Part shown: positions 1-47,371 of the stretch, piece by piece
How positions within the stretch are numbered: the stretch's first letter is position 1
How the letters are laid out: every line of letters begins with the position of its first letter
Source of the DNA: a bacterium
Lineage (GTDB): Bacteria; Elusimicrobiota; Elusimicrobia; UBA1565; UBA9628
Length of the DNA: 47,371 bases
Assembly (NCBI GenBank): GCA_021806745.1
Contig: JAJZQS010000007.1
Location: 1-47,371 of the forward strand
Direction: 5' to 3'
Made by a program: the position numbers and the translations under genes
The notes under the pieces: generated by a model
Told to the model about the DNA's origin: nothing
Seen by the model: the letters and a program-made list of their open reading frames with translations, nothing else
The model's database searches: none

Positions 1-753
1 GCCGAGGCCTGCGACGCGCGCGGCGTGGGCTTCAAGCTGGTGCCCGACATTTTGGAACTGCGCCTGGGCGAAGTCCAGCTCGACAGCCACCTGGGCCTGC
101 CCGCCTACCGCATCCAGCACACCTCGCTGACCGCGGCCAATTTCGCGGCCAAGCGAGTGTTCGATGTCGTTTTCTCCTCCGCGCTCCTGCTGGTCACGGC
201 GCCTCTGTGGCTGCTGATCTGCGCGGCCATCAAGCTCGACAGCGCCGGGCCGATTTTTTTCAGCCAGGAGCGCTACGGCCACAAGGGCCGCGTCTTCATG
301 GCGCACAAGTTCCGCACCATGGTGATGGACGCGGAAAAGCGCATCTCCGAAGTGAAAAATCTCAACGACCAGAAAGGCGCGTTTTTTAAAGCCAAGAACG
401 ATCCGCGCGTCACGCGCGTGGGCAAATTCCTGCGCCGAACCTCCCTGGACGAATTCCCACAGTTCCTCAATGTGCTCAAGGGCGACATGAGCGTGGTAGG
501 CCCGCGCCCGCTAGCGCTGACCACCGGCGAGGTGGAGGAACTGGAGCGCGACTTCGGCGAGACGGCCAAGAAGCGCGCCAATCTGCTGCCCGGCATCACC
601 GGGCTGTGGCAGGTGTCGGGACGCTCGGACACCTCCAGCGAACAGCGCTTCGCGCTGGACTTGTACTACATCGAGCACTGGTCGCCGGGACTGGACTTGG
701 AGATCATCTTGAAGACCCCGCTGGTGATGCTGTTCGGAAAAGGAGCCTACTGA
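1..753 (+). CDS. Polyprenyl-phosphate sugar-1-phosphate transferase, 5' truncated by window
   Basis: C-terminal part of a membrane sugar transferase that moves a sugar-1-phosphate from a nucleotide sugar onto the polyprenyl-phosphate carrier, the first step of exopolysaccharide or O-antigen unit assembly. The reading frame is open from base 1, so the true start lies upstream. The first ~35 residues (ending in a 'VPDILELR' stretch) look like the end of the CoA-binding-like domain of WcaJ/PssY-type proteins. Then come the membrane anchor after 'AAKRVFDVVFSS' and the catalytic domain, with family signatures 'SQERYGHKGRVFMAHKFRTM', 'TSLDEFPQFLNVLKGDMSVV', 'GPRP' and 'LLPGITGLWQVSGRSD'. It ends one base before the aminotransferase ATG and is followed by a glycosyltransferase, so it belongs to a surface-glycan operon whose promoter is outside the window. 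Sugar specificity cannot be read from sequence. Confidence 0.93.
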   Translation, partial: AEACDARGVGFKLVPDILELRLGEVQLDSHLGLPAYRIQHTSLTAANFAAKRVFDVVFSSALLLVTAPLWLLICAAIKLDSAGPIFFSQERYGHKGRVFMAHKFRTMVMDAEKRISEVKNLNDQKGAFFKAKNDPRVTRVGKFLRRTSLDEFPQFLNVLKGDMSVVGPRPLALTTGEVEELERDFGETAKKRANLLPGITGLWQVSGRSDTSSEQRFALDLYYIEHWSPGLDLEIILKTPLVMLFGKGAY

Positions 754-754
754 C

Positions 755-1879
755 ATGACCGCGACCGCGACAGACATCCCCCTGCTCTCGATCAAGGCCC
801 AGAACGCCGCGCTCGCAGAAGAGCTCAAGGCCGCGGCCTGCCGCGTGCTGGACTCGGGGGCCTTCATCCTCGGCCCCGAGAACAAAGGCTTCGACGCCGA
901 GTTCGCCGCCGCGACCGGCGCCAAGCACGCGCTCGGCGTGGACTCCGGCACCTCGGCTCTCGAGCTCGCGCTCGAGGCCGCGGGCGTGGGGCCCGGCGAC
1001 GAGGTCATCGTGCCCGCGTTCACCTTCGTGGCCACCGCCACCGCGGCCTCGGTGCTGGGCGCCCGCCCCGTGTTCGCCGACGTCGACCCCGAAACGCTGA
1101 CGCTCGACCCGCGCTCGGCCGAGCGGCTGATCACGGCCAAGACCAAGGCGATCGTGCCGGTGCACCTGTTCGGCCATCCCGCCGACATGGACGCGTTGGG
1201 CGCGCTGGCCCAAGCCCGCGGGATCACGATCGTCGAAGACTGCGCGCAGTCGCATCTGGCGCGCTACAAGGGCCGCCCCGTGGGCGGATTCGGCGCGGCG
1301 GCCGCCTACAGCTTCTACCCGACCAAGAACCTGGGCGCGGCCGGCGACGCCGGCGCGCTGACCACCGACAGCGCCGAGATGCGCGACCGGCTGCTCGTCT
1401 TGCGCAACTGCGGACGCTCGCTGGGCGCGGCCTATCAGTATGAGCGCGTCGGCCACAACTGTCGGCTCGACGAGATCCAGGCCGCGATCCTGCGCGTGAA
1501 GCTCAAGCATCTGCCGCGCTGGAACGACGCGCGCCGGCGCGTCGCCGCGCTCTACCGCGAAGGCCTTAAAGGCGTTCCCGGCCTGACTCTGCCGCCCTCC
1601 GGCGAAGGCGGCACGCAGCCGGTGTTTCACCTGTTTACGGTCAGAAGTTCCCGCCGCGACGCGCTGGCCGAGCACCTGAAGTCGCGCGGCGTCGGCTGCG
1701 GCGTCTACTACCCGAGCCCGCTGCACCTGTCCGCGGCCTACGCCAGTCTCGGCGGCCGCGCCGGCGATTGCCCGGAGTCCGAGCGCGCCTGCCGCGAGGT
1801 CTTGTCGCTGCCGATGTTCGCGGAACTGCCCGACGACGCGGTCGCACGCGTGATCGACGCGGTGCGCGCCTTCCGCTAG
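755..1879 (+). CDS. DegT/DnrJ/EryC1/StrS family PLP-dependent sugar aminotransferase
   Basis: 374 residues, the normal family length. These enzymes put an amino group from glutamate or glutamine on a keto-sugar nucleotide to make amino sugars for surface glycans. Family features are visible: 'GVDSGTSALELAL' near residues 61-73 (cofactor phosphate binding), 'VPAFTFVATATA' near 86-97, 'VPVHLFGHPADMD', 'IVEDCAQSH' near 159-167 (cofactor-stacking region), and the Schiff-base lysine K191 in 'YSFYPTKNLGAAGDAGAL'. The C-terminal half has the usual 'GHNCRLDEIQAAILRVKL'. The ATG at 755 follows the sugar transferase stop by one base and has an AAAGGAG Shine-Dalgarno sequence at 738-744. Co-transcription with its neighbours is clear; the sugar substrate is not. 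Confidence 0.95.
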   Translation: MTATATDIPLLSIKAQNAALAEELKAAACRVLDSGAFILGPENKGFDAEFAAATGAKHALGVDSGTSALELALEAAGVGPGDEVIVPAFTFVATATAASVLGARPVFADVDPETLTLDPRSAERLITAKTKAIVPVHLFGHPADMDALGALAQARGITIVEDCAQSHLARYKGRPVGGFGAAAAYSFYPTKNLGAAGDAGALTTDSAEMRDRLLVLRNCGRSLGAAYQYERVGHNCRLDEIQAAILRVKLKHLPRWNDARRRVAALYREGLKGVPGLTLPPSGEGGTQPVFHLFTVRSSRRDALAEHLKSRGVGCGVYYPSPLHLSAAYASLGGRAGDCPESERACREVLSLPMFAELPDDAVARVIDAVRAFR

Positions 1880-1882
1880 GCT

Positions 1883-2989
1883 TTGGCTCGAATCCTCTTC
1901 GTCGCCACCTCCACCACGCGCGGCGGCGCGGAAAAGACCCTCTACACGCTGGCCACTTTGCTGGATCCACGACGGCATCCCGTCGTCGGCGTGGTGGGCC
2001 TCAAGCCCGACGGCGACTACGCGCGGCGCCTGCGCGAGCAGGGCGTCTCGGTGGCGACGCTGGGCCTGACGCGCGCGCCGCGCCCTTCCGATGCCGCCAG
2101 GCTTGCCGCGATCATCGACGCCCAGAAGCCCGACCTGGTGCACGCGCTGATGTTTTCAGCCATCCAATTGGCGCGGCTGGCCAAGACGAGAACGCGCTGC
2201 CGCTTCAAGCTTGTCAGTTCGCCGCGCGTCAGCTACCGCACGCGCTCGTGGTGGACCTTGCTCGCCGACCGAGCGCTCAAAAAACGCGACGATCTCCTCA
2301 TCGCCGAGTGCGAGGCCAGCCGCCGACATCTGATCGACGAACTCGGCTACGCGCCCGCGAAGGTCGTCGCCATCCGCAACGGCGTCGACACCGCGGGCGG
2401 GCGCGCGTCCAAGGCCCATCGCGCGGCGCGGCGCCTGGAGTTGAGGCTTTCCGACGGAGACTTGCTCGTCGGCGCCGTGGGGCGTCTCGACGCGCAGAAG
2501 GGATTTTCCACGCTGATCGCGGCGATGGCGCGCCTGCAGGACTTGCCGGTCAAGCTCGTGATCCTGGGCGAGGGACCCGAGCGGCCGCGGCTGGAGGAGG
2601 CCATCCGCCGCCACCGCCTGGAGGAGTCGGTTCTGCTGCTTGGCGAGCGCGCCGACGCCGCCGACTGGCTGTCGGCCTTCGACATCTTCGCGCTGCCCTC
2701 GCTTTGGGAAGGCCTGCCCAACGCCCTGCTCGAGGCCATGGGCGTGGGTCTGCCCGTGGTGGCCTCGGGAGTGGACGGCGTGCCCGAGGCCGTCGAAGAG
2801 GACAAGAGCGGCCTGCTCGTGCCGCCGGCAAGCCCCGCGGCGCTTGCGCGCGCGCTGCGCGCGCTCGCGCAAGATCCGGCGCGGCGCTCGCGCCTGGGCG
2901 AGGCCGCGCGCGCGGCCGTCGCCGAGCGCTTCACGCTGCGCCGCATGATCGACGACTACTCCAACGCCTACGACGCGCTCTGTCCTTAG
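1883..2989 (+). CDS. Glycosyltransferase, GT4/GT1-like (GT-B fold)
   Basis: 368 residues with a GT-B layout. The N-terminal acceptor domain carries a glycine-rich 'TTRGGAEKTLYTLATLL' loop near residues 10-26. The C-terminal Glycos_transf_1 domain has 'VGAVGRLDAQKGFSTLIAAM', 'LVILGEGPERPRLEEAI', and the nucleotide-sugar-binding stretch 'FALPSLWEGLPNALLEAM' followed by 'GLPVVASGVDGVPEAV'. The glutamates of 'EGLPNALLEAM' are the retaining EX7E-type signature. The start chosen is TTG at 1883, three bases after the aminotransferase stop; no ATG is available before the conserved N-terminus. It probably adds a sugar to the lipid-linked glycan begun by the sugar transferase upstream. Donor and acceptor are unknown. 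Confidence 0.92.
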   Translation: MARILFVATSTTRGGAEKTLYTLATLLDPRRHPVVGVVGLKPDGDYARRLREQGVSVATLGLTRAPRPSDAARLAAIIDAQKPDLVHALMFSAIQLARLAKTRTRCRFKLVSSPRVSYRTRSWWTLLADRALKKRDDLLIAECEASRRHLIDELGYAPAKVVAIRNGVDTAGGRASKAHRAARRLELRLSDGDLLVGAVGRLDAQKGFSTLIAAMARLQDLPVKLVILGEGPERPRLEEAIRRHRLEESVLLLGERADAADWLSAFDIFALPSLWEGLPNALLEAMGVGLPVVASGVDGVPEAVEEDKSGLLVPPASPAALARALRALAQDPARRSRLGEAARAAVAERFTLRRMIDDYSNAYDALCP

Positions 2990-3000
2990 CCGCGCGCGCA

Positions 3001-3054
3001 TAAAAATTTTTTAATTCTCGCGCCGCGACGGCGCGCGCGCGCGCGCGCGATAAT
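3001..3054 (+). promoter_or_regulatory. Predicted leaderless promoter of the metal transporter, with A/T tract and alternating GC spacer
   Basis: GATAAT at 3049-3054 lies six bases before the ATG at 3061, so +1 is predicted on the ATG. No -35 match is visible; the spacer is a pure alternating GC run (3031-3049). An A/T-only stretch (3001-3016) sits at about -60 to -45, the place of an UP element. No Shine-Dalgarno sequence precedes the start. Confidence 0.6.
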
Positions 3055-3060
3055 GAACGC

Positions 3061-4332
3061 ATGGATTTCCCGTCCCGGGTCTACTACGGCTACCGACGCG
3101 CGCTCAAGGCGCTGGGACTTTTTTTCGCCATCGCCGGACCGGGCATCATCGTCATGGTCGCCGACAACGACGCCGGCGGCATCACCACCTACACCACCAC
3201 CGGCGCGCAGACCGGCCTGCACCTGCTGTGGTTTTTGATCCTGCTCGGGCCCGTCGCCTACTTCGTGCAGGAGATGACGGTGCGCCTGGGCGCGGTGACC
3301 AAACGCGGCCACGCGGAGGCGATCTTCGATTCCTTCGGCGCGTTCTGGGGCTGGTTTTCCCTGCTCGACCTCGTGGTCACCGACTGGCTGACGATGATCA
3401 CCGAGTTCATCGGCATGACCGCCGCGCTGAGCATATTCCATGTCCCCGCCTGGGTCACCGTGCTCATCGCCTGGGCGATCATGGGCGCGATGATCACCTC
3501 CGGACGCTACTGGACCTGGGAGAAGGCAGCGCTGGTGTTTTGCGTGATCAACCTGATCTACGTTCCCGCGGCGTTCATGATCCACCCGACGGTGCACGAG
3601 GTCCTCTACAACAGCCTCGTGCCCCATTTCCCGCCCGGCGGCCTGACCAACGACCTGTTCTTCTTGCTGATGGCCAACATCGGCACCACGATCGCGCCGT
3701 GGATGCTGTTCTTCCAGCAGAGCTCGGTCGTCGACAAGGGCATGCAGGAAAAAGACATAGCCTTCGGCAAGCTCGACACGGCGATCGGCGCGCTGCTGAC
3801 CGTGGTCGTGGCGATGGTGCTCATCGTGGTGACCGGCAAGCTCCTCTACGGCGTCCAGGTCGACGACGCGGCCGCCGCGGCGGTCAAGCTGATGCCGATC
3901 AGCCGCTACATCGGCACTTTCGTCGCCGTGGGCCTTTTCGACGCGGGGCTGCTGGGAGCGATCTGCATCTCGCTGGCCAGTTCCTGGGCCTTCGGCGAGG
4001 TGTTCGGCTGGGCGCACTCGCTCAACAACAACGTGCGCGAAGCCCCTTGGTTCTACGCCTACTACGCCTTCGACCTCCTGCTGGCGGGGACCGTGGTGCT
4101 GATTCCCGGCGCGCCGCTGGTGCTGATCACTCTGTTCGTGCAGGTGATCGCCACCACGCTTCTTCCCGCGGCGCTGGTGTTTTTGATCCTGCTGCTCAAC
4201 GACGAAAAGACGATGGGCCCCTACAAGAACACCCTGTTCGAGAACGCCGCCAACATCGGCATCACGGTCCTCATCATCGTCTTGTCGACCGCCTACGGCG
4301 TGACCACCCTGTTCCCGAACCTGCTCAAATGA
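3061..4332 (+). CDS. NRAMP-related divalent metal transporter, possibly magnesium type (NRMT-like)
   Basis: 423 residues with about eleven hydrophobic segments and the NRAMP fold. The first helix reads 'GPGIIVMVADNDAGGITT', where classical NRAMP proteins have the DPGN motif. The sixth helix reads 'MANIGTTIAPWMLFFQQSSV', where classical ones have MPHN. Loss of both motifs is known for the NRAMP-related magnesium transporters (NRMT) described in Clostridium and Eggerthella, so magnesium rather than manganese or iron is a reasonable substrate; this is inference. The next two genes overlap or nearly touch it and encode a small membrane protein and an MgtE_N/CBS protein, and MgtE_N/CBS is the magnesium-sensing module of MgtE channels, which supports the same reading. 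An ATG at 3053 is out of frame. Confidence 0.88.
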   Translation: MDFPSRVYYGYRRALKALGLFFAIAGPGIIVMVADNDAGGITTYTTTGAQTGLHLLWFLILLGPVAYFVQEMTVRLGAVTKRGHAEAIFDSFGAFWGWFSLLDLVVTDWLTMITEFIGMTAALSIFHVPAWVTVLIAWAIMGAMITSGRYWTWEKAALVFCVINLIYVPAAFMIHPTVHEVLYNSLVPHFPPGGLTNDLFFLLMANIGTTIAPWMLFFQQSSVVDKGMQEKDIAFGKLDTAIGALLTVVVAMVLIVVTGKLLYGVQVDDAAAAAVKLMPISRYIGTFVAVGLFDAGLLGAICISLASSWAFGEVFGWAHSLNNNVREAPWFYAYYAFDLLLAGTVVLIPGAPLVLITLFVQVIATTLLPAALVFLILLLNDEKTMGPYKNTLFENAANIGITVLIIVLSTAYGVTTLFPNLLK

Positions 4333-4345
4333 ACGGAGGAAGGCG

Positions 4346-4528
4346 ATGAAGCTTTTGGCCGCGATCTGGAACGACCTCGCCACCCGCGTGCGCGCGGTCA
4401 ACGAGAAGTACCGCGAGCCGCGCATCCCGATGACGCCGATGGTGCGCATGAGCCTCATCGGCCTGCGCGTCTACCTGTTCACGCTGGTCGGACTGATGCT
4501 GTTCAAGTTCGTCATGCTCGCGCGATGA
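4346..4528 (+). CDS. Small single-pass membrane protein of the metal transport operon
   Basis: 60 residues: a basic, amphipathic N-terminal half with 'NEKYREPRIPMTP' near residues 19-31, and one hydrophobic helix near 36-58 ('SLIGLRVYLFTLVGLMLFKF'). A strong Shine-Dalgarno sequence (GGAGGAAG, 4335-4342) precedes the ATG, and its stop overlaps the next gene as ATGA. I do not recognise a family. Placement between the transporter and the MgtE_N/CBS protein suggests an accessory subunit or membrane anchor linking the two; that is inference. Its good ribosome binding site, overlap and clean membrane helix argue that it is real. Confidence 0.75.
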   Translation: MKLLAAIWNDLATRVRAVNEKYREPRIPMTPMVRMSLIGLRVYLFTLVGLMLFKFVMLAR

Positions 4529-5823
4529 ACGCCGAGACCAAGACGCCAGAGAAGTTCCTACGCCTGAGCGAACTGCTCGGAGCCGAGGCCCGCGCCGCGG
4601 GCGGGCGCATCGGCGAGCTCGAAGACCTCCTCGTCGTCGACAAGGACGCCGCCGCGCTGGTCACGCACGCGCGCGTGTCGCGCCCCTACGGTCGTCCCAG
4701 CCTCAACATCCCGTGGGACAAGATCCGCGGCCTGACGAGAGACGGCCTGGACGCGCAAGTCTCGGCGGCCGAGGTCGAGGCGTTTACGGCGCCGCCCCCC
4801 TCCGGAACGATCCCGCTCAAGGACTTCGTACTCGACAAGAAAATCCTCGACGTGGACGAGCGCGAAGTCGAGGTGGTCTACGACATCCTTCTCGGCTCGC
4901 GCCGCGGCGCGCTCTACGCGGTCGAAGTCGACATCTCCGCGTTCGCTCGTCTGTCGCGGCTGGGGCTGGGGTGGCTGGCGAAAATCCTCTACCGCTCCTC
5001 CGCCGACTCGCCGCAAGGCGCCGAGCGCCGCCGCGAACGCCGCACGGTGCCGTGGGGCTACGTGCAAGCCCTGCCCGTGAATCTGGGCAGCCTCAAGGGC
5101 GACCTCAAGCTGAAGGTGCTCAAGGATCAGCTCTCCAAGATTCCCTCCGTGGATGTGGCCGACATCCTGGAGGAGCTCGAGGGCGGACAGCGCCTGGCCG
5201 TGTTCCAGCAGTTGGAGACCGACCACGCCTCGGACGCTCTCGAAGAGCTCAACCCCAAGTTCCAGCGCGACGTGATCGCGGCGCTCAAAAAAGAGCGCGC
5301 CGCCCAGCTCATCCAGGCGATGACGCCGGGCCAGGCCGCCGACTTGATGGCGGTCCTGCCGCGCGCGCAGGCCGAGGAGATATTGCCGCTGCTGTCCGCG
5401 CGCAAGGCCGACAAGGTCCGACGCATCCTCGGCGAGCAGGAGGCGCGCATCGCCGACTTCGCCTCGGCGGATTTCCTGAGATTCGCGCCCGAAACCACCG
5501 TGGCGCAGGCGCGCGAGCTTCTGCGCAAGGCCGCGCGCGAGCGCGGCCGGGACGCTCTGCTCTATCTCTATGTGCTCGACGCCGCGGGCAAGCTTTCGGG
5601 CATCGCCGCGCTGGCCGACTTGATCCTGGCCGAAGACGAGTCGACGCTCGGCTCGATCATGCGCTCGACATTCGTCTCGTTGCCCTCGTCCGGAAGCCTG
5701 AAGGACGCCGCCGAGGTCTTCCACCACTACGGCTTTCGCGCCCTGCCGGTTCTCGACGACGCCGGCGCGATGGTCGGCGTCCTGCCGCGGCGCGACGTGC
5801 CCGGCTTGCACGCGACCCCCTGA
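4525..5823 (+). CDS. Soluble PRC-barrel / MgtE_N / CBS-pair protein, probable magnesium sensor of the transporter
   Basis: 432 residues without a membrane segment. Order of parts: two PRC-barrel-like regions (about residues 10-90 and 95-170), the second containing 'LDVDEREVEVVYDILLGSRR'; a helical MgtE_N superhelix (about 195-305) with repeating 'VADILEELEGGQRLAVFQQL' and 'QAADLMAVLPRAQAEEILPL' units; and a CBS pair (about 315-425), the second ending 'YGFRALPVLDDAGAMVGVLP'. In MgtE the N and CBS domains bind magnesium and close the channel. Here the channel domain is absent and the partner seems to be the NRAMP-related transporter two genes upstream. The ATG at 4525 overlaps the small membrane gene's stop (ATGA). 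Regulation of the transporter by this protein is inferred from context. Confidence 0.88.
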   Translation: MNAETKTPEKFLRLSELLGAEARAAGGRIGELEDLLVVDKDAAALVTHARVSRPYGRPSLNIPWDKIRGLTRDGLDAQVSAAEVEAFTAPPPSGTIPLKDFVLDKKILDVDEREVEVVYDILLGSRRGALYAVEVDISAFARLSRLGLGWLAKILYRSSADSPQGAERRRERRTVPWGYVQALPVNLGSLKGDLKLKVLKDQLSKIPSVDVADILEELEGGQRLAVFQQLETDHASDALEELNPKFQRDVIAALKKERAAQLIQAMTPGQAADLMAVLPRAQAEEILPLLSARKADKVRRILGEQEARIADFASADFLRFAPETTVAQARELLRKAARERGRDALLYLYVLDAAGKLSGIAALADLILAEDESTLGSIMRSTFVSLPSSGSLKDAAEVFHHYGFRALPVLDDAGAMVGVLPRRDVPGLHATP

Positions 5824-5834
5824 GCGGGGCCAAG

Positions 5835-5843
5835 TGCTAAAAT
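5835..5843 (+). promoter_or_regulatory. Predicted extended -10 promoter of the two-component operon
   Basis: TGC followed by TAAAAT (5838-5843), then seven bases and ATG at 5851. This places +1 at 5850 or 5851. The alternative ATG at 5842 lies inside the -10 hexamer, so 5851 is preferred as the start. No -35 match at the usual distance. Confidence 0.5.
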
Positions 5844-5850
5844 GACGGCC

Positions 5851-6528
5851 ATGCGCGTTCTGATCGCCGAGGACGACGCGAAGGTCGCCAAGCACGTCCG
5901 CCAAGCGCTGACGGCCGAGGGCTACGCGGTGGACGCCGCCGAGGACGGCGACGAGGCGCTGTGGCTGGCCGAGAACAACGCCTACGACGCGATCGTGCTC
6001 GACGCGATGCTGCCGCTGCGCGACGGCTACGACGTGGCGCGCCGCCTGCGCCGCAAGGGCTGCACGACGCCGATCCTGTTCTTGACCGCCCGCGGCGAAG
6101 TCGACGACAAGGTCCGCGGACTTGACGCCGGCGGCGACGACTACATGGTCAAGCCGTTCTCGGTCGTCGAGCTCTCGGCGCGCCTGCGCGCGCTGCTGCG
6201 CCGGCGGCGGCCGCAGGCCTCGAACCTGCTGCGCGTGTCGGACCTGGAGCTCGACCTCGTGACGCGGCGCGCGCGGCGCGGCACGCGCGAGATCGAGTTG
6301 ACCAACCGCGAGTTCGCGCTGCTGGAACTGCTGATGAGCGCGTCTCCGCGCGCGGCCAGCAAGGCCGTCATCGTCGAGCGCGTCTGGGACCAATGCTTCG
6401 ACTCCGACACGAACGTGGTCAACGTCTATGTCAACCACCTGCGACGCAAGATCGACGCGCCCGGCCTGCCGCCGCTGGTGCACACGATCCGCGGCGTGGG
6501 CTTCGCGCTGAAAAGCGCCGAATCGTGA
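5851..6528 (+). CDS. OmpR/PhoB-family response regulator
   Basis: 225 residues from the ATG at 5851. The receiver domain comes first: acidic pocket 'LIAEDD', phosphate-accepting D51 in 'IVLDAMLP', switch 'FLTARGE' and lysine in 'YMVKPFSV'. It is followed by a winged-helix DNA-binding domain with the recognition-helix region 'DSDTNVVNVYVNHLRRKI' and the closing 'HTIRGVGFALK'. The histidine kinase follows with a GTGA overlap, so the two form a cognate pair. An in-frame ATG at 5842 would add three residues but sits in the predicted -10 box. Target genes are unknown; the secreted protein and porin genes just downstream are on the other strand. Confidence 0.95.
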   Translation: MRVLIAEDDAKVAKHVRQALTAEGYAVDAAEDGDEALWLAENNAYDAIVLDAMLPLRDGYDVARRLRRKGCTTPILFLTARGEVDDKVRGLDAGGDDYMVKPFSVVELSARLRALLRRRRPQASNLLRVSDLELDLVTRRARRGTREIELTNREFALLELLMSASPRAASKAVIVERVWDQCFDSDTNVVNVYVNHLRRKIDAPGLPPLVHTIRGVGFALKSAES

Positions 6529-7445
6529 GCTCCCTGTCGAGCCGGCTGTTCTGGGCCTTGAGCGCGGGATTTGCCGCCGCGACCGCGGTCTTTTGGCTCG
6601 CCGCGCGCGCGGCAGGGGCGGCGCTCGCGCCCGCCGCGCGGCCGGCCGCCGCCGTCTACGCGGCTGCGATGCTGATGCTGTTCGCGGCGGCCGCGGGCGC
6701 CTGCGGCCGGCGCTGGTCGCGAGCGCTGGCGCGCCTGGCCGAGCGTCTGGACGCGCCGCGCGGCGCGCCGCCGCCCGCCGAACCGGAGCTGCGGGAACTG
6801 GCCGCGCGCGCCGACGCTCTGCGCGCGCGCGCCGACGAGGACTTGGCGAATCTGCGCGAATACGCCGCGCGCGTCGCTCACGAACTGCGCACGCCGCTGA
6901 CGGTGCTGCGCCTCAAGATCGAGCAGGCCGCGGGCTCCATGCCCCCGGCGCTGGCCGAGGATTTGCAAAACGAATTGGCGCGCCTCAGCCGCATCGCCGA
7001 GCAGTCGATTCTGCTGGCGCGCGTCGAGCAGGGAGCGGTCGCGCCGGAGCTCGCCATCGTCGATCTCCAGCGCCTGCTCGCGGACGCGGCGGAGGATTTC
7101 CGACTGCTGGCGCGCGAGCAGGGCCGCGAGGTCCGCACGGAGCTCGAAGTCGCACCGACTCGGGGCGACGCGAAGCTTCTTCGCCAGATCTTCTACGCGC
7201 TGCTGACCAACGCCCTGCGCCACGGCCGCGGCGACATCCGCATGCGCCTGCGCGAGCACGGCGCGGGCTACTCGCTTTTGATCGTCAACGCGGCCGCCGA
7301 GCGGGCCGACGAGTCGGGACTGGGGCTGGGTCTGCGCGTGGCCGAGGCGCTCACGCGCCTGCACGGCGCCAGGCTGACCCGACGCCGCGGGCGTCAAGCC
7401 TACTCGGCCCGGATTTTTTTCCCGTCGACGGCGCCGCGGGCCTAG
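6525..7445 (+). CDS. Two-component sensor histidine kinase with a minimal sensor region
   Basis: 306 residues starting at the GTG at 6525, which overlaps the regulator's TGA. Two membrane segments (about residues 9-30 and 40-60) are joined by only ~10 residues, so there is almost no periplasmic sensor domain. A HAMP-like linker follows, then the HisKA H-box 'RVAHELRTPLTVLRLKI' with phospho-accepting H119, an N-box 'LTNALRHGRGDIRM', and a G-box 'SGLGLGLRVAEALTRLHG'. With so little outside the membrane, sensing is probably of membrane state or via another protein (inference). The stop overlaps the convergent secreted-protein gene by four bases. The frame continues upstream of 6525, but that part is antisense-like coding inside the regulator gene. 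Confidence 0.92.
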   Translation: MSSLSSRLFWALSAGFAAATAVFWLAARAAGAALAPAARPAAAVYAAAMLMLFAAAAGACGRRWSRALARLAERLDAPRGAPPPAEPELRELAARADALRARADEDLANLREYAARVAHELRTPLTVLRLKIEQAAGSMPPALAEDLQNELARLSRIAEQSILLARVEQGAVAPELAIVDLQRLLADAAEDFRLLAREQGREVRTELEVAPTRGDAKLLRQIFYALLTNALRHGRGDIRMRLREHGAGYSLLIVNAAAERADESGLGLGLRVAEALTRLHGARLTRRRGRQAYSARIFFPSTAPRA

Positions 7446-8278
7446 CGCGTTGCGGCGAGGTCGTAGATCGCCAGCGACCCGTCGGAAAGCTTGCGCACGC
7501 CCAGGCGCAGCGACGAGGCGCCCCCGTCGGAAAACGACGCGTTGACCGAAGCCTCCAAGACCCCGTCGCGCGGCACCTCCGACTCCTTCCAGTGGTAGGC
7601 GGTGAATTTCCCGCCGTCGCGGGTCACGAGCGTGATCGAGCGGTCGCCGGTCCAGCCGGAGAACTCGCCGTTGCCGTCCTGGTTGAAATCGCGCGTGTAG
7701 AACAGGCGGAAGCGCCTGCCGGCGAGCGTCAGCGGCCAGCCCGCCTCGTAGCCGTCGTCGGTCAGTTCCTGGATCGACCAACTCCGGTCCGGCTGGGAAT
7801 GATCGTCGAAGGACACGACGAGACGGCTCTCCAGCCGGTTCATCGCGTTTCCCTGGATGTAGGCGCGCAAGGACTCGCCGCCGATGGTCGCGCGCGCGGT
7901 GCGCTTGATCATCATCCAGTGGATCATCTTCTTGCCCTCGCGAAAGACCGGCTCGCCGCCCTCCGGAGCGAATATGATGAACCAGTCGCCGCCGTTGGCG
8001 CTCTTTTCGCCGTAGACATGAACGAGCGCGCTCCCGGATCGAAACACCGCGCGCGTGCCGGCGACGTCGTCGAGCAGCCGCGGCAGCGGAGCCACCGCCG
8101 CGGGCGCGCCGAGCGAGCGCGGGTCGACGAGCAGCGCCGCGCCGGGCGGCGGCAGGGCCAGCGCGCGAAGCTCCGCGGGATGGAAATCGACAAAAGCGCC
8201 GCCGAGCTCGGGCCCCGCCTGGGCGCCGGCATGAGCGGCGGCCAACGCGAGCGCGGCGCAGGCGAGAAGGCGTCTCAT
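7442..8278 (-). CDS. Secreted protein of unknown function with a DxNxDGxGE calcium-loop-like motif
   Basis: 278 residues from the ATG at 8278, which begins a good signal peptide ('MRRLLACAALALAAAHAGAQ'). The frame is open further upstream, but that extension is not protein-like and would bury the signal peptide. The mature part is predicted as beta-rich, with 'GDWFIIFAPEGGEPVFREGK' and, near the middle of the second half, 'YTRDFNQDGNGEFSGW', which resembles a calcium-binding loop. I do not recognise a family. It ends four bases inside the histidine kinase stop and has its own predicted promoter, so it is not part of the porin transcript for certain, although the porin gene ends 71 bases upstream on the same strand. 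Confidence 0.75.
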   Translation of the reverse strand: MRRLLACAALALAAAHAGAQAGPELGGAFVDFHPAELRALALPPPGAALLVDPRSLGAPAAVAPLPRLLDDVAGTRAVFRSGSALVHVYGEKSANGGDWFIIFAPEGGEPVFREGKKMIHWMMIKRTARATIGGESLRAYIQGNAMNRLESRLVVSFDDHSQPDRSWSIQELTDDGYEAGWPLTLAGRRFRLFYTRDFNQDGNGEFSGWTGDRSITLVTRDGGKFTAYHWKESEVPRDGVLEASVNASFSDGGASSLRLGVRKLSDGSLAIYDLAATR

Positions 8279-8284
8279 CGCCTC

Positions 8285-8290
8285 AGAATA
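8285..8290 (-). promoter_or_regulatory. Predicted leaderless -10 of the secreted-protein gene
   Basis: On the minus strand TATTCT is followed by six bases (GAGGCG) and the ATG at 8278. No TGn and no clear -35. GAGG could alternatively act as a weak Shine-Dalgarno sequence, but it would lie too close to the ATG. Confidence 0.45.
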
Positions 8291-8349
8291 GCGGCGGCGT
8301 CGGTCCGCGGCGAGGGCCGAAGGGCCCGTCGTCTCGGGGGCCGCCCGGC

Positions 8350-9675
8350 TCAGATTTCCATGTGTACGCGCACGCTCCACACCTGCACCGGACCGCGGCT
8401 GCGGTTGTAGGCCGGGTTGGCGAAGAATTGATAGTCGGGCGTCAGCCACAGCGAGGAGGCCAGCGGGACGCGGTAGTAAATCTCGGTGATCGCCTCCGGC
8501 CCGTAGTGCAAACCGCCGTCGCCCAGCATGAAGCCCTGGCCGCCGTCGGCGAGGTAGCGCCGGTGGGGCGCGTTCAGTTCATTGACGACCTCCGCCGCGC
8601 CGAGCTTGTCCTGCGGACGGCCCAGCGCCGACGGCGTCCACTCCAGACCCGCCGACTCGGACGCGTCCACTTCGACGAACGCCCAGCTCTCGTTGCGGCC
8701 GTCGCTCCAACTGTCGCGCGTGAACGCCCCGAGGCCGTCGGCGAGCTCCTGGTCGGCGTTGAACGAAAATCCGTATTTCGTGCGCCCGTAAGCCCGCGTG
8801 GCGACGATGTTCGGCGCCGCGCCCGTCGCCGCGGCCTGGGCGAGGGCTTGGTCGTAGTTTCCCATGTCGGCCTGGTTGAGATAGGCGAGTACGCGCGCGG
8901 TGCCGGAGCGCCCGGGCACCAACGAGATCGCGTGCTCGGCCTCGATGACGGAGCCGTTGGCCCTGCCGACGCGGGTGTCGAGCTGCAGCCCGTTGGCCGA
9001 GCGCGGCTCGGCGACGACGGCCGCGCGCACCGCCCAGTCGGGCTCGTGGTATTCGACCATGCCGCCCCAAGTGTAGCCGCGCGTGTCGGCCGGGTAGTCC
9101 CACGCGGCCGCGCCCATCAAAGTCCAGTTCAGGAACTGCGTGCGCGGATCGTGCGCGTAGGCGTTGTCGTCGAAGAAATCGGTCAGCGCGAACTTGCCGA
9201 GCACGATCGTCAAACGGTCGGCGTCCGCGGTAGCGGCGATTTGATTTTGATCGTCCTTGATCCGTTCGACGCCGCCGCCGAAGCCGATGCGCTGTTGCAC
9301 ATAGACGCGCGCCGTGTAGAGCGTCGGCTGCGGGTCGCCGACGCGGTAGATCTCGCCGTTGGGAAACCCCGCCAGACCCACCGCGCCTCCGATCCCGCGG
9401 CCTCCCGACAGTTCGGGGTCGAGATAGACCTCCGTGCCCGGCAGCAGCCTCGCGCCGAGAAAAAGCGTGGAGGTGACGGAGGTCGCGCTTTGCGCGTTGT
9501 TGGGAAGGCTGTTGGGCCCGGCGTAGGGCGCGTGGAAGCCGAAATCGCCCTCGTCCACGACCGTCGCCTGCGCGTGCACGGAAAACCGCGCGGGCGCGGA
9601 GGAAAAGAGGACACTCTCGTCGGCGAGCGCCGACGACGCGCAGAAGACGGCGGCCAGAGCGGGAAGAATTTTCAT
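8350..9675 (-). CDS. OprB-family carbohydrate porin-like outer membrane protein
   Basis: 441 residues from the ATG at 9675, which starts a signal peptide ('MKILPALAAVFCASSALA'). The mature protein has the OprB pattern: 'ARFSVHAQATVVDEGDFGFH' at the front, 'LYTARVYVQQRIGFGGGVER', 'IVLGKFALTDFFDDNAYAHD' followed by 'FLNWTLMGAAAWDYPAD', and a C-terminus with 'YQFFANPAYNRSRGPVQVWS' ending in a barrel-like strand 'VRVHMEI'. OprB proteins form 16-stranded channels for sugars in the outer membrane. The reading frame is open further upstream, but the extension overlaps the divergent gene's signal peptide and is not credible. Transcribed divergently from the barrel-like gene at 9782 across a 106-base symmetric intergenic region. 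Confidence 0.85.
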   Translation of the reverse strand: MKILPALAAVFCASSALADESVLFSSAPARFSVHAQATVVDEGDFGFHAPYAGPNSLPNNAQSATSVTSTLFLGARLLPGTEVYLDPELSGGRGIGGAVGLAGFPNGEIYRVGDPQPTLYTARVYVQQRIGFGGGVERIKDDQNQIAATADADRLTIVLGKFALTDFFDDNAYAHDPRTQFLNWTLMGAAAWDYPADTRGYTWGGMVEYHEPDWAVRAAVVAEPRSANGLQLDTRVGRANGSVIEAEHAISLVPGRSGTARVLAYLNQADMGNYDQALAQAAATGAAPNIVATRAYGRTKYGFSFNADQELADGLGAFTRDSWSDGRNESWAFVEVDASESAGLEWTPSALGRPQDKLGAAEVVNELNAPHRRYLADGGQGFMLGDGGLHYGPEAITEIYYRVPLASSLWLTPDYQFFANPAYNRSRGPVQVWSVRVHMEI

Positions 9676-9681
9676 GCCCGC

Positions 9682-9690
9682 ATCATCGCA
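9682..9690 (-). promoter_or_regulatory. Predicted leaderless extended -10 of the porin gene
   Basis: Minus strand TGC then GATGAT, six bases, ATG at 9675. Mirror arrangement of the promoter at 9767-9775. Confidence 0.45.
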
Positions 9691-9721
9691 CGCGCGCGCC
9701 CGCGGCTGGGGCCCGCCGGCA

Positions 9722-9735
9722 TTAAATTTATTTAA
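9722..9735. promoter_or_regulatory. Perfect A/T palindrome at the centre of the divergent porin/barrel promoter region
   Basis: TTAAAT, two T, ATTTAA: six-base arms. Its centre (9728.5) is exactly midway between the two start codons (9675 and 9782), which puts it at about -47 to -60 of both predicted transcripts. It could be an UP element shared by both promoters or an operator. No other A/T-only stretch lies in this intergenic region. Confidence 0.5.
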
Positions 9736-9766
9736 CGCTCGAGTCGCGGCGGGGCTCGCGCGCGCA

Positions 9767-9775
9767 TGGCACCAT
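9767..9775 (+). promoter_or_regulatory. Possible leaderless extended -10 of the barrel-like gene
   Basis: TGG then CACCAT, six bases, ATG at 9782. The hexamer keeps only three consensus bases, so this relies on spacing, the TGn and symmetry with the porin promoter. Confidence 0.35.
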
Positions 9776-9781
9776 GTCGGC

Positions 9782-10729
9782 ATGAAACTCGGTCGATCGC
9801 TTTCGAGCGCCGCCACCGCGCTGGCCGCGGCGCTTCTGGTCTCGCCGGCGCTCGCCTGGGACCCGCAGACGAGCGGGCCGTTTTTCACCGGCACCGCCGA
9901 GACCAATCCGTCAGGCTCCGGATTTTTCGAGCCTTATGTCTACGACTTGCGAAGCGCCGGCGCCGAGACGATCTCCATGCCCCAACGCCTGAACATCGGC
10001 TTCTTCCCGAACTGGGACTTCAGCCTCAGCATTCCCTACGAGGTCAAGACCGCGAGGCTTCCCGGCGGCGGCAGCGCCGAGAGCTCCGGCGCGGGCGACG
10101 CGACCTTCTGGTTCAAGCGCCAACTCAGCTCCGACGCGGACACGAGCCGCTTCTGGGCTCTTCCGGCGACCTCGCTGGAGGCGGTCTTCACCTTGCCCTC
10201 CGGCCGCTACCAGGACTTGAACCCGGGACTGGCCGACACCGACCAGACCGGCGGCGGGACCTTCAACGAGGCCGTCTCCGTGCTCATGCGCAAGCACTTC
10301 AAGCCGTTCATGCTCTACGCGCAGGCCACCGACACGGTGATGAACCCGACCGACGCGGGGCCGGGCTTCGCGTTCACCGGCGGACAGACTCTGACCGCGG
10401 CCGAGCGCGTGGTCAACGGCAACATGCTGTCGGGCGCGGCGACGCTCGAGTATGTGGCCGACGACGCGCGCGGCCTCGGCGCGCTCGTCGAGGTGTGGGG
10501 CCAAACGCAGTCGAACCGCAGCCTGCTTTGGCGGGGGACCAATGCCCCGGCCTGGTCGGCGTTGTGGGCGGCGCCGGAGCTCGAAATCGCCGGCCCCGTC
10601 ACGCCCGGCACCGACGTGGTCTGGGGCGCCGGCTACATGGTGCCGCTGCTCTGGTCGAACACGGTGCGCACCTCCGGGCCGATGTTCACCGTCACGCTGA
10701 ACTTCAACGGCCCCTCCGGCCACCGCTGA
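9782..10729 (+). CDS. Predicted outer membrane beta-barrel protein of unknown function
   Basis: 315 residues from the ATG at 9782, with a signal peptide ('GRSLSSAATALAAALLVSPA' then 'LAW'). The mature part alternates aromatic and polar residues as in barrels: 'QRLNIGFFPNWDFSLSIPYE', 'SLEAVFTLPSGRYQDLN', 'HFKPFMLYAQATDTVMN', 'GAATLEYVADDARGLGALVE', and a last strand 'PMFTVTLNF'. The arrangement recalls the MetA-pathway/DUF-type outer membrane proteins that share the 'FPNWDFSLSIPY...' type of strand, but I cannot name a family firmly. The frame is open further upstream to 9674, but the extra residues overlap the intergenic promoter region. Divergent from the porin gene and so possibly co-regulated with it. 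Confidence 0.75.
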   Translation: MKLGRSLSSAATALAAALLVSPALAWDPQTSGPFFTGTAETNPSGSGFFEPYVYDLRSAGAETISMPQRLNIGFFPNWDFSLSIPYEVKTARLPGGGSAESSGAGDATFWFKRQLSSDADTSRFWALPATSLEAVFTLPSGRYQDLNPGLADTDQTGGGTFNEAVSVLMRKHFKPFMLYAQATDTVMNPTDAGPGFAFTGGQTLTAAERVVNGNMLSGAATLEYVADDARGLGALVEVWGQTQSNRSLLWRGTNAPAWSALWAAPELEIAGPVTPGTDVVWGAGYMVPLLWSNTVRTSGPMFTVTLNFNGPSGHR

Positions 10730-10761
10730 GCGCGCGAAATTTCAGCGAAATGACGCCGATT

Positions 10762-10783
10762 GCGCGAACCTCGCGCGATTTTC
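10762..10783 (+). terminator. Weak possible terminator after the barrel-like gene
   Basis: GCGCGA, three-base loop, TCGCGC, then GATTTTC. Six-base stem and only four T residues, so marginal. It lies between the barrel gene stop and the SprA-like promoter. Confidence 0.25.
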
Positions 10784-10805
10784 ACCGCCCGCGCCCGCCT
10801 TCGTA

Positions 10806-10835
10806 TTGACTCCGTAACACGGACCCGCCTATACT
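10806..10835 (+). promoter_or_regulatory. Sigma-70-like promoter of the SprA-like gene
   Basis: TTGACT (10806-10811), 18-base spacer, TATACT (10830-10835). +1 is expected near 10842, giving a leader of about 84 bases before the TTG start at 10926. This is the one clear non-leaderless promoter in the window. Confidence 0.75.
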
Positions 10836-10854
10836 CCCCGTGCTTTCCTATACG

Positions 10855-10891
10855 CGCGCGCGGCGCGCGATTTTAGGAGAGGCCGCGCGCG
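10855..10891 (+). promoter_or_regulatory. GC hairpin in the SprA-like mRNA leader with TAGGAG in its loop
   Basis: A perfect ten-base inverted repeat (10855-10864 with 10882-10891) closes a 17-base loop that contains the Shine-Dalgarno-like TAGGAG (10874-10879). The annotated TTG start is about 46 bases beyond that motif. Confidence 0.5.
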
Positions 10892-10925
10892 AACGGCGCC
10901 CGGCGACGGCATCACGATCGACTTC

Positions 10926-13900
10926 TTGTCCTCGTCTCGACTGCGCCGCGCGGCCGCCGCCTCCGCCCTTTTCGGGACCTTCCTCGCCGCCGTCACGGCC
11001 CGCGCGCAAGTCTTCCAAACGCCCTACGACCCGAACTTCCCGCCCCCTCCGGCGCCCGCGGCCGCGCCGCAGCAAGTCGCGCAGTCCACCGCCGTCGAGA
11101 TTCCCGCCGAAATCGTCATCCCCACGGAGACCGCCGCCCCGCACTTCCTGCTGATGCCCCGAGCCGACATCGACCGCGTGCTGGAAGTCGAGGAGTCCAC
11201 GGCCGCCGCCGCTCCGGCCGCCGCCGCGGGCGCGCCCGCCGCGGAGCTGTCGCTGGAGAACTTCCGCCGCGTCAAGGAGGCCCTCGACCGCGGCATCAAT
11301 CCGATCCAGCCCGCTCCGAACAACCCCGAGGAGTTCGTCACCGAGACCGGGGAGATCGCGATCTCCACCGCGGCTCCCAAGCCTCCGCCGCCCGAGATCG
11401 AACTGCCCACCTACGGCACCAGTCTGTCGGTGACCGGGCGCAAGGTCATCGGATTCAACTACTCGGACAAGATGTACACCCACGACCAGACCACCACCGG
11501 CCGGCCCAAGACCACCAGCCTGATGACCATCACGCAGGCCCTCCAACTGCGCATGCAGGGCAAGGTCGGCCCCAAGATCACCGTCAACGTGGACTACGAC
11601 GACTCGCGCCCGAACCAGCAGGACATCTCGGTCATCTACCAGGGCGACCCCAACGAGACCGTGCAGAACGTCTCCTTCGGCGACATCGACCTGTCGTTGC
11701 CCGCGACCGAGTTCGTCTCCTACGACAAGCAGCTTTTCGGCATCCGCGCCGACGTCAAGTACAAGGGCTTCAAGGTCACCTTGATCGGCAGCCGCACCAA
11801 GGGCACGACCAAGACCAAGCAGTTCCACGGCAACGCGCAGTTCGTGGCCGAGGACGTGCTCGACACCGCCTACATCCGGCGCCAGTACTACGACTTGACC
11901 TTCGGCGACCCCGCGCGCCTTCCCATCCGCTCGGGCACCGAGCACGTCTATCTCGCCACGCAGGCGTTGGGGCTGACCAGCCCCAACCAGCAGCAGATCA
12001 CCGTCGACGACCTCGCCGTCCACTCGTCGACTTTCACCGGCTACTTCCAGACCCTGTCGCCGGGCGTCGACTACACGATCAACTACACGCTCGGCTACAT
12101 CCAACTGCGCACGCCGGCCCAGCCGCAATACGTGATCGCCGTCGACTACATCGACGCCTCCGGCAACGAACTGCGCTACGAGGCTTCGCCCAGCTCGACT
12201 TTGACCACCGGCGACGGGCTCTACAAGCTCATCAAGACGCCCTCCGACATCCCGATCTCCATCGACACCGCGACCGCCGCGCAGGAAGTGGGCTGGGACC
12301 GGGAGCTCAAGACTTTCTATCCCCTCGGCCAAACCTCGATCATCCCCGACAACGGCCAGGGCAACTTCATCTTGCAACTGCTCAACGCCAGCCGCCAGCC
12401 GGTGGGCGCGACTTTAAATCCCCTCCAGCTCTACCCGGCCACGATCAACGTGGATTTCACCAACGGCATCTTCCAGCTCCTGCAGCCGTTCTCGGTGTCG
12501 AATTCCTCGCCGAGCGTGCCCGATCCCAACATCTACGCGGTCACGCCGATCTCCCAGCGCCTGTTCCACGTGGAGTTCAACTACCGCTTCAAAACCTTCG
12601 CTCTCGAGCCCAACCTCGTCACCGAATCCGAAATCGTGATTCTCGACGGCCAGCGGCTGACGCGCAACGTCGACTACTTCATCGACTACACCGGCGGCTT
12701 CGTGACCTTCTTCAATCCCCAGCGCATCAACATGAACTCGGAAATCGACATCACCTACGAGGTCTCCCCGTTCGCGGGCTCAAGCAACGACACCCTGCTG
12801 GGCGGCGCCGTGTCCTACGACATCACCAAGAACATCTCCCTGGGCGGCACCGTGCTCTACGACGCCGGCGCCAAGCCCACGGTCACGCCCCAGATCACCG
12901 AGATCGCGCACAGCCTGTTCGTCTACGACTTCAACGCGCAGGTCAAGAAGCTGAGCATCGGACGGCACCTGAACGTGTCGCTGTCGGCCGAGTTCGCGCA
13001 AAGCCGCAGCACCCCGAACCTGAATCCGTACGCGATCGTCGACAACATGGAGAGCATCCTGCAGGTGATCCCGGCCAACACGATGTTCACCGCGTGGCAG
13101 ATCGCCTCCAACCCCGGCGGCATCCCGTCGGACCCGACCGAGATCACCTGGTACAACGAGTCGATTCCGACCCTGCAGATCACGCCCAACGCGCCGACCG
13201 TGGCCGGCGCGTCCAGCAACGTGCTCGACCTGCAATACAGCATGGCCAACGTCAACAGCCAGGAGATGTCGATCGTCATCCCTCTGTCGGCCACCGGCAT
13301 CGACATGTCGCAGGCCTCGACGCTGGAGATCGTCATGCTCGGCGACGGCAGCAACAACCAGCTCAATTTCCACCTGGGCTCGATCAACGAGGACGCCGAC
13401 GGCACCGGGGGCATGACGCTCTATTGCGCCAACGGCCAGGTGCGCTACAACGCGCCCAAGACCGAGAACACCGACTGCTCCGGCGTCCTCGAGCCGGGCC
13501 AAGACATCGGCTGGTGCTACGCCTACGGCGGCAACCCCTGCGCGATGCGCTACGGCGCCAACGACGGCATCATCGACACCGAGGACCTCAACGCCAACGG
13601 GCTTCTCGACCCGGCCGACCTCAGCGGCGGCGACTTCGGCTATCTGAGCCTCACCGAGCCAGGCCTCTACGACACGACCACGGCCAGCACGCACACGGCC
13701 ATCGACTTCGGCGCGGCCCAAGGCTGGCAGACGCTGGACATCCCGCTGAACATCTCCTCGACGACCGCCGGAAACTGGACGACGATCAAGCAGTTGCGCA
13801 TCTCGGTCAAAGGCGGCAACACCTGCCCCGGCGGCCAATGCGTGCTGAAATTCGCCAGCATCTCGGTGCTCGGCAACAGCTGGCTGACGGGCCAGGCCGG

Positions 13901-16472
13901 CGACCCGAGCCTGGGCACCGGCGGCATCGCCAACGAGGCCATGGCCGTCACCGCGATCAACAACGTCACCAGCCCGAACTACGTCCCGATCTACAACGCG
14001 GGCGGCGACGCGGGCATGGTCTTCAACGAGCTCTACGGCAGCGTCGCCAACTTGCAGCAAGTGGACAACACGCAAAACGTCCAGGAGCAGTCGCTACAGC
14101 TCGACTATTCCGGCCTGGTTCCAGGCTGCACGGTCTACACCAAGCGCATCTTCCCCAACGGCATCGACATCAGCCAGCACCACGAGTTCAACTTCCTGCT
14201 CTACGGCAACGCCGATCCCCAGCACATCGACACGACCGGACAACAGACCTTCTTCATGCGCGTGGGCTCCGACGCCAGCTACTTCGAGGTGCGCGTGCCC
14301 ATCACCTTCACGGGCTGGAAGCTCATCCACGTCCGCCAGAACGACCCGGGCAACGGGATCATGGACGGCTGGACGGCCGACGAACCCGGCACCGTCGTGA
14401 CCTCGAGCAACACGCCGACGCTGCAAAACGTCGGCGAGATCGTCGCCGGCATCTACGGCGGCGCGACGGTGGGCACCGCGCCGTCGCTGGCGCAAGGGCG
14501 CGTCTACGTCGATGAGATCTTCATGGCCCAGCCGGCCATCCGCGTGGGCAACGCCGAGAAGGTGCAGGCCGACTTCGAGGTGCCCGGCTGGGCCACCTTC
14601 GGCTACAAGCATCGCTCCATCGACTTGAATTTCGCGACGCCGACCTCGGTCGTGTCCAACCAAGGCTTCTCGACCGACAACGGCTATTTCAACTTCACGC
14701 ACCTGGTCTGGATGCCGATCACCTTCACGATCAACAAGACCGTCACGGACACGCCCAACACCGTCGACACCGGCAACCTCTCGAACCTGGTCAACCTGCT
14801 CCAGGAGGGCCGCGTGACCACCCTGACCGAGACCGGCCGCGCCAACGTGGCCTACGGCGCGCTGCCGCGCCTGAACCTCAACTACAACCGCACGCTGACC
14901 AACTACGAGCTCCTGGCGCGCCAGGACGACAAGTCCATCTACGGCGCCACGCTCCAGTACGGCCTGCCCGTGCAAAAGCCCTGGGTCCCGCGCACGCTCG
15001 ACGCCAACTACAGCTTCACGAACTACGACGTCCTCTACCAGTCCGACTTCTCGCGCCTGCAGCCCGGAGACTACGACGCCACCGAGCACGACTTCAGCTA
15101 CGGCACGCGCATGACCTTCGTGCCCTGGAAGGGATCTTCATTCAATCCCAACTGGTCGATGACCACCGGAAACGAGCGCCGCACCGACTACACCAGCGGC
15201 GTGCCGCTGGACTCCGAATATCCGAAGCTGTTCCAGCAGGACGCCGGCTTCTCGTCGAACTGGAAGCTCAACCGCTGGCTGAATCCGCAGGTCAACTACT
15301 CGATGGAGACCGTGGCCGACACCATCCTCAACGTCTCCACCTATGTCGTCAACAGCACGACCTACACCTACAACCCGGGACAGCTCAAGGACGTCACGCG
15401 CACGGCCAACGGCTCGGTCACCGTGCCGATCAATTTCAGCGACATCTTCCCGCGCTCGGCGCTGCTCAAGACCCTCAATGTCGTCTCCGGCTACCAGCTC
15501 CAGGACGGCGACTCCTGGACCGGAGTGGAGCAGGGCCAGAACCTGTCGGACTTGTTCTCGGTGCGCCAGCCGCTGCATCCGTCGGCCGCCGGGGCCCAAC
15601 TCGTCAGCCTGACCGAGCGCGACACATTCAACTCGACGCAGCGCTGGTCGCCGCTCCAGTATTTCCTGCTGCCGGGGCGCGAATCGGCGTGGAGGACGCT
15701 GTCGCTGTCGAACAATTTCGTCGAGACGATACAGCGCTCCGACGTGACCGGCACAGCCTCCAAGACGATCTCGCAAACGCCGGTCGACACCGTCATCAGC
15801 CTGTCCAAGCTCGAAGAGCTCCTGCACGCCGACCGTTGGATGTCCAACGGGCAGATGGACCTCAAGTACGCCCTGCGCACCGTCGACAACGTCGGCTCGA
15901 CCTTCGACACGCAAAACACCCTGGGCACCGACTGGCGCATGCTGATCCTGCGCAAATACGACTTCGCTTTCACCTATAATCTGCGCACGGACGTCAACCG
16001 CGACCTGGTCGTCGACGCCAACACCGCCGACACGATCCACCAGGACGCCGACGCGCAGGTGACCTTCGACTACAGGAAGTTCCGCTTCACGCCGAAGATC
16101 GACTACACGTTCGACCAGACGACGACCGGCGGCATCAAGACCAACGAGACCACCGTGATCACGCCGAGCATACTCGCCCGCGCCGACTTGGCCCTGCCCG
16201 CGGGCCTGCGCCTGCCCGGCTCGTCCCGGCCGCTACTGTTCACCAACCGCATCATCTGGACGACGACGCTGTCGGTGGCCGACACGCAGTCTCCGATCAT
16301 CCAGGAGAACAACTCGATTCTGGCCTCGGTGACCACCAGCGCCGACTACGAACTGGCCAAGAACCTGCGCATGACCATCAACGGAACGCTCCAGCGCCTG
16401 TGGCATCAGTATCTGCTTCAGGAGAACTACATCGCCTTCTCGCTGGGCACCAACTTGACCTTCCAATTCTAG
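10926..16472 (+). CDS. SprA-like giant outer membrane beta-barrel protein
   Basis: 1848 residues. The N-terminus has a signal peptide ('AAAASALFGTFLAAVTARAQ' within residues ~9-28) and then a Pro/Ala-rich stretch. Near residues 170-330 are strands with SprA-type wording such as 'VSYDKQLFGIRADVKYKGFK' followed by a 'GSRTKG' turn. In the middle a jelly-roll-like insert has 'NFHLGSINEDADG', an acidic loop 'DGIIDTEDLNANGLLDPADL', 'LRISVKGG' and 'ASISVLGNSW', all positions where SprA proteins carry similar phrases. The last ~500 residues are barrel strands ending 'FSLGTNLTFQF'. SprA is the 36-strand channel of the type IX secretion system in Bacteroidota and is usually 2300-2500 residues, so this one is shorter. 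The TTG start is the only usable one in frame but lacks a close Shine-Dalgarno sequence. Homology is judged by eye. Confidence 0.7.
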   Translation: MSSSRLRRAAAASALFGTFLAAVTARAQVFQTPYDPNFPPPPAPAAAPQQVAQSTAVEIPAEIVIPTETAAPHFLLMPRADIDRVLEVEESTAAAAPAAAAGAPAAELSLENFRRVKEALDRGINPIQPAPNNPEEFVTETGEIAISTAAPKPPPPEIELPTYGTSLSVTGRKVIGFNYSDKMYTHDQTTTGRPKTTSLMTITQALQLRMQGKVGPKITVNVDYDDSRPNQQDISVIYQGDPNETVQNVSFGDIDLSLPATEFVSYDKQLFGIRADVKYKGFKVTLIGSRTKGTTKTKQFHGNAQFVAEDVLDTAYIRRQYYDLTFGDPARLPIRSGTEHVYLATQALGLTSPNQQQITVDDLAVHSSTFTGYFQTLSPGVDYTINYTLGYIQLRTPAQPQYVIAVDYIDASGNELRYEASPSSTLTTGDGLYKLIKTPSDIPISIDTATAAQEVGWDRELKTFYPLGQTSIIPDNGQGNFILQLLNASRQPVGATLNPLQLYPATINVDFTNGIFQLLQPFSVSNSSPSVPDPNIYAVTPISQRLFHVEFNYRFKTFALEPNLVTESEIVILDGQRLTRNVDYFIDYTGGFVTFFNPQRINMNSEIDITYEVSPFAGSSNDTLLGGAVSYDITKNISLGGTVLYDAGAKPTVTPQITEIAHSLFVYDFNAQVKKLSIGRHLNVSLSAEFAQSRSTPNLNPYAIVDNMESILQVIPANTMFTAWQIASNPGGIPSDPTEITWYNESIPTLQITPNAPTVAGASSNVLDLQYSMANVNSQEMSIVIPLSATGIDMSQASTLEIVMLGDGSNNQLNFHLGSINEDADGTGGMTLYCANGQVRYNAPKTENTDCSGVLEPGQDIGWCYAYGGNPCAMRYGANDGIIDTEDLNANGLLDPADLSGGDFGYLSLTEPGLYDTTTASTHTAIDFGAAQGWQTLDIPLNISSTTAGNWTTIKQLRISVKGGNTCPGGQCVLKFASISVLGNSWLTGQAGDPSLGTGGIANEAMAVTAINNVTSPNYVPIYNAGGDAGMVFNELYGSVANLQQVDNTQNVQEQSLQLDYSGLVPGCTVYTKRIFPNGIDISQHHEFNFLLYGNADPQHIDTTGQQTFFMRVGSDASYFEVRVPITFTGWKLIHVRQNDPGNGIMDGWTADEPGTVVTSSNTPTLQNVGEIVAGIYGGATVGTAPSLAQGRVYVDEIFMAQPAIRVGNAEKVQADFEVPGWATFGYKHRSIDLNFATPTSVVSNQGFSTDNGYFNFTHLVWMPITFTINKTVTDTPNTVDTGNLSNLVNLLQEGRVTTLTETGRANVAYGALPRLNLNYNRTLTNYELLARQDDKSIYGATLQYGLPVQKPWVPRTLDANYSFTNYDVLYQSDFSRLQPGDYDATEHDFSYGTRMTFVPWKGSSFNPNWSMTTGNERRTDYTSGVPLDSEYPKLFQQDAGFSSNWKLNRWLNPQVNYSMETVADTILNVSTYVVNSTTYTYNPGQLKDVTRTANGSVTVPINFSDIFPRSALLKTLNVVSGYQLQDGDSWTGVEQGQNLSDLFSVRQPLHPSAAGAQLVSLTERDTFNSTQRWSPLQYFLLPGRESAWRTLSLSNNFVETIQRSDVTGTASKTISQTPVDTVISLSKLEELLHADRWMSNGQMDLKYALRTVDNVGSTFDTQNTLGTDWRMLILRKYDFAFTYNLRTDVNRDLVVDANTADTIHQDADAQVTFDYRKFRFTPKIDYTFDQTTTGGIKTNETTVITPSILARADLALPAGLRLPGSSRPLLFTNRIIWTTTLSVADTQSPIIQENNSILASVTTSADYELAKNLRMTINGTLQRLWHQYLLQENYIAFSLGTNLTFQF

Positions 16473-16476
16473 GACC

Positions 16477-17295
16477 ATGAGAACATCCGCGCTCGCCGCG
16501 ACGCTGGCCGCCCTGGCGCTGTCTACCGCGTGCCGACGCAAGCCCGCCGAGCCCTCGGCCGCGCCCGAGGTCGTCTACGCGCCGCCCGAGGGCCGCCGGG
16601 CGTTCTCGCTGTCCATCGACAAGAGCCAGACGCGGTTCCTGTCGCCGGGAGACGACGCGGAGGTCTCCGTGCTGGTGTCGGTACCGCGCGCCGACGGCGC
16701 CTCGGAATCCCGGCTGGAGACGCTGGCCGCGCGCGCGCAGGTCCTGCGCGTCGACGACGACTGGTCCGACGACGACGGCCTCATCCAACTCGCGCTCTCT
16801 CCCGAAGAGGCCGAGTACGCGGCGCTGTCGGTGCAGCGCGAGGACCGGATATTCCTCAATAAGACCGCCGACCGAGACGAGTTGAAGACGCTGCCCGACG
16901 CCCCCGCGCCCGCGCTGCAGCCCGGCATGAGGGGCTTTTCGACTCTCGTCGAGCCGGACCAGGAAGAGTTCCTGGATCCCGGCGACCGCGTGGACGTGAT
17001 CGTCGCGGAGCGCGGCGCCAAGGCCTCCGGCAAGTTCGAGTCCCGCGCTCTGACGCTGTTCCAGGACGTGACGGTGCTCGAAAGCGAACCCGCGCAGGGA
17101 AACGAAGAATGGGCGACGGTGCAGTTGATGCTCACGCCCGCGCAGGCGGCGGAGTTGGCGCGCGTGCTGGCCGCCGAGGACGACCTGACGCTCGTCGCTC
17201 GCGCGCCGCAAGACCATGCGACCCGTCCCGTGGAGACGGCCAAACTCAGCCGAAAATTCGGGACGCCCGCCGAGAGAGGCTCGCCGCGTTCCTGA
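16477..17295 (+). CDS. Lipoprotein with two tandem CpaB/RcpC-like domains
   Basis: 272 residues. The N-terminus is a lipoprotein signal with lipobox 'LSTAC' (cysteine at residue 19). Two similar units follow: about 37-120 ('FLSPGDDAEVSVLVSVPR' ... 'GLIQLALSPEEAEYAALSVQ') and about 145-255 ('LQPGMRGFSTLVEPDQEEFL' then 'DPGDRVDVIVAERG' ... 'TVQLMLTPAQAAELARVLA'). The second matches the RcpC/CpaB pattern PGDRVDV...VTLAVTPEQAE of Flp/Tad pilus assembly proteins; the first is a degenerate copy. CpaB proteins usually have one such unit and a SAF domain, and no other Tad genes are in the window. It starts four bases after the SprA-like gene, with AGGA just before the ATG, so it is probably co-translated and may act with that barrel at the outer membrane (inference). 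Confidence 0.72.
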   Translation: MRTSALAATLAALALSTACRRKPAEPSAAPEVVYAPPEGRRAFSLSIDKSQTRFLSPGDDAEVSVLVSVPRADGASESRLETLAARAQVLRVDDDWSDDDGLIQLALSPEEAEYAALSVQREDRIFLNKTADRDELKTLPDAPAPALQPGMRGFSTLVEPDQEEFLDPGDRVDVIVAERGAKASGKFESRALTLFQDVTVLESEPAQGNEEWATVQLMLTPAQAAELARVLAAEDDLTLVARAPQDHATRPVETAKLSRKFGTPAERGSPRS

Positions 17296-17306
17296 GGCGT
17301 TTCGCG

Positions 17307-17315
17307 TGTTAGAAT
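17307..17315 (+). promoter_or_regulatory. Predicted leaderless extended -10 promoter
   Basis: TGT then TAGAAT (17310-17315), six bases, GTG start at 17322, so +1 falls on the GTG. No -35 match needed with TGn. Confidence 0.6.
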
Positions 17316-17321
17316 AACCCC

Positions 17322-18215
17322 GTGACGCCCGCGACCCCGCCCGCCGTCTACGCCCCCGCGCCGGCCGCGATGACGCTCGACGCCGTCTTCACCCGCGCCC
17401 AAGGCGCGGCCGCCGCGGCCCGCCGACTCGCCGACCCCGCCGCCGTCTTGGCCGATCCCTCGGCCACGCCCGCGCAGAAAATCGACGCGCTCAACCTCCT
17501 TCAAGACGAAATTCCGAGCGCCCCGCTCGCCGCGCAGGCCGCCGATCTCGATGATCTCGACCGCGCGGCTGGCGACGGCCGCCAGCCGCCCGTCGTTCGC
17601 GCCGCGGCTCTCGTCGCTCTCGGCGAGGAGGTCCCGCCGACGCAAGATCCCGCCGCGCGCGAACGCGCGGTCCGCACGCTGCTGTCGGCGCTGCGATGGC
17701 CCGGCTACCGCCTGTTCGCGCTGCGCGGCCTGGCGCCGGCCTCGCACGGGTTGACGCCGGAGATGGAACCGATCTACGAGTCGGCGCTGCTCGACTACCT
17801 GGACGGTCCCGCCCGCGGCGAGCGGCGCGAGACGGCCCTGCTCGCGCTCAACGGCTTCGTTTCCGGCGGCTCCGATTTTCCCAAGAGGGCGCCGCAACTG
17901 CTCGAGACTCTGTTCGCACGGCTGATGGCCCCCATCGAGGCCGACCCCGCCGCGTTCGTCGCCGACGCGCGCTGGAGTCCGTATTGCCGGGAACTCGCCG
18001 CCGCCGTTCTCTGGGCCGCCGGCTACGACGAGCAGGCCGCCGGCTTCCCCAAGCCCGCCGCGCGCGTGAAGGCGCTGATGAGCCGGCTCATCGCCGTCGA
18101 TCCCGACGCCTCGGTGCGCGCCTGGTATGCGTCCTACCGAGACGCCGCGCCGCCCAAGCCGGGCTTGACGGCCAGCACGACCAGGCGGTTTCCGGAACGC
18201 TTGCGCGATCCGTAG
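17322..18215 (+). CDS. Helical, HEAT-repeat-like protein of unknown function
   Basis: 297 residues from the GTG at 17322. Alanine- and leucine-rich and predicted almost entirely helical, with units such as 'QPPVVRAAALVALGEEVPPT', 'RAVRTLLSALRWPGYRLFAL' and 'RRETALLALNGFVSGG' that resemble HEAT repeats; no signal peptide and no membrane helix. I do not recognise a family, and low-complexity composition makes repeat calls soft. It has its own predicted promoter inside the gap after the lipoprotein gene. Its last ~27 codons overlap the end of the convergent methyltransferase gene by 82 bases. Coding is supported by the promoter and by reading direction, but the C-terminal residues could be a run-through. 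Confidence 0.7.
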   Translation: MTPATPPAVYAPAPAAMTLDAVFTRAQGAAAAARRLADPAAVLADPSATPAQKIDALNLLQDEIPSAPLAAQAADLDDLDRAAGDGRQPPVVRAAALVALGEEVPPTQDPAARERAVRTLLSALRWPGYRLFALRGLAPASHGLTPEMEPIYESALLDYLDGPARGERRETALLALNGFVSGGSDFPKRAPQLLETLFARLMAPIEADPAAFVADARWSPYCRELAAAVLWAAGYDEQAAGFPKPAARVKALMSRLIAVDPDASVRAWYASYRDAAPPKPGLTASTTRRFPERLRDP

Positions 18216-18922
18216 CCGTCGAGACCAGCCCACGCCCGCGACGGCCGAAAGCCGGCTTCCTTGAGCGCCGCGAACAGCCGCGCTCGGTCGTAGCCGCGAA
18301 CGACGGAGCGCGCTCGCCGCGGCGCGCGGCCCGGCCGCAGGACGATCCAGCGGCTGACGATGCGGGGATCGCGCCCGCGGACGATCCTCGCGCTCTCCAG
18401 AAGAAACGAGCCGTCCGCCCGCTCCATCCAGGAATCGGCGGGCGGACGCCGCGAGATCGCGGCGAAGTCGATCAGGTCGATCAAGAACCGCCCGCCGGGC
18501 CTCAGCGCGCGCGCGATGCCGCGCAAGACCTCCAAATCCTCGCGCGCGTCGGCGCCATAGCCGAAGCTCGTCCAGAGGTTGATCGCGGCGTCGAACTCGC
18601 CGTCAAACGGCAGGCGACGCAGATCCGCGCGTTGGAAGCGCGCTCGGTCCAGGCCGCGCGCGAGGCGCCGAGCCTCGCGCAGGTAATCGGCGCTCAGGTC
18701 CACGCCGACCACCTCGGCGCCCATTCGCGCCAGGCGCCGCGCATGCCGGCCGGTCCCGCAGGCCGCGTCGAGCACGCGCTCGCCGCGCGCAAGCCCCAGA
18801 GCGCGCCAGACGAAGCGCGCCTCCCGCGGCGCCGCGGCCTCGGCCTGCGCCGAGCCCGGGCTGAAGATTTCCGGCTTGAAAAACCCGGCGGCCCAGCCGC
18901 GGCTCAAAGGGCGTCGAGCCAC
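18134..18922 (-). CDS. Class I SAM-dependent methyltransferase
   Basis: 262 residues from a GTG at 18922 that overlaps the esterase gene's end by 19 bases. Rossmann-type methyltransferase motifs are clear: motif I 'VLDAACGTGRHARRLARMGA' near residues 55-74, the acidic end of strand 2 'VVGVDLSADYLREARRLA', 'RADLRRLPFDGEFDAAINLW' (motif II region), and 'LRGIARALRPGGRFLIDLID' (motif III). The closing 'GNRLVVLAVKP' is the usual final strand, so the gene runs at least to ~18155 and the overlap with the convergent gene is real on this side. The substrate is unknown. It is last in a likely ygiQ-esterase-methyltransferase operon. Confidence 0.88.
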   Translation of the reverse strand: MARRPLSRGWAAGFFKPEIFSPGSAQAEAAAPREARFVWRALGLARGERVLDAACGTGRHARRLARMGAEVVGVDLSADYLREARRLARGLDRARFQRADLRRLPFDGEFDAAINLWTSFGYGADAREDLEVLRGIARALRPGGRFLIDLIDFAAISRRPPADSWMERADGSFLLESARIVRGRDPRIVSRWIVLRPGRAPRRARSVVRGYDRARLFAALKEAGFRPSRAWAGLDGYGSRKRSGNRLVVLAVKPGLGGAASR

Positions 18923-19590
18923 GCGCCGAGCTCGGTCAGGACTTCCGGCGGGACCGCGTGGCCGCCCTCGAAGCGGCGCAAACTTCCCGACCAGCCGGCC
19001 GCCTTGAGCTCGCGCTCAAGCGCCTGGGCCTGCGCGAAGCCCAGAATGGGATCGACCGAGCCGTGGCTCTGGAAAAACGCCAGCCCCTTCTTGGCCGGCG
19101 CCGCGGCGCGCAGGCCCTCCCGGTCCACCAAAGTGCCGGACAAGATCGCCACGCCCCGCGGGCGCTCGGCCATGCGCAGCGCCGCGTCGACGGCCATCAT
19201 CGCGCCTTGGGAAAATCCCATCAGCGCCAGCCGCTCCGGCGCCGCGCCGATCTCGGCGAGAGCCGCGGCCAGAGCCTCGCGCGACTCGGCCATTCCCTCC
19301 GGCTCGCCGCCGGAAAGATCGCGCGGGCGCCCCTCGCGCTGGGCCTGCGCGAACGCGTTCGCGTCGATGGGAAACCACGCCCGCCCGCCCCAGTCCAGGA
19401 CCTCCGGCGCGTCGGGGAAAATCCAGCGGAGCGCGCGGCGCGCGGGGATCTCCGCGGCCAGAGGCGCCAAGTCGCGCATGTCGGCGCCGTAGCCGTGCAG
19501 GCAGACGACGGTCAACGCGTCTTTTTTCTCGGCCGGAACCTCGACGGCGTCGAGCGTCCCGAAGCGGGCGAGTCGCGGCGCACAATTCAT
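18904..19590 (-). CDS. Alpha/beta hydrolase, phospholipase/carboxylesterase family
   Basis: 228 residues, the usual length for the family (acyl-protein thioesterase-like carboxylesterases). The front carries the oxyanion region 'VVCLHGYGADMRDLAPLA'; the nucleophile is S127 in 'LALMGFSQGAMMAVDAAL'; D180 in 'HGSVDPILGF' and H211 in 'FEGGHAVPPEVL' complete the triad. Cytosolic, with no signal peptide. The ATG at 19590 overlaps the ygiQ stop by four bases and is preceded by GGGAGA eight bases upstream, so it is an internal operon gene. Substrate unknown; short-chain esters or acyl groups are typical. Confidence 0.9.
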   Translation of the reverse strand: MNCAPRLARFGTLDAVEVPAEKKDALTVVCLHGYGADMRDLAPLAAEIPARRALRWIFPDAPEVLDWGGRAWFPIDANAFAQAQREGRPRDLSGGEPEGMAESREALAAALAEIGAAPERLALMGFSQGAMMAVDAALRMAERPRGVAILSGTLVDREGLRAAAPAKKGLAFFQSHGSVDPILGFAQAQALERELKAAGWSGSLRRFEGGHAVPPEVLTELGAWLDAL

Positions 19591-21557
19591 GTTTTTTTCT
19601 CCCGACGCCCCCAGCCCGAACGGCCCGGGCGATAGCCCGTCTTCGGTGCTCCCGGACGGGGCGTCTTCCTCATGTGAACGTGTTCGTCGAGTTCGCGTTG
19701 CGCGCGCTCGCGGCGCGCGGCCAGCGCCTGCGGCGGCGGCTCGGACGCGATCAGCGCGTCGCGGCCGGATCCGATCAAATCGCGCTGTCCGGCCCTGAGC
19801 AGCGCCTCGCGGACCTCGAACCAGTTCTCCGGCTTGAAAAACTGCAGCAGCGCGCGCTGCAGCCGCCGGTCTCGCAAGCCCCGCGAGATATCGACGGGGC
19901 GGCCCGTCTCCGGATCGCGGCCCGTGTAGTACATCGCGGTGGCCAGGTCATGCGGGGTTGGAATGAAGTCCTGCACCTGGTCCGGGCGGTAGCCGCGCTT
20001 TTTCAAAAAGACCGCCAGTTCGATCATCTCCTTGAGTCCGGAGCCGGGATGGCCGGCGATGAAATAGGGGACGAGAAATTGCCGCTTGCCCGCCTTTTCA
20101 TTCTCGCGCGCGAACTTCTCGGCGAAATCCTCGAAGGTGTCGTGCGTCGGCTTTTTCATCAGCGCCAGCACCTTGGGGCTCGAATGCTCGGGGGCGACTT
20201 TCAGGCGCCCGCCGACGTGATGGCGCACGAGCTCCGACATGTAGTCGGGCGAAAGGCGCGCCAAATCCATGCGGATGCCCGAGGCCACGAGGACTTTCTT
20301 GACGCCCGGGACCGCGCGCGCCTCCCTCATCAGCTCGACGAGCGGTCCGTGGTCGGTCCCCAGGCGCTTGCAGATCGTCGGACTCACGCAAGACAGCCTG
20401 CGGCAAACCTTCTCGACTTCGGGCTGGGTGCAGCGCAGGCGGTACATGTTGGCCGTGGGCCCGCCCAGGTCGCTGACGGTGCCGCGAAACTCGGGATCGG
20501 CCGCCATCGCGCCCAACTCCCGCAAGACGGACTCCTTGGAGCGGGACTGGATCGTGCGCCCCTGGTGGGCGGTGATCGAGCAGAACGAGCAGCCGCCGAA
20601 GCAACCGCGCATGATCGTCACCGAATCCTTGATCATCTCCCAGGCCGGGATCTTCTCGCCTCCGTAGGACGGGTGCGCGCGGCGCGTGAAGGGCAGGCCG
20701 TAGTAGTAGTCCATGCGCGCCTGATCCAGGGGCTCGCGCGGCGGCGTGGCGACGACCGCGCGAGCGCCGTGGCGCTGGACGACCGTGCGCGCGTTGAAAG
20801 GCGAGGACTCGCGGTGGAACAGCCGCGCCGCGGCCAGAAACGCGTCTTTGGAGCTCAGAACTTCTTCGTAGCTCGGCGCCTCAACGACCTCGGGCCCCGA
20901 CGGGACGGGCTCGCTGGCGCCCAGAGCGTAGGCGATGCCGCGCAAATCCCGGCAATCCTTGATGGTCCGGCCCTCGCGCAGGCGCTTGGCGATCTCGACG
21001 ATCGTCTCCTCGCCCATGCCGTAGCCGACGAGATCGGCCTTGGAGTCCAGCAAAATCGACGGGCGCACGGAATCCGACCAGTAGTCGTAGTGCGCCATCC
21101 TCCTCAGGCTGGCCTCGACGCCGCCGGCGATGACCGGCACGCCCGGGTAGGCCTCTCGCGCGCGCTGGCAATACGGAATCGTCGCTCGGTCGGGCCTGAG
21201 GCCGATGCGTCCGCCGGGCGAGTATGCGTCGTCGTTGCGCACCTTGCGCGAGGCGGTGTAGTGGTTGATCATCGAGTCCATGTTTCCCGCCGAAACGGCG
21301 AAAAACAGCCGCGGGCGCCCGAAGCGCCGCCAGTCCTGCGCCGAGCGCCAGTCCGGCTGGCAGAGCAGGGCCACGCGCAGGCCCTCGGCCTCGAGCGCGC
21401 GCGTCAAGATCGCGGCCGCGAACGAGGAGTGGTCGACGAACGCGTCGCCGCTGACGAAGACCACGTCGACGCAGTCCCACCCGCGCGCGTCCATCTCGGC
21501 GCGCGTCAGCGGCGGGAAGCGGGGGTCGAAGCGCGGGGCATCGTCGGACAAGCTCAT
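19587..21557 (-). CDS. ygiQ: YgiQ-family radical SAM protein
   Basis: 656 residues from the ATG at 21557. The N-terminal third has the family opening 'TRAEMDARGWDCVDVVFVSG' and a B12-domain-like stretch with 'IPYCQRAREAYPGVPVIAGG' then 'VEASLRRMAHYDYWSD'. The radical SAM cluster is C319xxxC323xxC326 in 'IMRGCFGGCSFCSITAHQGR'. 'TPHDLATAMYYTGRDP' is in the C-terminal part, and the tail is basic. The function of YgiQ proteins is not established. The start is uncertain: a predicted extended -10 ends one base before this ATG, so the TTG at 21551, seven bases after the -10, may be the real leaderless start (two residues shorter). First gene of a three-gene minus-strand operon. Confidence 0.92.
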   Translation of the reverse strand: MSLSDDAPRFDPRFPPLTRAEMDARGWDCVDVVFVSGDAFVDHSSFAAAILTRALEAEGLRVALLCQPDWRSAQDWRRFGRPRLFFAVSAGNMDSMINHYTASRKVRNDDAYSPGGRIGLRPDRATIPYCQRAREAYPGVPVIAGGVEASLRRMAHYDYWSDSVRPSILLDSKADLVGYGMGEETIVEIAKRLREGRTIKDCRDLRGIAYALGASEPVPSGPEVVEAPSYEEVLSSKDAFLAAARLFHRESSPFNARTVVQRHGARAVVATPPREPLDQARMDYYYGLPFTRRAHPSYGGEKIPAWEMIKDSVTIMRGCFGGCSFCSITAHQGRTIQSRSKESVLRELGAMAADPEFRGTVSDLGGPTANMYRLRCTQPEVEKVCRRLSCVSPTICKRLGTDHGPLVELMREARAVPGVKKVLVASGIRMDLARLSPDYMSELVRHHVGGRLKVAPEHSSPKVLALMKKPTHDTFEDFAEKFARENEKAGKRQFLVPYFIAGHPGSGLKEMIELAVFLKKRGYRPDQVQDFIPTPHDLATAMYYTGRDPETGRPVDISRGLRDRRLQRALLQFFKPENWFEVREALLRAGQRDLIGSGRDALIASEPPPQALAARRERAQRELDEHVHMRKTPRPGAPKTGYRPGRSGWGRREKKT

Positions 21558-21558
21558 T

Positions 21559-21567
21559 ATTATCGCA
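21559..21567 (-). promoter_or_regulatory. Predicted extended -10 of the ygiQ operon
   Basis: Minus strand TGC then GATAAT (21564-21559). One base to the ATG at 21557, seven bases to the TTG at 21551. Divergent from the promoter at 21586-21615. Confidence 0.5.
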
Positions 21568-21585
21568 CGAAATCCCGCCGGCGTC

Positions 21586-21615
21586 TTGACTCCGCTAGAC
21601 GGGAATCACTAGACT
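21586..21615 (+). promoter_or_regulatory. Sigma-70-like leaderless promoter of the receiver gene
   Basis: TTGACT (21586-21591), 18-base spacer, TAGACT (21610-21615), then six bases and ATG at 21622. +1 is predicted exactly on the ATG. Same -35 and same spacer length as the SprA-like promoter. Confidence 0.75.
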
Positions 21616-21621
21616 GACGAT

Positions 21622-22056
21622 ATGGCTCAATCTCCCGCCGACAAGCTGGTGATGATCGTCGACGACGAAGCCGACGTGCGGCTGCTCATCGAGTTCAACA
21701 TAAAAAAGGAAGGCTTCCGAACCGTCACCGCGGCCAACGGCCTGGACGCGCTCGCCAAGGTCAAGCTCTCCCTTCCCGACCTGATCGTCCTGGACTTGAT
21801 GATGCCCGCGCAAAGCGGCTTCGAGTTCCTGCGCGAGATGCAGGCGCAGGGCCACGGCTCGGTGCCGGTCCTCATCGCGACGGCGCGCTCGCTGGACTCG
21901 TCGACGGTCCAAGTCATCCGCCAGGAATCCAATGTGGTGGACTTCTTCAACAAGCCCTTCGATTGGCCGCGCTTCATCGGCGTGCTCCACCAGCGGCTGG
22001 GCACGCAGCGCGGCTCGCCCCGAGCCAAGGAGCGCGCGCCGGAATGGGACGCGTGA
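21622..22056 (+). CDS. Single-domain response regulator (CheY-like receiver)
   Basis: 144 residues forming only a receiver domain: 'VMIVDDEADVRLLIEFNI' with the acidic pair, phospho-accepting D58 in 'LIVLDLMMPAQSGFEFL', 'VLIATARS' and the lysine in 'FFNKPFDWPRF'. A ~20-residue basic tail follows. No output domain and no histidine kinase next to it, so it must signal by protein contact or take part in a phosphorelay. The stop overlaps the likely deformylase start (GTGA), so the two are probably co-translated; a functional link between a receiver and deformylase is not known to me. Confidence 0.92.
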   Translation: MAQSPADKLVMIVDDEADVRLLIEFNIKKEGFRTVTAANGLDALAKVKLSLPDLIVLDLMMPAQSGFEFLREMQAQGHGSVPVLIATARSLDSSTVQVIRQESNVVDFFNKPFDWPRFIGVLHQRLGTQRGSPRAKERAPEWDA

Positions 22057-22604
22057 CGCTTCGGGAGACGGGGGTCGTCGGCGTGGGAATCCGCAAGGTG
22101 ACCTTGCTGGGCCACCCCGTGTTGCGCGCGACCGCTCGCCCGCTCAAGCCCGACGAGATCCGCGGCGCCGAAGTGCGCCGACTGGTGCGCGAGATGGTCG
22201 CCACCATGGAGGAATACGACGGCGTCGGCATCGCCGCAAACCAGTGCTGGGAAAGCCTGGCCGCGTTCGTGATGGGTCTGCCCAAAGGCACCAAGCGCCA
22301 TCCCGAAGGCATCGAGCTGACCGTCGTCTTCAACCCCATCATCCGCCCGATCGGCGACGAAACCGAGGAAGACTGGGAAGGCTGCCTGTCCGTACCCGAC
22401 TTGCGCGGGCGCGTGCGCCGGCACTCGCAACTGGAACTGTCGGGCCTTGATGCGGACGGCAAGCCGTTCAAGCGCGTCTACAAGGGCTTTCCCGCCCGCG
22501 TCGTCCAGCATGAGACCGACCACCTCAACGGGCTGGTCTACCTGGACCGCATGGACGGCCTCAAGACGCTGTCCTACATGAGCGAGATGGGGCGCGCCGG
22601 CTAA
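22053..22604 (+). CDS. def: Peptide deformylase
   Basis: 183 residues from the GTG at 22053. The enzyme removes the formyl group from the initiator methionine of new proteins, using a metal held by one Cys and two His. All three motifs are intact: 'GVGIAANQCW' (motif 1), 'EGCLSVP' (motif 2, metal Cys) and 'VVQHETDHLNGLVYLDRM' (motif 3, HExxH). Start choices are the GTG at 22053 overlapping the receiver gene's TGA, an in-frame ATG at 22044, or the GTG at 22083 just before 'GIRKVTLLGHPVLR', where many deformylases begin. The overlap favours 22053. The gene ends six bases from the convergent pilin gene end. Confidence 0.94.
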   Translation: MTLRETGVVGVGIRKVTLLGHPVLRATARPLKPDEIRGAEVRRLVREMVATMEEYDGVGIAANQCWESLAAFVMGLPKGTKRHPEGIELTVVFNPIIRPIGDETEEDWEGCLSVPDLRGRVRRHSQLELSGLDADGKPFKRVYKGFPARVVQHETDHLNGLVYLDRMDGLKTLSYMSEMGRAG

Positions 22605-22610
22605 TCGGCG

Positions 22611-23075
22611 TCAGTAGCTCGACCAGAGGCTGCCCTTCGTGTCCGTGTGGGTGCAGTTGACCCAGACCACGCCGTAGTTGGCGTCCGTGGAGTTCGCGCA
22701 ATAATCCCAACCGGCCGGACCGCCGCCTCCCGAGACCCAATCGACCGCCGAGCCCACGCACGCGCCGGTGAACACGGACTCCACGCTCGAATCGGGATGG
22801 TAGTTGGGTGCCTTCGCGACGGGAACGGCCGCGAGGTATTTCGACTCGATCGTCAACGCCTGAATCTTCGCGGGATAGACGCCTTCCATGTCTCCATAAT
22901 AGATCGATATCGCGGATCGGATCGCCGCGAGATTTCCCTTGGAAGCGCCCTCGCCGGACTGGCGAATGAGCGCCGCGAACTTCGGGATCGCGATCGACGC
23001 CAGAATTCCGATGATCGCCACCACGATCATCAGTTCGATCAGCGTGAAGCCCGATGTCGGCCGTCTTCGCGCCAC
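22611..23075 (-). CDS. Type IV pilin-like / type II pseudopilin-like protein
   Basis: 154 residues from the GTG at 23075. The short leader (about nine residues, 'ARRRPTSG') is followed by the prepilin cleavage site G/F and the hydrophobic helix 'FTLIELMIVVAIIGILASIA'. The pilin body has 'FAALIRQSGEGASKGNLAAI' then 'RSAISIYYGDMEGVYPAK', and a C-terminal part with 'DYCANSTDANYGVVWVNC' and 'THTDTKGSLWSSY' where cysteines could form disulfides. The frame is open to an ATG at 23105, but a consensus TATAAT lies between, seven bases before the GTG, and a nine-residue leader is more typical, so GTG is preferred. No prepilin peptidase or assembly ATPase is nearby; such scattered single pilin genes occur in Elusimicrobiota as far as I recall. 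Confidence 0.9.
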   Translation of the reverse strand: MARRRPTSGFTLIELMIVVAIIGILASIAIPKFAALIRQSGEGASKGNLAAIRSAISIYYGDMEGVYPAKIQALTIESKYLAAVPVAKAPNYHPDSSVESVFTGACVGSAVDWVSGGGGPAGWDYCANSTDANYGVVWVNCTHTDTKGSLWSSY

Positions 23076-23082
23076 GAGCGCA

Positions 23083-23088
23083 ATTATA
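23083..23088 (-). promoter_or_regulatory. Consensus -10 of the pilin-like gene, leaderless GTG start
   Basis: Minus strand TATAAT (23088-23083) followed by seven bases and GTG at 23075. No clear -35. This perfect -10 decides the start over the upstream ATG at 23105, which would lie outside the transcript. Confidence 0.65.
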
Positions 23089-23154
23089 GCGTGCGAGCTG
23101 CGCACCCGCCAGTCCCCGTCCGGTCAAAAGCGAAGGCCAGGCTTGGCCCGGACT

Positions 23155-24612
23155 CTACCTGGCGCGGATGACTAGTCCCGCTCCGGCGGCGGGAAATAGC
23201 TGCGGGACTTGGTCGCGATTATCCAGGCTGGCCGCGTCCTCGACTTTCGGCTTGAGGTATTGATAAAGGGATTGAAGCGTGACCTCGCCGTTCTTCAGGG
23301 CGGCGCCGTTCAAACCTTTGAGCATGTAGTAGGTGAACGCCCCGTGCGCCTGCTCGGTCATCGTCCCGGAAATCTGATCTCCCTTGGCGGCGGCGAGCGT
23401 GACGATCTTGTCCCCGGACATCGGGTCCAAATTGATCCGCGTGACGAGAGGCCGCGCGCCTTTCGCGAGCACGGATCGGCCTCCGGCCCCCGAAAAACAC
23501 GAGTCCAAAGCCACCAAGACGTGCTTGGCCGGCAGGGCATTCAGCCGTTTATAAAGTTCGTTCAGGGAATAGCCCGTTCTGTCGAGATACTCGGGGTCCC
23601 CGTCGGATGGAACCAGGTAGCCTTGGCTGGTCTTGGAGTCCGGTGAGCCGTGGCCTGAATAGTAGAAGAAAACCGTCGATTTGGAGGTGACGTTCTTGGG
23701 CAGCCAGTCCTCAATGTAGGCGGCCATTTTGGAGCGGGTCGCGTTCTGACCGCGCAGGACCTTGATGTGTCGCGGGGCAAAACCCAGGGCGATCAGATGA
23801 TTCACGACGGCCTGGGCGTCGTGATCGGCGTATTCGGCGGCCGGCAGCGAAGCGTATTTCTCGACGCCGATGACGACGGCGAACTTGTTCGGATCCTCGG
23901 GCGCGGAGTAATCCGGCTTGTCCACGTCGGACGACGCGTTCTCGCGGTGAGGGGGCGCGGAAGCCGCCGCGACGCGCTCGGCGCGAGGGGCGGCCGATTC
24001 GGGTTTCTCGGCGGCCGCCGAACGAGCGAAATCCTGGAGCTTCTGCGAGGAAAACAGACCCGCCTCGAGAAGGTTGCGGGCATCATCGGCGGCAAAGCTC
24101 ATCGCCGTGCCGATCCTCTCCGCCCCCAAGCCGCCGCCCTCGGTGCCTCGGCGCTCTCCTTCCACGGCGATGGAGTCGATCGGCGTGCGGTCGGGGCTCA
24201 AGAGGATGGCTTTGACGGCGACCTCCTGCGTCTGAAAGATGGTCGATCGAAGATAGGCGTAGACATCGAGAACGACGACCAAATCGACGCGCGCGTCCGG
24301 AGCTTCCTCGATCGTCTGCAACATGACGACGTTCTTGAAGTGGCTCCGGAACACCGCGACGAAATCTTGAATCTTCTTGTCGATGTCGATGTATCCGTAT
24401 TTGGCGATAGTGCTTCGCCCGATGTAGGCCGCCGTGTTCTTCGTGTTCTCCGAGATGATGAGTCCCACGCTGAGCGCTTTGTAGTCAAGACTGGAGCTCG
24501 GCCTTGCCGAAGCAGCCCCTATCCCCAGGCCCGCCATGGGGTCCTTGATCTTGGGCGCGCAGGCGAAGGTCAGAGCCGTCAAGGCGAGCATGGTCGCCGA
24601 CCTGATTTTCAT
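23155..24612 (-). CDS. Lipoprotein with C-terminal caspase-fold (peptidase C14) domain
   Basis: 485 residues. A lipoprotein-type signal ('LALTALTFAC') begins the protein. Residues ~35-200 form a domain I do not recognise ('VGLIISENTKNTAAYIGRST', 'VDLVVVLDVYAYLRS'), then comes a Ser/Ala/Pro-rich linker. From about residue 240 a caspase-like domain begins with 'FAVVIGVEKYASLPAAEYAD'. Catalytic H321 is in 'STVFFYYSGHGSPDS' and C372 in 'HVLVALDSCFSGAGG'; 'GAFTYYMLKGLNG' is also typical. Caspase-homologue proteins cut after basic or acidic residues depending on the pocket, which cannot be read here. If the signal is right, the peptidase is membrane-anchored outside the cytoplasm. Base composition looks less extreme than neighbouring genes, with few alternating GC runs. 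It stands alone with its own promoter. Confidence 0.88.
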   Translation of the reverse strand: MKIRSATMLALTALTFACAPKIKDPMAGLGIGAASARPSSSLDYKALSVGLIISENTKNTAAYIGRSTIAKYGYIDIDKKIQDFVAVFRSHFKNVVMLQTIEEAPDARVDLVVVLDVYAYLRSTIFQTQEVAVKAILLSPDRTPIDSIAVEGERRGTEGGGLGAERIGTAMSFAADDARNLLEAGLFSSQKLQDFARSAAAEKPESAAPRAERVAAASAPPHRENASSDVDKPDYSAPEDPNKFAVVIGVEKYASLPAAEYADHDAQAVVNHLIALGFAPRHIKVLRGQNATRSKMAAYIEDWLPKNVTSKSTVFFYYSGHGSPDSKTSQGYLVPSDGDPEYLDRTGYSLNELYKRLNALPAKHVLVALDSCFSGAGGRSVLAKGARPLVTRINLDPMSGDKIVTLAAAKGDQISGTMTEQAHGAFTYYMLKGLNGAALKNGEVTLQSLYQYLKPKVEDAASLDNRDQVPQLFPAAGAGLVIRAR

Positions 24613-24621
24613 GACCGTCTG

Positions 24622-24651
24622 AGCTTATCCCCTCGCGGCCGTTCGTGTCAA
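24622..24651 (-). promoter_or_regulatory. Sigma-70-like promoter of the caspase-like gene
   Basis: Minus strand perfect TTGACA (24651-24646), 18-base spacer, TAAGCT (24627-24622), nine bases, ATG at 24612. An alternative reading uses GATAAG two bases earlier with a 16-base spacer. Confidence 0.6.
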
Positions 24652-24836
24652 TGACCCGACTTGAGCCGCGGGACTTCGAGGCCGCAAACGAGTTGTTTCA
24701 TGAATGCGGGCGCGAGCTTGGGCACCGAGACCGGAAGGCGTCCGCCGAACTGCGACATGCCCGCGATCAACGCAGCGGCGCTGACCCGGCGCGCCCGCGC
24801 CGCGACGCTCGTCCGGTCACAACGATCGCGCCGATA

Positions 24837-24845
24837 TGGGAAAAT
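24837..24845 (+). promoter_or_regulatory. Predicted leaderless extended -10 of the ABC exporter operon
   Basis: TGG then GAAAAT, six bases, ATG at 24852. Supports 24852 as the start rather than in-frame codons further upstream. Confidence 0.45.
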
Positions 24846-24851
24846 GGCTCC

Positions 24852-25829
24852 ATGCCGCCCGCACTCGCCGTCGACGCGCTGACCAAGGACTACCTGTCGC
24901 CGATCAAGGAACCGGGACTTCTCGGAGGGCTGCGCGCGCTCGTCAACCGCCGCTACAAAAGCTCGCGCGCGGTCGACGGCGTCTCCTTTCGCATCGAGGA
25001 GGGCGAGCTCGTGGGATTTCTCGGCGCCAACGGCGCCGGAAAGACGACCACGCTCAAAATGCTCTCGGGGCTGCTGACGCCGACCTCGGGAACCGCCCTG
25101 GCGCTGGGCCGCGTGCCGTGGAAGCGCGAACCCGAGTTCCAGCGGCGCCTGTCGCTGGTGATGGGCCAGCGCTCTCAATTATGGTGGGAACTGCCCGCCT
25201 ACGAGACCTTCCGGTTGAACAAGGAGATCTACGGCCTGCGCGAACGCGAATTCCGCGCCAGCCTCGACGAGCTCGTAGCAATGCTCGACCTCGGCGAGCA
25301 TCTGTCGGTGCCGGTCAAGAAGCTGTCTCTGGGCGAGCGCATGCGTGCGGGGCTGGCCGCGGCCCTGCTGCACCGCCCGCGCCTGCTTCTGCTCGACGAG
25401 CCGACGATCGGCCTGGACGTGGTCATGCAAAAGAAGGTGCGGGAATTCGTGCGCGGCTACAACCGCCGAGAGGGCGCGGCGATCCTGCTGACCAGCCACA
25501 ACATGGCCGACGTCGTCGAACTCTGCCGCCGCGTGATCGTCATCGAGCGCGGCCGCCTGCTCTACGACGGCCCGCTCGAGACGCTCGTCGCGCGCTTCGC
25601 CGACCACAAGATCCTGCGCGCGCGCTTCTCGGCGCCGGTCGATCGCGCGCGCCTGGCCGAGCTTGGCGCCGTCGTCGACGCCGACGCGGACCACGCGACC
25701 CTGCATGTCCCGCGCGCGAGGACCGCCGCCAGCGCGGCCGCGCTGCTGCGCGATTTCCCGGTGGCCGACCTGGACGTCGCGGACGTGGACATCGACGACA
25801 TCGTGCGCCGGTTGTTCGGAGCCGCGTGA
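24852..25829 (+). CDS. ABC-2 type exporter, ATP-binding subunit
   Basis: 325 residues from the ATG at 24852. ATPase motifs: Walker A 'GFLGANGAGKTTTLKML' near residues 57-73, Q-loop 'VMGQRSQLWWELPAYETFR', signature 'KKLSLGERMRAGLAAALLH', Walker B 'RLLLLDEPTIGLD' and switch 'ILLTSHNMADV'. The region before Walker A ('PIKEPGLLGGLRALVNRRYK') and the ~80-residue C-terminal part are typical of the NatA-like/PF06182-linked group. The frame is open upstream to 24645, but those residues are not conserved-looking and the predicted promoter lies inside them. Two ABC-2 permeases follow with four-base overlaps, making a complete exporter: probably an ATPase dimer with a permease heterodimer. Cargo is unknown. 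Confidence 0.93.
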   Translation: MPPALAVDALTKDYLSPIKEPGLLGGLRALVNRRYKSSRAVDGVSFRIEEGELVGFLGANGAGKTTTLKMLSGLLTPTSGTALALGRVPWKREPEFQRRLSLVMGQRSQLWWELPAYETFRLNKEIYGLREREFRASLDELVAMLDLGEHLSVPVKKLSLGERMRAGLAAALLHRPRLLLLDEPTIGLDVVMQKKVREFVRGYNRREGAAILLTSHNMADVVELCRRVIVIERGRLLYDGPLETLVARFADHKILRARFSAPVDRARLAELGAVVDADADHATLHVPRARTAASAAALLRDFPVADLDVADVDIDDIVRRLFGAA

Positions 25830-26620
25830 GCAAGTACCTGACCGCGTACTCGATCGCGCTGCAGGAAACCCTGCAGCGCCGGGCGACGCTGCTGATGGAC
25901 CGCGTCGGGGGATTCGCGGTCGTGCTGAGCCTGTACTCTTTTTGGAGCGCCCTGCTCGGCGGCAAGCCCTCTTTTCTCGGCTACACTCGCGCGCAGATGC
26001 TGTCGTATGTGCTCATCATCAACATGCTGCGCTCGATGGTCTTCACCGGCCGCGGCTGGCTGCTGGTCGGCGAGATTTCTTCCGGGCGCATTTCGTCCTA
26101 TCTGGTGCGTCCGCTGAGCTATCACGGCTACGCGCTGTCGCTGGACCTCGCGCAAAAGACCGTGCACGCCGTCTCGGCCGTGCTCGAGATCGGCCTGCTG
26201 GCCGCGCTGGCGCGCGGCGAGGTCTTCGTGCCGCGCGCCGCCTCCTCATGGGCGGCGTTCGCGCTCTCGGCGGCGATGGCCTCGCTGATCTTTTTTTTCC
26301 TCGAGTTCGCGGTCAGCACGCTGGCGTTCTGGACCTCGGAATCGGGCGGACCTCTGTTTTGCTTCGAGCTGTTCTTGCAGTTCGCGGCCGGCGCTTTTTT
26401 CCCGCTCGACGTGCTGCCCGCCGCGCTGCGCCGGGCGCTGGAGGCCACGCCTTTCCCTTACATGGTCTATTTCCCCGCGCGGCTCCTGCTGGGCCAAATC
26501 TCCGGCCGCGAGGCCGCCGCGCGGCTGGCCGCGCAGGCCGGCTGGCTGGCGGTCGCCGCCGTCCTGTCTTTGGCCGTGTGGCGGCGCGGACTTTCCTCCT
26601 ACGCCGCGGAGGGCGGATGA
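25826..26620 (+). CDS. ABC-2 family exporter permease (PF06182-like), first of two
   Basis: 264 residues, starting at the GTG at 25826 that overlaps the ATPase stop (GTGA). Six predicted membrane helices. The opening 'YLTAYSIALQETLQRRATLL', then 'YVLIINMLRSMVF', 'ISSGRISSYLVRPLSYHGYA' and the later 'PFPYMVYFPARLLLGQISG' match the ABC2_membrane_6 pattern. It works with the ATPase and the second permease, which has exactly the same length but different sequence, in export across the cytoplasmic membrane. Confidence 0.88.
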   Translation: MSKYLTAYSIALQETLQRRATLLMDRVGGFAVVLSLYSFWSALLGGKPSFLGYTRAQMLSYVLIINMLRSMVFTGRGWLLVGEISSGRISSYLVRPLSYHGYALSLDLAQKTVHAVSAVLEIGLLAALARGEVFVPRAASSWAAFALSAAMASLIFFFLEFAVSTLAFWTSESGGPLFCFELFLQFAAGAFFPLDVLPAALRRALEATPFPYMVYFPARLLLGQISGREAAARLAAQAGWLAVAAVLSLAVWRRGLSSYAAEGG

Positions 26621-27411
26621 ACGGCGGCTTCACGCGGCACGCGCGGCTGTGGACGCGCACCGCCTCCATGTCCCTGCAGGCGCAGCTCACCTACCGGCTG
26701 GGCTCGGCGGGATTTTTGCTCGGCAAGATCGTGCGCTTCGTTTTCTTCTTCGCCTTCGTCGCGGCGGTCTTCCGCCGCACCGACCGAGTCGCCGGCTACA
26801 CGCTGGAGCAGACGGCCCTGTTCTTCCTGACCTTCAACGTCGTCGACATGGTCGCGCAGGTCTTTTTCCGCGGCGTCTACAACGCGCGGCGCGTGGTCAA
26901 CGAGGGCGACTTCGATTTCTACTTGATCCAGCCCGTCTCCCCTCTTCTGCGCATGGTCTGCTCGAGCGTCGACGCGCTGGACGCGGCCACGCTCGTACCG
27001 GTGCTCGCGCTGACCTGCGTGCTGCTGCGCCGCCTGCCGGGCGCGGGCTGGCTTGGCGCCGCCGCCTACGCGGCGCTGACGCTCAACGCGCTCGCGCTGG
27101 TCTTCGCCGTGCACGTCGCCGTGGCCGCGCTGGCGGTACGCACGCAGGAGCTTGAAAACGCGGTGTGGATCTACCGCGACGTGATGTTCATGGGAAGGTT
27201 TCCCGTCGACGTCTACGCGTTCCCGGTGCGCCTGGCGCTGACTTTCGCCGTGCCGGTGGCGGTGATGACCAGCTTCCCGGCCAAGGCTTACCTCGGCCGG
27301 CTTTCGCCCGCCTGGATCGCCTACGCTTTCGCGCTGGGCGCGGGAGCGACGGCCGCGGCGCTGGCGTTTTGGCGCTCGTCCGTGGCGCGTTACGCGTCGT
27401 CGTCGAGTTGA
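26617..27411 (+). CDS. ABC-2 family exporter permease (PF06182-like), second of two
   Basis: 264 residues from the ATG at 26617, overlapping the first permease's stop (ATGA). Six predicted membrane helices; 'LTYRLGSAGFLLGKIVRFVF', 'ARRVVNEGDFDFYLIQPVSP' then 'LLRMVCSSVDALDA', and 'VPVAVMTSFPAKAYLGRLSP' are the counterparts of the sites in its partner. Together with the ATPase it forms a three-gene exporter. The gene ends 19 bases from the convergent pmbA end, with no hairpin-plus-T-run between them. Confidence 0.88.
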   Translation: MNGGFTRHARLWTRTASMSLQAQLTYRLGSAGFLLGKIVRFVFFFAFVAAVFRRTDRVAGYTLEQTALFFLTFNVVDMVAQVFFRGVYNARRVVNEGDFDFYLIQPVSPLLRMVCSSVDALDAATLVPVLALTCVLLRRLPGAGWLGAAAYAALTLNALALVFAVHVAVAALAVRTQELENAVWIYRDVMFMGRFPVDVYAFPVRLALTFAVPVAVMTSFPAKAYLGRLSPAWIAYAFALGAGATAAALAFWRSSVARYASSSS

Positions 27412-27430
27412 CGCTGCTGGCTTTCCGGCT

Positions 27431-28795
27431 TCAGGCCAGGTCCAACCCGTCCACGCGAAAAGTCGGCGCTCCGCAGGCGCCGTAGAAGGCGAGGTCGTCG
27501 GCCACGGCGTCCACGCGCGCGAGCATGTCCAGGAGGTTCCCGGAGATCATCGCGCCGCCGAAGGCTCGCCCCAATCGCCCGCCGTCAAGCTCGCGCCCGG
27601 ACACGCCCAAGGAGAACTCGCCCGAAACGGGGTCGATCATGTGCGCGCCGAGAAGCTCCAGCACCAGCACACCGTCGCGCGTGCCCGAAAGCAGGGCCTC
27701 GCGGGAGAGCGGCCCCGGAGCGAGGTGGAAATTCGACGCGCCCGGAGACGGAAGATCGCTCCAGCTCCCGCGGTAGCCGCAGCCGTTGGACGCCGCGCCC
27801 GCGCGCGAGGCGGTGGCGGCGTCGTGCAGGAAACCCCGCAAGACCCCGGCTTCGACCAGCGCCTTGTCTTGCGTCGGCACGCCCTCGTCGTCGAAAAGAG
27901 AACTCGCGTAGGCGCCTAGGCGGCGCGGGTCGTCGCGCAGCGCGACCAGCGCAGAGGCGACGCGGCGGCCCAGGCGGTCGGCCAGCAGCGAGCGCCCGCG
28001 CTGGGCCTCCTCGGCCGAGAGCATCTCGGCCAGAATTTCCAGTATCTCCGCGCCCACCCACGGCTCGAAGACGACCGCGCGCCGTCCGCCGCGGGTGCGC
28101 CGCCCGTCGATCCCGGCCTCGGCGCGCGCGCGCGCCTCGCGTCCGGCCGCGCGCGCGTCGAGCGCCGACAGCGCGCGCGCTCCGCGCCACCCCTCGCCGA
28201 CCTGGGTCCGGCCGCCGTCGGATTCGGCCGCCGAGATCGACGCATCGACCCAACTGCCGGTCTCGTCGGCCAGCACGCCCCGCGTCGAGGCCGTGACCGC
28301 GCGCGCACGCTGGACGCTCAATTCCGAGCGCACGATGAGCGCTCCGGCGGAGGCGGCCTCGGCTTCCGCCTCGCCCAGGAGGCTCTCCAAATCCTCCCAC
28401 GAACGCTCGAGCAAGGCCGCATCGTCAAGAGACGCCGCCAGAGCGGGCTCGGGGGGCGGCAAAGCGGCTCCCGCGGCGAGGGCGGCCGCGGCCTCGGGCT
28501 CGGCGCAGCGAAGCTGCGCCAGAGCGAGCGGCCACAGCGACAGCAGTTCCTCGAACGAGCCCGCGGGTCCGCAGGCGAATCCCACGCGCCCGTCGCGGAC
28601 CGCGCGCACGCCGACGCCGAGGGTCTCGGAGCTCTCCAGCCCGTCTCGGCGTCCGTCGCGGCGCGACAGGCGGCGCGACCTGCCGGAAATCAGGTGGACC
28701 TCGGCGTCCACGCCGGGCGAGAGCTCGCCCATGCGCGCCGCGGCCGCCGCGGCCGCCGCGGCGAGATCGCCCGTCAGCCCTTGAGCGCGGACCAT
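27431..28795 (-). CDS. pmbA: PmbA/TldE-family protein (metallopeptidase partner subunit)
   Basis: 454 residues from the ATG at 28795. TldD and TldE (PmbA) form a heterodimeric metalloprotease; TldD carries the HExxxH zinc site and TldE is the inactive partner. I see no HExxxH here, which fits TldE. Family wording is present: 'SSETLGVGVRAVRDGRVGFA' at the front, 'VVFEPWVGAEILEILAEMLS' and 'AYASSLFDDEGVPTQDKALV' then 'EAGVLRGFLHD' in the middle, and 'SGRELDGGRLGRAFGGAMIS' then 'GNLLDML' near the end. No tldD gene is in the window. Overlaps the small membrane gene upstream by 22 bases and is last in the long minus-strand run. Confidence 0.9.
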   Translation of the reverse strand: MVRAQGLTGDLAAAAAAAAARMGELSPGVDAEVHLISGRSRRLSRRDGRRDGLESSETLGVGVRAVRDGRVGFACGPAGSFEELLSLWPLALAQLRCAEPEAAAALAAGAALPPPEPALAASLDDAALLERSWEDLESLLGEAEAEAASAGALIVRSELSVQRARAVTASTRGVLADETGSWVDASISAAESDGGRTQVGEGWRGARALSALDARAAGREARARAEAGIDGRRTRGGRRAVVFEPWVGAEILEILAEMLSAEEAQRGRSLLADRLGRRVASALVALRDDPRRLGAYASSLFDDEGVPTQDKALVEAGVLRGFLHDAATASRAGAASNGCGYRGSWSDLPSPGASNFHLAPGPLSREALLSGTRDGVLVLELLGAHMIDPVSGEFSLGVSGRELDGGRLGRAFGGAMISGNLLDMLARVDAVADDLAFYGACGAPTFRVDGLDLA

Positions 28796-28992
28796 CCCAC
28801 GTAGAGAAACAAGAACGCCAGCAGAAGGAAGAACGCCCCCCACTTGCGCCGCTCAAGGGCGATGTAGGCGTCGTTGAACACGTAGTCGCGAAGCAGCGCG
28901 TTCATGCGCTCGATGAGGTCGGGCCGGTAGAGGTAACCCAAGCCCAGAGCGGCGAACGCCGCGCCCAGCAGGAGCTCCAAAAAAGCGCTCAT
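28774..28992 (-). CDS. Small membrane protein between pth and pmbA
   Basis: 72 residues with two hydrophobic helices (about 5-22 and 50-69) around a charged loop 'RPDLIERMNALLRDYVFNDA' ending in 'ERRKWG'. The ATG at 28992 overlaps the pth stop as ATGA, and its end overlaps pmbA, so it is tightly built into the operon. I do not recognise a family and see no binding motif. Coding is supported by overlap, length and the clean hydrophobic pattern. Confidence 0.75.
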   Translation of the reverse strand: MSAFLELLLGAAFAALGLGYLYRPDLIERMNALLRDYVFNDAYIALERRKWGAFFLLLAFLFLYVGWSALKG

Positions 28993-29552
28993 GCCGCCTG
29001 CGCGTTGACGAGGTTCATCGCCGCGTCAAGGCCGTCTTCCGAAAGCGTCTTCACCGCCCGCACTCCTCGCTCGAGCGCGGACTCCAGCGCGTCCTCTTCG
29101 GCGGGCTTGAAGCGCGCGAGTACGAAGTCCTCCGCGCGCACCCGCTCGGGCTGAGGTCCGATTCCCAAGCGCAGGCGCGCGATCTCCTGGGTGCCCAGAT
29201 GCAGGATCACCGACTCCATGCCCCGCTGCCCCCCGGCCGAGCCCTTCGGGCGCAGGCGTACGCGCCCCAGCGGGAGGGAAATCTCATCGAAGACGACCAA
29301 CATCTCCGAGGGCGCCACGCCGTGGTAGTCGGCGAACGCGCGCACGAAGCGGCCGGAGTCGTTCATGTAGGTCATCGGCTTGGCCACCCAGAGCGCGCCG
29401 AACTTCGACGCCACGCCCAGGCCCTTGAAGTCGCGCCAAGACGAGTCCGCCTCGCCGACCAGACGGTCGGCGAGGCGAAACCCCACATTGTGGCGCGTAC
29501 GCTCGTATTCGGGGCCCGGGTTGCCGAGGCCGACGACGAGCTTGAGCGCCAC
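28989..29552 (-). CDS. pth: Peptidyl-tRNA hydrolase
   Basis: 187 residues from a GTG at 29552. Frees tRNA from peptidyl-tRNA dropped by ribosomes. The family opening 'LVVGLGNPGPEYERTRHNVG' contains the essential His of 'RHNVGF', followed by 'WVAKPMTYMNDSGRFV', 'LVVFDEISLPLGRVRLRPKG' and 'SAGGQRGMESVILHLGTQEI'. Twelve bases after rplY, in the classical ctc-pth order. No exceptional feature. Confidence 0.96.
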   Translation of the reverse strand: MALKLVVGLGNPGPEYERTRHNVGFRLADRLVGEADSSWRDFKGLGVASKFGALWVAKPMTYMNDSGRFVRAFADYHGVAPSEMLVVFDEISLPLGRVRLRPKGSAGGQRGMESVILHLGTQEIARLRLGIGPQPERVRAEDFVLARFKPAEEDALESALERGVRAVKTLSEDGLDAAMNLVNAQAA

Positions 29553-29564
29553 GACCGCGAAACG

Positions 29565-30314
29565 CTACTTTCCTTCCTTCTTGGCGGGCTCCTTCTTGGC
29601 CGCGTCCTTGGCTCCCGCCGCGGGGGCGGCTCCGGCCTTGGGCGCTTCCTTGACGAGCTTGCCCTCCTCGTCCTTCTTGCCCTTGGTGTTGGAGGATTCC
29701 GGCTCGGCCGCGACGGCGGCGCCCTCCACGGCGGCGGCAGGGGCGGCGACTTCCTCGACCTTGGCCACGGACACGCGCACGACCACGTGGTCGGCCGCGT
29801 CGAGCACGTCCACGCCGGCGGGAACCTTCAGATCGCCGACCGACAGGCTCTGGTGCAAGCCGAGGTGGGAGATGTCGACTTCGATCTTTTGAGGGATCGC
29901 CGTGGGCAGGGCCTTCAAGCGAAGTTCGCGCAAGTCGTGCGCGAGCATGCCGCCGAAGTCCTTGACGCCGGGCGCCTCGCCGACGACGACGAGCGGAACG
30001 CGGACCTCGATCTTCTGGGTCAGCGAGATGCGTTGGAAATCGGCGTGAACCGGCCGATCGGTCACCGGGTGGCGCTGGAGGTCCTTGACGACCACGGTCT
30101 CCACGCCGCCGGCGTGCTTGAGGTGCAGGATCGCGTTGGCACCGCCTTTCTTGCGGGCGTCGACGAACTCCTTCTCGGACAGCGCGATGCTCACGGGGCC
30201 TTTTTCGCCGCCGTAGACGACGGCCGGAATGCGGGACTGCGCGCGCAGCGAGCTCAGGGCCTTCTTGGTCCCTTTCTTCTCGGCGCGGACTTCGACATTG
30301 AGCGTGATCTCCAT
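29565..30314 (-). CDS. rplY: 50S ribosomal protein L25/general stress protein Ctc
   Basis: 249 residues. Binds 5S rRNA in the large ribosomal subunit. The N-terminal L25 domain ('MEITLNVEVRAEKKGTKKAL', 'SRIPAVVYGGEKGPVSIAL', 'DRPVHADFQRI') is followed by the Ctc-type C-terminal beta domain ('VRVPLVVVGEAPGVKDFGGM', 'ALPTAIPQKIEVDISHL'), then a ~55-residue Ala/Lys/Glu-rich low-complexity tail. The tail makes it longer than the usual ~200 residues. GGAGG about 11 bases before the ATG provides translation initiation. Lies between prs and pth as in Bacillus. Confidence 0.95.
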   Translation of the reverse strand: MEITLNVEVRAEKKGTKKALSSLRAQSRIPAVVYGGEKGPVSIALSEKEFVDARKKGGANAILHLKHAGGVETVVVKDLQRHPVTDRPVHADFQRISLTQKIEVRVPLVVVGEAPGVKDFGGMLAHDLRELRLKALPTAIPQKIEVDISHLGLHQSLSVGDLKVPAGVDVLDAADHVVVRVSVAKVEEVAAPAAAVEGAAVAAEPESSNTKGKKDEEGKLVKEAPKAGAAPAAGAKDAAKKEPAKKEGK

Positions 30315-30330
30315 GACTGGTACTTCCTCC

Positions 30331-31344
30331 TTAGACGAACAAAGCGCTGATGGACTTGCCCTGATGGTTGCGCGCGATCGCCTCGCCCAAAAGCGGCGCG
30401 ATCGACAAAACCGTCAGCTTTCCCCCGGCCAGCGCGTGGACCGGGATCGAATCGGTGAGGATCATCTCCTCCAAAGACGACTTGGCGATGAGGTCGTGCG
30501 CGGCGCCCGACAGAACGCCGTGAACGCAGGCCGCGTAGACCTTGGCGGCTCCCTGCTCGCGGATCTTGTCGGCCACCTTGCACAGCGTGCCGCCGGTGTC
30601 GACCATGTCGTCGAGAATGAAGCAGGTCTTGCCGGCGACGTCGCCGATGACGTTGTAGACGGACGCCTCGTTGGGACGCGGGCGGCGCTTGTCGATGATG
30701 ACGAGTTGGGCGTTCAGGCGCTTGGCGAAGGCGCGCGCGCGCTCCACGCCGCCGACGTCGGGCGAGACGACGACGAGATTCTTGAGCGCCTTCTTCTTCA
30801 CGTAGTCGAGGATGATCGGGGCGGCGTAGAGATGGTCGACCGGGATGTCGAAAAAGCCCTGGATCTGGGCGGCGTGCAGGTCCATGGTGATCACGCGCTG
30901 GGCGCCGGCCTCGACGATCAGGTTGGCCACGAGCTTGGAGCTGATGGGCATGCGCGGCTGGGTCTTGCGGTCGGCGCGCGCGTAGCCGTAGTAGGGAATC
31001 ACCGCGGTGATGCGCCCGGCCGACGCGCGGCGCAGCGCGTCGATCATGATCAGCAGCTCCATCAAATTCTCGTTGGTCGGTCGGCAGGTCGGCTGGACCA
31101 CGTAGCAGTCCGCGCCGCGCACGTTCTCGTCGACTTGCACGTTGATCTCGCCGTCGGCGAAGCGGCCGACGTGGGCGTTGCCCAGCGGCACCCCGAGGTA
31201 GCTCGCGATGCCCTCGGCCAGCGGGCGGTTGGCGTTGCCGGAAAACACCTTAAGCCCGCGCAAGGACTTGATGGCCTCGGACGACGCGGGCTTCTCGGCG
31301 CTTTTGAGGGCGGGCATGCGCGTCTCCGGCAGGATTTTGGCCAT
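30331..31344 (-). CDS. prs: Ribose-phosphate pyrophosphokinase
   Basis: 337 residues from the ATG at 31344. Makes PRPP from ribose 5-phosphate and ATP for nucleotide, His, Trp and NAD synthesis. Visible: '[20 protein letters not shown]', '[18 protein letters not shown]', '[20 protein letters not shown]' (ATP region), '[20 protein letters not shown]', and the PRPP loop '[13 protein letters not shown]'. About 25 extra residues precede the usual N-terminus. The frame is open far upstream inside glmU, but that is a shadow; the ATG two bases after the glmU stop is the natural start. Confidence 0.96.
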
Positions 31345-31346
31345 GG

Positions 31347-32732
31347 TCAGGACTTGTTGACCTGGCGAGCGCGCGCGATGGCTAGGGCGTCGTCGGGCAC
31401 GTCCTCGGTCACGGTCGAGCCGGCGGCGATCTTGGCGCCGCGCCCCACCTTGACGGGCGCGATCAGATTCACGTTGGAGCCGACGAAGGCCCTGGCGCCG
31501 ATCGTCGTCTTGTGCTTCTCCTTGCCGTCGTAGTTGCAGGTGATCGTGCCCGCGCCGATGTTGACGTCCTCGGCGATGTCGGCGTCGCCGATGTAGGAGA
31601 GATGGTTGACCTTGGAGCCGAAGCCGATGCGCGAGGCCTTGACCTCGGTGAAGTTGCCCACGCGCGCGCGCGGGCCGATGTTCGAGTCGGGGCGGATGTG
31701 CGCGAACGGGCCGATCGAGGTCTTCTCGAGCAGGCGCGAGCGAATCATGTAGGAGAAGCGCACCTCGCACTCGTTTCCGATCTGGGAGTCCTCGATGTGC
31801 GTGAAGGGCCCGATGCGGCACATGCGGCCGATCTTGGTCTTGCCGCGCAGGATCGTACCGGGACAGACGATCGTGTCCTGGCCGATCTCCACGTCGGCGT
31901 CGACGTGCGTGGACGGGGGGTCCTGGATGGTGACGCCCGACAGCATCAGGCGCTCGAGCATGCGCTTGTTGAGGATGCGCTCGGCGGCGGCCAGTTGCGC
32001 GCGGTTGTTGACGCCCTGGATCTCCTCGGGATTGCTGGACGTGTAGGCGTGGATTCGGCCGCCCTTGGCGCGGATGACCTCCATGATGTCGGTCAGAAAA
32101 TGCTCTTTTTTGGGGCCCTTCGCGCCGATCTCCTTGAGGCCCTGCACCAAAGCCTCGAGCTCGAACATGTAGGCGCCCGAGTTGACCTCGTTGATGCCGA
32201 GTTCCTTGGGACTGGCCACGGACTCCTCGACCACGCGCTGCACCTCTCCCAGCGCGCCGCGCACGATGCGTCCGTAGCCCTTCGGGTTGGGGACGCGGGC
32301 GGTGAACAGCGTGGCCTGGCCCTTGAGCTGGTCATGGGTCAAAGTCAGGTTGTAGATCGACTCGTAAGTGAGCAGCGGCGTGTCGCCGCACATCACGATC
32401 GCGGACTTGAACTTCTTCAGGAACGGCAAGGACTCCAGCACCGCGTTGCCCGAGCCGAGTTGCTTTCTCTGGACGATGAACTGGATCGGGCGGTTGAAGC
32501 CCACGGACTTGGCCATCTCCATGGTCTGGCGGCGGACCTCGTCGGCCTCGTGGCCGACGACCACGCCGATGGCGCCGGGCTTGAGCGCGTTGGCGATGCG
32601 CAGGATGTAGTAGAGCATCGGCCGCCCGCCCACGTGATGGAGAACCTTGGGGATGGAGGACTCCATGCGCGTGCCCTGGCCGGCGGCCAGGATCAGCGCG
32701 GCAAGAGGGCTCGGTTTCTTCGCGTGGCTCAT
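31347..32732 (-). CDS. glmU: Bifunctional UDP-N-acetylglucosamine pyrophosphorylase/glucosamine-1-phosphate acetyltransferase
   Basis: 461 residues. Makes UDP-GlcNAc for peptidoglycan and lipopolysaccharide. The N-terminal uridyltransferase has '[20 protein letters not shown]' near residues 9-28 and '[12 protein letters not shown]'; the C-terminal half is a left-handed beta helix of hexapeptide repeats with '[11 protein letters not shown]'-type turns such as '[20 protein letters not shown]' then '[11 protein letters not shown]', and the active-site region '[20 protein letters not shown]'. Start chosen at 32732, where AGGGGA stands about nine bases upstream; an in-frame ATG at 32765 would reach the 3' base of the tRNA gene. 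Together with glmS and glmM in the last operon, the whole pathway from fructose 6-phosphate is in this window. Confidence 0.95.
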
Positions 32733-32764
32733 GTTGTCGTTTCCCCTCGGTTCGAAAGAAGCCA

Positions 32765-32835
32765 TTCCCAGGCCTGGACTCGAACCAGGAATAGCGGATT
32801 CAAAGTCCGCTGTGTTACCGTTACACCACCTGGGA
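32765..32835 (-). tRNA. trnQ: tRNA-Gln (anticodon TTG)
   Basis: 71 bases on the minus strand. Acceptor arms TCCCAGG and CCTGGGA pair fully; the anticodon arm is AGCGGACTTTGAATCCGCT with loop CTTTGAA and anticodon TTG; the T arm is CCTGGTTCGAGTCCAGG. CCA is not encoded. It lies only 11 bases after spoVG and 32 bases before glmU on the same strand, so it is likely cut from the operon transcript. Confidence 0.95.
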
Positions 32836-32846
32836 GCAGATGTTCC

Positions 32847-33137
32847 TCATGCGGGCGGCGCGTCGGGCTTGCCCGCGGCGGACTTGGCGGCCTCCTTGTG
32901 GTAGCAGGCGAACACGGTCTTCTCCAAAACGGCGCGGAACTGCGCGCTGATCGGATGCGCGACGTCCTTGAAAGTCCCGTCGGGCATCTTCCGGGACGGC
33001 ATGCACAAGATCAGGCCTTCTCCGCTGTCGATCACTTTCATGTTGCGAACCACGAAACATCCGTCGAACGTCACCGTCGCGAACGCCTTCAGGCGGTCTT
33101 CGTTGCGCAGATGGACGCGGACTTCCGTGATCTCCAA
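32847..33137 (-). CDS. spoVG: SpoVG family RNA/DNA-binding regulator
   Basis: 96 residues with the standard SpoVG sequence: 'MEITEVRVHLRNEDRLKAFA', 'TVTFDGCFVVRNMKVIDSGE', 'GLILCMPSRKMPDGTFKDVA' and 'HPISAQFRAVLE', then a short Lys/Ala tail. SpoVG proteins are small nucleic-acid-binding regulators, named for sporulation in Bacillus but present in many non-sporulating bacteria. The start is TTG at 33137, six bases after the ispE stop; no other start keeps the conserved N-terminus. Position between ispE and glmU is the same as in Bacillus. Confidence 0.94.
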   Translation of the reverse strand: MEITEVRVHLRNEDRLKAFATVTFDGCFVVRNMKVIDSGEGLILCMPSRKMPDGTFKDVAHPISAQFRAVLEKTVFACYHKEAAKSAAGKPDAPPA

Positions 33138-33143
33138 GCGGGG

Positions 33144-34034
33144 TCAACCGTGGCAGCTGGTTAAATAGACCTTCCAGGGATATGCCTGGAGCCGCCGAAC
33201 CACCCGCTCTCCCTCGGCGTGCGACGCGACGAACCCGAACACCGACGAACCGGAACCCGACATCCGTACGCCCAAAACCCCCGCGGCCTCCAGAATGCGG
33301 CGAGCCCGCGAGATTTCCGCCATCACCGGCGCCCGAGACTCCTCCAACCGATTGAAAAGAAGCCCCCCCCATTCCTCGACGGGGCGGCCCCTTTCCAGCG
33401 ACCGGAGCAGTCTATCAAGCTGGGACAGCCTTGTCAACACGTCGCGCCGCGGCCGGGCAGGCAGCGCGGCGTAGGCCGGCCCCGTCGGCGAGCCCACTCC
33501 CGGCCAGGCCAAAACCATGTACGGCAGAGACTTTGCGAAGCTCACCGGCCTTAGGCGCTCTCCGATGCCGCCGGCAAGACAAAAATCCGCGTCCTTGAGA
33601 AAAAAGGGCACGTCGGCCCCGAGTTTAACGCCGATTTCGGCAAGCTTCGCCCGGCGCGCCGCGTTGAGCGGGATGTCGAGAAGCTGCGCCATGCCCAAAA
33701 GGGTCCCCGCCGCGTCCGAGGAGCCCCCGCCCAGTCCCGCGCCCATGGGGATGCGCTTGGTCAAGACCATGCGCACGCCCACACCCACGCGAAAGGCCTT
33801 GTAGAACGCCGCGGCCGCGCGCATGACGAGGTTGTCGGGTCCCGCCGACAGCGCCGCGCCGCCGAGTTCGTCGATAACCTCCAACGACGGGCGATCCCCC
33901 CCCACCACTTCCAAGTCGAGCACGTCGTAGAGGTTGATCTTGGCGAACAGCGTCGACAGCGTGTGGTAGCCGTTTTTGCGCCGGCCGGTGACCTCCAGAA
34001 ACAAGTTGACCTTGGCCGGACACTGTATTTTCAA
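33144..34034 (-). CDS. ispE: 4-diphosphocytidyl-2-C-methyl-D-erythritol kinase
   Basis: 296 residues from the TTG at 34034, which overlaps the TPR gene's TGA. Fourth step of the MEP isoprenoid pathway; a GHMP kinase. 'CPAKVNLFLEVTGRRKNGYH' is the substrate-binding opening, 'IPMGAGLGGGSSDAAGTLLG' the ATP loop, and 'VRMSGSGSSVFGF' the third motif. The frame is open far upstream through the TPR gene, but that is a shadow frame; family alignment places the start here. The gene order with spoVG, glmU, prs, rplY and pth is strongly conserved. Confidence 0.95.
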   Translation of the reverse strand: MKIQCPAKVNLFLEVTGRRKNGYHTLSTLFAKINLYDVLDLEVVGGDRPSLEVIDELGGAALSAGPDNLVMRAAAAFYKAFRVGVGVRMVLTKRIPMGAGLGGGSSDAAGTLLGMAQLLDIPLNAARRAKLAEIGVKLGADVPFFLKDADFCLAGGIGERLRPVSFAKSLPYMVLAWPGVGSPTGPAYAALPARPRRDVLTRLSQLDRLLRSLERGRPVEEWGGLLFNRLEESRAPVMAEISRARRILEAAGVLGVRMSGSGSSVFGFVASHAEGERVVRRLQAYPWKVYLTSCHG

Positions 34035-36169
34035 GGCTGAAGCTCCGGCAGGGGCTCGTCTGGCGCCGCGACCTCCACCTTGGCCTCGGGACACGACAGC
34101 GACAAATCCCAGAACGCTCCGCCGGCCTTGAACGAGCGCGGGACGCGGCGCAGACGGTTCTTGAAAAAATCGGCGGGCGTCAGCGTCGGGCCGCCGTCCG
34201 GCGCCAAGGCGCGGGCCAGGGCGTCGGAGCCCAAGTCCACGCGCCAGCCCGGCCGCGTCAAGACGCCGCCCGCCGCGCGCGCGGGTCCGGGCGCGTAGGG
34301 GTCTCCCGCCAAGGCGCCGGCGATCGCGTCCAGCGCCCCGCGCGCGGCGGCGCGAAGCTTCGCGTCGTCGATCCCGTCGACGCGGAAATCGTCCATGCGG
34401 AAATCGCTCCCGTCGACCGTCGCTCGCGCCAGCGGCGTGAACAGCGGGCCGAGTATCTCCAAGGTCAGGCGCTTGGGCGCGCGAAAATCGAGCATCGTCT
34501 TCATCGTCAACTCGCGCTCGCCGACCTTGCCTTGGAAAACGCAGACGCCGGCCAGGCGGCGCGCCCCGCCGTGGATGGCGGCCAGGTGCTCGCGCCAAAG
34601 CTCTCCCGCGTGCTCGGGCGTCATCTTCTTTTCCAGCGCGTCGGCACGAGCGCGCGCCGACGCTCCGCCGAAGCTCTGCGACAAGCGCCAGGCGCGCCAG
34701 GCCAGGTCCGTCTCGCCCAGCGCCTCGCGGACCGCGGCCAGATGGCCCCAGACCTCGTCGTCGTCGGGCAGGCTGCGCGCGGCCAGCGCCAACTCGGCGG
34801 CGGCCTCCGTGGAGCGCTTGAGCTTGAAAAGCACCCAGCCCATCGAGTCCTGATAGGCCGCGTTGGACGGATCCAGCGCCAGCGCCCGCGCGATCAACGA
34901 ACGCGCGTCGTCGAGCTCCAGGCCGCGGTCGGCCAGCGAGTAGCCGAGGTAGTTGAGCGCCGCCGCGTCGTCGGGCTTGTCGGCGATCAGACGGCGGAAC
35001 TCCGGCTCGGCCTCCTTGATCCGATTCAGGCGCTCCAAGATCACGGCCAACTGCCAGCGGGCGTCGCGGTCGTCGGGCTTGACGGCCAGGACCTCGCGCA
35101 GAAGCTCCGCCGCCTCCTCGTGGCGGCCCTGGTCGTCTTCGCCCAGCGCCAAATAGTAGGCGACGCGGTCGTCCTTGGGCCAGCGCTTGCGCGCGGCCAG
35201 CAAAGTGGCCATCGCGGCCTTCGTGTCGCCGGATTGGATCTGGTAGTAGCTCAGGCGCAGATTCAAAGTCGGGTCTTCGGCGAGCGCGGAGCTCTTGGCC
35301 AACTGCGCGGCGGCCCCGGCGAAATCCTTCTTCTGCTCGGCGTCGGCGGCCAGCCACGAGCAGGCGGCCGGATCGCCGGGATGGCGGCGCTCAAGCTCGC
35401 GGAAGGTCGCGCGCGCGTCGTCCATGCGCCCCGCGGCCTGCTGGAGCTCGCCGACGTGAGCGCGCAGTTCCAGCGCCTCCGGGTCGTCTTGCAGGATCTG
35501 CAGGTCCACGGCGACGGCCGCATCCGTGTCGTGCATCATCTCGTAGGTCTGCGCGAGGGCCTCTCGCGCGGGGCCGGAGTCGGCGTCGTCGAGCGCGACG
35601 GCCTTCTTGAACTCGTCGGCCGCGCGGGGCAAGCGCCCCCGGGCGGCGTCCAGCCGCCCCAGTTCGAAGAGAACGCGGGCCTGGCGGTCCGGATTGCGGG
35701 CGCGGAAGTCCTCCAGCATGGCCCGCGCCCTCTTCGGGTCGCGCGCGGCGGTCAGTTCCACGACGGCGAAAAGCGTGTCCTCGGAGGACGGGTCTTCCTT
35801 GAGCGCCTGCTCGTATTCGACGCGCGCGCCCTCGGGATCGCCGCGCGCGACCAGGACCTGGCCGAGGATCTCGCGCGAACGCGCGTCCTCGGGGGCCAGC
35901 GCCAGGCGCCGACGCGCCCATTTCTCGGCCGAGTCCAAGTCCTGGAGCTCCAGCGCCAGGTCGGCGGCCTCTCCGGCGATGAAAGCCGAGGTCGGGTCGA
36001 GCGCGAAGGCCTTCTCGTAGGCGGCCAAAGCCTCGGAGTAGGCCCCGCGGCGCTCCAGCAGGGAGCCGCGCAGGTACTCGACTTGAGCCGCGCGCGCGTC
36101 GGGCGCGGCCGGCGCCGGATCGGCGCGGACCGGGACGAGCAAGACGGCAAGCAAAGTCAGGGCGTTCAC
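34031..36169 (-). CDS. Secreted TPR protein with C-terminal LolB/DUF4292-like domain
   Basis: 712 residues from the GTG at 36169, which overlaps the rimI stop (GTGA). A short signal peptide ('MNALTLLAVLLVPVRADPAP') leads into about fourteen tetratricopeptide repeats (~30-510), for example 'AYSEALAAYEKAFALDPTSA' and 'AALNYLGYSLADRGLELDDA'. Residues ~520-712 are different: 'ARRLAGVCVFQGKVGERELT' then 'MKTMLDFRAPKRLTLEILGP' and 'LFTPLARATVDGSDFRM', which reads like the LolB/LppX-type lipid-binding beta half-barrel. That suggests an outer-membrane lipoprotein-carrier role with a TPR scaffold, but the second domain is judged by eye. No lipobox is seen. Confidence 0.82.
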   Translation of the reverse strand: MNALTLLAVLLVPVRADPAPAAPDARAAQVEYLRGSLLERRGAYSEALAAYEKAFALDPTSAFIAGEAADLALELQDLDSAEKWARRRLALAPEDARSREILGQVLVARGDPEGARVEYEQALKEDPSSEDTLFAVVELTAARDPKRARAMLEDFRARNPDRQARVLFELGRLDAARGRLPRAADEFKKAVALDDADSGPAREALAQTYEMMHDTDAAVAVDLQILQDDPEALELRAHVGELQQAAGRMDDARATFRELERRHPGDPAACSWLAADAEQKKDFAGAAAQLAKSSALAEDPTLNLRLSYYQIQSGDTKAAMATLLAARKRWPKDDRVAYYLALGEDDQGRHEEAAELLREVLAVKPDDRDARWQLAVILERLNRIKEAEPEFRRLIADKPDDAAALNYLGYSLADRGLELDDARSLIARALALDPSNAAYQDSMGWVLFKLKRSTEAAAELALAARSLPDDDEVWGHLAAVREALGETDLAWRAWRLSQSFGGASARARADALEKKMTPEHAGELWREHLAAIHGGARRLAGVCVFQGKVGERELTMKTMLDFRAPKRLTLEILGPLFTPLARATVDGSDFRMDDFRVDGIDDAKLRAAARGALDAIAGALAGDPYAPGPARAAGGVLTRPGWRVDLGSDALARALAPDGGPTLTPADFFKNRLRRVPRSFKAGGAFWDLSLSCPEAKVEVAAPDEPLPELQP

Positions 36170-36600
36170 GCGAGCGCGACGTCCATCAACAGGGCGTCGG
36201 AGCCGTCATTGTAGAACTTCGACCGCCGCCCCACAACCCGCGCCCCGGCCCGGGCGTAAAACGCCCGCGCGCGCGCGTTTCGCTCGGAGACCTCGAAAGA
36301 CAGGACCCGGGCTCCCCGCCGCAGCGCGCCCGCCGTCAACGCCGTCCACAGCGCGCGCCCGATCCCCCGTCCGTCGGCCTCGACCGCAAAATCAAGAAGC
36401 TCCGCGCGCTCACCCGAAAGCCGCGCCAGCGCGTAGCCGCGCGCGCGTCCGTCGTCGGCGACCAGAAACAACGCGTCGGGCCGGGCGGTCTCGGCCGCGT
36501 AGGCCTCCATCGACCAGGCCGCGGCGAAAGGTCGCCTGGACAACGCCTCCACGGCCGCGGCGTCGAGTTCGCGCGCCGGCCTAACGACGAGAGCGTTCAT
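36166..36600 (-). CDS. rimI: RimI-like ribosomal/protein N-acetyltransferase (GNAT)
   Basis: 144 residues from the ATG at 36600, overlapping the tsaB end by 20 bases. GNAT features: 'VVRPARELDAAAVEALSRRP' at the front, the acetyl-CoA loop 'VEADGRGIGRALWTALTAGA' and 'SFEVSERNARARAFYARAGA' near the end, then 'RVVGRRSKFYNDGSDALLMD', a close match to RimI C-termini. RimI acetylates ribosomal protein S18 in Escherichia coli. Placement directly after tsaB is common. The frame is open upstream through tsaB, which is a shadow. Confidence 0.9.
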   Translation of the reverse strand: MNALVVRPARELDAAAVEALSRRPFAAAWSMEAYAAETARPDALFLVADDGRARGYALARLSGERAELLDFAVEADGRGIGRALWTALTAGALRRGARVLSFEVSERNARARAFYARAGARVVGRRSKFYNDGSDALLMDVALA

Positions 36601-37177
36601 ATCCCGCGGGCTTGAGATACAGCGGCTTGAGCGGCGGGATTTTCCCCGCCGCCAGGCGCCGCCGCGCCGGCTCAAGCAAGGCCCGGGCGTCGGGCTCTCC
36701 CAAGTCCACGACCAATCCCCGGCCCTCGGCCGCCGCGCGCGCGGCGGGCCAAGCCTCCGCCGTCGACCACTGCGGCCCGCCCTGCGCGCGCGGCACCCCG
36801 CGGCCGACGAGAAACTCCTGGTGATAGACCTCGCCCTTCCAGCCCGCGACGGCGGCCAGCGCGCGCGGCCGTCCCGCGGCGACGGCCGCCGCCTCCAGTC
36901 GCGACAGCGCCAAGGCGGGCACGCCCAATTTCCAGCCCGCCGCCGCCGCAAACGCCAGTCCCACGCGGATGCCGGTGAATCGCCCCGGACCCGCGGCCGC
37001 GGCGATGGCGTCCAAATCATTCCACTCCAACTTCGCTCGGCGCAGCAGCCCCTCGACGACGCCCAACAGCGCTTCGTCGTGCGCCCGGGGACGGCGGCGC
37101 GCGCTCCAAATCCCGCCGTCGGCCGCCAGCGCCGCGCTCAGCGCGTCCGAAGTCGCATCCACGGCGAGGATGTTCAC
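36581..37177 (-). CDS. tsaB: tRNA threonylcarbamoyladenosine biosynthesis protein TsaB
   Basis: 198 residues from the GTG at 37177 (GTGA overlap with tsaE). TsaB works with TsaD and TsaE to put threonylcarbamoyl on A37 of tRNAs. Family opening 'NILAVDATSDALSAALAADG', then 'LDAIAAAAGPGRFTGIRVGL' and 'AAVAGWKGEVYHQEFLV' fit the actin-like fold. The C-terminal half is short, as usual for TsaB. The frame is open to 37282, but residues before the GTG are arginine-rich shadow. Confidence 0.93.
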   Translation of the reverse strand: MNILAVDATSDALSAALAADGGIWSARRRPRAHDEALLGVVEGLLRRAKLEWNDLDAIAAAAGPGRFTGIRVGLAFAAAAGWKLGVPALALSRLEAAAVAAGRPRALAAVAGWKGEVYHQEFLVGRGVPRAQGGPQWSTAEAWPAARAAAEGRGLVVDLGEPDARALLEPARRRLAAGKIPPLKPLYLKPAGYERSRR

Positions 37178-37587
37178 GCCGTCCTCCGCCGGTCGCGCAC
37201 GACCGCGCGCCGTCCGGCGCGCGCGTGGTAGAGGCGCACCTCGACGCGGCGCGCCGGCCAGCGGCGCGCCGGGCCGGGCCATTCGACGACGGCGATCCCG
37301 CGCGGGTCGGCGAGAATCTCTTCAAGCCCCAGTTCCGCGTCGACGCGCCCTTCCAGGCGATACAAGTCGAGATGATGGACGGTCAAGCGGCGCCCGCGAT
37401 AGGCGTGCGCCAGCGCGAAGGTCGGGCTGGCCACGCGGCCGCGGAAACCCGCGCCGCGCGCCAGACCCCGCGCGAAGGTGGTCTTGCCCGCGCCCAACTC
37501 GCCGTAGAGCAAGACCACGTCGCCGGCGCGCAGGCCGCGTCCCAGCGCCTCGCCCAACGCCTCGGTCTCCGTGCTTGAGCGCAGCAT
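37174..37587 (-). CDS. tsaE: tRNA threonylcarbamoyladenosine biosynthesis ATPase TsaE
   Basis: 137 residues from the ATG at 37587, sharing one base with the nnrD stop. P-loop 'LLYGELGAGKTTFARGLARG' near residues 27-46, switch region 'VASPTFALAHAYRGRRLTVH' and 'HLDLYRLE', then 'IAVVEWPGPARRWPARRVEV'. ATPase partner of TsaB and TsaD. The frame is open far upstream as a shadow of nnrD. tsaE and tsaB are adjacent here, but tsaD is not in the window. Confidence 0.94.
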   Translation of the reverse strand: MLRSSTETEALGEALGRGLRAGDVVLLYGELGAGKTTFARGLARGAGFRGRVASPTFALAHAYRGRRLTVHHLDLYRLEGRVDAELGLEEILADPRGIAVVEWPGPARRWPARRVEVRLYHARAGRRAVVRDRRRTA

Positions 37588-38498
37588 CACAGCGCGGCCA
37601 AGGCGCGGGGGAGATAGTCGGGCAAATCCTCGGAACAGACGCCCCACGCGGTGAGGTCGCGCTCGGCCAGGTCGCCCGCCGTGCCGTGCAGCCACGCGCC
37701 CAATGCCGCGCACAGAAACGGCTGGTCGCCGACCACGCGGCCGGAAGCCGCCGCCTGCGCCCACAGTCCCGCGATGAGTCCCGCGAGCACGTCGCCGGAA
37801 CCGCCCTTGGCCAGGCCGGGACCGCCGGTCGGGTTGACCACGGAGCGCGCGCCCGAAGTCACGATCGTGCGCCGCCCCTTGAGCAAGACGACCCCGCCCC
37901 AATCCCGCGCCAGCCTCTCGGCGGCCCGCTGCCGGTCCGCCTCGCCCAGCGGCTTGGCCGACTTGAGCGCGCGCGCGATCTCTCCGGGGTGCGGCGTGAA
38001 CGCGCACGCGCGCCCGCGCGCGCGCAGCATCTGCGCCACGCCCGCGCGCTCCTCCTGGGCCAGCGCGTTGATCGCGTCGGCGTCGACGACCGCGGGAACG
38101 GGCAGCGCCGCCAGCGCGTGAAGCGTGAAGCGCGCCGCGTCCGGGTGGGTCGTCAGTCCCGGCCCGATCGCGGCGCAGGAGACGCGCCGCTCCCGGGCGT
38201 AGTTTTTGAGTCGGTCCACTCCGTCCGGACGCAAAATCCCGTGGGCGTTGTCGGGCAGGGGCAAGGTCATGGCCGAGGGGATCGCGGCGGCGATCTCCGG
38301 GACGATCGACTTGGGCGCGGCCACGGTGACCAACCCCGCGCCGGAGCGCAACGCGCCCCGCGCGGCCAAGATCGCCGCGCCCGACATGCCTCGCGAGCCG
38401 GCCACGATCAGCGCGTGCCCGAACTCCCCCTTGTGATCGTCGGGGCGCCTTTCCACCAGGCCTTCGCGCAGTTCGGCGCGCGTCAGGGGCTTGAGCAT
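37587..38498 (-). CDS. nnrD: ADP-dependent NAD(P)H-hydrate dehydratase
   Basis: 303 residues. Repairs damaged NADHX and NADPHX. Visible: 'GHALIVAGSRGMSGAAILAA' near residues 27-46, 'VVDADAINALAQ', 'FTPHPGEIARALKS', 'VVLLKGRRTIVTSGARSVVN' and 'PTGGPGLAKGGSGDVLAG'. It is the dehydratase only; the epimerase domain (NnrE) that is often fused in front is absent and not found nearby. Twelve bases after the HNH gene and overlapping tsaE by three bases; nnrD next to tsaE is a common arrangement. Confidence 0.94.
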   Translation of the reverse strand: MLKPLTRAELREGLVERRPDDHKGEFGHALIVAGSRGMSGAAILAARGALRSGAGLVTVAAPKSIVPEIAAAIPSAMTLPLPDNAHGILRPDGVDRLKNYARERRVSCAAIGPGLTTHPDAARFTLHALAALPVPAVVDADAINALAQEERAGVAQMLRARGRACAFTPHPGEIARALKSAKPLGEADRQRAAERLARDWGGVVLLKGRRTIVTSGARSVVNPTGGPGLAKGGSGDVLAGLIAGLWAQAAASGRVVGDQPFLCAALGAWLHGTAGDLAERDLTAWGVCSEDLPDYLPRALAAL

Positions 38499-38510
38499 GC
38501 GTTGGCGCGC

Positions 38511-39089
38511 CTAGGCCTGGGCCGGTGCCAGGAGCTTTTTCCAGCTCGCCGGGATGGCTCGCCGCGGGTGGGGCAGGAGGCTGCCCAAAAGAGTCCAGCG
38601 CGGCTTGCTCGGGCGGAACTTCAGCGGCATGCCCGCCTCCTCGGGAAGCTTGTCGGCCTTCTTCAAATTGCACGGACGGCACGAGGTCACCACGTTCGTC
38701 CACGAATGACCGCCGCCGCGCGAGCGCGGGACCACGTGGTCGAGGTCGAGCTCCTCGGTCGGGCGCCGCCGCCCGCAGTAGGCGCAGCGACGGCCGTCGC
38801 GGGCGAACACATTGTGGCGTGTGAAGGCCACCTCTCGGTGCGGGACGCGGTCATAGCGCACCAGGCGGATGACCTCGGGCACGGCCAGGCGCACGCTCGT
38901 CGAGCTCACGAAACCCGCCGGCGCCTCGACCCAGTGCGAGGACGCAGCGACCCAGGCGGAGAAGTCGTAGGGCGTCAGTTCCGCGTCGAGAGCCTCGGCC
39001 AAGCCGATGTAGACGAGCGTCAGCGCCCTCTGCCAATCGGCGACGGCGATGGCGCGGTAGCTGCGGTTGAGCACGAGCGTCCTGGCCAT
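38511..39089 (-). CDS. HNH endonuclease family protein
   Basis: 192 residues from the ATG at 39089. The front ('RTLVLNRSYRAIAVADWQRA') is typical of the small family of HNH proteins with an N-terminal 'LVLN' opening. The HNH site is complete: 'CAYCGRRRPTEELDLDHVVP', 'RSRGGGHSWTNVVTSCRPCN' then 'LKKADKL', with two CxxC pairs for zinc and the DH of the active site. Substrate and role are unknown; such genes sit among housekeeping genes in many bacteria. An in-frame ATG at 39098 is possible, but the predicted -10 (39099-39104) would directly abut it. Leads the long minus-strand run. Confidence 0.9.
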   Translation of the reverse strand: MARTLVLNRSYRAIAVADWQRALTLVYIGLAEALDAELTPYDFSAWVAASSHWVEAPAGFVSSTSVRLAVPEVIRLVRYDRVPHREVAFTRHNVFARDGRRCAYCGRRRPTEELDLDHVVPRSRGGGHSWTNVVTSCRPCNLKKADKLPEEAGMPLKFRPSKPRWTLLGSLLPHPRRAIPASWKKLLAPAQA

Positions 39090-39098
39090 GGCGATCAT

Positions 39099-39107
39099 AG
39101 GGTAACA
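39099..39107 (-). promoter_or_regulatory. Predicted extended -10 of the HNH-led gene run
   Basis: Minus strand TGT then TACCCT, nine bases, ATG at 39089. Divergent from the promoter at 39143-39148 across a 68-base intergenic region. Confidence 0.35.
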
Positions 39108-39142
39108 GGCGCGGACTCGAAAATCAACGCGCCCGGATGGGT

Positions 39143-39148
39143 TAGAAT
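39143..39148 (+). promoter_or_regulatory. Predicted -10 of the hemolysin III family gene
   Basis: TAGAAT, nine bases, ATG at 39158; +1 near 39155 gives a leader of about three bases. No Shine-Dalgarno sequence. Confidence 0.5.
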
Positions 39149-39157
39149 AGACGCCTC

Positions 39158-39832
39158 ATGCCCGAGCGCGCCGACGCCTTCGACCCCGAAACCGGAGACC
39201 GGCTCCAGACTCTGGGCGAGGAAATCGCCAACAGCGTCAGCCACGGCGCGGGCGCTCTGGCCGCGGCGGCGGTCTTGCCGGTTCTCGTCGGCCACGCGCT
39301 GCACGCGCGAGCCGGCGCGCGGGCGGTGGCGGGCGCGGCGATCTTCGGCGCCAGCGTGCTTCTGCTCTATCTGGGCTCGACGCTCTACCACGCGCTTCCG
39401 CGCGGACGCGCCAAGCGCGTTCTGCGCCTGGCCGAACACATGGCCATCTATTTCCTGATCGCCGGCACCTACACGCCGTTCATGCTGGGCGTTCTGCGCG
39501 GACCGTTGGGCACGGGCCTGCTGTGGACGGTCTGGGGGCTGACCGGCGTGGGCGTGCTCTTCAAGATTTTCGGCGGCACGCGTTTTCCGCACGCATCCAC
39601 GGCTCTGTATCTGCTGATGGGCTGGGCGGCCGTCGCGGGCATCGGCCCGCTGTGGAGGCTGATGCCGCACGCGGGCTTCTACCTGCTTGTCGCGGGCGGG
39701 CTGTCCTACACTTTGGGCGTGCTGTTCTACGTCTTCGACCACCGCTGGCGCTACGCGCATTTCATCTGGCACCTGTTCGTGCTCTCGGGCACCGCGTGCC
39801 ACTTCTGCGCGGTCTTGTGGTACGCCGGCTGA
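39158..39832 (+). CDS. Hemolysin III family membrane protein (YqfA/PAQR-like)
   Basis: 224 residues with seven predicted membrane helices. Family signatures: 'GEEIANSVSHGAGALAAAAV' at the front, 'LLYLGSTLYHALPRGRAKRV' then 'LRLAEHMAIYFLIAGTYTPF', and the end 'HRWRYAHFIWHLFVLSGTAC' then 'HFCAVLWY'. The conserved Ser, Asp/Glu and His residues of the PAQR metal site are there (SxxYH, HxxWH region, final H). Despite the name, a hemolytic role is not established for most members. Convergent with the aldo/keto reductase with one base between stops. Confidence 0.94.
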   Translation: MPERADAFDPETGDRLQTLGEEIANSVSHGAGALAAAAVLPVLVGHALHARAGARAVAGAAIFGASVLLLYLGSTLYHALPRGRAKRVLRLAEHMAIYFLIAGTYTPFMLGVLRGPLGTGLLWTVWGLTGVGVLFKIFGGTRFPHASTALYLLMGWAAVAGIGPLWRLMPHAGFYLLVAGGLSYTLGVLFYVFDHRWRYAHFIWHLFVLSGTACHFCAVLWYAG

Positions 39833-39833
39833 A

Positions 39834-40823
39834 TCAGTCGGCCTCGACCATCTTCATGAGCTCGGGCGGATAGCGCAGGCCGCTGACGCGGAAATCCCGG
39901 ATCAGCGCGTCGACGGCCGTCCACGCGGACTCGGGCAGGGCCAAAGACGCGGCGGCGGCGTTTTCCTCCAGGTGCGCCACGCGCGTGGTGCCCGGGATGG
40001 GGACCATGTCGGGACCGCGGCGCAAAAGCCAGGCCAGCGCCGCCTGGGACGCAGTCGCGCCGTGCGCGGCGGCGATGCGGCGGACCTCGTCGACGAGTTG
40101 AAGGTTCTTGGAGAAGTTTTCGGGAGAGAAGCGCGGCGACAGGCGGCGGAAGTCGTTCGGGGCGAAATCCTCGGGGCTTTTGATCGCCCCGGTCAGAAAG
40201 CCGCGCCCCACAGGGCTGTAGGGCACCAGTCCCACGCCGAGCTCGCGCAGGACCGGAAGCACGCGCGCCTCGATTCCCGTTTCCCACAATGAGTACTCGG
40301 ACTGAAGAGCGGAGATCGGATGGACCGCGTGCGCGCGGCGCAAGGTCTTCGCGCCGACCTCGCTCAAGCCCAGGAACCGCGCCTTGCCCTCCTTGACGAG
40401 CCGGCCCATCTCCGCGACGGTGTCTTCGATGGGCGTGGCGGGGTCGAGGCGGTGCTGGTAGAGCAAATCGATGTGATCGGTGCGCAGACGCTTGAGCGAG
40501 GCCTCCACCGCCCGGCGCAGCGACGCGGGGCGGCTGTCGACGCCTTGGCGCTCGCCGTTGGGGCCGAGCTTGAAGCCGAACTTGGTGGCGATCAGGACCT
40601 TGTGGCGTTTGGGGCCGAGTTCGCGTCCGAGGAACTCCTCGTTGGTCCACGGGCCGTAGATCTCGGCGGTATCGAAGAAGTCGATGCCGAGGTCGATGGC
40701 GCGGTGCAGCACGCGTGCGGACTCCTTGGGGTCGGCCGCGCCGTAGGCGAACGACATCCCCATGCAGCCCAGGCCGATCTCCGAGACCTCAAGACCTTGA
40801 CGCCCCAGTTTTCTCTTTTTCAT
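39834..40823 (-). CDS. Aldo/keto reductase
   Basis: 329 residues. NADPH-dependent reductase with the AKR barrel: 'VSEIGLGCMGMSFAYG' at the front, catalytic 'DFFDTAEIYGPWTNEEFLGR' (Asp, Tyr), 'VLIATKFGFKLG' (Lys), 'DHIDLLYQHRLDPATPIEDT' (His) and the cofactor part 'VPIPGTTRVAHLEENAAA'. It resembles the YajO/IolS-like group. Substrate unknown. First and only gene of its unit, with a predicted leaderless promoter. Confidence 0.95.
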   Translation of the reverse strand: MKKRKLGRQGLEVSEIGLGCMGMSFAYGAADPKESARVLHRAIDLGIDFFDTAEIYGPWTNEEFLGRELGPKRHKVLIATKFGFKLGPNGERQGVDSRPASLRRAVEASLKRLRTDHIDLLYQHRLDPATPIEDTVAEMGRLVKEGKARFLGLSEVGAKTLRRAHAVHPISALQSEYSLWETGIEARVLPVLRELGVGLVPYSPVGRGFLTGAIKSPEDFAPNDFRRLSPRFSPENFSKNLQLVDEVRRIAAAHGATASQAALAWLLRRGPDMVPIPGTTRVAHLEENAAAASLALPESAWTAVDALIRDFRVSGLRYPPELMKMVEAD

Positions 40824-40829
40824 GCCGCC

Positions 40830-40835
40830 ATTCTA
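40830..40835 (-). promoter_or_regulatory. Predicted leaderless -10 of the aldo/keto reductase gene
   Basis: Minus strand TAGAAT (40835-40830), six bases, ATG at 40823, so +1 falls on the ATG. Confidence 0.6.
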
Positions 40836-40918
40836 CGATTTCTTCCAAAGGCGCAAGTCGAACGAAAACGGACGGCACGCCCGGCCGGAGTCGGCCGATG
40901 GAATTGAAACGATGATAG

Positions 40919-40945
40919 TTATACAATGCCGCCGTCTCCGGAGGG
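40919..40945 (+). promoter_or_regulatory. Possible -10 and Shine-Dalgarno of the chagasin-like gene
   Basis: TATACA/TACAAT (40920-40927) lies well upstream, and CGGAGGG ends seven to eight bases before the ATG at 40952. This unit therefore has a normal short leader with a ribosome binding site, unlike most first genes here. Confidence 0.45.
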
Positions 40946-40951
40946 ACGGAC

Positions 40952-41362
40952 ATGAAGACGATCGCATTCGCGGCGACGCTGTGTACGGCGGCGGCTTGGG
41001 CGCAAACCGCACCGTCGGTCTCGACGGCGAGCGCGGCCGCGCGAACGCCCGCGCCCGCGACGATGAAAGTCCGACTGAAAGCGGGAGGCCGCGCGCGAGT
41101 CGCCTTGCCCTGCGCTCCCGGCACCGGCTACGAGTGGACGCTCCGGAGCATCGACCGACGCGTGGCCGTCGTCGTCGGAAAGCCTCAATTCAAGGCGGCG
41201 CGTCCGGGACTCATCGGCGGCGGCGGCGAATGCGAATGGACGCTGCGCGGCGTCAGGCCGGGCAAGACCACGGCGTCGTTCGTCTATCGCCGGGCGTGGG
41301 AAAAAGCGCCGCCGGCGAAGACCGCCGAAGTCGACATCGTCGTCGCGCCGCGCGCGAAATAG
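40952..41362 (+). CDS. Chagasin-like protease inhibitor (I42 family), secreted
   Basis: 136 residues. Signal peptide 'MKTIAFAATLCTAAAWAQ', then an Ala/Pro/Thr-rich linker to about residue 36. The remaining ~100 residues carry the three loops of chagasin-type inhibitors: 'CAPGTGYEWTL' (the NPTTGY loop), 'GLIGGGGECEWTLRGVRPGK' (the GxGG loop) and 'VYRRAWEK' (the RPW-like loop, here RAW). Chagasins bind papain-family cysteine proteases outside the cytoplasm. The third loop's Pro is replaced by Ala. No papain-family gene is in the window; the caspase-fold protein belongs to a different peptidase clan. Confidence 0.82.
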   Translation: MKTIAFAATLCTAAAWAQTAPSVSTASAAARTPAPATMKVRLKAGGRARVALPCAPGTGYEWTLRSIDRRVAVVVGKPQFKAARPGLIGGGGECEWTLRGVRPGKTTASFVYRRAWEKAPPAKTAEVDIVVAPRAK

Positions 41363-41369
41363 CGCGCGC

Positions 41370-41702
41370 CTACAGCCGGATGGCGAAGGCCACCGCGTGC
41401 TCGCGGCCGTGCGACAAAGACAGCTTGAGCTTTCGCGCGGGACGGCCCGACAGGCGCACGACCGGGCGTCCCGAGGCGGGGCGGTCCACCGAGATGGCCG
41501 TCAGCGGGATCTCGGCGCGGCCCAGCGCCTTGTAGACCGCTTCCTTGGCGGCGAAGCGCACCGCGAAATGCGGCCAGGGGTCTTTCTTGGCGCGGCAGTA
41601 GGCGATCTCCGCGGACGAAAAGACGCGCGTCAGGAATTTCGGGTTTTTTTTCGCGAGCGCGCGGATGCGCGAGATCTCGACCAAGTCGACGCCGAGCTCC
41701 AT
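41370..41702 (-). CDS. acpS: Holo-[acyl-carrier-protein] synthase
   Basis: 110 residues from the ATG at 41702; a GTG codon directly before it (41705) is also possible. Transfers phosphopantetheine from CoA to acyl carrier protein. 'ELGVDLVEISRIRALAKKNP' carries the metal-binding Asp, and 'HFAVRFAAKEAVYKALG' the Glu and Lys of the active site; 'KLKLSLSHGREHAVAFAI' closes it. The start shares a base with the glmS stop (TGATG). Last gene of the ftsH-to-acpS run. Confidence 0.95.
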   Translation of the reverse strand: MELGVDLVEISRIRALAKKNPKFLTRVFSSAEIAYCRAKKDPWPHFAVRFAAKEAVYKALGRAEIPLTAISVDRPASGRPVVRLSGRPARKLKLSLSHGREHAVAFAIRL

Positions 41703-43576
41703 CACTCGACCGTGACCGACTTGGCCAGGTTGCGCGGCTGATCCACGTCGCAGCCGCGCAGGTCGGCCATGTGGTAGGCCAGCAGCTGCAGCGGCACGAT
41801 GTCCACGATCGGAGACAGCAGTTCCGGCATCATGGGCACGCGCAGCACGTCCTCGACTCCGGGGAATTCACCCACGCCCTCGGTGGCCAGCACGATCAGC
41901 CGCGCGCCGCGCGCCTTGACCTCCTCCAGGCTCGACAGCGTCTTGTCGAGCACGCGCGACTGCGTGGCGATGACCACCACCGGCATCTCGGAATCGATCA
42001 GCGCGATGGGCCCGTGCTTGAGCTCGCCGGCCGCGTAGCCCTCGGCGTGAACGTAGGAAATTTCCTTGAGCTTGAGCGCCGCCTCCAGCGCGATCGGATA
42101 GTTGACGTGCCGTCCAATGAAGAGGAAATGCTCGGCCTTGGAAAAGCGTCTGGCCGCCGCCAAGGCGGCCTTGTCTTGGCCCAGCGCCGCGCGAATCCAG
42201 CCCGGGACCTTCACCAGTTCGTCGACGAACGCGCGCCCCTGCGCCTCGCTCATCGCGCCGCGGCCCACCGCCGCGTGCAGCGTCAGCACCGCCAGCGCGG
42301 TGAGTTGGCCCACGAAGGCCTTGGTCGAGGCCACGCCCAGTTCCGGCCCGCAGTGCGTGTAGAGCGTCCAGTCCGCCGCGCGCGTCAGCGCCGAGCCCAC
42401 GGTGTTGCACACCGCCAGGACCTTCGCGCCCTTCTCCTTGGCGCGCTTGACCGCGGCCAGCGTGTCGGCGGTCTCGCCGGACTGGCTGACCGCGATCACC
42501 AGATCGTCGGCCCCCAGCGTGGTCTCGCGGTAGCGGAACTCCGAGGCCGTCTCCACGCGCGCCGGCACGCCGACGAGCGTTTCCATCCAATATTGGGCCA
42601 CCAGGCAGGCGTGATAGGCCGTGCCGCAGGCCACGAACTGGACCGTGCGCGTGCCCTTGAGCAAGTCCGCGTTCATCCCGCACTCGCGCTCGAGCACCCC
42701 TTTGAGCGGGAAGAAGCGCCCGCGCATCGTGTCCTCGCACGAGGACGGCTGTTCGTGGATCTCCTTGAGCATGAAATGCCGGTAGCCGCCCTTCTCGGCC
42801 ATCGTGCGGTCCCACGAGATCGTGATGGGAGCCTTGTCCAGGCGCTTGCCCGCCAAGTTGAAGAAGGTCGCGCCGCCGCGGCGCAGCACCGCCATCTCTC
42901 CGTCTTCGAGAAACACGGCCTTGCGCGTGTGCGCCAGGAACGCCGGCACGTCCGAGGCCAGGAAGGTCTCGCCCTCGCCAAGGCCTATCACCAGCGGCGA
43001 GGCCGTCTTGGCCGCGACGATCGTGTCGGGCGCCTTGGACCAGAGAACCGCGATCGCGTAGGCGCCCTTGACCTCGCCCAGCGCCTGGCGGACCGCCTCG
43101 AACAGCAGCGGCTCATTGAGGTCCGGCTTGGGCGAAGCACCCGGCGGCTGCAGGCGCCGCAGCTTCTGCGCCACCAGATGCGCGAGCACCTCGGTGTCGG
43201 TCTCCGACTCGAACTTGGCTCCGGCCGCCGTCAGCCGGTCCTTGATCTCCAGATAGTTCTCGATGATCCCGTTGTGGATGACCGCCACCGCGCCGGACTC
43301 ATCGGTGTGAGGGTGAGAGTTGACCTCGGAGGGCTTGCCGTGCGTGGCCCAGCGCGTGTGACCCAGCGCCACCGAGCCCGTCAGCGGGCTTGCGGCCAGA
43401 ACCTTCTCCAGGTTCGTCAGCTTTCCCGGGGCGCGCCGCCGCTCGATGGCCGCGCCCGCCGTCGAGATCGCCGCCAGTCCCGCGGAGTCGTAGCCGCGGT
43501 ATTCCAGGCGCTTGAGCCCTTCCATCAGCAGAGGCGCGGCCTGCTTGGGCCCGACGTAGCCGACGATCCCGCACAT
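41702..43576 (-). CDS. glmS: Glutamine--fructose-6-phosphate aminotransferase (isomerizing)
   Basis: 624 residues from the ATG at 43576. Makes glucosamine 6-phosphate. The N-terminal nucleophile is the Cys after Met ('MCGIVGYVGPKQAAPLLMEG'); 'GHTRWATHGKPSEVNSHPHT' and 'VIHNGIIENY' are in the glutaminase half. The isomerase half has two SIS domains: 'VQFVACGTAYHACLVAQYW', 'ISQSGETADTLAAVKRAKEK' (here 'VSQSGE') and 'EGYAAGELKHGPIALIDSEM', ending 'DQPRNLAKSVTVE'. Slightly longer than the 609 residues of the E. coli enzyme. The frame is open upstream as a shadow of pdxJ. Confidence 0.97.
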   Translation of the reverse strand: MCGIVGYVGPKQAAPLLMEGLKRLEYRGYDSAGLAAISTAGAAIERRRAPGKLTNLEKVLAASPLTGSVALGHTRWATHGKPSEVNSHPHTDESGAVAVIHNGIIENYLEIKDRLTAAGAKFESETDTEVLAHLVAQKLRRLQPPGASPKPDLNEPLLFEAVRQALGEVKGAYAIAVLWSKAPDTIVAAKTASPLVIGLGEGETFLASDVPAFLAHTRKAVFLEDGEMAVLRRGGATFFNLAGKRLDKAPITISWDRTMAEKGGYRHFMLKEIHEQPSSCEDTMRGRFFPLKGVLERECGMNADLLKGTRTVQFVACGTAYHACLVAQYWMETLVGVPARVETASEFRYRETTLGADDLVIAVSQSGETADTLAAVKRAKEKGAKVLAVCNTVGSALTRAADWTLYTHCGPELGVASTKAFVGQLTALAVLTLHAAVGRGAMSEAQGRAFVDELVKVPGWIRAALGQDKAALAAARRFSKAEHFLFIGRHVNYPIALEAALKLKEISYVHAEGYAAGELKHGPIALIDSEMPVVVIATQSRVLDKTLSSLEEVKARGARLIVLATEGVGEFPGVEDVLRVPMMPELLSPIVDIVPLQLLAYHMADLRGCDVDQPRNLAKSVTVE

Positions 43577-43577
43577 C

Positions 43578-44300
43578 TCAGTCCACCAGGCGGCGCATCT
43601 CGGACACCGACGCGCGCAAGCCGATGAACAGAGAGCGCGCGACGATCGAGTAGCCGATGTTGAGCGCCGACAGGTGCGGCACGCGCGCCACCGGCGCGAC
43701 ATTGTGATAGTCGAGGCCGTGGCCCGCGTGCGCGGTCAACCCCATCTCCCAGGCCATGTAGACGGCCAGTTCCAGCCGCTCAAGCTGCTCTTTCTGCTCC
43801 GGCTTGGTCTTGGCCGCGGAGTAGTCGCTGGTGTCGAACTCGACGACGTCGGCGCCGAGGTTGCGCGCCGCGCGCACGCTGGGCGCCTCGGGCGCGATGA
43901 ACAAGCTGACCTCCAGCTTCTCCTTTTTAAGCCGCGCGACGGTTTTCGCCAGGCTCTTGTAGTTCTTGGCCAAGTCGAGACCGCCCTCCGTGGACACCTC
44001 GCCGGGCCGTTCGGGCACCAGGCAAACCGAGGTGGGCCGCGCGCTCAGCACGGCGGCCACCATCTTGGGATCGTCGGCGAGCTCCACGTGCGTCTCGCCT
44101 TTCAGACGGCACAATTTGGCGAGGTCCGCGTCCTGGATGTGGCGGCGGTCGCGCCTCAGGTGGCAGACGATCATGTCCGCGCCGGCCTGGCGGGCGACCT
44201 GCGCGGCCGCCACGGGATCGGGATCGATGTCGCGGCGCGCCTGGCGCAGAGTGGCGACGTGGTCGATGTTGACGCCCAGTTTGATGCGCGAGTCCTTCAT
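43578..44300 (-). CDS. pdxJ: Pyridoxine 5'-phosphate synthase
   Basis: 240 residues. Condenses 1-deoxyxylulose 5-phosphate with 3-amino-2-oxopropyl phosphate in vitamin B6 synthesis. Typical wording: 'KLGVNIDHVATLRQARRDID', 'GADMIVCHLRRDRRHIQDAD', 'CLVPERPGEVSTEGGLDL', 'VSLFIAPEAPSVRAARNLGA', 'LTAHAGHGLDYHNVAPVARV' and 'ALNIGYSIVARSLFIGLRAS'. The ATG at 44300 overlaps glmM by four bases. Confidence 0.97.
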   Translation of the reverse strand: MKDSRIKLGVNIDHVATLRQARRDIDPDPVAAAQVARQAGADMIVCHLRRDRRHIQDADLAKLCRLKGETHVELADDPKMVAAVLSARPTSVCLVPERPGEVSTEGGLDLAKNYKSLAKTVARLKKEKLEVSLFIAPEAPSVRAARNLGADVVEFDTSDYSAAKTKPEQKEQLERLELAVYMAWEMGLTAHAGHGLDYHNVAPVARVPHLSALNIGYSIVARSLFIGLRASVSEMRRLVD

Positions 44301-45661
44301 GGATGAGCCTCCCCGTTTTGTCCCGTCTCGGCGAAATAGGTCTTGGCCACGAGTTCGGCCAGCCGCGCGTTCTCGGCGCGGTCGGGCCCCTCGACGAGCA
44401 CGCGCAGCACGGGCTCGGTGCCCGAGTAGCGCACGAGCACCCGGCCGCGGCCGGACAATTCGCCCTCGGCGCGCTCGATCTCGCGGCGCGTGCGCCCCAG
44501 CGCCTCCAGCGGCGGCTTGGCCGTCACGCGCAGGGCGCGCAAAGTCTGCGGCGTGGGCGCGTAAAGCCGGCGCAGCGCGCTCATCGGCCGGCCCGACTCG
44601 CGCCAGGCGGCCAAGGTCTGCAACGCGGTGAGCATGCCGTCGCCGGTCGGCGCGAAATCGCGAAAGACCACGTGCCCGGAATTCTCGCCGCCCAGGCTCA
44701 AGCCCTCGCGCTCGATGGCCTCGGTCACGTGGCGGTCGCCGACCGGCACGGTCACCACCGAGACCCCGCGCTCGGCCAGAAAACGGATCAGCCCGTAGTT
44801 CGACATCACGGTCAGCGCGACCTTGCCGCCCTTGAGCGCCCCGCGCGCCAAGAGCCGGACCGCGGCCGCGCCGATGACCGCGTCGCCGTCGAGTATCTCG
44901 CCGGCCTCGTCGCAGAAAAGGGCGCGGTCGGCGTCGCCGTCGAAGGCCACGCCCGCGTGAGCTCGCCGCCGGCGGACCTCGCGGCGCATCGCGTCCACGG
45001 CCAGCGCGCCGCAGCCCGCGTTGATGTTGCGCCCGTCCGGCGAGACGCCGATCGCGAATACCTCCGCGCCCAACGCGCGAAACAACGCCGGCGCGAACGC
45101 CGCCGCCGCGCCGTTGGCGCAGTCGACGACCAGGCGCGCCCCGTCGAGATCCCGCGTCGCCGGGAAGGTGCTGCGCAGGAAATCCGCGTAGACGGCGGCG
45201 TGGGCGCTGGCGTCGCGCTCGCGCGGGGAGGCCGCGGGAACCGCGACGCCGGAAGCGACGCCGGCCTCGACGCGGGCCTCGAGTTCCGGCGGCATTTTAA
45301 AACCGCGCGCGTCGAAGAACTTGACGCCGTTGTCGCCGGCCGGATTGTGGCTGGCCGAGACCACCACGCCGGCGAACGCCCCCAGCCGCGGCGTCAGATA
45401 GGAGACGCCCGGCGTCGGGATAACGCCGAGGTCGAGCGTCTGCGCCCCGGCCGCGGCGAATCCTCGCGCCAGCGCCCGCGCCAACTCCGGCCCGGACGCG
45501 CGCGTGTCGCGGCCGAGCGCCACCGCGGCGCCGTTCGCGCCGCCCCGGGGCGCCAGCGCGAGAGCGGCGTGGTAGGCGATCGCGGTCACCGTGCGGGGCG
45601 TCAGCGGCTCGCGGCCCGGCACGCCGCGCACCCCGTCGGTGCCGAACAGCTTCGCGCTCAC
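44297..45661 (-). CDS. glmM: Phosphoglucosamine mutase
   Basis: 454 residues from the GTG at 45661 (GTGA overlap with folP). Converts glucosamine 6-phosphate to glucosamine 1-phosphate, joining GlmS to GlmU. 'KLFGTDGVRGVPGREPLTPR' at the front, the phosphoserine loop 'GVVVSASHNPAGDNGVKFF' near residue 100, the metal loop 'GVAFDGDADRALFCDEAGEI', the sugar loop 'GGENSGHVVFRDFAPTGDGM' and 'LVRYSGTEPVLRVLVEG'. The frame is open to 45757, but the residues before GTG are a shadow. Confidence 0.96.
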   Translation of the reverse strand: MSAKLFGTDGVRGVPGREPLTPRTVTAIAYHAALALAPRGGANGAAVALGRDTRASGPELARALARGFAAAGAQTLDLGVIPTPGVSYLTPRLGAFAGVVVSASHNPAGDNGVKFFDARGFKMPPELEARVEAGVASGVAVPAASPRERDASAHAAVYADFLRSTFPATRDLDGARLVVDCANGAAAAFAPALFRALGAEVFAIGVSPDGRNINAGCGALAVDAMRREVRRRRAHAGVAFDGDADRALFCDEAGEILDGDAVIGAAAVRLLARGALKGGKVALTVMSNYGLIRFLAERGVSVVTVPVGDRHVTEAIEREGLSLGGENSGHVVFRDFAPTGDGMLTALQTLAAWRESGRPMSALRRLYAPTPQTLRALRVTAKPPLEALGRTRREIERAEGELSGRGRVLVRYSGTEPVLRVLVEGPDRAENARLAELVAKTYFAETGQNGEAHP

Positions 45662-46515
45662 GCGGCCTCCGACAGCGCCGACAGCGCGCGAAACGCCCGC
45701 CGCGTCTCGGCCACGTCGTGCACGCGTACGGCGTCGACGCCGCAAAAGCCCGCCCACGCGGCGACGGCCAGCGAGCCCGCCAGGCGGTCCTGCGGACCCG
45801 CGTCGGGGCTCAGGCTCCCGAGAAACGACTTGCGCGAAGCTCCCAGCAGCACCGGCGCCAGCGCGGCGAGTTCGCCGACGCGCGCGATCAGCGCCAGGTT
45901 GGCCGGCAGGTCCTTGCCAAATCCCACCCCCGGATCGATCCAGGCTCGCGCTCGGTCGCCGCCGGCGGCTTCGAAGGCGTCCAGGCGGCGGGCCAGGAAG
46001 TCGCGGACCTCGCCGAACGCGTCGTCGTAACGCGGATCGTCTTGCATGGTCTCGGGCGTGCCGCGCATGTGCATGAGCACAACGCGGCGCGCGCGCGCGG
46101 CCACGCGCGCCATGCCCGGATCGGCGCGCAGAGCGGAGACGTCGTTGACGATCGAAGCGCCCGCGTCCAGCGCGGCGGCCGCGACGCGGGCCTTGTCGGT
46201 GTCGATCGATATGGGGACATCCGTGCGCGCGGCCAGCGCTCGGATCACCGGGATCGCGCGCTCGAGCTCGACGCTCTCGGCAACCGGCCGCGAGCCCGGC
46301 CGCGTGGACTGGGCGCCGACATCGATGATGTCGGCGCCGTCTTCGATCAGGCGCAGCCCCAGCGCGACGGCCTCCCGCGGCTGCGCCGCGCGGCTGGCCG
46401 CGTGGAATGAATCCGGCGTGACGTTGAGCACGCCCATCAGTCGCGGCGCGCGAAAGCGCGGCGGCCGCGCCGGCGCCTCAGGCGCGGGCGGCGAGCAGGA
46501 TGGCATCGATGTCAT
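45658..46515 (-). CDS. folP: Dihydropteroate synthase
   Basis: 285 residues. Joins p-aminobenzoate to the pterin in folate synthesis. Visible: 'LMGVLNVTPDSFHAASR' (first conserved loop), 'DIIDVGAQSTRPGSRPV', 'PISIDTDKARVAAAALDAGA', 'IVNDVSALRADPGMA', 'VVLMHMRGTPETMQDDPRYD' and 'AWIDPGVGFGKDLPANLALI'. The start is uncertain: ATG at 46515 overlaps the ftsH end by 38 bases, and ATG at 46506 is an alternative. ftsH-folP is a known neighbour pair. Confidence 0.95.
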   Translation of the reverse strand: MTSMPSCSPPAPEAPARPPRFRAPRLMGVLNVTPDSFHAASRAAQPREAVALGLRLIEDGADIIDVGAQSTRPGSRPVAESVELERAIPVIRALAARTDVPISIDTDKARVAAAALDAGASIVNDVSALRADPGMARVAARARRVVLMHMRGTPETMQDDPRYDDAFGEVRDFLARRLDAFEAAGGDRARAWIDPGVGFGKDLPANLALIARVGELAALAPVLLGASRKSFLGSLSPDAGPQDRLAGSLAVAAWAGFCGVDAVRVHDVAETRRAFRALSALSEAA

Positions 46516-47371
46516 CGCCGTTGAGGACCTCGCGGTCGAACAGGCTCTTGGCGAGCTGGTCGAGCGCCGTCTTGTTGGCCGTGAGGATCTCGCGCGCCTT
46601 CGACTGGGCGTCGACGACCAGGCGCTTGACCTCCTCGTCGATGAGCTGGGCGGTGCGCTCGGAATAGTGCCCGCCCTGGCTGATGTCGCGGCCGAGAAAG
46701 ACCTCTTGGTCCGGTTTTTTCAGCGACAGCGGGCCGACGCGGTCGCTCATGCCGAACTCGGTGACCATGCGAGTGGCGTAGGCGGTGGCCTTGGAGAGAT
46801 CGTCGGCGGCGCCGGTGGTGATCTCGTCAAAGACCACCTCCTCGGCCGCGCGGCCTCCCAGCAGGATCGCCAGGCGGTTGAGGATGTCCACGCGCGAGGT
46901 CAGATGCTTGTCGTCGGTGGGCAACTGCAGCGTGTAGCCCAGCGCATGGCCGCGCGAGACGATGGAGACCTTGTGCACCGGATCGGCCCCGGGCAGCATC
47001 TTGGCCACGAGGGTGTGGCCCGACTCGTGGTAGGCGACGACCTTCTTCTCCTTCTCGCTCATGACGCCGGAGCGCTTCTGCGGCCCCGCGATCACGCGCT
47101 CGATGGCCTCCTCCAGGTCGGGCAGCTCCACGGCCTCCTTGCCCTTGCGCGCGGCAAGCAAGGCCGCCTCGTTGATCACATTGGCCAGATCGGCGCCGGC
47201 AAATCCCGGCGTGCGCCGCGCGACGATGGACAAATCCGCGCCCTCGGCCATCTTGACGGTCCGGGCGTGCACGCGCAAGATGGCCTCGCGCCCCTTTAAA
47301 TCGGGCACCGACACCATGATCTGCCGGTCGAATCGGCCCGGGCGCAGCAGCGCGGGGTCGATCACGTCGGG
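46478..47371 (-). CDS. ftsH: ATP-dependent zinc metalloprotease FtsH, N-terminal part beyond the window
   Basis: C-terminal 297 residues of the membrane AAA+ protease; the frame is open to the window edge, so the membrane helices and Walker motifs are outside. The segment begins in the AAA region ('LLRPGRFDRQIMVSVPDLKG' carries the arginine-finger area) and 'GFAGADLANVINEAALLAAR'. The peptidase domain has the zinc site 'VVAYHESGHTLVAKMLPGAD' (HExxH), 'KVSIVSRGHALGYTLQLPTD' and 'LAILLGGRAAEEVVFDEITT'. It degrades membrane and regulatory proteins and leads the folP-glmM-pdxJ-glmS-acpS run. Confidence 0.97.
   Translation of the reverse strand, partial: PDVIDPALLRPGRFDRQIMVSVPDLKGREAILRVHARTVKMAEGADLSIVARRTPGFAGADLANVINEAALLAARKGKEAVELPDLEEAIERVIAGPQKRSGVMSEKEKKVVAYHESGHTLVAKMLPGADPVHKVSIVSRGHALGYTLQLPTDDKHLTSRVDILNRLAILLGGRAAEEVVFDEITTGAADDLSKATAYATRMVTEFGMSDRVGPLSLKKPDQEVFLGRDISQGGHYSERTAQLIDEEVKRLVVDAQSKAREILTANKTALDQLAKSLFDREVLNGDDIDAILLAARA

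Follow-up and report, generated by a model that had tools for sequence, protein, structure and literature searches.

Transporters of the NRAMP-related NrmT type are often encoded next to proteins that resemble the cytosolic part of the MgtE magnesium channel, and the role of this MgtE-like gene has been a standing question since 2014. It is raised again by a locus in the window (the entire 47,371-nucleotide stretch of DNA analyzed here), where an earlier note described a two-gene unit and proposed that a sensor detached from MgtE had been paired with an unrelated transporter fold. The pairing is real, widely conserved and linked to Mg2+, but it had been described before: Shin et al. 2014 (PMC4072509) found that most nrmT genes adjoin a gene for a homolog of the MgtE N-domain and proposed feedback regulation, and therefore the main proposal of the note had been published. 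The locus additionally encodes a small membrane protein, a concrete candidate for the missing piece in this question.

A third gene in the nrmT operon

The transporter gene nrmT (3061..4332, plus strand) encodes a 423-aa NRAMP-related protein assigned to the probable Mg2+ transporters of the NRMT type by its match to Pfam Nramp, its DxxG/TxxA signature and its position in the tree. The sensor gene (4525..5823, plus strand) encodes a soluble protein of 432 aa, for which Pfam, PDB matches and an AlphaFold model indicate a PRC-barrel-like N-terminus followed by MgtE_N and a pair of CBS domains. According to the listing of open reading frames and the sequence itself, the space between them is filled by an ORF (4346..4528, plus strand) for a 60-aa microprotein with one transmembrane helix; the unit therefore consists of three genes and not two. 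Thus, the transporter and sensor genes of the earlier description are both real, but the gene between them was overlooked. The three genes are probably co-transcribed, because nrmT and the microprotein gene are only 13 bp apart, the microprotein and sensor genes overlap by ATGA, and a sequence scan of the window operon found no promoter-like or terminator-like sites between the genes.

The ATG of the microprotein gene is preceded by GGAGG, and the gene product combines a basic N-terminal segment with a single transmembrane helix that begins at an LRxY motif. Among 46 non-redundant copies, positions P25, L40, R41 and Y43 are invariant, whereas N19, Y22, L37, L44, K54 and F55 are nearly so; P25 is missing in the microproteins of two plasmid copies (see below). 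One strongly hydrophobic stretch is present in every copy (all 81; hydropathy of at least 1.86), and the dN/dS ratio is 0.04–0.43 in 12 informative pairs. Judged from this conservation, the microprotein is a real gene under purifying selection. It could be argued that the ORF is spurious, which would leave nothing beyond the published pair of genes, since the microprotein matches no Pfam or NCBIfam model and both plasmid records omit its gene from their gene tables. This reading is hardly credible given the dN/dS values, the transmembrane hydropathy of all copies, the conserved L, R and Y residues and the exact co-occurrence of the ORF with one nrmT clade, as described below. A small third gene of the nrmT unit was not described in the open-access papers that we searched; the microprotein thus appears to be new, whereas the pairing of transporter and sensor has been known since 2014.

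Distribution of the three-gene unit

We scanned genome contigs for related operons and took the best 80 of 297 loci. The nrmT, microprotein and sensor genes occur in the same order and on the same strand in all 80; since this set comprises the top 80 by similarity, it describes the present nrmT clade and not all NRMTs. Forty-six of these best 80 loci of 297 are non-redundant, and their NRMT proteins are 67–91% identical. By record titles, 48 of the best 80 loci fall outside the green sulfur bacteria, and they represent at least a dozen phyla, mostly as metagenome-assembled genomes. The conservation of the gene pair beyond its source genome, which the earlier note had put forward as a check, is thereby established for the closest loci. 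Pairwise distances among the three genes are correlated (0.49–0.60), which fits co-inheritance and does not show contact.

Among 199 genomes sampled from the phylum, the microprotein was confined to the three that carry the present type of nrmT clade, with no copy in the other 196 (Fisher p=8e-7). The operons of a distant nrmT clade, in which the sensor gene comes first, were ruled out as microprotein carriers, none being found in the eight phylum genomes that have them. Taken together, nrmT, the microprotein gene and the sensor gene form a conserved and testable three-gene unit.

On two conjugative plasmids, of Citrobacter freundii and Serratia marcescens (L132 and L133, about 11273–11465), the three-gene unit lies amid heavy-metal genes. 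Neither record has the microprotein in its gene table, an example of how annotation overlooks the small gene. The Acidiphilium plasmid pACRY04 (L134, 5001–7339) shows another order of genes that may serve Mg2+: an NRMT-like gene (41%) is followed by a gene for a 98-aa hypothetical protein and then by one of the MgtC family, and a metal/formaldehyde-sensitive repressor is encoded divergently.

The transporter belongs to the NRMT type

The nrmT product matches the Pfam Nramp family (6e-71) and, as the earlier note had observed, lacks the DPGN and MPHN motifs: DAGG stands at the MntH DPGN position and APWM at the MPHN position. Among proteins of solved structure, EleNRMT (7qia) is the nearest match with 220 bits, compared with 43 bits for the best MntH-type NRAMP. 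The NRMT signature defined by Ramanadane et al. 2022 (PMC8806188), DxxG in helix 1 and TxxA/T in helix 6, is present as DAGG (residues 37–40) and TTIA (residues 209–212), and both are invariant among the 46 members. In a 29-sequence tree, the MntH proteins separate as a group at 100/100; the window clade forms one supported group, and EleNRMT with the sensor-first operons another, whereas the deeper joins, including that with EleNRMT, are unsure because of long branches. The window transporter is very probably an NRMT that has Mg2+ among its main substrates. The same genome has a second NRAMP-like gene (L002, G000:C108:13984–15132), the product of which falls in another group, carries DVDAAS and AVIMPF motifs and has neither the MntH nor the NRMT signature.

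Magnesium or another metal

Regulatory elements were sought in 54 loci. M-box riboswitches are located 318–461 bp upstream of nrmT, on the same strand, in five of them (L065, L076, L082, L110 and L127), and no Mn2+ riboswitch was found in any. These five M-boxes extend the link between the M-box and NrmT to the three-gene arrangement. At the window operon itself, where the preceding gene ends 71 bp upstream, an M-box was not found. A gene for an MgtA-type ATPase, scoring above the curated cut-off, adjoins the operon in three loci (L058, L069 and L090), and a shortened MgtA-like fragment does so in a fourth (L074). The window's genome (94% complete) has one MgtA and neither CorA nor the MgtE channel domain (PF01769), a search for which control genomes gave the expected results. 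A function in Mg2+ uptake is therefore indicated by the M-boxes of five related operons, the MgtA neighbors and the lack of CorA and MgtE in the genome.

The competing possibility, that the system moves Mn2+ or another transition metal and that the MgtE-like module senses that metal, has a precedent: Shin et al. 2014 (PMC4072509) observed full rescue of Mn2+ transport, and not of Mg2+ transport, by the NrmT of A. capsulatum, which has an MgtE-like neighbor. This result warns that not all NRMTs favor Mg2+. Moreover, the two enterobacterial plasmid copies sit in heavy-metal islands, where genes close by encode a regulator of the ArsR/SmtB type and a P-type ATPase for heavy metals. However, the M-boxes precede operons of exactly the present clade, the 54 scanned loci have no Mn2+ riboswitch, and the sensor-first operons of the A. 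capsulatum type fall in another clade in this phylum. With MgtA beside the operon in relatives and no CorA or MgtE in the window's genome, a transition-metal system is improbable, and we retain Mg2+ as the likely substrate.

We also considered whether the NRMT unit replaces MgtE in relatives. MgtE is present in none of five genomes with the unit and in 26 of 45 others (Fisher p=0.02), but the replacement is only suggestive because p rises to 0.09 once the fragmentary case G015 is counted.

Downstream of the operon, the window encodes an OmpR-type response regulator (5842..6528, plus strand) and a sensor histidine kinase with HisKA and HATPase_c domains (6486..7445, plus strand; start codon uncertain), its probable partner, as well as an OprB-family porin (8353..9753, minus strand). 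Orthologs of the response regulator (69–86%) adjoin the operon in six related loci (L052, L053, L054, L058, L069 and L074), three of which also have MgtA or its fragment; relatives of the histidine kinase are found in L052, L054, L058, L069 and L074, and relatives of the porin beside seven related operons, one of them a fragment. The two-component system and the porin thus recur next to the nrmT operon across several phyla, at times with MgtA, and are possibly a dedicated Mg2+-responsive regulator and an outer-membrane route. This context suggests that the operon is part of a more extensive magnesium locus, which would be governed by a two-component system of its own instead of an M-box.

The sensor retains part of the MgtE magnesium sites

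The sensor matches MgtE_N (7.7e-23, residues 208–302) and CBS (4.3e-15, a pair at about 315–425). It has no match to the MgtE channel domain PF01769 and no plug helix, the protein stopping after the CBS pair, so that the description of a soluble PRC/MgtE_N/CBS protein without a channel holds. For the PRC-barrel, the window sensor alone fails to reach E=1; the domain was detected in 42 of 46 family members, and the beta-rich N-terminus of the AlphaFold model is compatible with it. The best PDB matches of the model (mean pLDDT 83.6, pTM 0.48) are the cytosolic domains of MgtE; given the low pTM and the large rmsd, the relative placement of the N and CBS domains in it is not fixed.

To map the Mg2+ ligands, we started from the positions at which Maruyama et al. 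2018 (PMC5882242) had introduced mutations and carried them over via the PDB alignment with TtMgtE. E59, D95 and D247 of TtMgtE correspond to D237, D273 and D424 of the sensor, positions that are acidic in 42, 41 and 44 of the 46 family members, respectively. The ligands D91 and D226 are lost, being replaced by G269 and G403. The acidic magnesium sites that the earlier note had proposed to check are thus kept in part: the residues of Mg6 and Mg7 are retained and those of Mg4 by half, but D226 of Mg5 is gone. By sequence, the protein would be a partial MgtE sensor; its gating would differ from that of MgtE and be no copy of it, because some Mg2+ ligands are lost and the plug helix is absent.

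The same losses lend weight to a reading without gating, in which the sensor and the microprotein serve in NRMT assembly, stability or turnover, as MgtS does for MgtA, or act as a metal-dependent chaperone. Shin et al. 2014 (PMC4072509) saw Mg2+ uptake rescued by the NrmT transporters of C. acetobutylicum even when the MgtE-like gene was absent, and small proteins are known to control MgtA stability through FtsH (PMC10925321). Against this, MgtE_N–CBS is a known Mg2+-gating unit, and the sensor keeps the ligands of Mg6 and Mg7. We regard non-gating roles as rather unlikely, although a stronger competitor than a transition-metal system, and continue with gating by the sensor.

Proposed mechanism

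We favor, with some reserve, a three-part Mg2+ uptake system in which the NRMT is throttled by a detached MgtE-like sensor and the microprotein is an obligate partner in the present clade. The NRMT would import Mg2+, perhaps partly hydrated, through its DAGG/TTIA site and independently of H+, as has been reported for Mg2+ transport by EleNRMT (Ramanadane et al. 2022, PMC8806188). The sensor would detect Mg2+, and possibly also a nucleotide via its CBS domains, by closure of the N domain onto the CBS pair, and at high Mg2+ it would slow the NRMT; we consider gating of this kind somewhat the likelier account of the sensor. The microprotein would most likely bind the NRMT in the membrane and help to dock the sensor or to stabilize the transporter; with its basic N-terminal segment and the Arg and Tyr residues at the helix start, it would be well positioned to tether the sensor to the transporter or to stabilize the latter. 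A physical complex of all three proteins is proposed more tentatively, at slightly less than even chances. The broader picture, of an NRAMP-fold carrier set by an MgtE sensor that docks via a single-transmembrane subunit and spread as a unit across phyla while partly replacing CorA and MgtE, is put forward with the same caution. If the sensor does gate this unrelated transporter fold, one Mg2+-sensing module would serve two different membrane machines.

Comparison with known systems

The described NrmT/NRMT systems (PMC4072509, PMC8806188) share with the window unit the transporter family, the binding-site signature, the adjacent MgtE N-domain gene and, in some members, the M-box. The gene order sets the window clade apart, with nrmT first, followed by the microprotein and the sensor, whereas the sensor gene leads in the operon tested from A. 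capsulatum and also in the related clade of this phylum, which has no microprotein. MntH (Slc11 NRAMP) has the same fold and Pfam family as the window transporter but differs in the binding-site residues, the MPH motif and the phylogenetic placement. The cytosolic domain of TtMgtE (2yvy/2zy9) has in common with the sensor MgtE_N, the CBS pair and the acidic residues of sites Mg6 and Mg7, together with half of those of Mg4; unlike TtMgtE, the sensor has neither the plug helix nor the transmembrane channel, has lost the D91 and D226 ligands and has gained a PRC-barrel-like N-terminal domain. Finally, MgtS and KdpF (PMC10925321) are, like the microprotein, short single-helix membrane proteins, each dedicated to a cation transporter; the microprotein differs from them in that it matches no family, neighbors a transporter of the NRAMP fold and is encoded inside the operon of that transporter.
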